Assembly: GCA_963922205.1 (NCBI GenBank)
Contig: CAWUHX010000130.1
Location: forward strand, 908,618 to 972,617
DNA from: Romanomermis culicivorax
Lineage: Eukaryota > Nematoda > Enoplea > Mermithida > Mermithidae
Length of the DNA: 64,000 nt
Reading direction: 5' to 3'
The notes beneath the pieces are model-generated. The model was not told the origin of the DNA. It made no database searches and worked only from the letters and a program-made list of their open reading frames with translations. The translations under genes and the position numbers were made by a program. This document shows, one piece after another, positions 1 to 64,000 of this stretch (the first letter of the stretch is position 1; each line of letters opens with the position of its first letter).

Positions 1-365
1 TAAATCAATTGATTTTCATGAGACAAATCGATTTTTGATGAGATGAATCGATTTTCCATGAAATTAATCGATTTTGTAAAATCAATCATTTTTGCATTAA
101 ATCAACCAATTTTAATGAGACAAATCGATTTTTGATGAGATGAATCGATTTTCCATGAAATTAATCGATTTTGTGAAATCAATCATTTTTGCATTAAATC
201 AACCAATTTTAATGAGACAAATCGATTTTTGATGAGATCAATCGAATTTCCATGAAATTAATCGATTTTGTGGAATCAATCAATGTTTCATTAAATCAAT
301 CGATTTTTATGTGATAAATCGATTTTTGGTGTGATGAATCGATTTTCCATGAGATCAATCGATTC
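1..365. repeat. ATCGATTTT satellite with 97-bp higher-order unit
   Basis: Tandem AT-rich repeat of a ~19-20 bp monomer centred on ATCGATTTT. Variants alternate in a fixed order, so that the segment AGACAAATCG recurs at 21, 118 and 215 and a diverged version near 312. This gives a 97-bp higher-order unit of about five monomers. The array is cut by the window edge on the left. No coding potential is seen. Confidence 0.9.
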
Positions 366-3300
366 GTCATGAGATTGAAAGCACTTTTAGAAATATTTTT
401 TTGTAAAGTGTAAAAATTCTTCTAAAAGGTAATTTTTTTGTAAAGCGTAAAAATTTTTGTAATGTGTAAAGTTCTAAATAGAGTGTGTAAACTTTTTTTA
501 AGTGTTAAATTTTCTTAGAATGTAAAAAATTTTCGAAATTGTTAAAATCTTTTATCAAGTGTGAAATATTGTGTAAAATGCAAAAATCTTTGTAAAGTTC
601 AAAAACTATATACTGTATAAATATTTTTAAAGTATAAATTTTTCTCCAAAAATATTGAAATTATCTTAAAGCGTAAAGTTTTTTTGTAAAATGTAAAAAT
701 TTTCTCAACGGCTAAAAATTTTTTCGAATTTTTTGTAGTGTAAAATTTTTGTAAAGTGTACAAAATTTTCTAATGTAAAAATTTTTGTAGTGGTCGAAAA
801 TTTTAGCAGTGTGAAAATGTTTTAGAGCATTAAACTTTTGTTTGGGTTAAAATTTTTTGTAGTGTAATGTTTTTTGTAAACTGTAAATTTTTTACGTGGT
901 GTAAAATTTTTTTCAAAATGTACAAAATTTTGTAAAGTATATAATTTTTTGTAAAGCGTAAAAAATTTTGCTGTGTAAATATTTTTGTAAAGTGTGGAAA
1001 TTTTTGTAAAGTCCTATAATTTATGTAGTTCAAAAGTTTTTGCCAACTCAAAAAATTTTTGCAGTGTAATCTTTTTTGTAAAGTGTAAATTTTTGACATA
1101 GCGTAAAAATTTTTCAAAATAAAAAATTTTTTGTAAAGCGTAAAAAATTTTGTTGGGTAAAGATTTTTGTAAAGTGGAAATTTTTGAAGTGCCTAGATTT
1201 TTGTAAAGTGTAAAATTCTTTGTAGTGTAAAATTTTTTGTAGAATGTAAATAATTTTTTAAGTGCTAATTTTTGTAAAGTTCTATAATTTTTGTAGTGTA
1301 ATGTTTTTTGTAAACTGTAAATTTTTTTACGTGGCGTAAAATTTTTTCAAAATGTAAAAGTTTTCGTAGAGTATATAATTTTTTGTAAAGCGTAAAAAAT
1401 TTTGCTGTGTAAATATTTTTGTAAAGTGTGGAAATTTTTTAAATGCTCAGATTTTTGTAAACTGTAAAATTCTTTGTAGCGTAAATTTTTTCGTAAAATG
1501 TAAATAATTTTGTAAAGTCTAATAATTTTTGTAGTTCAAAACTTTTGCAAACTCAAAAAATTTTTGTAGTTTAATGTTTTTTGTAAAATAAAAATTTTTT
1601 TGTAAAGTAAATAATTTTTTGTGAAGCGTGAAAAATTTTGTTGGGTATAGATTTTTGTAAAGTGTGGAAATTTTTGAAGTGCCCAGATTTTTGTAAAGTG
1701 TAAAATTTTTTGTTGTGTAAAATTTTTTTGTAAAATGTAAAGAATTTTTTAACTGTTAATTTTTGTAAAGTTCTATAATTTTTGTAGTTCAAAAATTTTT
1801 GCCAACTCAAAAAATTTTTGTAATATAATCTTTTTTGTAAAGTGGAAATTTTTGAAGTGCCCAGATTTTTGTAAAGTGTAAAATTTTTTGTAAAATGTAA
1901 ATAATTTTTCAAGTGTTAAAATTTTTGTAAAGTTCTTTAATTTCTGTAGTTCAAAAGTTTTTGCAAACTCAAAAAATTTTTGTAGTGTAATGTTTTTTGT
2001 AAAGTGCAAATTTTTAACATAGCGTGAAATTTTTTCCAGAATATAAAAGTTTTTGTAAAGTATATAATTTTTTGTAAAGCGTAAAAAATTTCGCTGCGTA
2101 AATATTTTTGTAAAGTGTGGAAATTTTTGAAGTGCCCGGATTTTTGTAAAGTGTAAAATTTTTTGTAAAATGTAAATAATTTTTTAACTGTTAAAATTGT
2201 TGTAAAGTCCTATAATTTTTGTAGTTCAAAAATTTTTGCAAACTCTAAAAATTTTTGTAGTGTAATGTTTTTTGTAAAGTGTAAATTTTTAACATAGCCT
2301 GAAATTTTTTTCAGAATGTAAAAGTTTTTGTAAAGTATATAATTTTTTGTGAAGCGTTAAAAATTTTCTTGGGTAAAGATTTTTGTAAAGTGTGGAAATT
2401 TTTGAAGTGCCTAGATTTTTGTAAAGTGTAAAATTTTTTGTTGGGTAAATTTTTTTGTAAAATGTTAATAAATTTCTAATTAATAATTTTTGTAAAGTTC
2501 TATAATTTTTGTAGTGTAATGTTTTTTGTAAACTGTAAATTTTTTTACGTGGCGTAAAATTTTTTCAAAATGTAAAAGTTTTCGTAGAGTATATAATTTT
2601 TTGTAAAGCGTAAAAAATTTTGCTGTGTAAATATTTTTGTAAAGTGTGGAAATTTTTTAAATGCTCAGATTTTTGTAAACTGTAAAATTCTTTGTAGCGT
2701 AAATTTTTTCGTAAAATGTAAATAATTTTGTAAAGTCTAATAATTTTTGTAGTTCAAAACTTTTGCAAACTCAAAAAATTTTTGTAGTTTAATGTTTTTT
2801 GTAAAATAAAAATTTTTTTGTAAAGTAAATAATTTTTTGTGAAGCGTGAAAAATTTTGTTGGGTATAGATTTTTGTAAAGTGTGGAAATTTTTGAAGTGC
2901 CCAGATTTTTGTAAAGTGTAAAATTTTTTGTTGTGTAAAATTTTTTTGTAAAATGTAAAGAATTTTTTAACTGTTAATTTTTGTAAAGTTCTATAATTTT
3001 TGTAGTTCAAAAATTTTTGCCAACTCAAAAAATTTTTGTAATATAATCTTTTTTGTAAAGTGGAAATTTTTGAAGTGCCCAGATTTTTGTAAAGTGTAAA
3101 ATTTTTTTGTAAAATGTAAATAATTTTTCAAGTGTTAAAATTTTTGTAAAGTTCTTTAATTTCTGTAGTTCAAAAGTTTTTGCAAACTCAAAAAATTTTT
3201 GTAGTGTAATGTTTTTTGTAAAGTGTAAATTTTTAACATAGCGTAAAATTTTTTTCAAAATAAAAAAAATTTTTGTGAAGCATATAATTTTTTGTAAAGC

Positions 3301-4598
3301 GTAAAAAATTTTTCTGGGTAAATATTTTTGTAGTGTTGAAATTTTTGAAGTGCCCAGATTTTTGTAAAGTGTAAATTTTCTGTACTTCAACAATTTTTGT
3401 TGCGTAAAATTTTTTGTAAAATGTTAATAATTTTTTAATTGTTAATTTTTGTAAAGTTCAATAATTTTTGTTGCGTAATGTTTTTTGTAAAGTGTAAATT
3501 TTTAACATAGCATGACATTTTTTTCAAAATGTAAAAGTTTTTGTAAAGTAAATTATTTTTGGTGAAGCGTAAAAAATTTTCTTGGGTAAAGATTTTTGTA
3601 AAGTGTGGAAATTTTTGTAGAGCCCAGATTTTTGTAAAGTGTAAAATTCTTTGTAGTGTAAATTTTTTCGTAAAATGTAAATAATTTTGTTGAGTCTTAT
3701 AATTTTTGTAGTTCAAAACTTTTGCAAACAAAAAAAATTTTTGTAGTTAAATGTTTTTGAAAAGTGTAAATTTTTAACATGGCGTAAAATTTTTTTCAAA
3801 ATGTAAAAGTTTTTGTGAAGTATTTAATTTTTTGTAAAGCGTAAAAAATTTTGTTGTGTAAACATTTTTGTGAAGTGGATTTTTGTAAAGTGTAAAATTT
3901 TTTGTTGTGTAAAATTTTTTGTAAAATGTAAATAATTTTTCAACTGTTAATTTTTGTAAAGTTCTATAATTTTTGTAGTTCAAAAGTTTTTGCCAACTCA
4001 AAAAATTTTTGTAGTGTAATGTTTTTTGTAAACTGTAAATTTTTTTGCGTGGCGTAAAATTTTTTTCAAAATGTAAGAGTTTTTGTAAAGTATATAATTT
4101 TTTGTGAAGCGTAAAAAATTTTCTTGGGTAAAGATTTCTGTAAAGTGTGGAAATTTTTGAAGTGCCTAGATTTTTGTAAAGTGTAAATTTTCTGTACTTC
4201 AACAATTTTTGTTGCGTAAAATTTTTTGTAAAATGTAAATAATTTTTTAAGTGTTAGAATTTTTGTAAAGTTCCATAATTTTTTTAGTGTAATGTTTTTT
4301 GTAATGTGTAAATTTTTAACATAGCGTGAATTTTTTTTCAAAATGTAAAGGTTTCTGTAAAGTATACAATTTTTTGTAAAGCGTAAAAAATTTTGTTGGG
4401 TATAGATTTTTGTAAAGTGTGGAAATTTTTGAAGTGCCCAGATTTTTGTAAAGTGTAAAATTCTTTGTAGTGTAAAATTTTTTGTAAAGTGCAAAAATTT
4501 TTGTAAAGTGTAGAATTTTTTTGTAAAGTGCTGGAATTTTGTGTAAAGTATAAAATTTTGTGTAAAGTGTGAATTTTTACCTAGAAATTTAAATTTTT
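366..4598. repeat. TTTTTGTAAAGTGTAAAA satellite, ~4.2 kb
   Basis: Degenerate tandem repeat of a ~20-bp unit like TTTTTGTAAAGTGTAAAAAT. The long minus-strand open frames here (rich in F, T, K, L, Q and N) only translate the repeat and should not be read as genes. A segment at about 1,266-2,010 recurs almost base for base at about 2,484-3,229, an offset of 1,218 bp, so the array grew partly by duplication of kilobase blocks. Confidence 0.9.
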
Positions 4599-5060
4599 TC
4601 AGGGCGTCAAAAAAGGGTCCATTTTCGCCACCAACGAACAAGCGTCCAGTAAAGTTGGCGTCGGCGGTTCCGGCAAACCGATGACCAAATTTCAAAAACA
4701 AGATCGCCATTCGACCCTGGGCGCTTCGAAAATGAATTATTCTACCTTTTGACCACCCACGAAAAAAAAAATTTTTTTTTTGCAAGTTTTTAGGCCGCCA
4801 ATTTTGGACTTTACACTTTTGATGTAAACAGGGTGTCTCCAAAAAAAGTTTACACTAAAATTATACATCCAGACACCCTGTTGTTGTTTTTGTTGTAAAG
4901 TTGCGAGAATTTTCCGGAATAAAATTTTGTGGAAAATTTGTTTTTTTTTCAGTTTACATTTTTGGTGTAAAGCTATGTTTTTAGAATTTATCGATTTTTC
5001 TAGTCCGGTTTAAAGTTTAAAATTCTCTGATAACTCCGGATTCGAATTCTGCTCATCATC
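4599..5060. other. Single-copy island between two satellites
   Basis: A GC-richer stretch (about 4,599-4,780) interrupts the satellites. It is open in one minus-strand frame, but that frame runs on into the satellite and has no recognisable domain or splice structure. It may be the remnant of a mobile element or of an exon. The inverted repeat at 4,829-4,880 lies at its right edge. Confidence 0.5.
4829..4880. repeat. 10-bp inverted repeat CAGGGTGTCT / AGACACCCTG
   Basis: CAGGGTGTCT at 4,829-4,838 is matched exactly by its reverse complement at 4,871-4,880, with a 32-bp AT-rich loop. It could be a very short terminal-inverted-repeat element or a joined pair of transposon ends. No target-site duplication is evident. 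Confidence 0.7.
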
Positions 5061-7380
5061 ACGATTCGAAAGATACCTATCACTTGATATTTTCAGCAAA
5101 CAGTAATTATTTCAAATGTTAGCTGATAAATTTGATTTTTTTTAAATTTTTATTAAATTTAAGTTTCAATTAAATTCAAATTTTATATTTTGAAATTTAA
5201 TCAGATATTTTAATTTTTAATTCGATATTTTAAAATTCAATTTGATATTTTAAATTTGAATTCAATATTTTAAATTTCAATTTGATTCTTTAAAATTTAA
5301 ATTGATATTTTTGAAAAATTATTTTGATATTTCGAAATTAGAATTCATATTTTAAAATTTGATTTTCTAAATTTTCCTTTCATATTTTAAATTTTGGGTC
5401 AATATTTTGAATTTTAATTTGATATTCCGAATTTTAAACTTTTATTTTAGTGTTGTGAATTGTGATTTGATATTCAAATTTTATTTCCATATTTCAATTT
5501 GAAATTCTGAATTTTAATTTGATATTTCAAATTTTAATTTGATATTTTAAATTTTAATTTGATATTTCAAATTTAAATTTGATATTGGAAATTTTAATTT
5601 GATATTTGAAATTTGAATCTGATACTTCAAATTTGAATTTGATATTTGAAATTTGAAATTTTGATTTGTTATTTTGAATTTTGATTTGTTATTTTGAATT
5701 TTGATTTGTTATTTTGAATTTAATTTGATATTTTTTATTTTATATTGTGATTTGATATTTAAATTTTTTTTCATATTCATATTTGAATTCTGAATTTTAA
5801 TTCGAAATTTCAAATTTTAACTTGATATTTCAAATTTCAATTTGGTAATTTTAAATTTTGATTTCTTACTTTGAATTTTAATTTCATATTTGTAACTTTA
5901 ATTATATTTCGGTTTTTGATTTGATATTTTCTGAATTTTAATTTGATATTTCGGATTTTAATTTGATATTTCGGATTTTAAATTGATATTTCGGATTTTA
6001 AATTTTTATTTTAGTATTGCGAATTGTGATTTTATATTCAAATGTTATTTCAATTTAAAATTCTGAATTTTAATTTGTTATTTCAAATTTGAATTTGGTA
6101 TTTGAAATTTTGATTTGTTATTTTGAATTTGATAATTCAAATTTTAAATTTTGATTTGTTTTTTTTTTAATTTCAATTTGATATTCAGAACTTCAATTAT
6201 CTTTTGGGTTTTAATTTGATATTTTCCGTATTTTTAAGTTGATATTTTATTCCCTTTCGATATTTTAAATTTTAATTCGATATTTTAAATCTCAATTTGA
6301 TATTTTTAATTTTGATTTGATATTTCTAATTGTATTTGATATTTCAATTTTAATTTGATTTTTTTAATTTTAATTTTTTTTATTTTAATTTGATATTTTT
6401 AGCTTTAATTTTTTTTCTTCAACTTGATATTTTTTAATTTTAATTTGATATTTTTAATTTTAATTGGATATTTTTAATCTTAATTTGATATTTTGGATTC
6501 CAACTTGATATTTTTAATTTTAATTTGTTATTTTGAATTTTTCTCTGGAATTTTAAATTTTAATTTAATATTTTGAGTTTTACTTAGATATTTTCAATAT
6601 TTTAATTTTCAATGTCACGTTTTTAATCTTACTTTGATATTTTAAACTTTAATTTGATATTTTAAGTTTTAATTTGATACTTTTTGAATTTTAATTTGAT
6701 ATTTTCAATTGATAATTCAAATTTCGATTCTATTATTGTGAATTGTGATTTAATATATAAATTTTATTCCCTTGTTTCAATTTGAAATTCTGAATTTCAA
6801 TTTGATATTTTACTTTTTAAATTGATATTCCAATTTCTAAATTGGCATTTCAAATTTAAATTTGATGTTTAAAATTTTAATTTGAAATATCAAATTATGA
6901 TTTGATATTTTAAATTTTAATTCATTATTTCAAATTTCAATTTTTTAAATCTTATTTTGATACTTTAAATTTTAATTTGATATTTCCAATTCTAATTAGA
7001 TATTTTTTATTTCAATTCGATATTTGATATTTAAAATTTTACTATAAATTCTAAATTTTAATTTGCTATTTTTAATTTTAATTTTAATTTGATATTATCA
7101 GTTTCGATATGATATTTTAAAATTTAATTTGATATTTGAAACTTCAATCTGATATTTGAAATTTTAATTTGCTATTCTAAATTTTAATTCAATATTTTAA
7201 ATTTCAATTTGACATTTAAATTTTAGTATCTTTTTTAAGACAATAATTTGATATTACGAATTCTAAATTGTTTTTGTAGATTACAACTTTAAATTTTAAA
7301 ATTTTAATTTTTTAAATTTTAATTTGATTTTTTGAATTTTCATATTTTGAATTTTGACTTTCAATTAAACTTTATTTAAT
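5061..7380. repeat. TTTGATATTTTAAATTTTAA satellite
   Basis: About 2.3 kb of a degenerate ~18-20 bp repeat alternating TTTGATATT with runs of AATTTTAA or AATTTCAA. Its unit differs from the two arrays to its left. There is no coding potential. Confidence 0.85.
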
Positions 7381-8019
7381 AAATTATTCCAATTAATTAA
7401 TGAATCTATGGCAAATAAATTAATGAAAAAATAAGATCAAATCAAATTAGTTAATTGTTAAATTGAATCTGTTGTCAAAATTAATTGTTTATATTATCGA
7501 CAATTAAATAAATCAAATAATTAGTTTAAAATCTTTTTTTTTAATTTTAATAAGAATGAAAATTTAAATGAAAATAATTTTTGCTTGTTACCAACAATTG
7601 ATTAAAAATAAATTATAATTTTTTTTAATTTTATTATTTTAACAATAAATTAATTAAATTTATTTGATTTAATAAATAGTCAAAGAATAGTATTAACTTA
7701 TTATATTCTATGCTGACATTATGTAATAATAGCAAACAATAATTAAACAACGAAAATATTAATTAAATAAATTCATTTATTAAATATTTAATTTAATTAA
7801 TTAAATTTCATGAAAATTTAATTAATTAAATTTCATGAAATTCTATTTTTTATTATTGTCCACAATTAAATAAGTATATATAATGATTAAAAAGCAAACA
7901 AATTACAACAACATGTAAATATGAAAGTAAAACAACTCACAAAATATACATTTAATGATAGACATATTCCAGAACATTCCAAATTATGAAAAGTACAGTA
8001 TATAGACATTTCTCGGAAT
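7381..8019. other. AT-rich DNA without recognised features
   Basis: Very AT-rich sequence with short repeats of TTAATTAAAT type. I see no gene. Its right end lies just beyond the polyadenylation signal proposed for the minus-strand gene at 8,153-13,525. Confidence 0.6.
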
Positions 8020-8025
8020 TTTATT
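8020..8025 (-). promoter_or_regulatory. AATAAA polyadenylation signal
   Basis: AATAAA on the minus strand, 127 bp beyond the proposed TGA of the 8,153-13,525 gene. It supports the last exon assigned there. Confidence 0.55.
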
Positions 8026-8152
8026 TGCAAAAATATCTACTTGCTTATATTTTACATTTTTACAGTTTACTGTAAAAATTTTGTAAAGCGTTGCAAACAT
8101 AGTATTGTAAAAATTGTAATGTAGATTTTCTATTGCAACACATCCATAATTT

Positions 8153-13525
<5,373 letters not shown>

Positions 13526-13691
13526 ATTTTCTCAAAGTATTATTTGAGTATAGTTTTTTTAACATTTACCTCTGTTACTATGGTTACAATGTAGAAATCC
13601 AAATTTGGTATTAGGTAACATTTAAATAAGTTAAACATTGATATTAATTTAAATTAATCAATTTAAATGTAAATTAAAAAATACATTGCTT

Positions 13692-13930
<239 letters not shown>

Positions 13931-14104
13931 AAATTTGGTATGCAGTAACATTTAACTACAGTCACAAAATTTATTTCAATTTAAATTAATTAATTTCAAT
14001 GTCAATGCAAAAATTGTGATAAAAAATGAAGAAAAAACTAAAATCAATTTGACTCAATTTTCAAAACACAATTTGATTTTATATTTTATTAAACAAAAAC
14101 TTAC

Positions 14105-14278
14105 CAACAAATCGCCCCGCTCCCAATGTGCCAAAACCTGCTGACTGGAACAATACTGCGAAAACACATTTCGCAAGGCTACAGTATCTTTTGATAGGTC
14201 ACAACTTTCTGCACCAGTAGACTGCAACCTGCTGATCAAATTCAAAAGTGACACATTTGATTTGCAATTACCATCCAT
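14105..14278 (-). CDS. Candidate first exon, 58 codons, unknown product
   Basis: An open frame begins with ATG at 14,278 and ends in phase 0 at a strong GTAAGT donor (14,104-14,099). The encoded segment has ordinary soluble-protein composition, four cysteines and the sequence QYCSSQQVLAHWERGD near its end. An in-frame stop lies just upstream of the ATG. It cannot join the MSLIGEG exon at 13,525 in frame, but it could join the phase-0 acceptor at 13,121, which would make it an alternative first exon of the neighbouring cysteine-rich gene. It may instead belong to a separate gene whose other exons I cannot see. Confidence 0.4.
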
Positions 14279-14289
14279 AGCTCAGATTC

Positions 14290-16370
14290 CAATTCGGTGT
14301 TAACGTATGCGAAATTGAATAGAAGACGCGCACACACTATTTCTCTACCACTAAATCCAACTACAGTAATTATTATGGAATGGTCCACCATTGCTGATCC
14401 AGTCCAAACCTGCGGGCAACATGCCAAAAATGACAAAAGTTTCTAAATCAGCGGAAACACCACAGTATCATATTCACACCCAAATAGACCAAAAACGTAG
14501 GTTGCCAGTGTGAATTCAGATCCATCAACAACATCTGCATCCAGGGTTTAGACAACAATTGGACCTCAGCACCTGCGAGGAGTGAAAAAAAGACGCACAC
14601 ACCTTTTTGCATTTACAAATCTAGCTACAGTAATCACCATTAAATGGTCCCCTACAGCTGATCTAGTCTAAACCTGCAGGCAACATGCAAAAAATGACAA
14701 CATTGTCTAAAGGGTTGGAAACACACCCAACATATTGACAACAAAATATAGCAAAAATGTGCATTCGACATCAGCCAGTGTGAATCCAAATAAAGGCTAC
14801 ATCTGTGAGTACATGTTAATAAAAGATGCACGCAAGCTGTTCATTTACTGAATTTGGCTACAGTAAATACCATGAAATGGTCCATCATAGCTGATCCAGT
14901 CCAAACCTGCAGGCAGCTGCAAAAAATGACAGACATGCCTGAATGGGTGGAAACACACTCAACATATTGATACCAAAATACACCAAAAATATTCCAATTA
15001 ATTCGACATCTGTAAGTATGTGTTAATAATAGATGCATAATATGCACTGTTTGTCTAATAAATCTGGCTACAGTAATTACCTTGAAATGGTCCACTACAG
15101 CTGATCCACTCCAAACCTGCAGGCAACATGTGAAAGATGACAAAAGTGTTTAAATAGGTAGAAACACACCCAACATATTGACTCCAGAATGAGCCAAAAA
15201 TGTGAGTTCAACATCAGCTGGTGTGAATTCAAATGAAGTCGACATTTCTGAGCATGAGTGAATAGAAGATACACACACACACACACACACTTTTCGTCTA
15301 CCAAATCTGGCTACAGTAATTCCATGGAATGGTCCATCACAGCTGATCCAGTCTAAACCTGCAGGCAACATGCAAAAAATGACAAAAGTGTCTAAATGTG
15401 TTGAAACACACTACAAGGATTCAATACTAAAATACAGCAAAAATGTGTATTCAGCATCAGCCAGTGTGAATTTGTACAAGTGAACAAAAGACACATGCTC
15501 ACAGTTCGTTTACAAAATTTGGCTACAGTAATTACCATGCAATGGTCCATCATAGCTATTCCAGTCCAAACCTGCTGGCAACATGTAAAAAATGACTAAA
15601 GTATCTAAATGGGTGGAAACACGCCCAACATATTGACATCACAATAGGCCAAAATTGTGCATTTGGCATCAGCCAGTGTGAATACGAATGAAGTCGACAT
15701 CCCTCAGTACGAGTAAATAAAAGACACACACACACACTGTTCAATTACCAAATTTGACTACAGTAATTACCTTAAAATGGTCCACTATAGCTGATCGGGT
15801 CCAAACCTGCAGGCAACATGCAAAAAATGACAAAAGTGTCTAAATAGGTGCAAACACACTATGACATATTGAGACTGAAATTCGCCAAAAATGTTCATTC
15901 AGCATCAGCCAGTGTGAATTTGAGGGAAGTCGACATCTGTGAGTACAAATGAACAATAGACGCACTTGGACAGTTTGTTTACAAAATTTGGCTACAGTAA
16001 TTACCATGAAATGGTCCACTATAGCTGATCCAGTCCAAACCTGCAGGCGACATGCAAAAAATGAAAAAAGGTGTCTAAATGGGTGGAACTACATTGCAAC
16101 ATATTTACACCAAAATGCATTAAAAACGTGTATTTAGCATCAGCCACTGTGAATTCAACTGAAGTCGACATGTGTGAGTACTTGTTAATAAAAAACACGC
16201 ACACACTGTTCATTTACCAAATTTGGCTACAGTAATTACCATGAAATGGTCCATCATAGCTGATCCAGTCCAAACTTGAGGACAACATGCGAAAAATGAC
16301 AAAAGTGTCTAAATCAGCGGAAAGACACTACAACACCAAAATCCACAAAAAATGCTTGATTCTTACAAAG
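14290..16370. repeat. Tandem array of ~230-bp units containing an LTR end
   Basis: About nine units, marked by CTACAGTAATTACCATGAAA or close variants near 14,362, 14,627, 14,860, 15,070, 15,311, 15,524, 15,759, 15,991 and 16,228. Each unit continues through a segment ending in GGAAACACACTACAACA. That segment matches the terminal part of the solo LTRs found at 19.8, 23.6, 31.8, 37.1, 45.9 and 63.1 kb, though diverged from them. Short (CA)n runs occur in several units, for example near 15,270. Confidence 0.85.
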
Positions 16371-16389
16371 AACGCTTTTTTCCAAAACT

Positions 16390-16400
16390 TATTTTTTCAG
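16390..16400 (+). promoter_or_regulatory. Probable spliced-leader trans-splice acceptor
   Basis: TATTTTTTCAG ends at 16,400, 38 bp before the ATG of the carbonyl reductase gene, with no upstream exon visible. In nematodes a U-rich TTTCAG just before a start codon typically receives a spliced leader. This is an inference from consensus. Confidence 0.5.
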
Positions 16401-16438
16401 GATCATTATTCTATTTTACATAAAAAATTTTACGAATC

Positions 16439-19400
16439 ATGGTCGATAAAATCGCAGTGGTAATAATATTAATGTGTAGTAGTCGAATTGATCAGCATAG
16501 TTTGTACACAATTTAATTGTCGCTTCAGGTCACCGGAGCGAATAAGGGGATCGGTCTGGCCATTGTCAAAGGATTATGTATGCAATTTGATGGGACTGTT
16601 TATCTCACGGGTAATAATGAAACATAGTGTACATTATAGTCTCGGGAGGCGGAGCCAATGATTATTTTCATTGGTTGGGCTCGTGAATTGATCAGGTTGT
16701 GGGCGTCAAAGTATGGATTTTTTCCACCTAAAATATAAAAAAAACAGTATCTTTGTAAAAAAACTCATGAATATATGTACTCATGGACACCAAGTACACA
16801 TTTTTTGGCAGATTTTGATTTTTGAAAAGTGGATGTGGATTGCAGATTTCGTTAGCCAAAGTGCCCTTCAGGCACCAATGGCAAAAATGTGGATTCCATG
16901 ATATGCAATTCATCCACTAGTCAAAATCTACTAGGGATGTATCAGCAACCTGGACCCAAAATAACACCTGAACTGAAATTGCCTGAGCATTTTGTTGGAC
17001 CCAGACCCAGACCCGGAAGCAATATTGCTTAAATTCCACACCTGGACCTGGACCCGAGCCCGTAATGAGACCCCAAATTAGGCGACTATTTTTCGGGACC
17101 CAAACTCAGGCCAAGATCCAATATTTTTCAAATTTTGGACTCAGAAGCAGACCCAGGCCTGATATTCTTGAAAATTTGGACCCAGACCCTGAACCAATAT
17201 CCATGAAATTCTGGACCAGGGCTCGGACCTGCACCCCATAGTTTCAAAATTTTTGACCTAATATCTCTACTGTCCACATTTGCATCATGGGGCATAGTGT
17301 AGTCCATCATTGGGTCATACCGGGAATCATCCATCGGTAAGTTGGTTTTTTCAAGCACTTGATCATCAACTCTATTTTGAATTTTACAGCTAGAAACCCT
17401 ACACTTGGTAAAGAAGCTTTGGACACTCTGAATAAGCAATTGGTCAATAAAAAATGCAAAAACTTGCTATTCTACCCGCTGGACATTAGTAAAAAAGAAT
17501 CAATAACCCAATTGAGAGATCATCTGGTCGAAAAACATGGCGGCCTGGATATTTTGGTCAACAATGCCGGTATCGCTTACAAGGTAATTTAACCTAAATT
17601 CCTGCATATATTATCATGTACAAGCTTTTCTTCCTCCAGGTTGCCAGCATTGCACCATTTAGCGAACAAGCCGAAAAAACAGCTGAAGTGAATTACTATG
17701 GTACAAAATCTGCTTGCGATATTTTGTTCCCAATTTTGAAGCCGCATGCTAGGTAAGTAAGGAAGTAGTAATAAGGGACTGTACAGGGGGTACACAAAAG
17801 GTACCCATGTACAAAACATAGGCATCAAAGTATATGGTCTTAACTGTGTGGGATGGTACGGGGGGTGTAGAAAGTATAGTCAATGATCAAAATTTGTATA
17901 ATGGCCAGGGTGATACGCGGAGGATAGAAAGTATCCCTGAAGCTTTAACATGTAAAATTTGACCTCAATGTAGAAAGTAGGCTCGAAGCTTTTCACATTT
18001 GATGTTGAAACTACACTGGAAGCTTCAATGTGCAAAATTCCACATCAATGTACACCATACATGCACATAGGGGAGTCAGGGGGAGGTAAACCCTCCTACC
18101 TGAAACCCTGAACACCCCTCCCTGGCCTGAAAAAAAATCATCAAACACCGTTCCCTGAACTTTTTCCAAAACAGTTTTTTTGATATTTTTGATGCATATT
18201 TTGCATGAAAAGCATGCTTGTGGACCTTTTTTCTTTTTGATGCTCACCCACCCCCACCCCCCCTCGATGAAAAGTCTGAAGACCCTCCCCTGAAAAATTC
18301 TTGTCGTACATGTCTTGCCTCGACCCTCAAAGTGTGATTGTTGTATGGTAACGTACAATATTCCACGCATAGGATTGATGTTGTAGCCAATCTACGGGTC
18401 TGGAAGCCAGCCATTTTTGTTGAGCCCTGGTCCGGATGGTTACACATACCCCCACATTGACTAATGGTGGAACAGCTACGGCACCACCCAGGAAGCCCTT
18501 CAACACTGGTGACCGTACCAGGGGGCCCCCTGTTGTTCCAAGGAGGGGAATGTTGTAGGGTAACATATAACATTCCACCCATAGGATTGATGTTGAAGCC
18601 AATCCACAGGTCCTGAACTCGGCCATTTTTGTTGAGCCCTGCTCAGGATGCTTACACCTACCTCAACATTGGCCAATGGTGGAACAGCTAGGGCGCCACC
18701 CAGGAAGCCCTTCAACATGATTCCCTATTGCTCTAGAAAGACAGAGTCGACCCGACTACTCAGCTCAGAGGTTGAAAATTTGTGAGTTGTTTCAGGGATG
18801 CAAAAGTTTTATAGCTTTTACTTATTTTTTAAAATTTTTTACAAAAATTTAACAAATTTCCGCAATACTATAGAACCTTGGAGCCTTTTATACCCAAAAC
18901 CTTATGGCTTTAAGAGTTTACAAATTTTTTTTTAAATTTTTTACACAGTTCTAAAAATTTTTGTTTGAGTTAACAATTTTTTTCAATTTTACAATTTTTG
19001 CGTTGTACCCCATGGAGCCAGTCAGGGACTTAAAACATCTGCACATCATAAACTATGACATATTTGATAGTTCGATGATGGTAAATTTCCAGGGTCGTGA
19101 ATGTATCCAGTAGAGCTGGACTTTTGAAACAAATCCCCAATGACGAATTGAAAGCCAGATTTCTGGACAAAAATTTGACCATCGATCAATTGGACGGTTT
19201 GATCGCTCAATTTATAGAATACGCTAAACAAGGCACGCATATACAACACGGATATTCGGGCTCGGCTTATGGTATGTCCAAAATTGGCGTCACAGCAATG
19301 ACGTTTCTTCAGCAAAAAATGTTCAATAGCGATCCAGGGGCTGATTTGGTGGTCAATGCTGTAAGTATGATAAGTGAATTTTGGATAGTAGTTCACTATA

Positions 19401-21473
19401 GACTTGTTTTTCCAAAATTCTATTCTTCGGGGAAGAGTTGGAAGTAAGTGCTACATGTACAACATGTGTGGAAAAGAATATCATGGTCTACTGTAGGATT
19501 GAAAATTGATTGAAAACAACTTAGCTCACTGAGCACTATGTTTTAGATGGCGAAATTGGTCGACCATGATGGTCATTAGCTTATACTTAAAAAATACTAA
19601 CTTCTCCATTAATTCACCTGAAGTATGATTTTGTAATGGCTCAAAGATGATTCCTGAATCATGTTTTGCAGCAGCCACTTGAGATGTATCAAGGATGTGG
19701 ACCTGGAATAAGACCCAAAACTACCCAAACATTTTGTTGGACACCGACCCCAGCTGAGAGCCTTTATTCTTAAAATTTTGGATCCATACCCGAACCTCGA
19801 CCATATATTTTAAAAATTTTGGACCTAATATATCTCTGTTGTATTTTAGAATACGTCAGGGATTGATGAGTTAGGCAGGAGTGGGATCCCAGGGTTCGTC
19901 CTTAATGTACCAATACGATAAACACTTTTAACACACAATGAAGGAGCGACCAAATGCACACATACTGACATGGGCTACAGTAAGATGACTGTCGATGGTC
20001 CACGTCACTCACTCCACTTGGTACTTGCATGCCTGATGCGCGAAACGACAAAAAGGACAGAATACAGCAAAATTAGGGGAAACACACTACAACATCTCTT
20101 GTTTACATTATTATATAGATAAAGATGAATATCACACATTTTAGCATTATGGAAAGTTATGGCACTGGACTTAAAATCAGACCGAAAATTACCCAAACAT
20201 TTTGCTGAACCTGGACCAGACATGCACAGAAAGAATTTTCCCGTCGGAAGGGTCCCTGGACTTTTTATCCAGGGGGTAGGGGAGGTAGATGAGCAAAAAA
20301 CAAAAGTTCTGCAAGCCTGTTTTTCATACAAAATATGTACAAAAATTATCAAAAAAGCTGTTTTAGAAAAAGTTTGGGGGTGTGTTTGACATTTTTTGGG
20401 CCAAGGTAGGGAGTGACCACGGTCTCAGGTAAGGGATTTTACCCCTCCTACCTGCCCATGTGGATGTATGTTCTGGATATCTTAAAGCAAAACGAAAACC
20501 ATAAAATCAAAAACTGCAAAACCAAAACTGAATCCAGAAAGCCTAAGGAGCAAAGGTCCCCAAGGTTAGATTTTTCAGGTAGGGTAAAGTTGAAGATTTG
20601 CGGGGTAGTGTAGCAAAATGTCAACTAAACACTTTATTTTTTCTTAAAATTAGACACCCAGTGATCAATATTTAGCACTTCAGGCAGGGGTAATACCCCC
20701 CTCATATCTCTCCCTATGGGTTGTCTGCTATGAAGGAAACTGCACAATCCATAGTGAGGTAGGGGGTAAACCCTCCTGCCTGAGACCCAGGGCACCCCCT
20801 GATCAGAAAAATATTGTCAAACACTCCCTGAACTTTTTCCAATACAGTTTTTTTCGTGATTTTTATGCATTTTTTGTATGGAAAACAAAACTTGCAGAAC
20901 TTTTTTTACCACTCCCAACCCTTCTCAAGGACCCACACCCTGGAAAATTATAGATGTGCAGGTCTTAATTTAACCACCCACTTGTCTTAAAATCATAGAA
21001 TAATCTACTTAAGCAGAACAAATAACCTAGTAATTTTCATTGCGATGTCTTATTGACATGTTGAAAAATTTTTCATCGCTACAGTAAATCATTCATTTCT
21101 GTCGCACGCATGTTGTTCATGTAGCATTTGCTTGCAACTTTCCCTAGAAAAATAGCAAAACAGACTATAGTCAAGTTGTTCAAAATCCCCAATGGCATAT
21201 TATATGCTGTTCATTTTGTCACTGACTATGTCTCCTGTGCGAGGAGTCCTGGTCTATTCTCAACAAACCCCCTCTAAACCTTACCATATTTTCTAGTGTT
21301 GCCCGGGCTACGTCGACACCGACATGTCTAGCCACAAGGGTCATTTGACGCCCGATCAGGGAGCCGAAACGCCCATTTATCTTTCTCTCTTGCCGCCAAA
21401 CGTTGTTTCACCCAAGGGCGCCTTCGTCTATTGCAAAAAGGAAGCTGATTGGATAACAGGAGACTTAATTTAG
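16439..21473 (+). CDS. Carbonyl reductase, NADPH-dependent SDR (CBR1-like), 6 exons
   Basis: Exons 16,439-16,459, 16,529-16,610, 17,390-17,583, 17,640-17,752, 19,093-19,360 and 21,297-21,473 join in frame through GT/AG introns to give 284 aa, close to human CBR1 (277 aa). The family reduces ketones, quinones and aldehydes with NADPH in the cytosol. Visible landmarks are the cofactor loop TGANKGIG (residues 9-16), NNAG (92-95), VNVSS with the catalytic serine (142-143), YGMSK with catalytic Tyr196 and Lys200, and CCPGYVDTDM (227-236), which matches the CBR1 segment around Cys227. The insert between the serine and the tyrosine is the long one typical of the monomeric CBR1 group. No disabling change is seen. 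Introns 2, 4 and 5 are swollen with mobile elements; introns 1 and 3 are short. AATAAA follows at 21,684. Confidence 0.95.
16900..17270. repeat. Dispersed GGACCC/CAGACCC-rich repeat
   Basis: An intronic stretch with recurring GGACCCAGACCC-type words. Related stretches lie at about 19,680-19,835 and, inverted, at 25,860-26,020. Copies share the phrase ATTTTGTTGGAC. Class and boundaries are unclear. Confidence 0.6.
17768..18056 (+). mobile_element. Fragment of fold-back (FB) element family
   Basis: Left arm of a dispersed family whose ends read CTGTACAGGGGGTACACAAAA and whose arms repeat GTAGAAAGTA and GCTTCAATGTGCAAAATTC. Fuller copies with both arms lie at 33,554-34,384, 44,722-45,437 and 59,815-63,070. 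Here the right arm is missing, and the next sequence is an ACATGCAC element. Confidence 0.7.
18057..18313 (+). mobile_element. ACATGCAC MITE, copy in carbonyl reductase intron
   Basis: A ~255-bp non-coding repeat starting ACATGCACATAGGGG and ending in TTCTTGTCGTACATGT, so the ends form short inverted repeats. Copies in both orientations lie at 20,216-20,470, 20,752-20,974, 26,252-26,500, 26,737-26,996, 34,495-34,991 and 43,287-43,460. Confidence 0.75.
18331..18720 (+). repeat. Two tandem copies of a ~200-bp dispersed repeat
   Basis: Copies at about 18,331-18,510 and 18,541-18,718 share CATTTTTGTTGAGCCCTG, the phrase ATAGGATTGATGTTG and the end CAGGAAGCCCTTCAACA. Further copies lie at about 33,130-33,480, 42,905-43,085 and 43,660-43,830, and inverted copies at about 50,380-51,125. 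No coding potential was recognised. Confidence 0.75.
19837..20094 (-). mobile_element. Solo LTR, internally deleted, TSD TCTC
   Basis: Begins TGTTGTA and ends TACAACA, with TCTC on both sides (19,833-19,836 and 20,095-20,098). The end CTACAGTAAG...AAACACACTACAACA is shared with other copies, but the middle (about 290 bp) is missing. The 4-bp target duplication and TG...CA ends fit an LTR retrotransposon, possibly of BEL/Pao type. Taking TGTTGTAGTGTG as the 5' end puts this copy on the minus strand. Confidence 0.85.
20216..20470 (-). mobile_element. ACATGCAC MITE, inverted copy
   Basis: Starts with CCAGACATGCACAGAAAGAA and ends near GGATGTATG. It is the reverse orientation of the 18,057 copy, in the last intron of the carbonyl reductase gene. 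Confidence 0.7.
20752..20974 (+). mobile_element. ACATGCAC MITE, 5'-truncated copy
   Basis: Begins inside the element at GAGGTAGGGGGTAAACCCTC and ends at GAAAATTATAGATGTGCAGG. It lies in the same intron as the copy at 20,216. Confidence 0.65.
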
Positions 21474-21683
21474 ATGATAATTTTTCATGCGACGATTCAA
21501 TGCACACTTTACGTGAGGAATCACAACACGCTAGGTTCTCATACAAAAGGAAATTTCACTCAAATATTTTTTGTTTAGTTTTGGTTAGGTATGTTCAAAA
21601 TATTTATGTCCTTTACATTTTCTCTAGAATTTCACTGTCTGTGCAAGCCATATTTTGTGCACTTTACACCAATTGTTGATGGG

Positions 21684-21689
21684 AATAAA
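21684..21689 (+). promoter_or_regulatory. AATAAA polyadenylation signal of carbonyl reductase
   Basis: AATAAA 210 bp after the TAG at 21,471-21,473. It is the first canonical signal downstream. Confidence 0.6.
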
Positions 21690-23351
21690 ATCATAGCACA
21701 TAAAATAAGCCTGTGAAAAGATGCAGCCTAGAGTCAATGTAAGTAACTACAGTAAATTTTGTTAAGATATATACTCATTCCGCAGGTGAGCCTTCTGTGC
21801 TTCAGGGGATTCAATTTGTATGCTTTCCACTGGTTGTTTCGACATCTAATGCAACACTAGTTATATGGGTCTGTACAGGGGGTATGCAAAAGATACGCAT
21901 GTACAAAACATAGGCATCAAAGTATACCGCCTAATCCATGTTGGGCGATACTGAGGGTGTAGAAAGTATAGTCCATGAACCCAATTCATATAATGCGTGG
22001 GGTGTAGAAATGACACCCAAAGCTTTAACATATGAAATTCGACCTTGTTGTAGAAAGTATGCTGGAAGCTTTAAGATGTAAAATTCGACCCCAATGTAGA
22101 ATGTATGTCTAACCCTTCACCTCAATGTAGAAACTAGGTTCCAAGCTTTATGTGGAAAGTGCACCTGAAGCTTGATGAACAAAGTACCCCTCAGCCCACT
22201 GAAATATAAAAATTGATGACGCAGTCTCCCAAAAAAATTTCAGTGCGACTTGTAACAATAGGGGAACTGTTCTTGGGGATGAAGCGAGGAAGTAGTGATG
22301 CCTCAAGAGTGAGGGCAAAAGGGTGGTACGGGAAATTGCAGTCACTGGGGTACTGTATGTAGGAAACGCTACCTATCACCTCCACCTTGTACATCACAGA
22401 GCCTGTCACACTGCCTGTGGATGATGAGAGAGATGTCAGCAATCCTAGTCCCTTGTGGCGAGCTGGAACCTTGGCCCTAATAGGGAGTTCCTAGAGAGAG
22501 AAACCAGATTGAAGATTTAAGGGCTAAATCTACAATGGAATAGAAGAGAGAGAGAGAGAGTTGGGGCCCTATCCCTTGATGTACCTTATGGAGAAGATTT
22601 ACCAAAATATTCAAATTAATTCTTCATTAATATATAAAAAAGATCATGTTGACATAAAAGGATGCTGCAAGTCCATCCTATCCTGGAGTATCAAAATACA
22701 AGTTTGGTGGAAAAAACTCTGTATTTATGCTAGCGGGAGTAGGAGTGTCAGTGTCACTCCTGATTACAGTAGGAGGAGGGGACTACAGTAATCATCGATG
22801 CTTCTTGCACGGAAGAAGGTCGAGTCAAAGGGGAAAGGTGGTTGGTGCTGGCCTTTGTTAGACAAGAAGAGGCCAGTGCATGTGCATTCCTGTAGAGGCA
22901 GGGTTAAGGATCTCTGGAGGGACGTCAACTCTGTGCATACTGTACAAGATTAGGAGTATACTATAGTTTCACTTGAGGGGCTGTCCCTGACAGTTTCTCA
23001 GAATTTAGTTTTGGAGGTCTACTCATTTTTTACATAAAATATTGTAAGAGGGCACGTTTATTGTTGATTAGACACAATTTTTCTTATTCAGGACACATTT
23101 TTGTTACAAAATGCAGGGGAAATTGTGTCTGAAAGTAGTGGAAAAGGTGTCCCAAAAACAATGCTTGAGCATAGGGAATCAATGAAAAATTTGTCTCCAA
23201 TATCTAAAAAAAAGAGTAAACCCATAAAATGCAGAAAAACTCACACTAAAATTTTCTAAGAAACATTGTGTCATCAATTTTAATGTACAAGTCGGGGTAG
23301 AGGCATACATTCTACACTGAGGTGGAATTTTGGGTATTGGAGCTTCGGGTG

Positions 23352-23513
23352 TACACTACCAGGCGAAACTAACCCTCAAAAGTCCGCATCTGAGAGGTCT
23401 CCAGGTTGCGTCTGGACATGTCATTTTTTGTAGCACCAGATCACGTCTCAGATGCATCGTGGACACATTCCAGACTCATCTGGCATAGACAGTTAATTTT
23501 GCTTGCTAGTGTA
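23352..23513. mobile_element. TACACTACCAGG MITE, 162 bp
   Basis: Begins TACACTACCAGGCGAAACTA and ends in imperfect inverted complement, TTAATTTTGCTTGCTAGTGTA. A similar full copy is at 27,726-27,889 and a truncated one starts at 46,476. The TA at each outer end would fit a Tc1/mariner-type target. Confidence 0.75.
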
Positions 23514-23620
23514 ATTTATACATAAAGCTTCAGGCGTGCTTTCTACATGGAGGTGAAAAGCTTCAAGCGCAGTTTCTACCAGTGTTTTTTTAGCATCACT
23601 CCCTTTAGCCCTGGTGCTAA

Positions 23621-24163
23621 TGTTTTATTTATAAATGAGTCAAGGCTTTGAGTGTAGGCAGGATTGGGATCCCAGGGTTCGTCCTTAATGTACGTATTTC
23701 CCGTGCCCAGGCTTACCCGATTAACGTAATTAATAGTACTTAAACCCGACACTAATAACCCTACCAATCAAGGAAAAGATACTTCCTTAATTGTCTGCCG
23801 AATTAAGTAAATACCAGAAAGGAGAAGAGACCTTTCTTCAAATTTATATTAGGCAATGAAAAATACTTACTTTCAAAGGGGACGGGACGAGAACATATAA
23901 ACAATTCACTTCCACGCACTGGGAAAAAGGCAAACAAAGGCGGGCATGCAGGGAGGCAGCAAGTACAACATATAACTAGTAGAAAACGTACGTAATAAAA
24001 ACGCAACAAACAATGCACATCGAGAGAGCCAGTGCATGCGTACTGAGGTGCGCTACAGTAAGACGACTGTTGATGGTCTGCATTGCTCGCTCCACTTGGT
24101 ACTTGCGGGCCTCATGCGTGGATTGACAAAAAATAGCAAAATCGGGGGAAACACACTACAACA
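23621..24163 (-). mobile_element. Solo LTR inside the hAT element, TSD CTAA
   Basis: A 543-bp copy of the TGTTGTA/TACAACA LTR family, flanked by CTAA at 23,617-23,620 and 24,164-24,167. The left end has decayed to TGTTTTATTTATAAATGAGTC. Related copies lie at 31,794, 37,104 and 45,874. Confidence 0.85.
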
Positions 24164-24478
24164 CTAATGGAACCTTTAGTTCATTAGCGCAGAACTATTT
24201 TCATTAGTGCACAGAAATAAATTATTCGCGTTGATTTTGGATTAAAACACATTGTATAGTCAATCCGTAGAATATGTAATATGTCGTACAGGTTAACATA
24301 AAATAACGTGTGCACTCACTGGTTTGAAACAAAAATAGGTATTTGACAAATTCCTTAGCTGTGTAAACTGTGAAATGAATAATAATATACCCGCTTTGCT
24401 CTAGCAGCTGTGTAAATGAATATTGATGTTGCATTGTTTATTGACAAAACATGTGGACTCAATTTATGAAATTTCAGT

Positions 24479-24661
24479 ATGGCTCACGTGATCAAAACGA
24501 AAAACCAGGCCCGTATTAAACTTGATACTACATTGGATTCCTTGGTTCGCTTGCGACTAAATTCCCCCACGTATGATCATTTTGATAACAGGGAAGCAGT
24601 CGAAATTTGGAAGCGAGAATCGAGCCCTGGCCGTTACAACATGGGAAAAAAGTGTGATTAA
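24479..24661 (+). pseudogene. hAT transposase C-terminal fragment
   Basis: A 60-codon open frame directly after a TTTCAG acceptor. It contains LDSLVRLRLNSP followed by a W in AVEIWKRES. This arrangement resembles the C-terminal dimerisation region of hAT transposases and their domesticated zinc-finger relatives. It sits inside the element with hAT ends, which supports the reading. The N-terminal DNA-binding and catalytic regions are absent, so the element is not autonomous. Confidence 0.6.
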
Positions 24662-25065
24662 GTGTTATTCTTAGTCAACCAAAAATATTTGCGATGATCA
24701 GAATTTAATCCAACCATGAGTACATGTTATGATGTACTATAAGAAGTGTTTCCTTATGCTGCTGAGCTGCGAATTTCTAGATGTTAATGCATTTTCGAAT
24801 CACTTGAAATTACTCAAAAGTTTTAGCAAAAATTTTCATTAGCAGGCTGGGCTAATGACTATCATTTTTCATTAGTGCAAAAAATTTTCATCAGTGCCGC
24901 GCTAAAAATAACACTGGTTTCTACAAGGTCAAGTTGTACACAGCTTCAGGCGTACTTTCTACACTCCCTGTATCACTCTGAATGTTATACAAATTCAGAT
25001 CACCAACTATACTTTCTACAGCCCCTGTATGGTTTCCCAATTTGAATTCCCAGTTGATTCACATC

Positions 25066-25470
25066 ATCTTGGTCTAATGGTTATCACCCCTGACTGCTAG
25101 TTTCAAGAACCAGGTTCAATTCCTGGTGTAACCTGAAATTGATTTTCTGGTAGGTGGCCCAGACAGACACAGCCTTTCATCCTCTTGGGGTAGATAAATT
25201 GTGTAGGCGAGCTTGCAATGCTGCTTGCGGGGGTCCACTCTGTCCAGTTAGCATGTTGACGATAGTGCGGCGAATGAGGAGGTGGGCCTATTCCATTATG
25301 AGGTAGATAGCTGATCAAGTCCTGCTTGTCAGGCAGACGCTAGCCTGTGGAATGTGGCCTCCACTAAGCACTAAAAAGCACCCAAAGAGCGCCTCTCATA
25401 TAAGGTGGGTACTTGTATGACCGTATAGTCCTGTAAAGCCTGCCTTTCCGTCTATAGGAAAATGTTTAGG
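25066..25470 (+). mobile_element. tRNA-derived SINE-like element
   Basis: The head (about 25,068-25,138) has A-box-like TGGTCTAATGG and B-box GGTTCAATTCC, with a perfect CCAGG/CCTGG T-stem. The body CTTTCATCCTCTTGGGGTAG to CTCTCATATAAGG matches 30,030-30,290. This is typical of a SINE, with a polymerase III promoter head and an unrelated body. Confidence 0.7.
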
Positions 25471-26080
25471 TGTACCTCCAGAAATTTAAAAAAAAACTCA
25501 TACTTCTACCTGAAAATGTCAATTTTTTGATTAAAAAACTGTTTTCTTGGCATTTCACACCACTAGGGGTTGTTAGACTTTTCACGCTTTTTTGTGGAAT
25601 AATTTGAATTTTTTTTTTCCTTAAAAATGCTCTGAACTTTTGGGCATCTACAACCCTCCACTCCTTAAAAAATCGATCTACACCTGTGTACCTGGAGCAC
25701 TCCATCACATGTCAGGTTTGGTTGATACCATTTTAATACTTTGTTCCTACCAATTTGAAAAAGTCACTATCAATTGTCGATATTTCTTAGAGTTTTCAGA
25801 TTCTTTGAAATTTTGATTAGGATGATTGATCCACATTTTTGATACTACAGGTGCACCGGGTAGTATATTTTGAAATTATATCCTACAGGTCTAAAATTTT
25901 AAGAACATTGGGTTCAGGTCTAATTTTGAAATTTTAAGAAAATTGGGTTGAGGTCAGGGTCCAAGTTCAGGTCCTACAAAATGGTCAGGTAATTTTGAGT
26001 TTTGTCCTAGGTCCAAGCTTCTGATATGTTTATACTGTCAGTAGCATACCCAGTCCAGGTTTGTGATTGGTATCCTACAG
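25471..26080. other. Intergenic DNA, no gene recognised
   Basis: Holds an inverted GGACCC-type repeat stretch (about 25,860-26,020) and otherwise unremarkable AT-rich sequence. The open frame at 25,466-25,708 on the minus strand shows no recognisable domain. Confidence 0.5.
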
Positions 26081-26670
26081 TATGATCACATTATATGATG
26101 TGCAGGTGCATTTCACGTTCTGCAATCCCCTGGAAAGTTCTAGAAACTTTCACAATATTCTATAATATTCTGTTCATGTATATTCTACAATGTTCTAGAA
26201 CATTCCCTGACTTTTCATGATGGTATAAGCCGTGACATTTTGCATATTATATATACATGCACATAGGGGGGTAGGGGGAAAACAACCTTACCAGAAATCC
26301 CGGCCACCTCCCCGGCCCCAAAAATAGTCAAACACACCATTGAACTTTTTTCGAGCCCGTTTTTTGATCATTTTTGTGCGTAGTTTGTATGAAAAACAAG
26401 CTTTCAGAACTTTTTTTTGGTTTGTTGCTGACACACCCCCCCTACCCACTGGAAAAAAGTCCAAGGACCCTCCCCCCTAGAAAATTGTTGCCGTGTATCT
26501 CTGATATCATTTGTTCATATATTTTTCTATTCAGTACATTACTACTGTATGTTGTGTTAGTTAGCCTTATTAAACTTAGCTATTTACAAGCTAGTATTCC
26601 AGTTGGATATTCACAGTTTATCCCATGGCTAATCTATTTTTAACCTAGTCTAGTCTTTATTCAAGATGCA
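26081..26670 (+). mobile_element. Heat-shock-element repeat (HSE-R), copy A, interrupted
   Basis: Starts TATGATCACATTATATGATG. It carries GGAAAGTTCTAGAAACTTTC (26,132-26,151), TGTTCTAGAACATTCC (26,191-26,206) and then TATAAG (26,224-26,229). After a 250-bp ACATGCAC MITE insertion it resumes at about 26,504 (GTTAGTTAGCCTTATTAAAC) and ends in TTATTCAAGATGCAA. The second part matches inverted sequence at 52,835-53,000, which shows that the insertion split one element. NTTCNNGAANNTTCN is the consensus bound by heat shock factor. Confidence 0.7.
26252..26500 (+). mobile_element. ACATGCAC MITE inserted in HSE-R copy A
   Basis: Begins ATACATGCACATAGGGGGGT and ends GAAAATTGTTGCCGTGTAT. The flanking halves of the host repeat are contiguous in copy C at 52,835-53,205. 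Confidence 0.75.
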
Positions 26671-26736
26671 ATGGTCTGCGGGTCGAGGGCTCCATTTTTT
26701 GAAGCCCACATTAGGAAAAAGACATACTTTTGCGCC

Positions 26737-26996
26737 AGACATGCAGGGCCAGAATTTTCCAGGGAGGAGGGTCGATGGACCCTTTTCCCTGGGGGTAGGG
26801 GCTTGGGTAAGCAAAAAAAATAAAAAAAGTTCTAAAAGCCGATTTTTCATACAAAATATGCGCAAAAATTATGAAAAAAGCTGTCTCAAAAAAAGTTCAG
26901 ACGAGGGTGTTTTGACAATTTTTTTCGGCCAGGGGGGTGGCCAAGGTCTCAGGTATGGGAATTTACCCCCCCTAACCCCCCTATGTGCATGTATGT
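26737..26996 (-). mobile_element. ACATGCAC MITE, inverted copy
   Basis: CAGACATGCAGGGCCAGAAT at the left and CTATGTGCATGTATG at the right. It lies in opposite orientation to the copy 240 bp to its left. Confidence 0.75.
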
Positions 26997-28079
26997 TTTG
27001 CGCATTGTGTCGCATAGTACAAAGTGTGAATTTTTCCTAAAGTGCACTTTGAAAAACCTGGCCCTCACCCAGTTTCAACAAAATGGTCGGGTGATTTCAA
27101 ATCAAGTTTTGATATCACCTTTTTCCAGTTTTGTCACTTCTTGCACATGCCTAGTCACATCTTCAACTTTTGTTTTCCATCTGAAATGATAAAAGATGAA
27201 ATAGAAAAACCTTCATTATCTTTTTCTGATAATTTTTTTTTATCTTGCTTTGTTTTGATTCATTTAATCATTCCATTTGTTCTTCATTTAGACTGATTAT
27301 ATAACAATCATGGTTTCATCTTTGAATAGATTCCGATTGTTTACCAAAACCTAGGTTTTTTTTGATATACAATGCACTTGTTTGTTATTTGAGATACATT
27401 CTTCAGAAATTAATACAATATTTTGGTTTCTTATGTCTGGCCTTAATTAGACTTCAAAAATTGCTATGAAAACATCAGCTATTGCAAACTGATTCTAATG
27501 AAAAAATTAATTACCTATGAAAAAATTCTGATAATAAAATGATAAATATAATTTTTTTGTGCACATAGGGCAGATGAGTTGCTTCCATCAATTTTTTATC
27601 TGATCGAATATTTTCATGGCCTGAGCTCAAAGTTTCACTACTCCGGTCTCTGTTCAAATATCAAAGATAAACTAATTGAGTGAAACTAAGCATCGTACAT
27701 AGATACTGTAGAGAATGCCTTACTGTACAGTACCAGACGAAATTAACCCTCAAAAATTCACGTCGCATCCAGGTCATGTCCAGTCATGTCTTTTTCAGGA
27801 GCACAAAGTGTGCTCATTGCATCTGCAACGCCTCCTGAATGCGTTCTAGAGGCATACAGCACAAATGGTCAATTTTGCCTGGTAGTGTAGTTTCAAAAAT
27901 GTTGTCCCAAACTAGACATTAGATGACTCACAAACCCAAAGCTCACAGTTCAAATCCCACTCCGGTCGAAATTTTGTTGAAGTTGTAGGAAGCCTGAGGA
28001 AGGTAGTAGGATTACTGCTGAAATGTCACTTATCCATATTGTTCTGTTACATATGTTGTATTGTTTTCTTATATCATGT
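26997..28079. other. Intergenic DNA with one MITE
   Basis: AT-rich sequence without a recognised gene. It contains a 164-bp TACAGTACC MITE at 27,726-27,889, a relative of the 23,352 copy whose end reads GTCAATTTTGCCTGGTAGTG. The two plus-strand frames near 26,983-27,296 look like chance open frames. Confidence 0.55.
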
Positions 28080-28262
28080 TGACACCTAATGGGTAAACGC
28101 ATTGCCATCGTAACCATCGTCAAACACTGTTCGAAAAATAATGCTCGACTGGGATTCAAACCCGGGTCTCTGTGACTATAGTGCAGCATTCTTCCGATTG
28201 AACTACCAAGCCAGTGTTGCGATAGTTACGAAGGGGTGATGTACGGCCGTGGGACACGTGAC
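28080..28262 (-). mobile_element. Short element with tRNA-like core (T-MITE), copy 1
   Basis: The ends are TGACACCTAATGGGTAAA and GGGACACGTGACA. The minus strand carries A-box-like TAGTTCAATCGG and B-box GGTTTGAATCC, as in a tRNA gene. Other copies: 28,357-28,540, 50,686-50,868 and 58,283-58,466. A poly-C run (28,266-28,278) follows its right end. Confidence 0.75.
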
Positions 28263-28356
28263 ATTCCCCCCCCCCCCCTTGAAAAAAGGACGACCTCGTC
28301 CGTTGAAGATGCAGGTTCTGCGGCTCACCTATGTGGGACCAATCCAAACCTTGCCA

Positions 28357-28540
28357 TGACACGTAATGGGTAAAGGCGTTGTCATCGTAACCATCGCCAA
28401 ACACTGTTCAAAAAATAATGCTCGACCGGGATTCGAACCGGGGTCTCTGTGACTATAGTGCAGCATTCTTCCGATTGAACTACCGAGCCAGTGTTGCGAT
28501 AGTTACGAAGGGGTGATGTACGGCTGTGCGACATGTGACA
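28357..28540 (-). mobile_element. T-MITE, copy 2
   Basis: Starts TGACACGTAATGGGTAAAGG and ends GCGACATGTGACA. The internal B-box GGTTCGAATCC sits in a perfect CCGG stem. It is the same family as the copy 95 bp to the left. Confidence 0.75.
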
Positions 28541-28915
28541 ATGTGTTATATTGTGTGTTATAATAAAGCATTTCCCCATTTTTATGCCATTATACAGGCC
28601 AAAAATCAGACAACAAAAAAGAGTTATTACAATCAGCCCAGGATTTACCAAAATATATACAAGGTTACCCTGCCAATATGTTTTATTTCATTTAAGGCGA
28701 ACTGAAAGGCTTTTTTTGATTCTAATGCTCGTTTTTATATCAACCTGAATTAATTAGAATGATCAAGCTCCATTTCGGGAGCATTCAGGTGATAAAATGC
28801 AACTGCTCATTGAAATTATGATTCAATTTTCCAATTAATCATGGATTCATTATCGCAGTAGTGGAGGAATATTCAGCCACAAAACATTTTATATATTCAT
28901 TCTCAATAAGGAAAA
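28541..28915. other. Upstream region of the chemoreceptor gene
   Basis: AT-rich, no gene. No clear spliced-leader acceptor or TATA box stands out before the ATG at 28,916. Confidence 0.45.
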
Positions 28916-31900
28916 ATGTCCAGCTTAATTGTCGCTCTTGGTATAACTTATATGGTATTGGGCACAATTGGAATGACCATAAATTTCAGCGTTTGCTTGT
29001 TGATGGGTTTGAGTAAAAAATTGAAGAATCCGACTTACACGTATATGGTCAACCATTTGGTGTCCGATATGTTTTGCCTATTTCCGATTAGCATTTATAC
29101 CGGCTTCTGTATGCTCATACAAGAAAAATATATCGAACGATTCATGTCAGTTTTTGTGGATTTAGGTGAGCAATGCTTACAGTGTTGAATCTGTTTTCAA
29201 ACTGTTTTTCATCATACAGAAGGGCATGTTAGGCCTACTGAATAGTGACATCTCAGCGGTACCGTGCTGTGCCGCGTGGTGCCTGTTGTCCTATTCATAC
29301 TAACAGGCTGCGCCTCGCAGTGGCTTGTCATACTTTTCCCTGCAGTACCACATGGCGCCGTGGGGCGCCGCTTTTTTACTTTTGGATTTTGCTCTTCTCA
29401 AAAAATGTGTATTGGTTTAGTTGAAACCTGAGAGAGCACCGCAAAAATTACAAAAACCTATTCATACTTAAGGCAATATCGCGCGGCACCAGCCGGCACT
29501 GCGCGGCACCGGCGGGTACAGCGTGGGGCCGTGCAACGAAGTATGACAGGGCCTTTAGTCTCATGAACCAGGTTCTAGTACAGGCATACACATAATGGGG
29601 CCCCAAGGTCTGAGCGAGGTTGGGCCACTTTTTTGGGGCTGGGAATCAGTAATTCCAAAAATTTTTTTTTGGGGGGGGGGGGAGGGGTCTCAAGGAAAAA
29701 AATTTTGATTTTTTCAAGAATAAAGTCCCAAAAATAGTTCAATTCTTTTTCTGAAAAGACCGAAAAGATGTATTCATGGCACGAAGCACCAAGAAAATTC
29801 ACATTTTTTACAATTTTTTGTTCAAAAATTGACATTTTTCAGTATTTTTCCGACCAAAAGTATGGGGGTCCCTACAGCTACCATTGGATTAAAAAATCCT
29901 GGGGGGGGGGGGGCGATCACCCAATGGCTAGCATATGGTCGACGATTTCTGGGGGGAGTCCCATTGCACTCTCCCCCAATTACATGTATGATTACAGGTC
30001 TAACGCAAAATTGATATTCTGTTATCTGGCACATACAGTCTTTCATCCTCTCAGGGTAGATAAGTTGTTTAGGGAAGTTCCGAATACTGCTTGCCGGAGT
30101 TTACTCAGCCCAGTTGACATCTTGGTGATAATGGGGCAAACAAGGAAGTTGTCTTATTTTATTATGAAGTAGGTAGCTGAACAAGTGCTGCTAGTCAGGC
30201 AGATACCAGCCTGTGGAATGCGGCCTTAACTTATCACTAAAAGGCACCTCAAAAGCACCTCTCATATAAGGTAAGCCTCCCTTTGCAGCTCTGATAAAAT
30301 GAGTAGGGGTACCCCTAAAGATTTAAAAACAATAACTTTTCAGCATTTCCACCTTCCATTCTATTTCAAGATTGTTTTGTTTATAAATTTGACCTGCATG
30401 GCTAAACATCATTTCTGAGAGAAGTAAAAGCAGAAGTAGTGCGCCATGACTTCTTAAAACACATGCTAAAATTTCAAAAGTTCTTTGATTCAATCATCAC
30501 CAAAATGGAGGTTCTCCGAAGATTCCAGGTCTTTTTGTAATTTTTAATTTTGTTATAACTGGAAACCCTAATTTCCTTTAGCCCATTGATTTTTGATCCT
30601 GGTCTATGCTTCAGAGTAGATTGTGGTTCAGCATTGACTATGCTTCAGCATTGCCTATGCTCCAGTATTGTCTATTCATCATGATTTCCTATGCTTCAGC
30701 ATCACTTATGCATCAAGATTACCTATTCTAGAGCATTAGCTATGCTCAAGATTTGGGAGTGCTCTAGGAATGCCCATTCTTCAGCATTGCTCATGCTCCA
30801 GCATTGTCTATGCTTTAGCATCTCTTATACTTCAGGATTGCCTCTTCTCTAGCATTGGCTATGCTTGAGTGTTGCTCACCCTTTAGCATTACCTATGCCC
30901 CAATATTGCCTGTGCTCCAGCTTTGTCTATGCTACAGCATTGCCTGTGCTCCAGCTTTGCCCCTGCTTCAGCATTGACTACGCTTCAGCATTGCCTATGC
31001 TTCAGCAGTGCCCATACTTCAGCATTGCTTATGCTTCAAGGTTACATTTTCTATGCTGTAAGATTGTCCATGCTTTAGGATTGCCTATTCTCCAGCACTG
31101 CCTGGCCTTCAACATTGCATATGCTTCAGTATTGCCTATGCTTTAGCATTGCCTATGCTTCAGCATTGATTATGGTTCAGAATATCCTCTGCTCCAGCAT
31201 CGCATGTGCTTCAAGATTACCTATTCTTCACCATTGCATATGCTTCTGCGTTGTCTATGCTCCAGCACTGCCTACACTTCAGCATTGCTTATGCAACAGA
31301 ATCGCAAATTTTTAAGCATCACTTATGCACCAGCATTGCCTATATTTGAGCATTGCCTATGCATCAGTGTTGTCATTTATTCAGCTATACTCCAGCATTG
31401 TCTATGTTTCAGGATTGCCTCTCATCCAGCATCCGCAATGCATCGGCATAGTGTATGCTTCAAGATCCCCTATTCTCCAGCATTGCCCAAGCTAGAGCAT
31501 AGCTTCAGCTGCAGCATCCTCTAGGCTCCAGCATTTCATATGCTTCAGGATTAGCTGTTCTTCAACATTGCCTATGCTGCAGTGTTACCAATATTTCAGG
31601 ATTACTCCCTAACACCTAACCCTTAACTACTCGACTCTTATCCTTGAGCATCAATGAGTGTGTAAAGCACAGTATTTTCCAAAGTTATACCTGCAGGTCC
31701 TTGTAGCTACAATACCATTAGTCATCTCTGAGAAGGCCTACAAAAGGCTTATTCTTACTCCATTCTTCCAACTCCAACAATTTTTAATGCTCTTGTTGTA
31801 TTTTCAGATGGGTCGGAGACTGATGAGTCACGGGCGGGATTGGGATCCCAGGATTCGTCCTTAACGTACGTCTTTCCCATGCTCACGCTTACCGGATCAA

Positions 31901-33052
31901 CCTAACTAATTGTACTTAAACCCAACACTAATTATCCCACCAATTAAGGAAAAGAGGTTTCCTTAATTGTCTCCTGAGCTTAATAAACGCAAGAACGGAA
32001 GTCCTTTCTTCAATTTTACTTACGCAACAAAAGATCACTTACTTACAAACGTGAAAGGCGAGAAAAAGGCAAATAATTTTCACTCCCACGCACTGGAGAG
32101 AAAACAGAAAATGACGTGTGTGCGGGGAGGCGACGAGTGAATATAAAGTGGCCAGCGGGGCACACATTCAGTAATGAAAAATATACGAATAAAGATACAC
32201 TGAGAGAGAGCCAGCACACACGTACTGATGTGCGCTACAGTAAGATGACTGTTGATGGTCCGCGTTGCTCACTCCACTTACCTGCGGGCCTCATGCGCTG
32301 TTGGACAAAAATGATAAAAATTGGTGGAAACACACTACAACACCCTACTCCCTGATACTGTAATTCTATTACTCACACTTCCCAATTTTCCTACAGGTTG
32401 GTATCCCAGCGGTTTTTTCTTCATGTGCATTGGCGCTACCCGTATCATTGCCATTGGCTTCAAAACTCCATTGGAAAAAATTTTGACCCGGAAAGTAAAA
32501 ATTGTAACCCTAGCCGCCATATGGACACCCTACACGTTGATCACTGGTGGTTACATGTTCAATGATCGGCAACCAGCTGGTCTCAATTTCCAGGTTTATA
32601 CCTGGTGGTATATTACAGAAGTACGATATGGTTATTATATGAATATTTACTACGCTTATCACGGTATAGCGACATCAATAGCCATTGTTGCTATCGACAC
32701 AGTGGCCATTATTTTGATCAGACGAAAATTGCACACAGTTCATCCAAACATCAGATCAATGGCCAATCGAAAACGTGAGATGAAGCTACTTATGCAATGT
32801 TTGATAACTAGCATATTTTATAGTTTCACGGCTTTGGTATACAGTACCATGTACGAATCGGATTGGGGCACATCATTGGAATTGCAATACTATGCTATAT
32901 TCCATTTGATATGGATAGTGAATCACAGTTGTAGTTCGGTGATCTACTTTTTGTACAATCAAGATTTGATACGCACTGTGAAGAAATTTTTGTCGGTGGG
33001 CAATTCGATCCAAAGTATAAAGACTACTGTAGCACAAAAGACTGTGAAGTAA
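28916..33052 (+). CDS. Nematode serpentine chemoreceptor (Srx-like 7TM), 2 exons
   Basis: Exons 28,916-29,165 and 32,397-33,052 join at a GTGAGC donor and a CTACAG acceptor in phase 1, giving 301 aa, a normal length for nematode chemoreceptors. TM1 (about 4-28) is followed by a basic loop, LSKKLKNPTYTY, and TM2. TM3 ends in ATRIIAIGF (97-105), where the Srx/Srsx groups usually have an NR-type motif. Later hydrophobic segments lie around 118-133, 165-190, 213-233 and 245-262, and the last ends NHSCSSVIYFLYNQD. Such proteins sit in sensory cilia and couple to G proteins; the ligand is unknown. The intron (3.2 kb) holds a minisatellite, a SINE-like element and a solo LTR. Assignment to Srx rather than a neighbouring family is tentative. 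No stop or frameshift is seen. Confidence 0.88.
29240..29560. other. GC-rich repeat in chemoreceptor intron
   Basis: A locally GC-rich stretch with imperfect GCGCGGCACCGG words near 29,470-29,530 and related words near 29,255-29,370. It may be a small mobile element, since CATACTT and AAGTATGACAGG are inverted near its ends. It is not coding. Confidence 0.4.
29561..30300 (+). mobile_element. SINE-like element split by an insertion
   Basis: The head phrase GAACCAGGTTCTAGTACAGG (from 29,566) and the body from about 30,030 to 30,290 match the element at 25,066-25,470. About 400 bp of other sequence, with poly-G runs at 29,665-29,680 and 29,898-29,912, lie between them. Confidence 0.55.
30590..31600. 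repeat. 18-bp minisatellite TATGCTTCAGCATTGCC, ~1 kb
   Basis: Some 50 or more degenerate units of about 18 bp, with variants in TTCAGC versus TCCAGC. It gives open frames rich in A, S, Y, C and L, which are artefacts. It lies inside the chemoreceptor intron. Confidence 0.92.
31794..32342 (-). mobile_element. Solo LTR in chemoreceptor intron, near-TSD CTCT/CCCT
   Basis: 549 bp from TGTTGTATTTTCAGATGG to AAACACACTACAACA. The flanks are CTCT (31,790-31,793) and CCCT (32,343-32,346), a 4-bp duplication with one change. It ends 54 bp before the second chemoreceptor exon. Confidence 0.82.
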
Positions 33053-33553
33053 GATGAAGAAGGTTAAGGTAACAATATTTTTGTATAATAATCTTTCACT
33101 GATACACTTGCTGGAGGCTGTTGTTTCTGTCTGTATGTCAACACATTCTACCCTTAGAATTAATTTTTCATCCAGTCCATGGATTCTAAATCAGGTAATG
33201 TTTGGTCACACCCATCCCGACATTTGCAGCTGGTCCAACAGCTCTGTTGACACCAGGCAGGCCGGTCAGGACTGCTAACCATACCATGAGCCCTATTTCC
33301 TCCAAGGGGAGCATGGGGTATGCTTGATTGGAGGATCATGTTCCATCCAGTCCATGACTTCCAAACCCAGCAATTTTTGTTGAGTATTGCTTGCGAACAT
33401 CACACCTAACCTGACATCAGTGGTGTTGGGACAGGTCCAGTGCCACCTGGGTAGCCCTTCAACATGTATTCTCTGACTAGTTCACATAATCCAAGGGCCT
33501 TGCAGTCAGCTATTTTACAGCATAAATCATACATGTTTGTACCTTGTCATTAG
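33053..33553. other. Intergenic DNA with copies of the ~200-bp repeat
   Basis: Two diverged copies of the 18,331-type repeat (about 33,130-33,300 and 33,345-33,475), recognised from TTTTTGTTGAG and GTAGCCCTTCAACATG. No AATAAA lies close behind the chemoreceptor stop. Confidence 0.55.
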
Positions 33554-34384
33554 TTATACAGGCCCGTATAGGAGGGGGGTACACAAAACATAGGCAGGTT
33601 ATAAGTATAGGGTTCAAAGGTGCTGCTCATGATGCATGGGGCAGTACAGGCGCGCATGTGGAAAGTAAAGGCAAGCATGAAATTCTATGTGAATTTGTAT
33701 AGAATTTCGGCCAATACAGGTATATTTGATGCTTCAATGTGCAAAATTTCACATATGTGTAGAAAGTTTGCTTGATGCTTTGACATGTGACATTCCACAT
33801 TGCTGTAGAAAGTAGGGCAAGTCAACCTTACTTGGACATGAAGAACATGATGAGGTCGACAGCTATTTCTACCAAATTTTATATAAAAATCCATTTTATG
33901 GTTTATTTGATAGTTGGTTTGTCTAATTTGCTGCAAGTTTTGAGGCACAGTTTTAAGGACTTCATTGCTAGGTTTTGTGCAATATAAATTTTAAGGTTTT
34001 ACAGTTTTATGGTTTTAGTACAAAAATTTTAAAATTTTAATAAATTCTGAAATTTTCCTACTCAGAGTACAAAACTTTTATGCACATCTGTATTATTTTC
34101 TGTCTTCTTTGTTTATAAACTAGCTGTCGACCTTTTGTATTTTTAACATCCTGAGTAGGATCATCATACTTTCTACCGTGATGTGTAGATTTACACATTA
34201 AAGCATTGAGTGTACTTTCTACACTACCTGCATTGCCCCACATGTTATACCAATTTGGATAGAATTTCACACTCAGCCATATATTCTACACACCCTGTAC
34301 CACCCCTAATGTTATAAATGGCACCTTCAAAGCCACTTATGAGATGCCCATGTTTTTTTGTACCTCCTGTACAGGCCTGTATAA
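33554..34384. mobile_element. Fold-back (FB) element, 831 bp
   Basis: TTATACAGGCC at 33,554 is matched exactly in inverted form, GGCCTGTATAA, at 34,374-34,384. The arms continue as imperfect inverted repeats with GTAGAAAGT words. The centre is AT-rich and non-coding. Confidence 0.8.
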
Positions 34385-34494
34385 CAACCTCCTTGATTTG
34401 AGAAAATTGATGAATCCTAATATCATGCTGAAAATATCTATAAATGGTTAGACATTGCGTAATGTGGTTAAATCAGTGAGCATTACTGCTTGGT

Positions 34495-34991
34495 CACATG
34501 CACATAGGCCGCGTCAGAGGGAGGTTAACACTCCTACCTGAGACCCTGATCACCAGACATGCACAGCAAGAATTTTCTATGGGGGAGGATCCATGGACTT
34601 TTTTTCCCTGAGGGCTAGGGGGTGCGTGAGCAAAAAAACAAGAAAAAGTTCTCCAAGCCTGTTTTTGATGCAAAATGTGCACAAAAATCATGTAAAAAGC
34701 TGTCTTGGAAAAATTTCAGGTTTTGTTTGTTTGGCCAGGGTTTCAGGTATGGGGTTTACCCCCTACCCCCAATGTGCATGTATGCTGAACACCCCCCTGG
34801 CCTGAAAAAAATTGTTAAACACCCCTCCATAAAGTTTTTCAAACACAGTTTTTTCGATATTTTTGATGCATATTTTGTACGAAAAGCATGCTTGGAGAAC
34901 TTTGGTTTTGTTTTTTTTCAAACCCGTCCTCACCACCTTGGATGAAAAGTCTGAAGACCCTCCCCCTGGAAAATTCTTGCCGTGCATGTTT
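34495..34991. mobile_element. Cluster of three ACATGCAC MITE pieces
   Basis: A 60-bp start of a plus copy (34,495-34,555) abuts an inverted copy (34,555-34,785), which abuts a plus copy lacking its start (34,786-34,991). Nested insertion or rearrangement between copies would explain it. Confidence 0.7.
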
Positions 34992-35396
34992 GTTGGTTAC
35001 TCTGGTCTATTCTATTGGGCACATTTAGTTGAGGACTGGGCAGACCTACAGCGTGAAGGGAAAGTTCACCTGAAAAAGTTGACTCCTTTGAAGGCATCTA
35101 TATTTCCCTCTGAGGTAATCCATCAGCATCACTTTTTCCATGTAATTTTTTTGCATCAAAATATGTCATTTGAGCATTTTTCTGTTCACAGTTCCCAATC
35201 ATTACTTATTTGCATGTACATTTAGTTTTTGTTTCTGGTCTTTTTCTTAATAAGAGGTCTACTGGTAATTTATTGCTTGTGCTGTCATTGTATCACATGC
35301 ATAAATTGCATATTTATTGTTACATTTGATTTTTATAGCAAAAACTGTTTAATTTTATTTGAATAAAGTTCTCAACACCATTAAATTGTTACTCAT
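34992..35396. other. Intergenic DNA, no feature recognised
   Basis: AT-rich sequence without a repeat or exon that I can identify. Confidence 0.5.
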
Positions 35397-35720
35397 TATG
35401 ATTCTCCATTCCTTGGCCTTACAATCGCATAAAAATTATATAACGCTTTTATTTTGCCCATAGGCACACAATGAACGAATAATAATACAGTGGTTATGGT
35501 AATGCGACGTTTCGGTAGTCTACCTACTACCTTCCTCAGGCGACAATAAACTCCTTTTTACAAAATTCGCTACTTGAGGGAATTGAACCCTGGTCGTTTG
35601 ATGGAGAGTCTAGAGCGCTACCACAGGGCCATGGGGGCCAAAACAAGTTACTACTGGCCCCCGTGGCCCAGTGGTAGCGCTCTTGTAAGGATTGTAAGGC
35701 CAAGGAATGGAGAATCATAA
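35397..35720. mobile_element. MITE with 30-bp perfect TIRs and tRNA-like arms
   Basis: Positions 35,397-35,426 and 35,691-35,720 are exact inverted complements over 30 bp. Inside, two tRNA-like segments face each other: the minus strand near 35,575-35,640 has A-box TGGCCCTGTGG and B-box GGTTCAATTCC, and a plus-strand start GGCCCCCGTGGCCCAGTGGT lies at 35,658. Relatives are at 47,121-47,473 and 57,165-57,400. Confidence 0.8.
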
Positions 35721-35761
35721 TGTTATTTATGATTCTCCATTCCTTGGCCTTACAATCCTTC
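35688..35761. repeat. 34-bp perfect palindrome with 6-bp loop
   Basis: Arms 35,688-35,721 and 35,728-35,761 are exact inverted complements around the loop TGTTAT. The left arm is the right end of the MITE above; the right arm is a third copy of the same terminus. Confidence 0.95.
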
Positions 35762-36300
35762 AATTACAGCGATGAGCTCGGAGAGCTTATCTCTAACAGA
35801 AATTCTTGACTAGCGGATACATACTGTAGTCTATGTGTCCGATAGAAAATAATAAATCGAAACGGAAATAAAATGTGTGCAAATGAAACAGAAACCAAAC
35901 ATAAAAAGTACACATAAATTGCATGTAAAAATTATTAAAACGAAACGCAAAATTGAAACAAATTACTGTAACACAAAACGTGACGAAAAACATAATGAAA
36001 AATTGTGATGTGAATCACGTGACGTTCGACGGAATTCGTCGGCATGTGACACTTTTATTATACAGTCATTGCAAAGCTACCTGCTAAATGACAAAGTGTG
36101 ATTGATAGTAATGGGGCATATTTTGACCATTAATCATGCTTGATGCAAATGTAATAAAACTTTGAAAATGTAGCCAAATTTTCGACATTATTTTCCTGCA
36201 AAGGGTATACAGTGATAAGATTCAGCATCCAATTCTGAACAAAGTACCATTAAAATAAATGAACAAACAGAAGAAATTTTCACAGTGTTCTCCAGTGGAC
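35762..36300. other. Intergenic DNA, no feature recognised
   Basis: AT-rich sequence next to the mariner relic. No gene is seen. Confidence 0.5.
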
Positions 36301-36393
36301 ATGGCAACAAAGTGCATCCTGATGCAACATTGATCAATAGCGGAATTAATTTTTTAATTGTTTCAACTTTTCATTCAGGTAAACCCAGCAATT

Positions 36394-36840
36394 TTATATG
36401 TTGACTGATGGAGTGTCAATAAGGATGTCTTTTTCATCAGAAAAAATCATTTGATCTGTTGTGGACTTTTTAATCAAATGTAACAAGCGCTTAACCTTAA
36501 TGAGCCACTTGTCTTTGGTTTTCTCGTTCAGTGGAACTCGCTTAAATACATTAAAGTTATTTTCTTTCATAATGTGATTAACATATTGCTGCAAAATTTC
36601 AAGTTTTTGAGCAGTTTTTTGCCGTGACAAGTGGACACCAAATTTATTCCTCGAGCTTATTGCCAATTTGACGGCCGTTCGAGCATTTGTTTTTGTTTGA
36701 GCCCTTCTTGGTCGACCACTGCCGGCAACTCTATCAATTGATCATGTTTTATGGATTTTTTCGACCAAAGTGAAAATTCCAGGGTACATCCAACTTGGTT
36801 CCAAAAGATTGTTGGATATGTGTTTGGCACCATGACCATT
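36394..36840 (-). pseudogene. Tc1/mariner-type transposase remnant
   Basis: Read on the minus strand with frame changes, the sequence contains GSGRPRRAQTKTNARTAVKL, a GRPR hook typical of Tc1/mariner transposases between the helix-turn-helix and catalytic parts. About 90 residues later comes QMIFSDEKDILID, matching the first catalytic aspartate motif (SDE). Helical segments rich in K, L and Q lie between them. The upstream part is in another frame and the downstream catalytic residues are missing, so this is a dead relic. I saw no terminal repeats. Confidence 0.65.
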
Positions 36841-37103
36841 GTTTACTAATTTGAGCATAAAAGAGCAAGATTTTGGTGAAATGTTGGCCTTATTAAATTA
36901 ATTGGCATAAAATTTTGGCCATGACGTCAAAAACTGGTTGCTTTACAATGATTATAATAAAATTCAACTGTGTAAACTGAAGTTATGCAGTACCATTTTT
37001 TGCCTCACCTTGCAGTTTTTTCTAGAAAATTTCAATAACCAGTTCTCTACTGCTTTGAATGTATTAATTTTGCACCTTGTGTTGTTGTAGTTACTGATTT
37101 GTC

Positions 37104-37624
37104 TGTTGTAGTGTGTTTCCACCAATTTGTAGGAGTTTTGTATAGTTTGTCAATTATTTAAAGATGCACACAGGCTCGAAGTGGAGTGAGCTAGGCAGAC
37201 CATCAAAGGGCGTCTTACTGTAGTTCAGTTCTGGTACACGTGTTGTGAATGCTCTCGTATTATTGTTGTTATTATATTTTTCGTATACTACTGCGCGTCC
37301 TTGTGGGTTTTGTCATATTTTCCCGGCATGCGGGACTCTTCCTTTATCCTGGCCAACGCATTGGTTTTGTACGCAAGTGTGCCATTTCAGTAGGTAAAGT
37401 TATCAGGAGGGATTTCTCCTCTTTGGTTTTAACTCATCCGGAATTCAAATTAGGAAAGGGAAGATTTTCTGATTTGGGTTAAATTATTGTGAGGTTTCAG
37501 TATTTCAAGAACTTAGTTTATCCCGTAAGCCTGAGTGTTGGAAACACGTGCATTAAAAACAATCCCTGGACCCAACTCCTGCCTACCACAATTCAAAAAC
37601 CCAGACCCATCTACAAGTACAACA
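37104..37624 (+). mobile_element. Solo LTR, near-TSD TGTC/TGAC
   Basis: 521 bp, TGTTGTAGTGTGTTTCCACC to CTACAAGTACAACA. The flanks are TGTC (37,100-37,103) and TGAC (37,625-37,628), a diverged 4-bp duplication. It is in the same orientation as the copy at 45,874. Confidence 0.8.
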
Positions 37625-38084
37625 TGACTATCTAAATGAATAAGTGTAAATTTTATATATGATTCTCAATAGGAAATGTTCAATGGTACTTTGTTTTTTG
37701 TTATTGACCCGCATTAAGGGCAGTAGTATAGTGACCCCCCCCCCGAGGGTATATTCGCTGTCAAGCACACACAAAACATAGGCAATGTGAGTTAGCTTTC
37801 ACAACCAATCGTGGATTTCTAGGTTTAAGATCCGTAACAATGGCTGATTGCAGCAGACAGTTGCCAGTAGTCCTCGATTGTTGGCCTTAATCAGGGAAAG
37901 TCTACAAAAAAGATTCCAGAATTTTTTAACTTCTGAATCATTGGAATAGATAACAGTCTGTGAGAAAATTCCCATTGTATCAGCAACTGATTTCAGCATC
38001 AATTGGTGACTGTCGGTGACAAAAATCCTAGGATTTGTTTGTTTGTATAATTTTTGGAATATTTAGTGTATTGGTGCATCCCGC
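37625..38084. other. Intergenic DNA
   Basis: Contains a decayed FB-like start (37,720-37,790, CACACAAAACATAGGC) and no gene. Confidence 0.5.
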
Positions 38085-38265
38085 TGTTCATTATGCAGCA
38101 TGCCCCACACTAACAATCACCACTACAACCACAAATTCCAAACCATCCACATGGCTAGGTTAGAGCAGTTGGTAGTGTCTGCCTTGTATGCAGAAGGTCG
38201 AGGGTTCGAGCCCCTCACGGAGCATTATTTTTCTGACCCACCAGCCACGTAGATTTGGGTATAGG
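38085..38265 (+). mobile_element. SINE-like element with tRNA-Thr-like head
   Basis: The tRNA-like part (38,153-38,223) has a TCTGC/GCAGA anticodon stem around CTTGTAT (anticodon TGT, threonine) and a perfect GAGGG/CCCTC T-stem. The acceptor stem is broken, so it is probably not a working tRNA. The shared 5' flank (CACCACTACAACCACAA) and 3' flank (GAGCATTATTTTTCTGA) recur at 56,648-57,090 and, inverted, at 51,280-51,480. Confidence 0.75.
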
Positions 38266-38689
38266 ACATATTGACTTTTTTCAAAACCTTGTCACGTAGA
38301 TTGATAATTAGAGAGCTGAAAGCCGCCCAAAAGTGTTTCATTATTTAAAAAACTTGAAATTTTCATTCCAGACCTGGTTGCCTCTTTCAAATCATGGTAA
38401 GTTTAATTCTCAATAAAAATTGTGTCACCATTCTATTCTATGGAAAATACTGGTAACCCAAATACTGTAGACTACAGTTCTATATTCCATAATGAAGATT
38501 GTATCTCAATAAAATATTACTGCACGTTATGGTGAAACTGGGTTGTTTTTTTACTGCAGAAAATATTCATCATTGACTAACCTAATTCTGAAACTTTTCG
38601 TCTCATTCTACTTTTTGTACTTTGGCAATTTTCGATCAATATTTCACAGTGTCTGTGTTGTTAGTTACGAAAAATTATTTGAGTTGCAT

Positions 38690-38698
38690 ATCTCTCAG
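38690..38698 (+). promoter_or_regulatory. Possible spliced-leader acceptor
   Basis: ATCTCTCAG ends at 38,698, 9 bp before one in-frame ATG (38,708) and 21 bp before the next (38,720). No upstream exon is visible. Confidence 0.35.
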
Positions 38699-38719
38699 CC
38701 AAAAAGGATGCTTCATTTA

Positions 38720-40463
38720 ATGAGGATTCTCTTCATCGGTCTGGCGTGCGTGGTCCTTATTGCACATTGTAAGCCGAGTAAGTTGAAGCGGTTGCAAGGG
38801 TGTTTGATGCGCAAATGTATTGTAAAAGTTCTCACATACCAGGTTGTAGCTCTGCTATACCACCGACTGCACAGCCCTGCTGCAATGACAACAGTGCCCA
38901 ATCACAATAATCCAGGCATGGGCCTGAGACTTGGATGCGCAACATCAAGTCTACAGGTTCACAGGAAAATGCACAATTGCACCCTTTGAACATTGTCACA
39001 GTATGAAAACTATACGTTGGGAGTGTGCAGACTGTATACAGCAGGTCCCAGCTTTAAGTCACAAACTGAGCCTAGCTCTTACTGAAGGCCCAAATAATGG
39101 TAACAAGTTGCGTCAACACTTGGCAGTATGGCATGTCACAGCAAACACCTCAACTATGACCTGTTGCAAATTGAGAGCACCTTTGCTCAGTTAGCACAGT
39201 TGCTTAGAGCATGTGGATGGTTGTAAGGTTCTGGGTTCAAGTCCTAGACTGACCCTAGCTTTTAGTGGAGCCCCTTTGGAATAAGTTATTCCAACACCTT
39301 CCAGAGTGCACGTTCAATGGGAAGAGGATTTAGCCCAGTTGTCACTGAGGTTGCGTAGTTAGCCATTAGGTGCGGACACTAGATAATAGGTAACATCTCT
39401 GTGAAATGGTCAAAAGTCCCAGGAATCCATTTGGTGAACATGCTTATTTGAGACTTGTTCCGTGGTACCTGCATTTTAAGCTAAAGCTAGGCTAATTACA
39501 GGCCTCAATATGGGACCTTGCAGCTAGGGTCTGTATTATCTAACCTACTGGGCTGACCGAGCGAGTGTTGATAATGAACAACATTTCAAACTTGAGTTGG
39601 CTGCTGTGGTGACAACATCCCTCTGCCATAGTCGAGTTTCATAGACCATCAAGAGCCACCAGTTTTGAGGCTACCTATTCCTATTTTAGGCTCAAACTCA
39701 GAACTTTGCTATTATCATCGGCACCTTCTAATGAACGTGCTCTCAAAAACACAGGAAATGTATAAGAATTCAAAGTTGAGGTAGCTGCTGTGGTTGACAT
39801 CACTGTAGTTTCACAGTCTATCAGAAGCCACTAGTGTTGCAGCAACCTAATCCCGTCATTTGGGATTTCAGTAAAAGCAAGGTTCAGTCCAGGGCTTCAT
39901 CCTTGAATCTTGTGGTCTGTCTATGCGTTCTAATCAACAGGGCCAATTAGGAAGTTGAGATGACTACTCCAAGCCAACTGACCACAGTTCTTAGGAATGA
40001 CTTAGAGTGTGGAAGGTGGCTTTAAGGACATAGATTCAATCCCGGCACCAAGCCCAGCTTTTACTGAAAAATTGAGCAATCGAGGATGACACATACCCTA
40101 AATATGGTCACCGATTGATGTTCTCTGGTGGTGAAGGGGCAATCCCTTCAACATATTTCTGCTCATACTCAGTTTTTTCATGTGCTTTCAGAAAAACCCA
40201 CGCAAGATGAATTGGACGATGCGGAAGAATCTCCCAAACCATCCAAAATTAAAGCCCATTCGAAAAACTTCCCCTTACGACCCATCGACGAATTGACGGC
40301 GACGGCTACAAATAAACCTGCGATTGCAGCATTGGCTTCCAATAAAGAATCCGAAGTTGATGCTGAAGCACCCAAACCTAAGACGACAAAAAAACGTGAT
40401 CACAATCACAGCGCCGATGGGCTGGTGAACGCCCTGAACCAATGGGCTTTGTCGCAACCTTGA
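38720..40463 (+). CDS. Small secreted lysine/alanine-rich protein, 2 exons
   Basis: Exon 1 (38,720-38,777) encodes a clear signal peptide, MRILFIGLACVVLIAHCKP, and ends at a GTAAGT donor in phase 1. Exon 2 (40,192-40,463) follows a GTGCTTTCAG acceptor and keeps the frame to a TGA. The product is 109 aa, or 113 aa if the in-frame ATG at 38,708 is used. The mature part is hydrophilic, with acidic DELDDAEE near its start, two proline/lysine stretches (PKPSKIK, PKPKTTKKR) and a C-terminal LVNALNQWALSQP that could form an amphipathic helix. It has no cysteine after the signal peptide. I do not recognise the family. A secreted unstructured protein or a peptide precursor (KKR would be a convertase site) is possible. 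The 1.4-kb intron is made largely of SINE-like sequence. Confidence 0.75.
38990..40080. repeat. Degenerate SINE-like units in intron
   Basis: A tRNA-like segment near 39,190-39,260 (B-box GGTTCAAGTCC) and at least two repeats of a body phrase, GTTGACATCACTGTAGTTTC-like, near 39,600-39,720 and 39,775-39,900. They are related to the better-preserved copies at 52,440-52,830. Confidence 0.6.
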
Positions 40464-41109
40464 ATATAGTTTTTCTTTCAATTCTGTATATACAGAGCAT
40501 TGTGATCCAAATGTCAAGTACGAAATGTTTAAAAATTTTGTGCATTAGTTATCTTTTATAAATCTATAAGAGTAAAATTGATTTTTTCTACCACTGAAGT
40601 CAATTGACCCCATATCAGATTTTTTCCAGTGTGAATTCAGCCCTGGTACCACCAACGAGCCACCTTATAGTTAAGTAAAATCTGTGTCCTATGTCTAATC
40701 ATTGTCCCCCTCCAAATTGGTGCACCCTACTTCTATACCTATTTCTTATTTGCTAACCCTACATCTGCCATACCAATCCTTAACCATTGCATCCTATGCC
40801 TATCCTTGGTGGTTTACCTTCCTTGAGCATCAGGCCCCTGAGTCACCTGCTGCCCCTGGATCTCATAATTGGATAATTTTTGTCCTATCATTAACCATCC
40901 CACTTATCAAGTATATAACCCTTTCTCTATCCCAAACAATAATACCTCTGGGTCACATGCGCCCCAGGACCTTATAGTAGAGGATAAGGTCTGCCCTATT
41001 TTTAACCATTGTATCCCATGACTTGCACCACAGAGTCAATCACTTCACTTCTGGACCACATATTGGGCAATACCTTCCACCCTCAACTACCACATCCTAC
41101 ATCACTCAG
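40464..41109. other. Intergenic DNA, no gene recognised
   Basis: Pyrimidine-rich sequence with loosely repeated CCATACCAATCC or CCTATGCC words. No AATAAA stands out close to the preceding stop codon. Confidence 0.5.
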
Positions 41110-41460
41110 GCCTTCAGTAGAAGTTAGGCTCGGTCCGAACCTTTAACCTAGAAATGGAAAAGGCACCCTTAAACGGCAACAATTCATAGTTGAGGTGGTT
41201 GTTGTGACTACTCTCAACATCCCACGATTGTGGAGTTGGATGGACAGTCAAGGGCTACCAATGTTGAAACTACCTGTTCTGGTTGCAAGGGGTTTCCGTA
41301 AAGGTTGGGCTCAGTCCAGGACTGGAACACGGAACCTTGTGGCTAGCGTACCAATGCACTAACCAACTGAGTCAACCAAATAATGGGAGAGCTGCTCTCA
41401 ATTTGCAACAGATTGTAGTTGAGGTGTTTGCTGTGACCACTCTCAACCTGGAAGGTGGAT
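41110..41460 (-). mobile_element. tRNA-derived SINE-like copy
   Basis: Carries TTGAGGTGG and CTCTCAACAT phrases and a minus-strand tRNA-like segment at about 41,310-41,373, related to 52,499-52,571 but with mutated stems. Confidence 0.65.
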
Positions 41461-41856
41461 GTGGATGTGTATACCAGACATGGAATCCTAATTTCTTGGG
41501 TCAGATTTTGACTTTAGGGTGGATTGCTGGAGACAGTATCAGTATTCTTGGCAGAAGCATAGGCTTAAGCTTACAAAATTCATAATCTGCATCAGCCTTC
41601 CAGACACGAAAGACTGCACATTGTGTGTCCAGGATCTCTATCCTAGCCAGTAATTGTTCAGTTTATGCATAACTGTGGAAGCACTGCAAAACTGTGGACT
41701 TGTAATGGAATCCGGATCTTGAGGACATGTTGAGCACATTTGCCCATTTGGCCATTCCGAAGTGACATGCAAACCAACGAAAGGCGTCGAGCAGGAAAAG
41801 ACAAATTTGCTTAGCAATGGAGCATTATGATAAGAGGAGAAATTTGAGAAATAGGT

Positions 41857-42238
41857 TATAGCCAGGAGTCGAACCTGGGTTGCCAGCATTCAGAGCTGAT
41901 GTCCTCACCACTAGACCACCACACCATGAGGATTAACCCAGATTAAGGTGCTCCATTTGGCTATAATTTTTAGCATACAACTCCAATGCTTGCGGATCCT
42001 GAACCTGCGACCCTTGGCAAGTAGCAGCCTACCTGCTGCTTGGAACTGCCAACCAATGTAGTTGCTGACTTTTCACAAGGTCACAGGTTCACGACCACTA
42101 AGCTTTGGAGTTGCATGCCAAAAATCGTAGCCAAGGGGGGAAGGTTAATCTGGGTTCACCCTGTGGTGTGGGGGTCTAGTGGTGAGGACATCAGCCCAGA
42201 ACGCTGGTAACCCAGGTTCAACTGCAGGTTACACCCTA
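41857..42238. repeat. Inverted pair of tRNA-like segments
   Basis: Minus-strand 41,862-41,933 and plus-strand 42,163-42,235 both read GTCTAGTGGTGAGGACATCAG...ACCCAGGTTC and converge on a shared inner part (AACCCAGATTAA and TTAATCTGGGTT). The left copy has the B-box GGTTCGACTCC and resembles tRNA-Gln around CTCTGAA, but its anticodon stem does not pair in that register. The result is a ~380-bp imperfect hairpin. Confidence 0.7.
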
Positions 42239-42650
42239 TTTTTCAAATTTATTTTCACTCCGAAAATTCTGTATAATATTTATTTCTTAAAAAGAGGAGA
42301 AATTGTAGTGAAATCATTCTTAGTTTTGCTATATTTTTGGTGAATGGCGATGTTCCAAGACCCAACCAAGGAGTAGTCCTTACTAGTCAACGTGACTACA
42401 GTTATTTTTTGACTGAAGGAAAAACCTGCACAACAGGCACTTCCATATGGGATACTAACCAAAGATGGTTAGCCTCTTGAATTGAAAATTTCATGTAAAT
42501 TTTTCAAGTTTAGCATTCACTACATAGAAAAAGTCGACTAACCCTTGCATCCATACAATACAAAAACCAAAATCTTCACTTGATGTAAAAAAAAGTAATA
42601 TTTTAAATCACGGTAATCTAGAAAATCCTCTTCATTTTCGATCTCGTATA
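42239..42650. other. Downstream flank of minus-strand gene
   Basis: AT-rich, no gene. It contains the likely 3' UTR of the 42,651-44,153 gene. Confidence 0.45.
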
Positions 42651-44153
42651 TCAACTGGCCAACACCTTCTTCTTGCGACTTTGGTCCAACACTCTACCAT
42701 CTTCATCCATTATATAACCACGTAGTTTGCTGCTCAACGGTGCTTCGGCCAACTGCCATTGAATGAACGCGTGGACGAATCTTATAGTGCATGCTTCATC
42801 CGTTTTGTTGTTTACGGGGTCGTGGATCATGTGTTTTGGAACTTTTCCTGAATGAAATTAATCATGATACCTCAACATAATATGAAGTGATACAGCAATG
42901 CCTTGGGAAAACCTGATGTATGGTAAGGTACAACATTCCACCCGTAGAATTGATGTTTCTGAAAATCCATGAGTTAGAAACCCAGCCATTTTTGTTGCGC
43001 CCTGGTCTAGATAGTCACAGCTACCCTGGCATTGGCCACTGGTGGGACAGCTAGGGCACCACCCAGGAAGTCCTTCAACAAACCTTGTATGGGAAGGAAC
43101 ACAAGGTGGTGGAAAAAGTCAAGTGAGAATTTTCAGGTTTTAAGCATCAGATAGGCTGAAAGTAGACTATCTTAAGCCATGCCCTAGCTCCCACTTATGT
43201 TTTCCTGCTAAGATAGATGCTTGAGGGTACATAGTGTGTGACAGTCCACCTTTGTAGTTGAAATCCATGGAATAACCATACCTAGGGGGATGGTAGGGAC
43301 TTAACCCTCCTACTTGGGAACAGTGTTTAGTTAATTTTGTACATATTGTGTGTGATAAACATGCTTTTGGAGCTTTTGTACGTTTGTTCACTCACTCACC
43401 CCACACCCCTACTTGAAGAAAAGTTCATACACCACCCTCCCTGGAAAATTACATATCTGTCAAACTACCCTATAACATAGCACAGTGAAAATGACATTGA
43501 GTATGTTGTTGAGATTCAGATATGGTTCACAGACTCTCAATGTTATTCGTCGAAATCCAGAACTTTAACCTAGGTTGACTGTAGTGTCGATGTACAATTT
43601 AAAGTAAGATATGAGACTGCTTGCCCGTCCACACATCATAAGTGTAAGTGGATCAGAACTTTTGTATAGTAACATACAACATTCCACCTGTAGGATTGAT
43701 GTTTCGGTTAATTCACGGATTCCAAATCTGGCTATTTTTCTTGAACCCTGGTCAGGATGATCACACCTACTATGACATTGGCCAGTGGTGGGACACCTCT
43801 GGAGCTATTCAGGAAGCCCTTCAACATGACTGGGAGCCACAGGACATTACCAAGGATAAGCTAACTTTCATGGGATACATTATGAGTTTCAGGTTCACAA
43901 AGGACGCAGCCTGGAAGAACCCTGCAATACCCCCTGTGCTTGTTCTTATAGGAACCTGTATCAAGTGACTTACAGTCAGTCATAAAGAAGCAATAAGCAT
44001 TTCAGCTATATTGCAGAGGTGTTTTGACCTAAGCAGCATCGCACTTGTGTAAAACTTACGTATTGGATACCCTGTCGATGCCAAAGTTGTATCGATGTTG
44101 AATGCTAGTACAGTTAGTAGAACAGCTGAAATCCAAACCTGTTGCGAAATCAT
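42651..44153 (-). CDS. Small secreted protein, 96 aa, 2 exons
   Basis: Exon 1 (44,153-44,060) begins MISQQVWISAVLLTVLAFNI, a good signal peptide, with cleavage likely after the TTLA segment. It ends at a GTAAGT donor in phase 1. Exon 2 (42,847-42,651) follows a TTCAG acceptor and runs to TGA. The mature chain is about 70 aa with a single cysteine (DEACTIRFVHAF), an amphipathic stretch, FIQWQLAEAPLSSKL, and a basic tail, SRKKKVLAS. No domain is recognised. The tail KKK could be a processing site, but that is a guess. TACCAG lies eight bases before the ATG and could be a trans-splice acceptor. The intron holds two ~200-bp repeats (42,905-43,085 and 43,660-43,830) and one ACATGCAC MITE fragment. 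Confidence 0.75.
43287..43460 (+). mobile_element. ACATGCAC MITE, internally deleted
   Basis: Matches the 18,057 element from GGGACTTAACCCTCCTAC through GGAAAATTACATATCTGTC. The initial ACATGCAC is missing. Confidence 0.6.
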
Positions 44154-44721
44154 GTTTTTGCTGGTATATTGAAGATGTTAGAACTTTCCACTGTATAATC
44201 TCTTCCTTTCCAAGCTGCAGTATTCATCGAAGCATGAAAGTATCGATGGAATATCAAAAGAAAAGGCTTTTTTTCTGTTGGAGAGTGTGAATGCAATTTT
44301 CTAACATGAAAATAAATTTTGTATTTTAGACCTGAAGCACGCATTACTATGTAAATGTATATATTATGTTTTTCTTGAAAAATGTATTGGAATAAAAAAA
44401 ACTGTAAAAAAGTACTTTTAAACTTTTTTGTATGATTTCCACAGTAACCAGAGATTTAAACAGTGAGAACAGTTTAGTGTCATTTTATATTTATTTTTTT
44501 ATTTATGTTTTCTTTCAATTCTGGGGTTTCAAATTGGGCTTTGTTGTGTTTGGGTTACTGTAGCTAGATATTTTTCTATCAGGCTGATCAACTTACCTCA
44601 TTATTTCGTTTTTCATAAACTCAAAAATTAACAAAAATCAAGAGGAAATGGTTCAAGTACACTAAATCAAGATGGGCGAAAATATGTGAAAAACCTAAAT
44701 TAGTGGGGTTCACTTCAGTAG
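44154..44721. other. Intergenic DNA upstream of minus-strand gene
   Basis: AT-rich, no repeat or gene recognised. The promoter of the minus-strand gene would lie here but no motif stands out. Confidence 0.45.
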
Positions 44722-45437
44722 TTATGGGGACTCATATAGGAGAGTACACAAATGATACCCCTGTACAAAACATATGCATCAAGGTATACTGCCTTTACTG
44801 TGTGGTGCTATACAGAGGGTGTAGAAAGTATAGTTGATGATCCAAATTGGTTTAGTATGGGGGGTGTAGAAAGTATGTCCGAAGCTTTAACATGTAAAAT
44901 TCGGCTTCCATGTAGACGGCAGGCCCAAAGCTTCAATGGGTAAAATTTGACTTCCTTGTAGAAAGGATGCCTTGGATGTCAAAATTGATGTTTCCCCTAA
45001 AAAATTTCAATGTAATTTTTGGAATCTAACAGTTTTACTTGATTTTCCACAAAATTTGTACAAATCTTGTCCCAAAACAGGGAAAAACCTGTCCCATGAA
45101 CAATTCTTAAGTATACAGAATCATCAAAAAATGTGCCCTGAATATTTAAAAATTGTGTCTCAAACAAATTTTTCTTTTGAAAATTTTGTAAGAAATGAGT
45201 AAAACTGTCAGGTCATCAGATCCTAAGAGTCGCATAAAAATTTTTTTGGGAGACATTGCATCATTAGTTTTTTTCCAAGACATTTCCTCATCAATTTTAA
45301 CATCCACATTATACAAAATTTGAGCTTTAGCTATAGTTTCTACACCTTCTGTATCGCCCGCATAGCTAAAGTGGTGTACTTTGATGCCTATGTTTTGAAC
45401 TGGGGTATTTTCTGTGTACCCCTGTATGGGCCCCAAT
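44722..45437. mobile_element. Fold-back (FB) element, ~716 bp, both arms
   Basis: The left end GGACTCATATAGGAGAGTAC pairs imperfectly with the right end GTACCCCTGTATGGGCCCC. Both arms carry CATCAAGGTATACTGCC/GTACTTTGATGCCTATG and GTAGAAAGTA. The centre includes AAAATTTTTTTGGGAGACAT, seen also near 22,235 and 62,820. Confidence 0.75.
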
Positions 45438-45873
45438 GACTACTTGCTTCCTCTTCTTCGGGTCCCAATATTCAAGGCAACAGTCAAATTTCTGAAGTAT
45501 ATGTTTATAGAAACTGGCGACCAAAAACAGCATATGTCCGACAATTTATGCAAATTAAGACTAAAAATAAGACGACCAAAAGCATAGCCAGAAAAACCAA
45601 AACCAAACACACGTAAACACACATATATGAAATAAGTGACATAAAAACTCTAACAAAAACTGCATCACATGATGGAAAAAAGGAACATTCAAATGCTTCT
45701 TAGCAGATCTTTCAACCAGGTAGTAACATTGATGGCATTCTGGGACATGCATTCTAGGAGCATTGATCTGGGTCATGACGAGTTTTTATATGCAGGGCCT
45801 TTGAAGCATGTTTTCGTGCAGAATTTGGAAGATTAGATAAGATTGGTGGTTAGAATGTGGGAGAGTTAGCTTC
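45438..45873. other. Intergenic DNA, no feature recognised
   Basis: No gene or repeat identified. Confidence 0.5.
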
Positions 45874-46440
45874 TGTTGTAGTGTGTTTTCCACCGATTTT
45901 CGTTGTTTTTGTCAAAGCGCGTATGAGGCCCACAGGTGGCAAGTGGAGAGAGCAATGCGGACCATTAGCAGCCGTCTTACTGTAGCGCACGTCGGTACGC
46001 GTGCGCTGGTCTCTCTCAATTATTATTGTTGTTCGTTTTTTAGATACTAGTTGTGTGCCTCGCCAGCCACCACTATTCTCGCCATTTGTCGCCTCCCACC
46101 ACGCAGCCTTTCTTTCTCTTGCCCCAGTGTGTGGGAGTTGATCATTTTTATATTTCTCGCCCATTATCATTTTGTACGTAAGTTTTTTGTTTGTTTTATT
46201 GCGTAAAATATAAAGGTAGAAAACTCTCTCGCCTTTCGACTTTATGTAATAAGGGAGACAATTAAGGAAATTAGACCTTTTTCCTTAATTGGTGGGATAA
46301 TTAGTGTTGGGGTTTAAGTACAAGTAATTGAGCTAATCGGGTAAACCTGGGTGTGGGAAACACGTACATTAAGGACGCAACCTCGGAATCCCAATCCTGC
46401 CTGCGACTCATCAGAAGCAACCCCACCTACAAATACAACA
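45874..46440 (+). mobile_element. Best-preserved solo LTR, 567 bp, TSD CTTC
   Basis: Starts TGTTGTAGTGTGTTTTCCAC and ends CTACAAATACAACA, with exact CTTC duplications at 45,870-45,873 and 46,441-46,444. Terminal TGTTGTA/TACAACA are inverted complements. No gag-pol sequence of this family is present in the window. The 4-bp TSD would fit a BEL/Pao or a Copia/Gypsy relative; the superfamily cannot be decided from an LTR alone. Confidence 0.9.
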
Positions 46441-46444
46441 CTTC

Positions 46445-47120
46445 TGCCTGATGAAGCATTAATTATTTATTTACATACACTACCAGGCAAAATTAATCCT
46501 CAAAATTTCACATTGGAGAGGCATCCTGGACACATTCAGATCAGATTTGGATGCGTCATTTTCGGAGCATGCATGTTTTTGGTATATTTGTCAGTCCGTT
46601 TATTTTGATGGAAAATGTTAGCGTCAATGCTTATCGTCCTTGTTATATATATTTTTAATATTTGCATTGACGGCATCATCTCGTTTTCCCAATACAAAGC
46701 TTAACGGTAATTTTGTGTTGTTTTGTGTGCACAGTGGAAGGTTTTTTAAGAACAGGATTGGATATTTGGGTAGGAGCTCCTGAGGTACATGTCAACGTGT
46801 TCTGCCTGAGGTTTGGTGAAGTACTGGAGTGTATCTGGTATGCTGTGTGAGAGAGTTTTGGCGCCTTTGTATTTTGTTAGCCCGTGGTCAGAACTGTTGC
46901 AGCTTGATTTGTATAAACCCAAGGATCAGTTACATCATCTTGACCCCACAGGACCCTAACACTGGAGGCGTTCGGGATGGGTCTGGCATAGAGGACTATT
47001 TTGGCCCGGTAATGTATCCATGATAACAATAGGTCCACCTCCTTACTTGCCACATCTGAGATATTAACAGATTGGAGTGGATATTTGGCAAAAGGTTGCT
47101 TGTAATTAGTGTATAACATT
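46445..47120. other. Intergenic DNA with a truncated MITE
   Basis: TACACTACCAGGCAAAATTA at 46,476 starts a truncated relative of the 23,352 MITE (to about 46,575). No gene is seen. Confidence 0.5.
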
Positions 47121-47473
47121 ATGCTTCTCCATTTCTTGGCTCACATAAAAATTATATAATGCATTTATTCTGCCCATAAACACACAATGAACAAACTATA
47201 TAGTGGTTATAATAATGCAACGTTTCAGTAGTCAACCTAGCTTCCTGAGGTGACAACAAACTTTTTTTCACAAAATTCGCAGGAGGACGGAATTGAACCA
47301 TGGTCCTTTGATTGAAAGTCTAGAGTGCTACCATTGGGCCATGGGGGCCAGTAGTAGCTTGTTTGGAAGTTCTATATATCCTGAGCATGTCGCATTATTA
47401 TAACCATTGTATTGTTCATTCATAGTGTTATATAATTTTCATGCCATTGTACGGTCAAGAAATGGAGAATCAT
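47121..47473. mobile_element. MITE with ~45-bp TIRs, relative of 35,397 copy
   Basis: ATGCTTCTCCATTTCTTGG at the left and CAAGAAATGGAGAATCAT at the right; complementarity continues through CATAAAAATTATATAA. A tRNA-like segment with B-box GGTTCAATTCC decayed to CATGGTTCAATTCCG lies on the minus strand near 47,290-47,355. Confidence 0.75.
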
Positions 47474-48116
47474 TGAGATTGGAGTGGAGTCCGGCAAGAA
47501 GCATTCCAAGCATGCCTACACAAATTATCTACCCCAAAAATACAAAAGGCTAAGGCCTTGGCCAACTACCACAAAAATTAGGGTTGTGCACGAGATTGAG
47601 CCTGATTCCTGGAACTAGTAGTTGGAGGCAGTAACTGCTTGATTAAAACAACTGTTTTATGTCTTGAATCGAGATTTTTAGACACTAAATTTTTTTGTCA
47701 ACTTATAGTGCGCCAACTTGTTCCTTTCATCGACAATGAACCATTTTTAGCAAAATCTTGTGGGTATGCCCAAAATGGGAATTTGGCACATGGAAGTAGG
47801 TAGAGGATTGGTGTCTGAAGACATGATAGATTGTAGAGGATCCACATCTGTATTGAGGAGGTTCTATGGGTTATGTAAAGTCTCAAGAAATACACCTGAA
47901 TGAGTGCCTTCAATATACCTGTCAAAATTAGCTACATCAAAACTGACACTCTAATCAACGCTGGTGCCGAGTACCCTGTCATCTATTCTGACTTAATAAA
48001 ATGCATTTTTGATGACAAAACAAACTTAAACAATTTAAGCAGATTTTGGAACATTCCACATTTTTAAATTGTGCCAAAATCTGCTAAAAATGTTTGGATA
48101 TGTATTGGCAATCATG
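47474..48116. other. Intergenic DNA left of the telomere-type array
   Basis: Contains an inverted fragment of the 25,066-type SINE body (about 47,480-47,550). No gene is seen. Confidence 0.5.
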
Positions 48117-48390
48117 ACCCGACAATTGAGCGCCCGACAACTGAGCACCCGACAATTGAGTGCCCGATAATTGAGCGCCAACAATTGAGCGTCGACAACT
48201 GAGCGCCAGACAACTGAGTGCCGTGACAACTGAGCGCCAACAACTGAGCGCCGACAACTGAGCGCGGACAACTGAGCGCCGACAACTGAGTGCCGACAAC
48301 TGAGTGCCAAGACAACTGAGCACCAGACAACTGAGCAAAAGATAACTGAGCGCCCACAACTGAGGGCTGACAACTGACCGCCGACTATTT
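48117..48390. repeat. GACAACTGAGCGCC minisatellite, left flank
   Basis: About 20 units of 12-15 bp reading GACAACTGAGCGCC or GACAATTGAGCGCC with small length changes. The same unit appears in inverted orientation at 48,955-49,075, on the other side of the TTAGGC array. Confidence 0.92.
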
Positions 48391-48436
48391 AATGTCAGAT
48401 AAATAACCCAATCAGTTTGAAGTAACTATTTTGCAT

Positions 48437-48784
48437 TTAGGCTTAGGCTTAGGCTTAGGCTTAGGCTTAGGCTTAGGCTTAGGCTTAGGCTTAGGCTTAG
48501 GCTTAGGCTTAGGCTTAGGCTTAGGCTTAGGCTTAGGCTTAGGCTTAGGCTTAGGCTTAGACTTAGGCTTAGGCTTAGGCTTAGGCTTAGGCTTAGGCTT
48601 AGGCTAAGGCTTAGGCTTAGGCTTAGGCTTAGGCTTAGGCTTAGGCTTAGGCTTAGGCTTAGGCTTAGGCTTAGGCTTAGGCTTAGGCTTAGGCTTAGGC
48701 TTAGGCTTAGGCTTAGGCTTAGGCTTAGGCTTAGGCTTAGGCTTAGGCTTAGGCTTAGGCTTAGGCTTAGGCTTAGGCTTAGGC
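48437..48784 (+). repeat. Interstitial telomere array (TTAGGC)58
   Basis: 348 bp of TTAGGC in one orientation, with only two variant units visible (TTAGAC near 48,557 and TAAGGC near 48,603). TTAGGC is the telomere repeat of most nematodes. Near-perfect identity implies recent origin or continued homogenisation. The G-rich strand points to the right. The poly-KP open frame on the minus strand is an artefact. Confidence 0.97.
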
Positions 48785-48954
48785 TTCGTCATATGAATCA
48801 AAAATGACCATATTTGTTTGATTCATAATATTAGACGTATGGACATATATACATTACGGTAGATAATCATTACGGTAGATAATCACTGAAATGCTAGTCT
48901 TCTGTAGCACTCAGTAAATGAAAAAAACGCTCAATTATAATGCATTAAATAGTC

Positions 48955-49075
48955 GGCGCTCAGTTGTCAGCACTCAAATGTCTGGCGCTCAGTTGTCAGC
49001 GCTCAATTGTCACGGTGCTCAGTTGTCGGCACTCAGTTTTCGGGGCTCAGTTGTCCGGCGCTCAATTGTCGGTGC
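48955..49075. repeat. Inverted GGCGCTCAGTTGTC minisatellite, right flank
   Basis: Eight or nine units of GGCGCTCAGTTGTC, the reverse complement of the left-flank unit. Outside both arms a weakly similar ATTGGCAAT word occurs (48,105 and 49,079). Just left of this arm, ATTACGGTAGATAATC is duplicated in tandem (48,853-48,885). Confidence 0.9.
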
Positions 49076-49440
49076 ACCATTGGCAATCTGTATCATTTTT
49101 GCATTTCTGGTACCAATCTGCCATCTACATCCACAACCTTTGTTTTATATGTAGTACACATACATTCATATTTTTGAGAATTGTTGCATCTATTTGGCAG
49201 ATTTTTAGTATTTTTGCACATATTTCAACATTTTTTCTCTTTTCAGGTACAGTTTTTATTAGTTTCCACCAATAAGGATCAGTGATGGAAGATTTAGGAT
49301 TATGCGATGAATTTGATTATACCCTAGAAAATGGTGGCTGATGTTATCCAATTCATGCATTTGAAACATCATTTCTGGAGTATAAAACTGTATAATTTTG
49401 CATAGATCAGTGTTATTGGTTACTGATATATATCTTTCAG
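49076..49440. other. Intergenic DNA
   Basis: AT-rich, no feature recognised. Confidence 0.5.
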
Positions 49441-49615
49441 TATGATCACATAATATGATGTGCAGGTACATTTCATGTGCTGCGTTTTCCTGGAAACTTA
49501 TAGACACTTCCGTGATATTCTATAATATTCTGTTCATATATATTCGACAATGTTCTAGAATATTCTGTAAATTTCCATGATAGTATATAAGCAGTGTGAA
49601 ATGTAATCTATGTTT
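49441..49615 (+). mobile_element. HSE-R repeat, copy B (truncated)
   Basis: TATGATCACATAATATGATG start, then CCTGGAAACTT, TGTTCTAGAATATTCTG (49,551-49,567) and TATATAAG (49,584-49,591). The second half present in copies A and C is missing. NTTCNNGAANNTTCN is satisfied exactly. Confidence 0.7.
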
Positions 49616-50238
49616 CAATGACTGAGTTTACATGTTGACATTTTTGTTCAATAAAGTTTGATAATTGAGAAATTTTTTGCTCATATTTTGGTGATTTTGC
49701 GTATTCTATTCAGCAGAAACTGCTGATGTTCATTTGCAGCCTCTATTCATGCCACATAGAACAACGGACTCATGCAGGATACAGCACATTTAGCTAAACT
49801 GATGCTCTATTTATATTCCTACAGTAATTCGTAAACATAATTAACTAATCCTGACACCATTTCCAACTTGTATATATATTTTTTTTGCCATGTGTTTTGC
49901 ATAAATGAACAGTGTGCATCATTGTTGGAACATTGTCAAGTAATTTTCATTTCAATCTATCACTCGCAGGACGCATTTTCTACTCAGCAACAGTGAATAA
50001 AAAGATCTAAATTGCGCTTAGAACAAGAATGCTCCAATTACAAAGATCCAATCCACCATACTGTTTACGTGGTACGTCACCTGCGCTCCAGCGTATTGGC
50101 AAGACATCTCGTCATCCAGCTCTTGGCAACTGCTAATTTACTGCTTTGATGAATAAAAGATAAGAAATTAACGTGAGTTATCCGAGCGAAGAATACATTC
50201 CACCGTTCACTCAATAGTCTACTGCATGAGTTGAAAAA
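49616..50238. other. Upstream region of the cysteine-rich peptide gene
   Basis: No repeat recognised. AATAAA near 49,650 and 50,153 have no gene in front of them that I can identify. No clear promoter motif is seen. Confidence 0.4.
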
Positions 50239-52212
50239 ATGAGTTCCTTAGTAATTTTCCTGATTTACATACTAACTTTCACATCATTATTGGAGAGGAA
50301 TAGAGTCATTGTGGAAAGTAAGTTCACTCCTACTGTAGCAAGTTTGTATGCTAAATTGACATCACAATTTTCAGGGCCTCCAAGGTAGCTGCCCGTTAGG
50401 GTAAACGTGACCAGGCCACAACAGAAATAGATGGGTTTGGTATGTATCCCTTGAAACAATAAGGAGTCCTCTGGTACAGTCATTAGTATTGAAGGACTTT
50501 CAGGGTGGCACCACAAGGCTCCCACTAGTGGACAGTGTCAGAGTAGGTGTGACCATCCCAACCAAGGCTCAATAAATATGCCACCTTCAGAACATGTCCC
50601 TTGGAGCAACAAGGGGAACCCTTGTAGCATCACCTGCTTTGAAGATCTTTCTAGGTTAGGCTGAAGCTATTTCACCACTGACCATTGACACGTTATGGGT
50701 AAAGCGTTGCCATAGTAACCATCGCCAAACACTGTTCGAAAAATAATGCTTGACCGGGATTCGAACCCGGGTCTCTGTGACTATAGTGCAGCATTCTTCC
50801 GATTGAACTACCGAGCCAGTGTTGCAATAGTTACGAAGGGGTGATGTACGGCAGTGCGACACGTGACACCATAGTTGGCATATGTTGGACCATCCTGACC
50901 AGGGATCAATGGTTTGGAATCTGTCCTTTGGAACAACAAGGAAGCCCCTGATATGGTCCCCATTGTTGAAGGGCATCCTGGGTGGCATCATAGCTTTTCC
51001 ACAACTGACCAATGTCAGGATAGGTGTGACCATGTGCACCATGCTGAGCATAAATGGCCACATTTGGAACCTATAGATTGGCTGAAACATCACTCCTACC
51101 AGTGAAACATAATATGTTACCATACAATATGTAGAAAGAGCTAAAATGCTTCATATCACAGTGTAAGTTGAGTAACCACTGCCAGAAAGAGTCATATTTG
51201 GGACATCAATGCTTGTAAAATCTGGAAGCCACAAGATATACCCAGGGTCCCCTGGCTCCAAATCAATGGCTAAATAAGTGTACTGATGTGTGTGTCTAAT
51301 GGACATTCCTATGGCTGTGTCATATACACAAAATTATGTGGCTAGCATGTCAAAAAAAATGCTCAGTGATGGGCTGGAACCCTCGATCTTCTTTATACAA
51401 AGCTGACCTCCTGCCCAAGTGCACTATCCAAGCCATGTGGTTGGTTTATAAAGTGTGGTTGTAGTGGTGCAGGGCACAGTATGTGGTGGACAGCTTAATG
51501 CACCACAACAACACATCTCCCCCTTCGAGTTAGACAGGCCCTGGGTAGGGTGGCCAATGTGTTTTGCCCAGATCGAGGTGGCTAATGTGTCAGAAAAAGT
51601 GCATGGTGAGGGGCACTACCCTATGAACTTCTGGGTACAAATCAGACATGCTATCCCCTACCCTCAAAATTCAGGGTCTTCAGAGCAGCTATTTCATGTT
51701 ATTCATGAACTTTTGGAAAAAATCAATAATCATACTGTAGCGCAAAACCTTCTTGCATATTGAACATTTTTTAGATAAAATTTCTGTACAATTGTGAAGA
51801 AAAATTAATTGATTCTGAATATGCCAAAGTTTTCAGAAAACTCAACCTTGTTAATAGATATTCTTTATCCCAAAAATTTCAATTTCGCCCATGTTTTGTG
51901 TATGGTTTTTCATTTCATCATGCACACAAACTGTCAAAATGAATTTTAGAAGAAAGGCCTGGACAGTTTGTACAGCATTTTGAGGCCTTTTGATTAGTTT
52001 GGGTTTCTTCTAAATCCTCCAGCATCAATTTTTTCACAGGTAGATTCGGAACAAGATACAGGATGACCATGAGGCGATTCACCCATCAGCCGAACCAATG
52101 GCACTGTTGCCAAGAGTGTGATGCTCGTCAAATGTGTTGTACGTACCATAGACATGGATGCGTTTGCCGTAGCAAGCATGACCCGTCATGTATAGCACCG
52201 GTCTATCGATGA
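50239..52212 (+). CDS. Secreted cysteine-rich peptide, 83 aa, 2 exons
   Basis: Exon 1 (50,239-50,317) encodes MSSLVIFLIYILTFTSLLER, a signal peptide, and ends at a GTAAGT donor in phase 1. Exon 2 (52,040-52,212) follows TTTTTTCACAG and keeps frame to TGA. The mature part starts with a basic stretch (RYRMTMRRF), then has eight cysteines in about 30 residues: WHCCQEC, MCCTYHRHGC, VC and SC. The spacing CC-x2-C-x5-CC-x6-C-x-C-x7-C could form four disulfides. It suggests a knotted extracellular peptide such as an antimicrobial, defence or signalling peptide, but I cannot match it to a named family. AATAAA lies 43 bp after the stop. The 1.7-kb intron holds inverted ~200-bp repeats, a T-MITE and an inverted SINE-like element. 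Confidence 0.75.
50380..51125 (-). repeat. Cluster of inverted ~200-bp repeats
   Basis: At least three copies of the 18,331-type repeat in reverse orientation (about 50,385-50,560, 50,570-50,660 and 50,870-51,125), interrupted by the T-MITE at 50,686-50,868. Confidence 0.65.
50686..50868 (-). mobile_element. T-MITE, copy 3
   Basis: TGACACGTTATGGGTAAAGC to GCGACACGTGACA. The minus strand reads GGTAGTTCAATCGGAAGAAT and CCCGGGTTCGAATCCCGG, the best-preserved T-arm of the family. It sits inside a ~200-bp repeat cluster. Confidence 0.78.
51280..51480 (-). mobile_element. SINE-like element, inverted copy
   Basis: Minus strand CCACATGGCTTGGATAGTGC and GAGGGTTCCAGCCCATCACT correspond to the 38,085 element. 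The T-stem is damaged. Confidence 0.6.
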
Positions 52213-52254
52213 AGTGTCTTGTTTCTTTGGAATTTAAACCTGTCATGTGATGAA

Positions 52255-52260
52255 AATAAA
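52255..52260 (+). promoter_or_regulatory. AATAAA polyadenylation signal
   Basis: 43 bp behind the stop of the cysteine-rich peptide gene. Confidence 0.65.
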
Positions 52261-52439
52261 AATTCCTCAATTTCTGCTGGTATTCAAGTTGTAAAAAATA
52301 TACGAAGCATTTTATGAACATTAAATACTTTTCATGTAAAAGAAATGAATAAATGCTTTGAAACAGACTTTTTTTGGTTCATTCTTGGAGTTAGTAGCTG
52401 CACAAGGCCTATCCAGGGATGTAGAGAACATATCAAATT

Positions 52440-52830
52440 CTAACAGGTATGTGTTGAGGCAACCTGTTCCCACTACTCGGGACTTCAGTAAAAGTTAGGC
52501 TCGGTCCGGGACTTGAACCCAGGACCTTGCGGCTACCATCCGCACGCTCTAACCAACTGAGCCAACCAAGCAGCGGGAAAGGTGCTCTCTTTTTGCAACA
52601 ATTCGTAGTTGAGGTGGCTGCTTTGGCCACTCTCAACATCCCTCCGCCGTCGAGTTTGAGGGACCCTCAAGGGCCACCAGTGTTGAGGCAACCTGTTCCC
52701 GCCACTCAGGGCTTCAGTTGGTTAGAGCGTGCGGATGGTAGCCGCAAGGTCCTGGGTTCAAGTCCCAGACCAAGCCTAACTTTTACTGAAGTCCGGAGTA
52801 GTGGGAACAGGTTTGGCCACTCTCAACATA
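52440..52830. mobile_element. Inverted pair of tRNA-derived SINE-like units
   Basis: The left end (52,452-52,500, CTACTCGGGACTTCAGTAAA) and right end (52,763-52,812, TTTACTGAAGTCCGGAGTAG) are inverted copies. Each half has a tRNA-like segment, minus in the left half (52,499-52,571) and plus in the right (about 52,722-52,789). Shared body phrases occur also at 39.6-40.0 kb and 41.2 kb. Confidence 0.75.
52499..52571 (-). tRNA. Intact tRNA-like fold, anticodon GGT, probably SINE head
   Basis: The minus strand folds as a full cloverleaf of 73 nt: acceptor GCTTGGT/ACCGAGC (seven pairs, one G-T), D-arm GCTC/GAGC with AGTTGGTTA loop, anticodon arm TGCGG/CCGCA with loop ATGGTAG, and T-arm CTGGG/CCCGG with TTCAAGT. 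Anticodon GGT would read ACC (threonine), which eukaryotes normally serve with inosine-modified AGT. That, and its place inside a repeat, argue for a SINE head or pseudo-tRNA over a working gene. Confidence 0.45.
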
Positions 52831-52834
52831 TGGA

Positions 52835-53201
52835 TAGTGTTGTGTCTTGAATAATAACTGGACTAAGTTGAAAATAGATTGGCCTAGGGATAATTTGTAA
52901 ATATCCAACAGGAATACTTGCTGGTAAATAGCTGAGTTTAATAAGGCTAACTAACATCAAACCACTAAAAAGTACAATAGATAAGAGGAATGAATATACA
53001 ATACAACACGACTTATATACTATCACGGAAAATCACGGAATGTTCTGGAACATTTTAGAGTGATATAGAATATTGAGGAAGCTTCTAGATTGTTCCAGGA
53101 AAAAGCAATACACAAAATGTACCTGGACATCTGATTACATGATCCTACTGTAAGGTATGTATTACTCGTACCTGCACATCATGTACCATGATCATACTGT
53201 A
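52835..53201 (-). mobile_element. HSE-R repeat, copy C (longest uninterrupted)
   Basis: On the minus strand it reads GATGTGCAGGTAC (with a local duplication), then TTCCTGGAACAATCTAGAAG (53,083-53,102), AATGTTCCAGAACATTCC (53,037-53,054), TATATAAG (53,012-53,019) and GTTAGTTAGCCTTATTAAAC. It ends near TTATTCAAGACACAAC. The order of HSE array, TATA box and ~170 bp of downstream sequence is as in copy A. Confidence 0.7.
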
Positions 53202-53975
53202 TGTAACGACCAGATTTTGTGAAGCACTTTACTTTACCCAATTACAGATGGTTGAAACAGCTACAACGGAGCAGGGGAATGGAAATACGGGGGCTATACC
53301 CGGATAATAATAATCGAGGGCTGCTTTGAGACGTCGACACAACAAAGGGGGAAGGTGGCGAGTACAACAACGGCTTAACTGCTTCCAAAAAAGGGACACT
53401 CGCTCACAATATAAAAACGCTTGCAAATAAACGGGGTGCGGGGTCGAAAAATGGAGAATTACAACAATAATAAAATCACGCTTTGCTTCTCTTTAAATAC
53501 GACGTTTTTGGCCACTCCCTGGGCCTCGCGGGAGGTCGTGCTTCTGTCCATCTTCTTCCGCCAATCCTCTCTTCCTGCTTTACTATTCATGCTTATTTAG
53601 TCACGCCCTTTAACGCTTTTCTAGTATGGCATGCTTTCCGTGTCTTGCTTGCTTCCTATGGTGGGCTTAGCCACACCTCTGTGCTTCTGTGCATGCTTCC
53701 TGTATCTGTTTCTCTGTGTACACATGTTTTGTGGGCCGTCACTACCATTGCACTTGAGACTACTGTCTGACGGGGCTTTTACTTATTTTACTGTGTGCAG
53801 GTGTTGTTTACGATTTTTACGGGGGATTACGGTAGCCGTGGAATGTGTAGTTTAGTGTAGGTTCTAGGGGACCAGCTGCGGTTTGTGCAAATTAATTGGG
53901 GCATCTTAATTGGGCTACCGGGTTGTGAACGGATCAAAATAAAGTACTTCACGTAATTTTATAGGAATGTTTGGG
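53202..53975. mobile_element. Element with inverted ends, GC-richer interior
   Basis: TTTTGTGAAGCACTTTACTTT (53,216-53,236) is matched by inverted AAATAAAGTACTTCACGTAA (53,938-53,957). The interior differs in composition from its surroundings, with GC-rich segments at 53,330-53,370 and 53,515-53,545. It begins TGTAACGACC directly after HSE-R copy C. It may be a solo LTR or a DNA element; no target duplication was found. Confidence 0.5.
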
Positions 53976-54894
53976 TGTGAATCCCAGACACCCTTGAGAT
54001 GATAAAATGTGAAAATGAAATAATATTTAATAAATGTCTATCACATACAGTATGCTATATATTTACAGTACTGCGTTAACAGGTACGTTACATGTATGAT
54101 AAGTATCACATAGAAAAGTATAAGCATATGAAATTTCACATCACAGTAGAAAGTATTGTTGCGAGACTTCAACCATAATCCAAGCAAGTGTGTTGAACAT
54201 AGGGGCAAGAAAAGTTTGCGACCTTCATAAGCAGGTAAAATTCATAAAAATTTCATTGATCACTTACAAAAATGAAGTGAATTCACAAATTGGCATATGA
54301 GAATACCCAGATTTGTTGCACAAAGATTCAATTTTTCTAAACTGTGGCTAAAAAGAAACATTAAATCAAGCTGTCAGACATAGTAAAAGCATGAATTTTC
54401 ACTTTTAATTTTGAAAATAATTGATATTCTAACAATAATAGATAAAAAACATAAAATTTATCCACTTTTTTGTAGCTTCTGTTATGAATAGAAAAAACAA
54501 AGATGACTCTTTCGCATTATGATTCGTAAGATGATCGTGTTCTAGATTTGTTGATGAATTGAATAAAATTGACACAAATTATACTCAAATGAAGTCTGCA
54601 ATTGTGTGAAAACAGAAGCATTGCATAAGCAAACATGGCAAATATCACGAGGAATCAAAAAAGTCAATGAGTGAAATCAGAAGGGTATGATTATTTGGCG
54701 AATCCATATGCGGATGCGGATGTTGGATATGTTCTAATTGATGGATATGAATATGGTTGGCAGATGTGGTATCCACTTGTTTTCTGCATATGTTTGAGTC
54801 TAACCATGCATGACTGATGGGGGATATTTTTTTCACATTTTTCAGTCCATTTGGTGGAGTTGGAAAGTTTTTTTGGCAAATATGATTCAATTTA
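53976..54894. other. Intergenic DNA, no gene recognised
   Basis: AT-rich sequence. The minus-strand frames at 54,645-54,890 overlap each other and show no domain. Confidence 0.5.
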
Positions 54895-56180
54895 GGATTT
54901 AAATTTAAATTAATTCAAACTTTAAATTCAATTTAATTTATATGAAATTTAATGAAATTTAATTTTATTCAAAATTTAATTTTATTTAAAATTCAATTTT
55001 ATTTAAAATTTAATTTTATTTAAAATTTAATTTTATTTAAAATTTAATTTTATTTAAAATTTAATTTTATTTAAAATTTAATTTTATTTAAAATTTAATT
55101 TTATTTAAAATTTAATTTTATTTAAAATTTAATTTTATTTAAAATTTAATTTTATTTAAAATTTAATTTTATTTAAAATTTAATTTTATTTAAAATTTAA
55201 TTTTATTTAAAATTTAATTTTATTTAAAATTTAATTTTATTTAAAATTTAATTTTATTTAAAATTTAATTTTATTTAAAATTCAGTTGTTTTAAATTTAA
55301 TTACATTTAAAATTTTAATTTGATGTTTTTTAATATTTTAATTTAATTTTATCTAATATTTAAATTTAATTTCATCTAAAATTTAAATTTAATTTTATTT
55401 GAAATTCAAATTTATTTTTATTTAAATTTTGAATTTAATTTCACCTAAAATTAAAATTTTTTTAAAATTTAATTTTATTTAAAATTTAATTTTATTTAAA
55501 ATTTAATTTTATTTAAAATTTAATTTTATTTAAAATTTAATTTTATTTAAAGTTTAATTTTATTTAAAATTTAATTTTATTTAAAATTTAATTTTATTTA
55601 AAATTTAATTTTATTTAAAATTTAATTTTATTTAAAATTTAATTTCACTCAAAATTTAATTTTATTTGAAATTAAATTTTATTTAAAATTCACTTTTATT
55701 TAAAATTTAATGACATTTGGAATTTTAATATGATGATTTTTAAAAATCAAATTTAATTATATTTAAAATTTAAATCATATTTTATTTAAAAGTTAAACTT
55801 AATTTTATTAATAATTTTAGTTTAATTTTATTAAAAATTTAAATTAGAGTGAAATCTGAATTTAATATTATTTGAAATTTAAATTCAATTTTATTCCAAA
55901 TTTAAATTTAATATTATTTAAGATTTATTATAAATTTAATATTATTTAAGATTTATTATAAATTTAATTTAAAAATTTTAATTTTATTTTATTTAAAATT
56001 TTGATTTCATCTAGAATTTTGGTTTTATTTACAATTTTGATTTTATCTAAAATTTTGATTTTATCTACAATTTTGATTTTATCTGAAATTTTGATTTTTT
56101 TCAAATGTTGATTAAATTTTATAATTTAATTCAAAGCTTGATGTAATTTATAATTTAAATAAAAATTTAATTTAAATATT
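54895..56180. repeat. ATTTAAAATTTAATTTT minisatellite, ~1.3 kb
   Basis: A 17-bp unit, TTTATTTAAAATTTAAT, is nearly perfect at 54,970-55,285 and 55,460-55,660, with diverged flanks and a final block of ATTTTGATTTTATCT units (55,985-56,100). Confidence 0.93.
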
Positions 56181-56647
56181 ATTTTAAAATCAAAATCTTC
56201 TTGAAAAATTAAAAATTTAGTCCTGCCACATCTAATCCACTACATCTGCAAAATTTTTCAAGTCGTTTAGTCGTGTGGCAGCTGTCGATTGGCCATTTCC
56301 TCTAAAATCAGTCTTTCAGACGAACATATCAGGCAAAAATAATTTTGAGTCGGGTAAAACCATTGAAAAATTTGGAAAAAATAGCAGCCATCTGCCAAGC
56401 ATGTCTGCTTTTTGGAATTCAAGGGTGTGAATTCCATCCTTTTCGGTATTCACAAATTAGTCCTCAATATGCAGAAAGTGCTGATTCTGCCATTTTAATA
56501 CACTGATTAGGCAGTGGATATGCATAAACCAAATCTGCCGTCAGTATCCGTATCCGCCGATTAGACCATAACTGCCATCCACACACATTATGTTACCTTA
56601 TATGTCGCATGTGTGAACATCTTAATGTTGCGACATTTTTGTTGTAG
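56181..56647. other. Intergenic DNA
   Basis: No gene or known repeat is seen before the tandem SINE-like pair. Confidence 0.5.
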
Positions 56648-57090
56648 TGCTGCGATTGGGTATTCATTACGCGGCATGCCCCACACTCACCACCACTACT
56701 ACAACCACAACTTCTGAATCATCCACATGGCTCAGTTAGCTCAGTTGGAAGCAAGTGTGCCTTGAATGCAGAAGGTTGAGGGTTCGAGCCCCTCACCGAG
56801 CGTTATTTTTCTGATGCACGGTCCACTTGGATTTGGGCATACGACATTGGTGACCATCCAGGGCCCTTCCTCCTCAGAGGATGGAGGGGTGTTGTAGTGG
56901 TGCGACTGGCTATTCATTACCCGGCATACCCCGTACTCACCACCACTACTACAACCACAACTTCTGAATCATCCACATGGCTGGGTTAGCTCAATTGGTA
57001 GCAAGTGTGCCTTGAATGCAGAAGGTCGAGGGTTCGAGCCCCTCACCGAGCATTATTTTCCTGATGCACTGGCCACGTGGATTTGGGCGT
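56648..57090 (+). mobile_element. Tandem pair of SINE-like elements
   Basis: Two copies (about 56,648-56,880 and 56,885-57,090) share GGCATGCCCCACACTCACC, a tRNA-like part with GTTAGCTCAGTTGG and GGGTTCGAGCCCCTC, and the end GATTTGGGCATACGACAT. The T-arm is perfect, the acceptor stem pairs six of seven, and the anticodon loop is CTTGAAT (TGA) where the 38,085 copy has CTTGTAT. Confidence 0.75.
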
Positions 57091-57164
57091 AGGACATTTT
57101 TGGAAAATGCATATATGTTGCAACATGTATGTCGGGAGAAATGTCGCCCTGTGAACCAGGCTTA

Positions 57165-57400
57165 ATGCTTTTATTCTGTCTGTAGGCACACAATGAACGA
57201 ACAAAACGGTGGTTATGGTAATGCGACGTTTCGGTAGTCTACCTACTACCTTCCTCAGGGGACAATTAACAATTTTTACGACATTCGCAGGTGGAGGGAA
57301 TTGAACCCTGGTTGTTTGATTGAGAGTCTAGTGCACTACCACTGGGTCATCAGAGCCTAATAACTTGTTTGGAAGTTCTATATATCCTGACTAGGGGGTA
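57165..57400. mobile_element. Truncated relative of the 35,397 MITE
   Basis: Shares GGTTATGGTAATGCGACGTT, the phrase TACCTACTACCTTCCTCAG and the tRNA-like minus-strand part ending GGAATTGAACCCTGG. Both terminal inverted repeats are missing. Confidence 0.65.
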
Positions 57401-57795
57401 CTAGTTCAGATTTTTGTTCCAGTCTGTTGCCCTTCTAAGGAATGCTTGGTTCCATACATGGCCTATTTTAATGCTCTTACTACCTACCTTTTTTGGCCCA
57501 ACTTTTCCCATCTCAAAGGTTACTCCGATCTGCCATTTTTAGACATCAGGCTCTTGGGCAAGTATGGTGGTATTTTCAAAATGGGGTGTACATCCACATG
57601 ACAGGCAATGAGGCTCAGGTTCTTAAGGAAAATGCTTTTCCACTGCTCATGACATCAAATTTTGATTACAGTTTGGCTTTCATAGGACATCATCATGGGT
57701 GCACCAGATCCAATGTTCAAGAAACATTGATTGGTTCGCAATCTCAGTATTGCAATTCCATTTTTGAGGATTTCAATAATGCAATATTGTTTTTT
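57401..57795. other. Intergenic DNA with an unassigned open frame
   Basis: A 103-codon plus-strand frame (57,493-57,804) has no recognisable motif and ends in a poly-T stretch antisense to the neighbouring gene's 3' end. I do not annotate it as a gene. Confidence 0.45.
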
Positions 57796-57801
57796 TTTAT
57801 T
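57796..57801 (-). promoter_or_regulatory. AATAAA polyadenylation signal
   Basis: On the minus strand, 10 bp after the TAA of the 57,811-59,366 gene, followed by an A-rich tract. Confidence 0.6.
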
Positions 57802-57810
57802 TAAATAACA

Positions 57811-59366
57811 TTACGAACATAAAATAAAAGTGCGCACATGCATATTTTGATCATGCTGAGGATTAAATTTCACCTGATGAGTATCACAGCTGTTCATTTT
57901 TTTGAATTCGAAAAATTGCAAACCTCTATAGTCCATCGGTGATTTCGGTTCGAAGTACATTCGCCACTTGCCCTGTTTGTCGCTCAAAATACGTTCGCTC
58001 AAATTTCGATCTTAAAAAATTGGGTCAAAATAGCTGGAAATGATTCAAAAAATGGCATGCAGAAGTGTCAAGTAACAGTAACCAGTAAAGTTGTTAGGTT
58101 CTGGCCCAAATACACTGATTTTCTGAATTACTAAAGATACTTATTTTCAATTTAGGAAAAAAAACTGGCAGAGAAGTGCCCCGGAAATCTCAATATTAAT
58201 CAATAAAAATATGTTTTAGATATCTGTGCACTTTTCTATAGACATCGTTTCCAAACTCCAGTTATATCCCAATTGTTGATATTGTCAAGTGTCGCACGGC
58301 CGTACATCACCCCTTCGTAACTATCGCAACACTGGCTAGGTAGTTCAATCCGAAGAATGCTGCACTATAGTCACAGAGACCCAGGTTCGAATCCCGGTCG
58401 AGCATTATTATTCAAACAGTGTCTGGTGATGGTTACGATGGCAACGCGTTTACCCATTACGTGTCAATATACAGTGCACTGAATTCATAAAACTGATCAG
58501 TTCTTGCAGCCCAACCATGCATGTCCTCAGCAGTTTGGACTATTCAGCATTTTTGTCAACCAGGATCCTCACATCTGTACCAGCATTGGCCTGGTAGTCA
58601 TCTGTAGCACATTTCAAAGAGTGTTGTGGTGTGAAATCTGGAACCAAACATTTCACTTTCAGATGTGCCCTTGTGTACAGAATATCTGAGCATTCTGCAT
58701 CTGGATTTCGACTCCTCCTATTGTAGAACATGGTTTTGTGAATTTGTCAGTGAATGTCCCCCAGCCAGAGCCTAACTTTACAAAAAAACTCAAGCAATGT
58801 GAACAGGTCGCCTCAACATGCACCCAATTTGCTCGAACAAACTTACAAGAACTCTTCACGACATCGAAAAGCATTATCCGCACTTCCACACTGTCCACCG
58901 GTAAATTAGAGCATAGATCTATGATTTGACCTTGGATATCATATGCTGGCGCATTTCTCGGACCATGTTTGTACGGCCTGGGTGCTCCTCTACCACCACC
59001 CAGATCAAAATTTTGGATCCCGGATGCATGGTATACTTGAGGTGAATAATTAATCTCCGGATCCACATCATTGTCCGTATTACTCGATCTCACAATTGTG
59101 GGCAATATTTCTTGGTCGAAATTTTTCAATTGATGACGGAACGACATACGTTTGCCGGCCGAATTCCATTTTGAACTGGGTTGACCCAATTTACCGGTCG
59201 ATTTTCGACTATTCGATGATGAGAAGGCAACTTTCCTGGGTGAACCGGGAGCCATGCCTTTGCTCCGGCCGGCGCCGTTGATCGAATCAATTATAGAAAA
59301 AGCTAGAAATATGTTGACTAACAGAAACTTGGATAGGGTGAATGAACATAGCGCGCGATATGGCAT
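57811..59366 (-). CDS. Secreted protein with possible transthyretin-like domain, 2 exons
   Basis: Exon 1 (59,366-58,847) begins MPYRALCSFTLSKFLLVNIF, a signal peptide with cleavage likely near SINGA. It ends at a GTAAGT donor in phase 1. Exon 2 (58,010-57,811) follows TTTTTTAAG and continues the frame to TAA; total 239 aa. After the signal come about 60 basic, serine-rich residues (GSPRKVAFSSSNSRKSTGKL), an acidic/Asn stretch and a Gly/Pro stretch (DLGGGRGAPRPYKHGP). The last ~100 residues look like a beta-sandwich: YDIQGQIIDLC..VEVRIMLFD, then LSERILSDKQGKWRMYFEP and FFEFKKMNSC. The G-x-I-x-x-C...V-x-V-x-L-x-D opening and the later D-x-x-G-x-[FW] step resemble nematode transthyretin-like proteins, but the match is loose. 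CAG eleven bases before the ATG may be a trans-splice acceptor. The intron carries a T-MITE. Confidence 0.75.
58283..58466 (+). mobile_element. T-MITE, copy 4
   Basis: TGTCAAGTGTCGCACGGCCG to ACCCATTACGTGTCA, in the plus orientation. tRNA-like GGTAGTTCAATCCGAAGAAT and GGTTCGAATCC are present. It lies in the intron of the 57,811-59,366 gene. Confidence 0.78.
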
Positions 59367-59814
59367 GTCGCTTCTGCTGACTATGTGTATGGAAGGTGCC
59401 TGATAATGCATTTGTTTACTTAGGGAGAAATATTGCTGTTAGTACACTGCTTTATGCAGGTACAGGTTGGGCTGTATGCTTCAGATATCATGTTAATGTA
59501 CAACAATTTGGATTTTTTTAACTTTTTGCAAATAAACACCTCATGTGTTGTTTTTTTCATTTTTTCTTTTCCTTTTTTTTTCCTTTCCTTTCCCTTCCCT
59601 GTGAATTTTCTGAATTTTCCTAGTGGGTTCCCTGCAAAAGTTACAAATTTAGGCAGACAGATTCAAATTAGCCAGGCAGCTTTCAGAATAATGTTTCAAT
59701 ATTTTTCAGGTGTCCTGATTGAATGAGGGCCAAGAAATGGAGGTGAATCAGGGCGGAAATCGGACATTGAAAATTCACAGAAATTGATGGGATTCAACAC
59801 TAATATACAGCATA
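59367..59814. other. Upstream region of minus-strand gene
   Basis: Contains a ~50-bp polypyrimidine tract (59,553-59,600). Otherwise no feature is seen. Confidence 0.5.
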
Positions 59815-62800
59815 AGTACTTATATGTGCCCATCAGGGGGTACACAAAAGATACCCCTGTAGAAAATATATACATGAAAGTTTGCCACCTTAACTGTGTA
59901 AAGGGATACAGGGGGTGTAGAAAGTACGGTTGACAATGTAATATGATCCAAATTTGGTTCAGGTTGCTGGGTAATGGGGGTGTTATAAATGCTGGACGTA
60001 TACCCTCAGCTACCTAGCTGCAGTTCTTGGGAGATCCAATCTGGTACGGCCCCTGATGCTAACCCGGTGTTAACTCTGGACCTACAGTACCTAGCTGAAA
60101 CGTGTTGTATGAAGAAATTTATTGTCAGTAAAACGAAAACGAAACAGAAGACAAAAGGTTAAAGGCCAATGCCAAATAGGATGCACAAATAACGAACTAT
60201 CCACAGACACACGGCTTTCCTCTTCTGCCCCTGGGTAAAGAGCCACAGGGGTTTTTGGATACTTAGATACACGGCCCAAGCGGCCTCGCCCTCTACGGGA
60301 CTGAAACTGAACCTCCTCATAGAAAACTGAGACAGACCTACCTGTCTCCAACAACCACTCACTAAACTTCTCAATCAAATGATCGTTGTAACTCCTCAGG
60401 CCACACTCGGCTCTCGATTGCAATGCCAATGCGACATGAAAACGAAAAATAATAACAATAATTAATGATGCTGTCCGCATTCCTTTCCTTGCAACTGCCC
60501 ACGAAAGACGGTCAACAAAAGACGATAATTTTTCAACAATAAAAAATTGCACGACGGCGTGCCTAACATCAATGTTGCATGTTATATGCAAAACTTTCGT
60601 GCTATCCATTTGTTTGTTTTAGGGCCAAAAATGTGTGACACAAACTGTTTTATCAGTTTGTCTACTTAATAATAATTGGAGACATTTTAACAACAAAGAA
60701 ACTCTAGAGAATAAAAATATAGTAATTAGAGGACCAAAGGTCAGAGGAATTGACCCTCTGACAGGGGGTTGAAGAAGGTACGCCCAAGACTTCAATGTGT
60801 AAAATTCGACTTCAATGCAGAAAGTATGCCAGAAGCTTCAAGATCCAATGGTTTTCAGTGTAATTGCATGGGCACATCATGCTGATGCACATGCATATAG
60901 TTTTTGGGCATTCAAATTTCACCAACTATTCATTCCGCCCTATTCACGGAATTGGTATCATTTGGCCTTTCTTCTCCATCTTTATTTATTGTCGTGTATA
61001 TTTACGAATAAATAATGCAAATCAGCCAGCGTAATGGATACCTCCACTACATTGTATGTGTTGTCCACCAGTTGAAGATAAACCTACTGACCCACACAAC
61101 AGTTTTACCCATTTTTTTACAAAATTTTCGCAGCAAATTTTGTTTAAGACACATTTTTTACCTATTCAGGACACGTTTTTTGATGATTCCCAATGCTTAA
61201 GCATTATTTTTGGGACATGTTTTCCATGATTAGGGTGCAGAGCAGAGCAGTTAAGCATGTGCGAAGTGCCCATCCTGTTGAGGCTTTTCGAACTGAATTG
61301 GTTACTTGAGACAGCAGCTATGGTCTTAATGGTGGATAATATATATAGTTTGTGCTGCAATTGCGGAGTGGTATATCCATTAGGACCTCGGGCTGATGGA
61401 CCAGTTTCCATTCCTGATGATGGTGTCATTTTTCAGTGAATGGAAATGTGACATGTGCATAGCGTCATAATACACCGAAGGCCCTATGTCACAATAAAGG
61501 AATTGTGGGTGTGAGGTCATAATGTGCGACCTAAGTGGATGTAACTGGCTGTACAGATGATGGCCAAAGGGGTACTGTAGGTAGGGGATAACCGTACACT
61601 TGAACTGTGCATGTATTGTGAGCAAGAGGGGTGCATACATAGTAGTGGACACCCGAATAGTCAACAGGTTGTTTCATGGAGATAAAATGCTTGAAAGTCA
61701 ACTCTCGAGGAAAACCTGAGGATGACGCAGGAGGTCACTCTAAGCTGTTAGAAGTTGACCTAAGGGGATGACTAAACATGACGGAAAGATGTTCCCAGAT
61801 TATAAGTACAAAAGGGTACTTACAGTAGACCAGAGTCGAATTTATTTAATATGAAAATGAGGGCTGTGGAAGCGAAAATAAAGAGTAAGACCGGAGAGCA
61901 ACAAAACCCAAAAAACCCAATAAGAAAGTTCAACATGTAAAATGATACTTCCAAGTGGAAAGTATGCTTGAAGCTTCAACCCATAAAATTCGATTTCCAT
62001 GTAGAAAGTATGCCCGACGCTTCAACGTGTAAAATTCCACTTCCATATATAAACTATGCACATAGCTTCAATGGGTAAAATTGACCTCAATGTACATGGA
62101 TGGACTTGGATGTTAAAATTGACGTTGTAATAAGTCTCAAAAAAAATTTTTTCATTGCAACTCTCGAAATGCAACAATTTATCAATTTTACTAATTTTTT
62201 ACAAAATTTTTGAAAAAATATCGTTCGGAGCACTGTATTTTTATTTACTGGGGATACATTTTTCGATGATCCCATATGCTTAAGCATTGGTTTCAGGACA
62301 CAATATTCCATGCATTTTGTAAAAAAATGTTTTCTAAAACAGTAAAAAACGAAAAAACAACGCTTCGGCATAGGGAATCATGTAAAAATGTGTCCCAAAC
62401 ACGTTCAACAAATTTTTTGGGGAAAATTTGGTGAAAAAATAAGTAAAACCATTAGACCTCTAGATTCTATGGCCCTGAGATGTTTTTTTTAATTTTTCCA
62501 AGAAAGCAGGACACTATAGTTAACAGCTGTAGTATTGATTTTTTCATAAAACTGTTACATTGTCCAGTAAAATCTAATGGCTTTATAAAATTTCTGTACA
62601 TTTTTACAGAGTAAAACAGTTAGATCATTAGATCCTATTTTTAGAATCTAGCAGTTTTAATGTGACTCTTAAAATCTAGAGATCTAATGGTTTTATGTGT
62701 TTGGTGAAAAAATGTGTCCCAAAACATTGGAAAACATGTCCCATATGTGTAAAAATGCGTCCCAAAATGAGTGAAACAGTTAGATCATTAGATTCTACGG

Positions 62801-63070
62801 CCCTCGGATGTTTTTAAAAAATTTTTTTGGGAGACTTTGCATCCTAAATTTTAACATCTGAGTCAGTGGAGGAACATTGAGGTCGAATTTTACCCAATCA
62901 AGCTTCAAGGGTACTTTCTGGATGGCAGTCGAATTTTACACATTGAAGCTTCGGGCGTACTTTCTACACCCCCTGTGTTGCCCAACACAGTAAAAGCGGC
63001 AAACTATGATCTATATGTTTTGTACAGGTGTATCTTTTGTGTATCGCCTGTACACGCCCATATAAGTACT
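59815..63070. mobile_element. Large fold-back (FB) element, 3.26 kb
   Basis: AGTACTTATATGTGCCCAT at 59,815 pairs with inverted ATGGGC...ATAAGTACT at 63,070. Both arms then carry ACACAAAAGATAC, AACTGTGT and GGGGGTGTAGAAAGTAC in mirror order. Repeated GTAGAAAGTATGCC and GCTTCAA units lie at 60,775-60,845, 61,930-62,100 and 62,880-62,960. A 783-bp solo LTR interrupts the left arm. The middle (61,250-61,870) is GC-richer with short open frames but no recognised transposase. Confidence 0.75.
59981..60763. mobile_element. Solo LTR, 783 bp, TSD GGGGG
   Basis: Starts TGTTATAAATGCTGG and ends GACCCTCTGACA, flanked by GGGGG at 59,976-59,980 and 60,764-60,768. Removing it rejoins a GGGGGTTGAAGAAGGTACGCCC sequence that matches intact FB arms, which confirms the boundaries. 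It is a different family from the TGTTGTA LTRs. A 172-codon minus-strand frame (60,091-60,609) lies inside but shows no known domain. Confidence 0.85.
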
Positions 63071-63080
63071 CCCAATATGT

Positions 63081-63352
63081 GAGCAGGCAGGATTGGGATT
63101 TCCAGGATTCGTCCTTAATGTACATATTTCCCATGCCCACACTTACCGGATTAACTTAATTAATAGTACTTAAACCCGACACTAATAACCCTACCAATTA
63201 AGGAAAAGATGCTTCCTTAATTGTTGCCGTACCGACATGCACTACAGTAAGACGACTGTTGATGGTCCGCGTCACTAACTCCACTTGGTACTTGCGGGCC
63301 GCATGCGCCGATTGACAAAAAATGACAAAATCGGCGGAAACACACTACAACA
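63081..63352 (-). mobile_element. Truncated solo LTR of the TGTTGTA family
   Basis: Matches the 23,621 copy from GCAGGCAGGATTGGGATT to GGAAACACACTACAACA but lacks the outer left end and part of the middle. It starts 10 bp after the FB element. Confidence 0.75.
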
Positions 63353-64000
63353 AGCTAACCTATGTGATTCTTGAGAGATTCCTTACTCGACTCTAACCCT
63401 GATGGTAACTGGACTGAAGGAGTTGAATTCTCTCACGGAATCCTTGGCAGTTCCAAATGGTAGGAAATAACCGTGTAGCAGTCAACTTAAACACACTGCT
63501 AATGATGTACTTTTATTAATAAAAAACACCTCAAACAATTGAATGACCAAATTGGTTGCTGTGATAAACTTTTTTTATGTATTTCAAATTTCCACAAAAA
63601 ATCACCATTCCTAACAAAATTCAGTTTTTTTTCCAAATTTCAAATTTCCAAACTTTTCTTAACTTGGTGTATTGGACACTTTTCCCTTTATTTTAAATTT
63701 TCAAATTTTACAATTATGAAATTTTGAAAATTTTTTGCGAAAAAAATTCTAATTCAAAAAAATTTCCACAAGTTTAGAAAATTGAAAATTTTAATTTTTT
63801 AAAAACTGTCCTATTTATAGGCAGTTAGCTTTGCCACGTCACCGCAGGTGTACTATAGCCCCACGTCCTTTGTAGGTGAGATAGGTCACCAGAGTAGGGG
63901 CCCTGGGCCCAGTACTCAGGTGAGGGCTATTTTCTAGTTAAACCTAAGCTGGCTAGTACTGGCTATAGAAGAAAGTATAGGTACTGTGGTGCTGCTCTGG
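63353..64000. other. Intergenic DNA to the window edge
   Basis: AT-rich sequence with A/T runs, then a GC-richer end (63,830-64,000). No gene or repeat that I recognise. Confidence 0.5.

Follow-up and report, generated by a model that had tools for sequence, protein, structure and literature searches.

A dispersed LTR-like repeat with phased heat-shock elements and a TATA box in the nematode Romanomermis culicivorax

Copies of the repeat and neighbouring features in the window

The window, i.e. the whole 64,000-nucleotide stretch of Romanomermis culicivorax DNA analysed here, contains copies A, B and C of a dispersed repeat in which a row of heat-shock element (HSE) pentamers is followed by a TATA box. 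The features of these copies are as follows.

26064-26673, plus strand: copy A, probable solo long terminal repeat (LTR) split by an insert (from alignment to the genome copy L031, ends by eye)
26059-26063: GTTTG, the 5 bp to the left of copy A, a candidate target-site duplication (by eye)
26674-26678: GTCTG, the 5 bp to the right of copy A, a candidate target-site duplication (by eye)
26133-26205, plus strand: HSE array of copy A, with 15 slots that share a single 5-bp phase
26224-26229, plus strand: TATAAG of copy A (family form TATATAAG)
about 26243-26519: insert, an unrelated high-copy G-rich repeat just 3' of the TATA box of copy A (from a gap in the LTR alignment and repeat matches; edges approximate)
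26569-26574, plus strand: ATTAAA, candidate poly(A) signal of the copy A LTR (present in most aligned copies; function predicted)
49424-49597, plus strand: copy B, 5' half of the putative LTR (U3, HSE array, TATA box) with the 3' half replaced
49543-49580, plus strand: best-preserved stretch within the copy B HSE array
49584-49591, plus strand: TATATAAG of copy B
52838-53212, minus strand: copy C, putative full-length LTR with two left-end repeat units (left end by eye)
53028-53098, minus strand: HSE array of copy C
53012-53019, minus strand: TATATAAG of copy C

In the alignment of copy A to L031, LTR positions 49-225 correspond to 26063-26242 and positions 243-392 to 26520-26671. Without the insert copy A is a repeat of about 0.4 kb, whose ends were set by eye from those of the family. 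The initial annotation had given its limits as 26081-26670; the element is real, but it runs from 26064 to 26673 and includes the foreign insert. Its two flanks are identical in four of five bases. The first HSE string starts at 26132 and the second, TTCTAGAACATTC, runs from 26191 to 26205, and midway along the array, at 26168-26183, orientations cease to alternate while the phase is kept. Both strings, followed 18 bp later by TATAAG at 26224, had been recognised correctly from the outset, as had the recurrence of the same order, now placed at 49.4-49.6 kb (plus strand) and 53.2-52.8 kb (minus strand). The top listed five- and six-pentamer scores of the window all lie within copies A, B and C. 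The HSE score of a single copy is borderline (16 of 18, with maxima of 13-16 in 20 simulated windows, one of them at 16).

The LTR part of copy B stops just beyond the TATA box. Here (49424-49750) the 5' half of the LTR is fused to other sequence containing AATAAA, and this 3' part reappears at L046 and L047, two further places out of the 46 matches listed from our second genome search. Since the join in copy B is common to these two, a chimeric repeat may exist that uses the LTR promoter. The flanks of copy C, AAATC and CTATC, agree in only three of five bases.

Srt chemoreceptor families are known from nematodes, and Srt models matched two of the nine window reading frames scanned, one with an E-value of 5e-12, above the cut-off, and a shorter one with 4e-4, below it. 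The two Srt-like pieces (28910-29188 and 32318-33052) are plus-strand sequences located downstream from copy A and probably belong to one Srt-type chemoreceptor-like gene. Copy A is located 2.2 kb upstream of the first recognised Srt-like exon (28910-29188) and on the same strand, a single case that is not evidence of regulation.

The G-rich repeat inserted in copy A recurs in inverted orientation at 26736-26994, and related sequences are present near 18.1-18.3, 20.2-20.9 and 34.5-35.0 kb, so that both orientations occur in the window. It is very abundant in the genome (3550 first-look candidates, of which the best 40 were scored). Nine tRNA-like matches were found at 28.1-28.5, 38.2, 41.9-42.2, 50.7, 52.5 and 56.7-57.1 kb, several of them paired about 0.3 kb apart; they may represent tRNA-derived repeats rather than genes. 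Long simple-repeat tracts occur at 10.86-12.6 kb and at 48.42-48.81 kb; in translation they give open frames made up of one or two residues.

Extent, ends and class of the repeat family

The genome searched comprised 359 Mb in 595 contigs. With copy C as query the best 40 of 1504 loose candidates were scored and gave 41 matches, and a second search, in which the best 40 of 795 candidates were scored, gave 46 matches that partly overlapped the 41. Identity to copy C was 75-82% among the 41 matches listed, leaving aside the self-match and one match at 73%. The proposal of the initial annotation that a mobile repeat is spreading a heat-responsive promoter can be followed only in part: this is a dispersed repeat with sites of the heat shock factor (HSF) type and a TATA box, but present spreading finds no support in identities of this range, and no intact parent was seen in the sequences inspected.

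Thirty copies with their flanks entered a first alignment. For the HSE region 59 loci were searched, of which 58 yielded 65 copies; L025 and L041 are one place, present twice in this set and counted once in the final set of 64 copies from 57 loci. Left out of both sets were L051, which is the same place as L023, and L037, L015 and L074, near-copies of L028, L012 and L068, respectively. Several partial HSE-bearing copies lie close together on one strand at C96:989528-989894 and C8:1525970-1526685, while L055 and L061 hold four and three array copies. Such clusters may have grown through local duplication.

In the 30 aligned copies the family has sharp limits, starting with TG and finishing with CA, and a few copies are truncated or altered at one end. 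No terminal inverted repeats were seen by eye in this alignment, in which the ends show no pairing beyond TG/CA; a MITE or other inverted-repeat DNA transposon was set aside on this ground. Exact 5-bp direct repeats flank eight of the 30 copies and are absent in the other 22; swapped flanks give an expectation of 0.34%. Two loci are near-duplicates of two others, and without duplicates the count is seven of 28; one of the seven distinct copies, L018, has flanks in common with L023. When one mismatch is tolerated 14 of 30 copies qualify, compared with 3.2% for swapped flanks, and none of the 30 copies has exact flanking repeats of 3, 4, 6 or 7 bp. Both the TG...CA ends and the 5-bp duplications are typical of integration of the LTR type, and we therefore assign the repeat to the LTR class, one of the options left by the initial annotation.

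Helitrons have ends of the type TC...CTRR and insert between A and T without duplication, and to our knowledge target-site duplications are not a feature of theirs. The comparison with Helitrons, also drawn in the initial annotation, had to be given up, since it agrees neither with the TG...CA ends nor with the 5-bp duplications.

The left end of the LTR consists of one to three units of approximately 48 bp, their number varying among the 30 copies. These units (e.g. 26076-26107) contain a near-palindrome, GATCACAT...ATGATGTGC, a possible site for a second factor. Inside the repeat ATTAAA follows about 80 bp beyond TATATAAG and is common to most aligned copies.

On inspection the copies appear to be solo LTRs, most likely remnants of an ancient retrotransposon family. 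Beside 42 loci, or 41 places, whose 3' end is intact, in flanks of mostly 1.5 kb, we saw no paired LTR with a primer-binding site and a coding interior, and no coding parent was seen by eye in the reading frames of four fetched stretches. A blast comparison of the 42 loci revealed one group with common DNA adjacent to the LTR, to the right in L018, L056 and L069 and to the left in these and L023. In part of the pairs the common DNA flanks the LTR on both sides, and it probably represents another amplified repeat in which the LTR is nested rather than an internal region. L055 and L061, which by eye are similar on both sides, are read as a case of nesting or duplication. Among the remaining loci no common region abutting the LTR was found in these flanks. 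A pair of copies about 220 bp apart at C4:146-147 kb was considered as an LTR-spacer-LTR miniature and set aside as probably a cluster instead, because its first copy is broken and bears another insert.

Phase, conservation and context of the HSE array

In the family majority the interval from the first GAA to TATATAAG contains 17 pentamer slots, which lie in a single 5-bp phase. All eight even slots read TTC, and the odd slots read GAA, GAA, CAA, TAA, GTA, CAA, GAA, TGA and TGA, several of the middle ones (CAA, TAA, GTA) being weak HSE cores. Scored for strict alternation the majority reaches 44 of 51, whereas 300 simulations gave a mean of 22.5 and a maximum of 28. For this reason it is the array of the whole family, not that of a single copy, which decides against chance. 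Perfect runs of at least three alternating units occur in 58 of the 64 copies, as against four of 236 background windows of 300 bp taken from the flanks, which possibly include parts of other LTR copies. The longest run is five units in one copy, four in 25, three in 32, two in five and one in one.

Not only the presence of the units but also their conservation sets them apart. The initial annotation had made its proposal depend on pentamers conserved beyond the rest of the repeat, and this is what the 64 copies show, with 0.940 for unit letters, 0.883 for the rest and 0.844 for the spacers. The difference is smaller in the first 30 copies (units 0.931, spacers 0.879, rest 0.888). For the unit letters p is 0.0007 against the rest and 0.0004 against the spacers in the 64 copies, although these column tests are indicative only because the copies are related by descent, with the best-preserved among them over-represented. 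In 47 of 64 copies the length of the array departs from that of the majority by a multiple of five, with zero counted as one (0 in 18, +5 in 21, -10 in seven and -5 in one), and many of these states were surely inherited by subfamily. In the +5 form, to which copy A belongs, the alternation is broken in mid-array and the phase is kept.

There are 30 perfect four-unit elements within 21.9 kb of LTR and one in 271 kb outside, the latter in an hsp70 promoter; for three-unit elements the figures are 113 and seven, respectively. These counts come from a 293-kb sample chosen around LTR copies and accordingly give densities, not shares of the genome; the count of four-unit elements omitted L043 and L044, which overlap with the L012 place.

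The TATA letters TATATAAG are kept at 0.92-0.97 across the family, and 44 of 65 copies contain a TATA-like pattern. The gap between HSE and TATA box is 18 bp in 21 of the 35 copies with a clear three-unit element and TATA[AT]AAG. As a control from the host we used one gene, an intronless hsp70 (C150:196110-197924), which among 43 HSP70 matches is the one that spans the whole profile in a single frame of 654 amino acids. It served in place of a small-hsp gene; the DNA fetched beside four HSP20 matches was intron. Upstream of hsp70 lies TTCTGGAACATTCTAGAA, a perfect four-unit element, with TATATAAG 74 bp further on. In other words, LTR and host hsp70 share the type of element and the TATA box, and the gap between them differs.

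Proposed function of the LTRs and comparison with known systems

The reading we favour, and hold to be probable from the sequence, is that the family consists of solo LTRs of an LTR retrotransposon with an HSF-driven U3 promoter, surviving as portable heat-shock promoters. The LTR would be composed of one to three repeats of about 48 bp, the phased HSE array, a gap of usually 18 bp, TATATAAG, a transcription start expected approximately 25-30 bp past it, ATTAAA and the terminal CA. Under heat or protein-damage stress host HSF would form trimers, and these are predicted to bind the in-phase pentamers and to induce transcription from the TATA box, with ATTAAA, about 80 bp after that box, acting as the putative poly(A) signal. 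As long as the presumed coding parent was present its replication would have been tied to stress, and recombination would then have left solo LTRs that may still be able to act as HSF-responsive promoters. Scattered through the genome there seem to be many copies of what would be a ready-made heat-inducible promoter. We infer on good grounds that the LTRs would respond to heat; any effect on neighbouring genes is likewise presumed. It is conceivable, if rather doubtful, that in this animal an LTR retrotransposon family evolved a phased HSF array of great length and took stress as its cue for replication, that its solo LTRs have become a main source of strong, four-unit HSEs in the host, and that genes, for example the chemoreceptor-like one 2.2 kb downstream from copy A, have thereby come under heat control.

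It might be argued that the retrotransposon once used HSF and is now silent, so that the array of its solo LTRs is a fossil with no present heat response. The divergence of the copies (scored matches mostly at 75-82% to copy C) would agree with this, as would the six of 64 copies whose perfect runs do not exceed two units and the failure to see a parent in the stretches and flanks examined. There is also a precedent in Arabidopsis thaliana, where ONSEN fragments and solo LTRs are described as lacking functional heat elements (0 of 16), as far as the accessible part of that report goes (PMC5059998). Against it stand the 58 of 64 copies that retain at least three perfect in-phase units, a degree of preservation slightly above the expectation from mutation (for the first 30 copies longest runs averaged 3.20, as against 2.86 under the mutation null, only a slight excess). 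We consider the fossil array unlikely.

Far less probable is the view that the rows of TTC and GAA are the by-product of a 10-bp tandem repeat, or sites of another factor, and unrelated to heat. The middle of the array, with its weak cores, does repeat with a period near 10 bp, but the array has perfect multi-unit elements at either end, and unit letters exceed the spacers in conservation even when CpG-like columns are omitted (p = 0.007 against the rest and 0.038 against the spacers); moreover, the host hsp70 has the same type of element together with a TATA box. A non-coding element other than an LTR, such as a DNA transposon that lacks clear inverted repeats and has a heat-shock promoter of its own, would explain why all copies examined stand alone with no LTR pair around a coding interior (in flanks mostly of 1.5 kb), but it is very unlikely given that TG...CA ends, 5-bp duplications, the order of the putative promoter and poly(A) signal and the left-end repeats all fit an LTR.

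If the LTRs are indeed HSF-driven promoters, their full, shortened and decayed arrays constitute a natural series from which it might be learned how many in-phase pentamers HSF needs, and the same series bears on whether the stress response aided the success of the retrotransposon.

Heat-driven LTR retrotransposons are already known from plants, and the spread of HSEs by mobile DNA is known in worms through Helitrons. In ONSEN (ATCOPIA78) and related COPIA LTRs of the Brassicaceae three- and four-unit elements correlate with strong heat induction, and the LTR with its HSF sites couples replication to stress, according to the available parts of these studies (PMC3907296, PMC5059998). The family described here resembles ONSEN in having predicted HSF sites inside a probable retrotransposon LTR, a likeness of layout and logic. 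It differs in that the strong element of ONSEN has four units, compared with 17 slots in one phase here, and in that ONSEN is a plant Copia element with intact copies and measured induction, whereas the present LTRs appear to be solo and are read from sequence.

Among animals, predicted HSF sites in LTRs are also reported for copia and gypsy of Drosophila, but in the sections available these are single matrix hits, with no phased array in the table; of the Drosophila elements under chronic heat only Tirant rose significantly (PMC10745035). Cer1 of Caenorhabditis elegans, a Gypsy/Ty3 element, shares with our family, as we interpret it, the character of a temperature-dependent nematode LTR retrotransposon. 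In the excerpts at hand it is a single intact copy, expressed at 15°C and not at 25°C, and the temperature effect remains in an hsf-1 mutant (PMC3315495). No nematode LTR of the present kind is named in the portion of the open PMC full-text literature that was covered. The HSEs in Helitrons of Caenorhabditis affect nearby genes and are, like our arrays, carried by mobile DNA in a nematode genome, but Helitrons are DNA transposons, and here TG...CA ends, 5-bp duplications, and sites and TATA box within one element were found (PMC6927752, seen in part). An LTR family of animals in which a long HSF array keeps its phase and is joined to a TATA box of its own would unite the plant and the worm systems, since it would distribute complete portable promoters and not loose sites.
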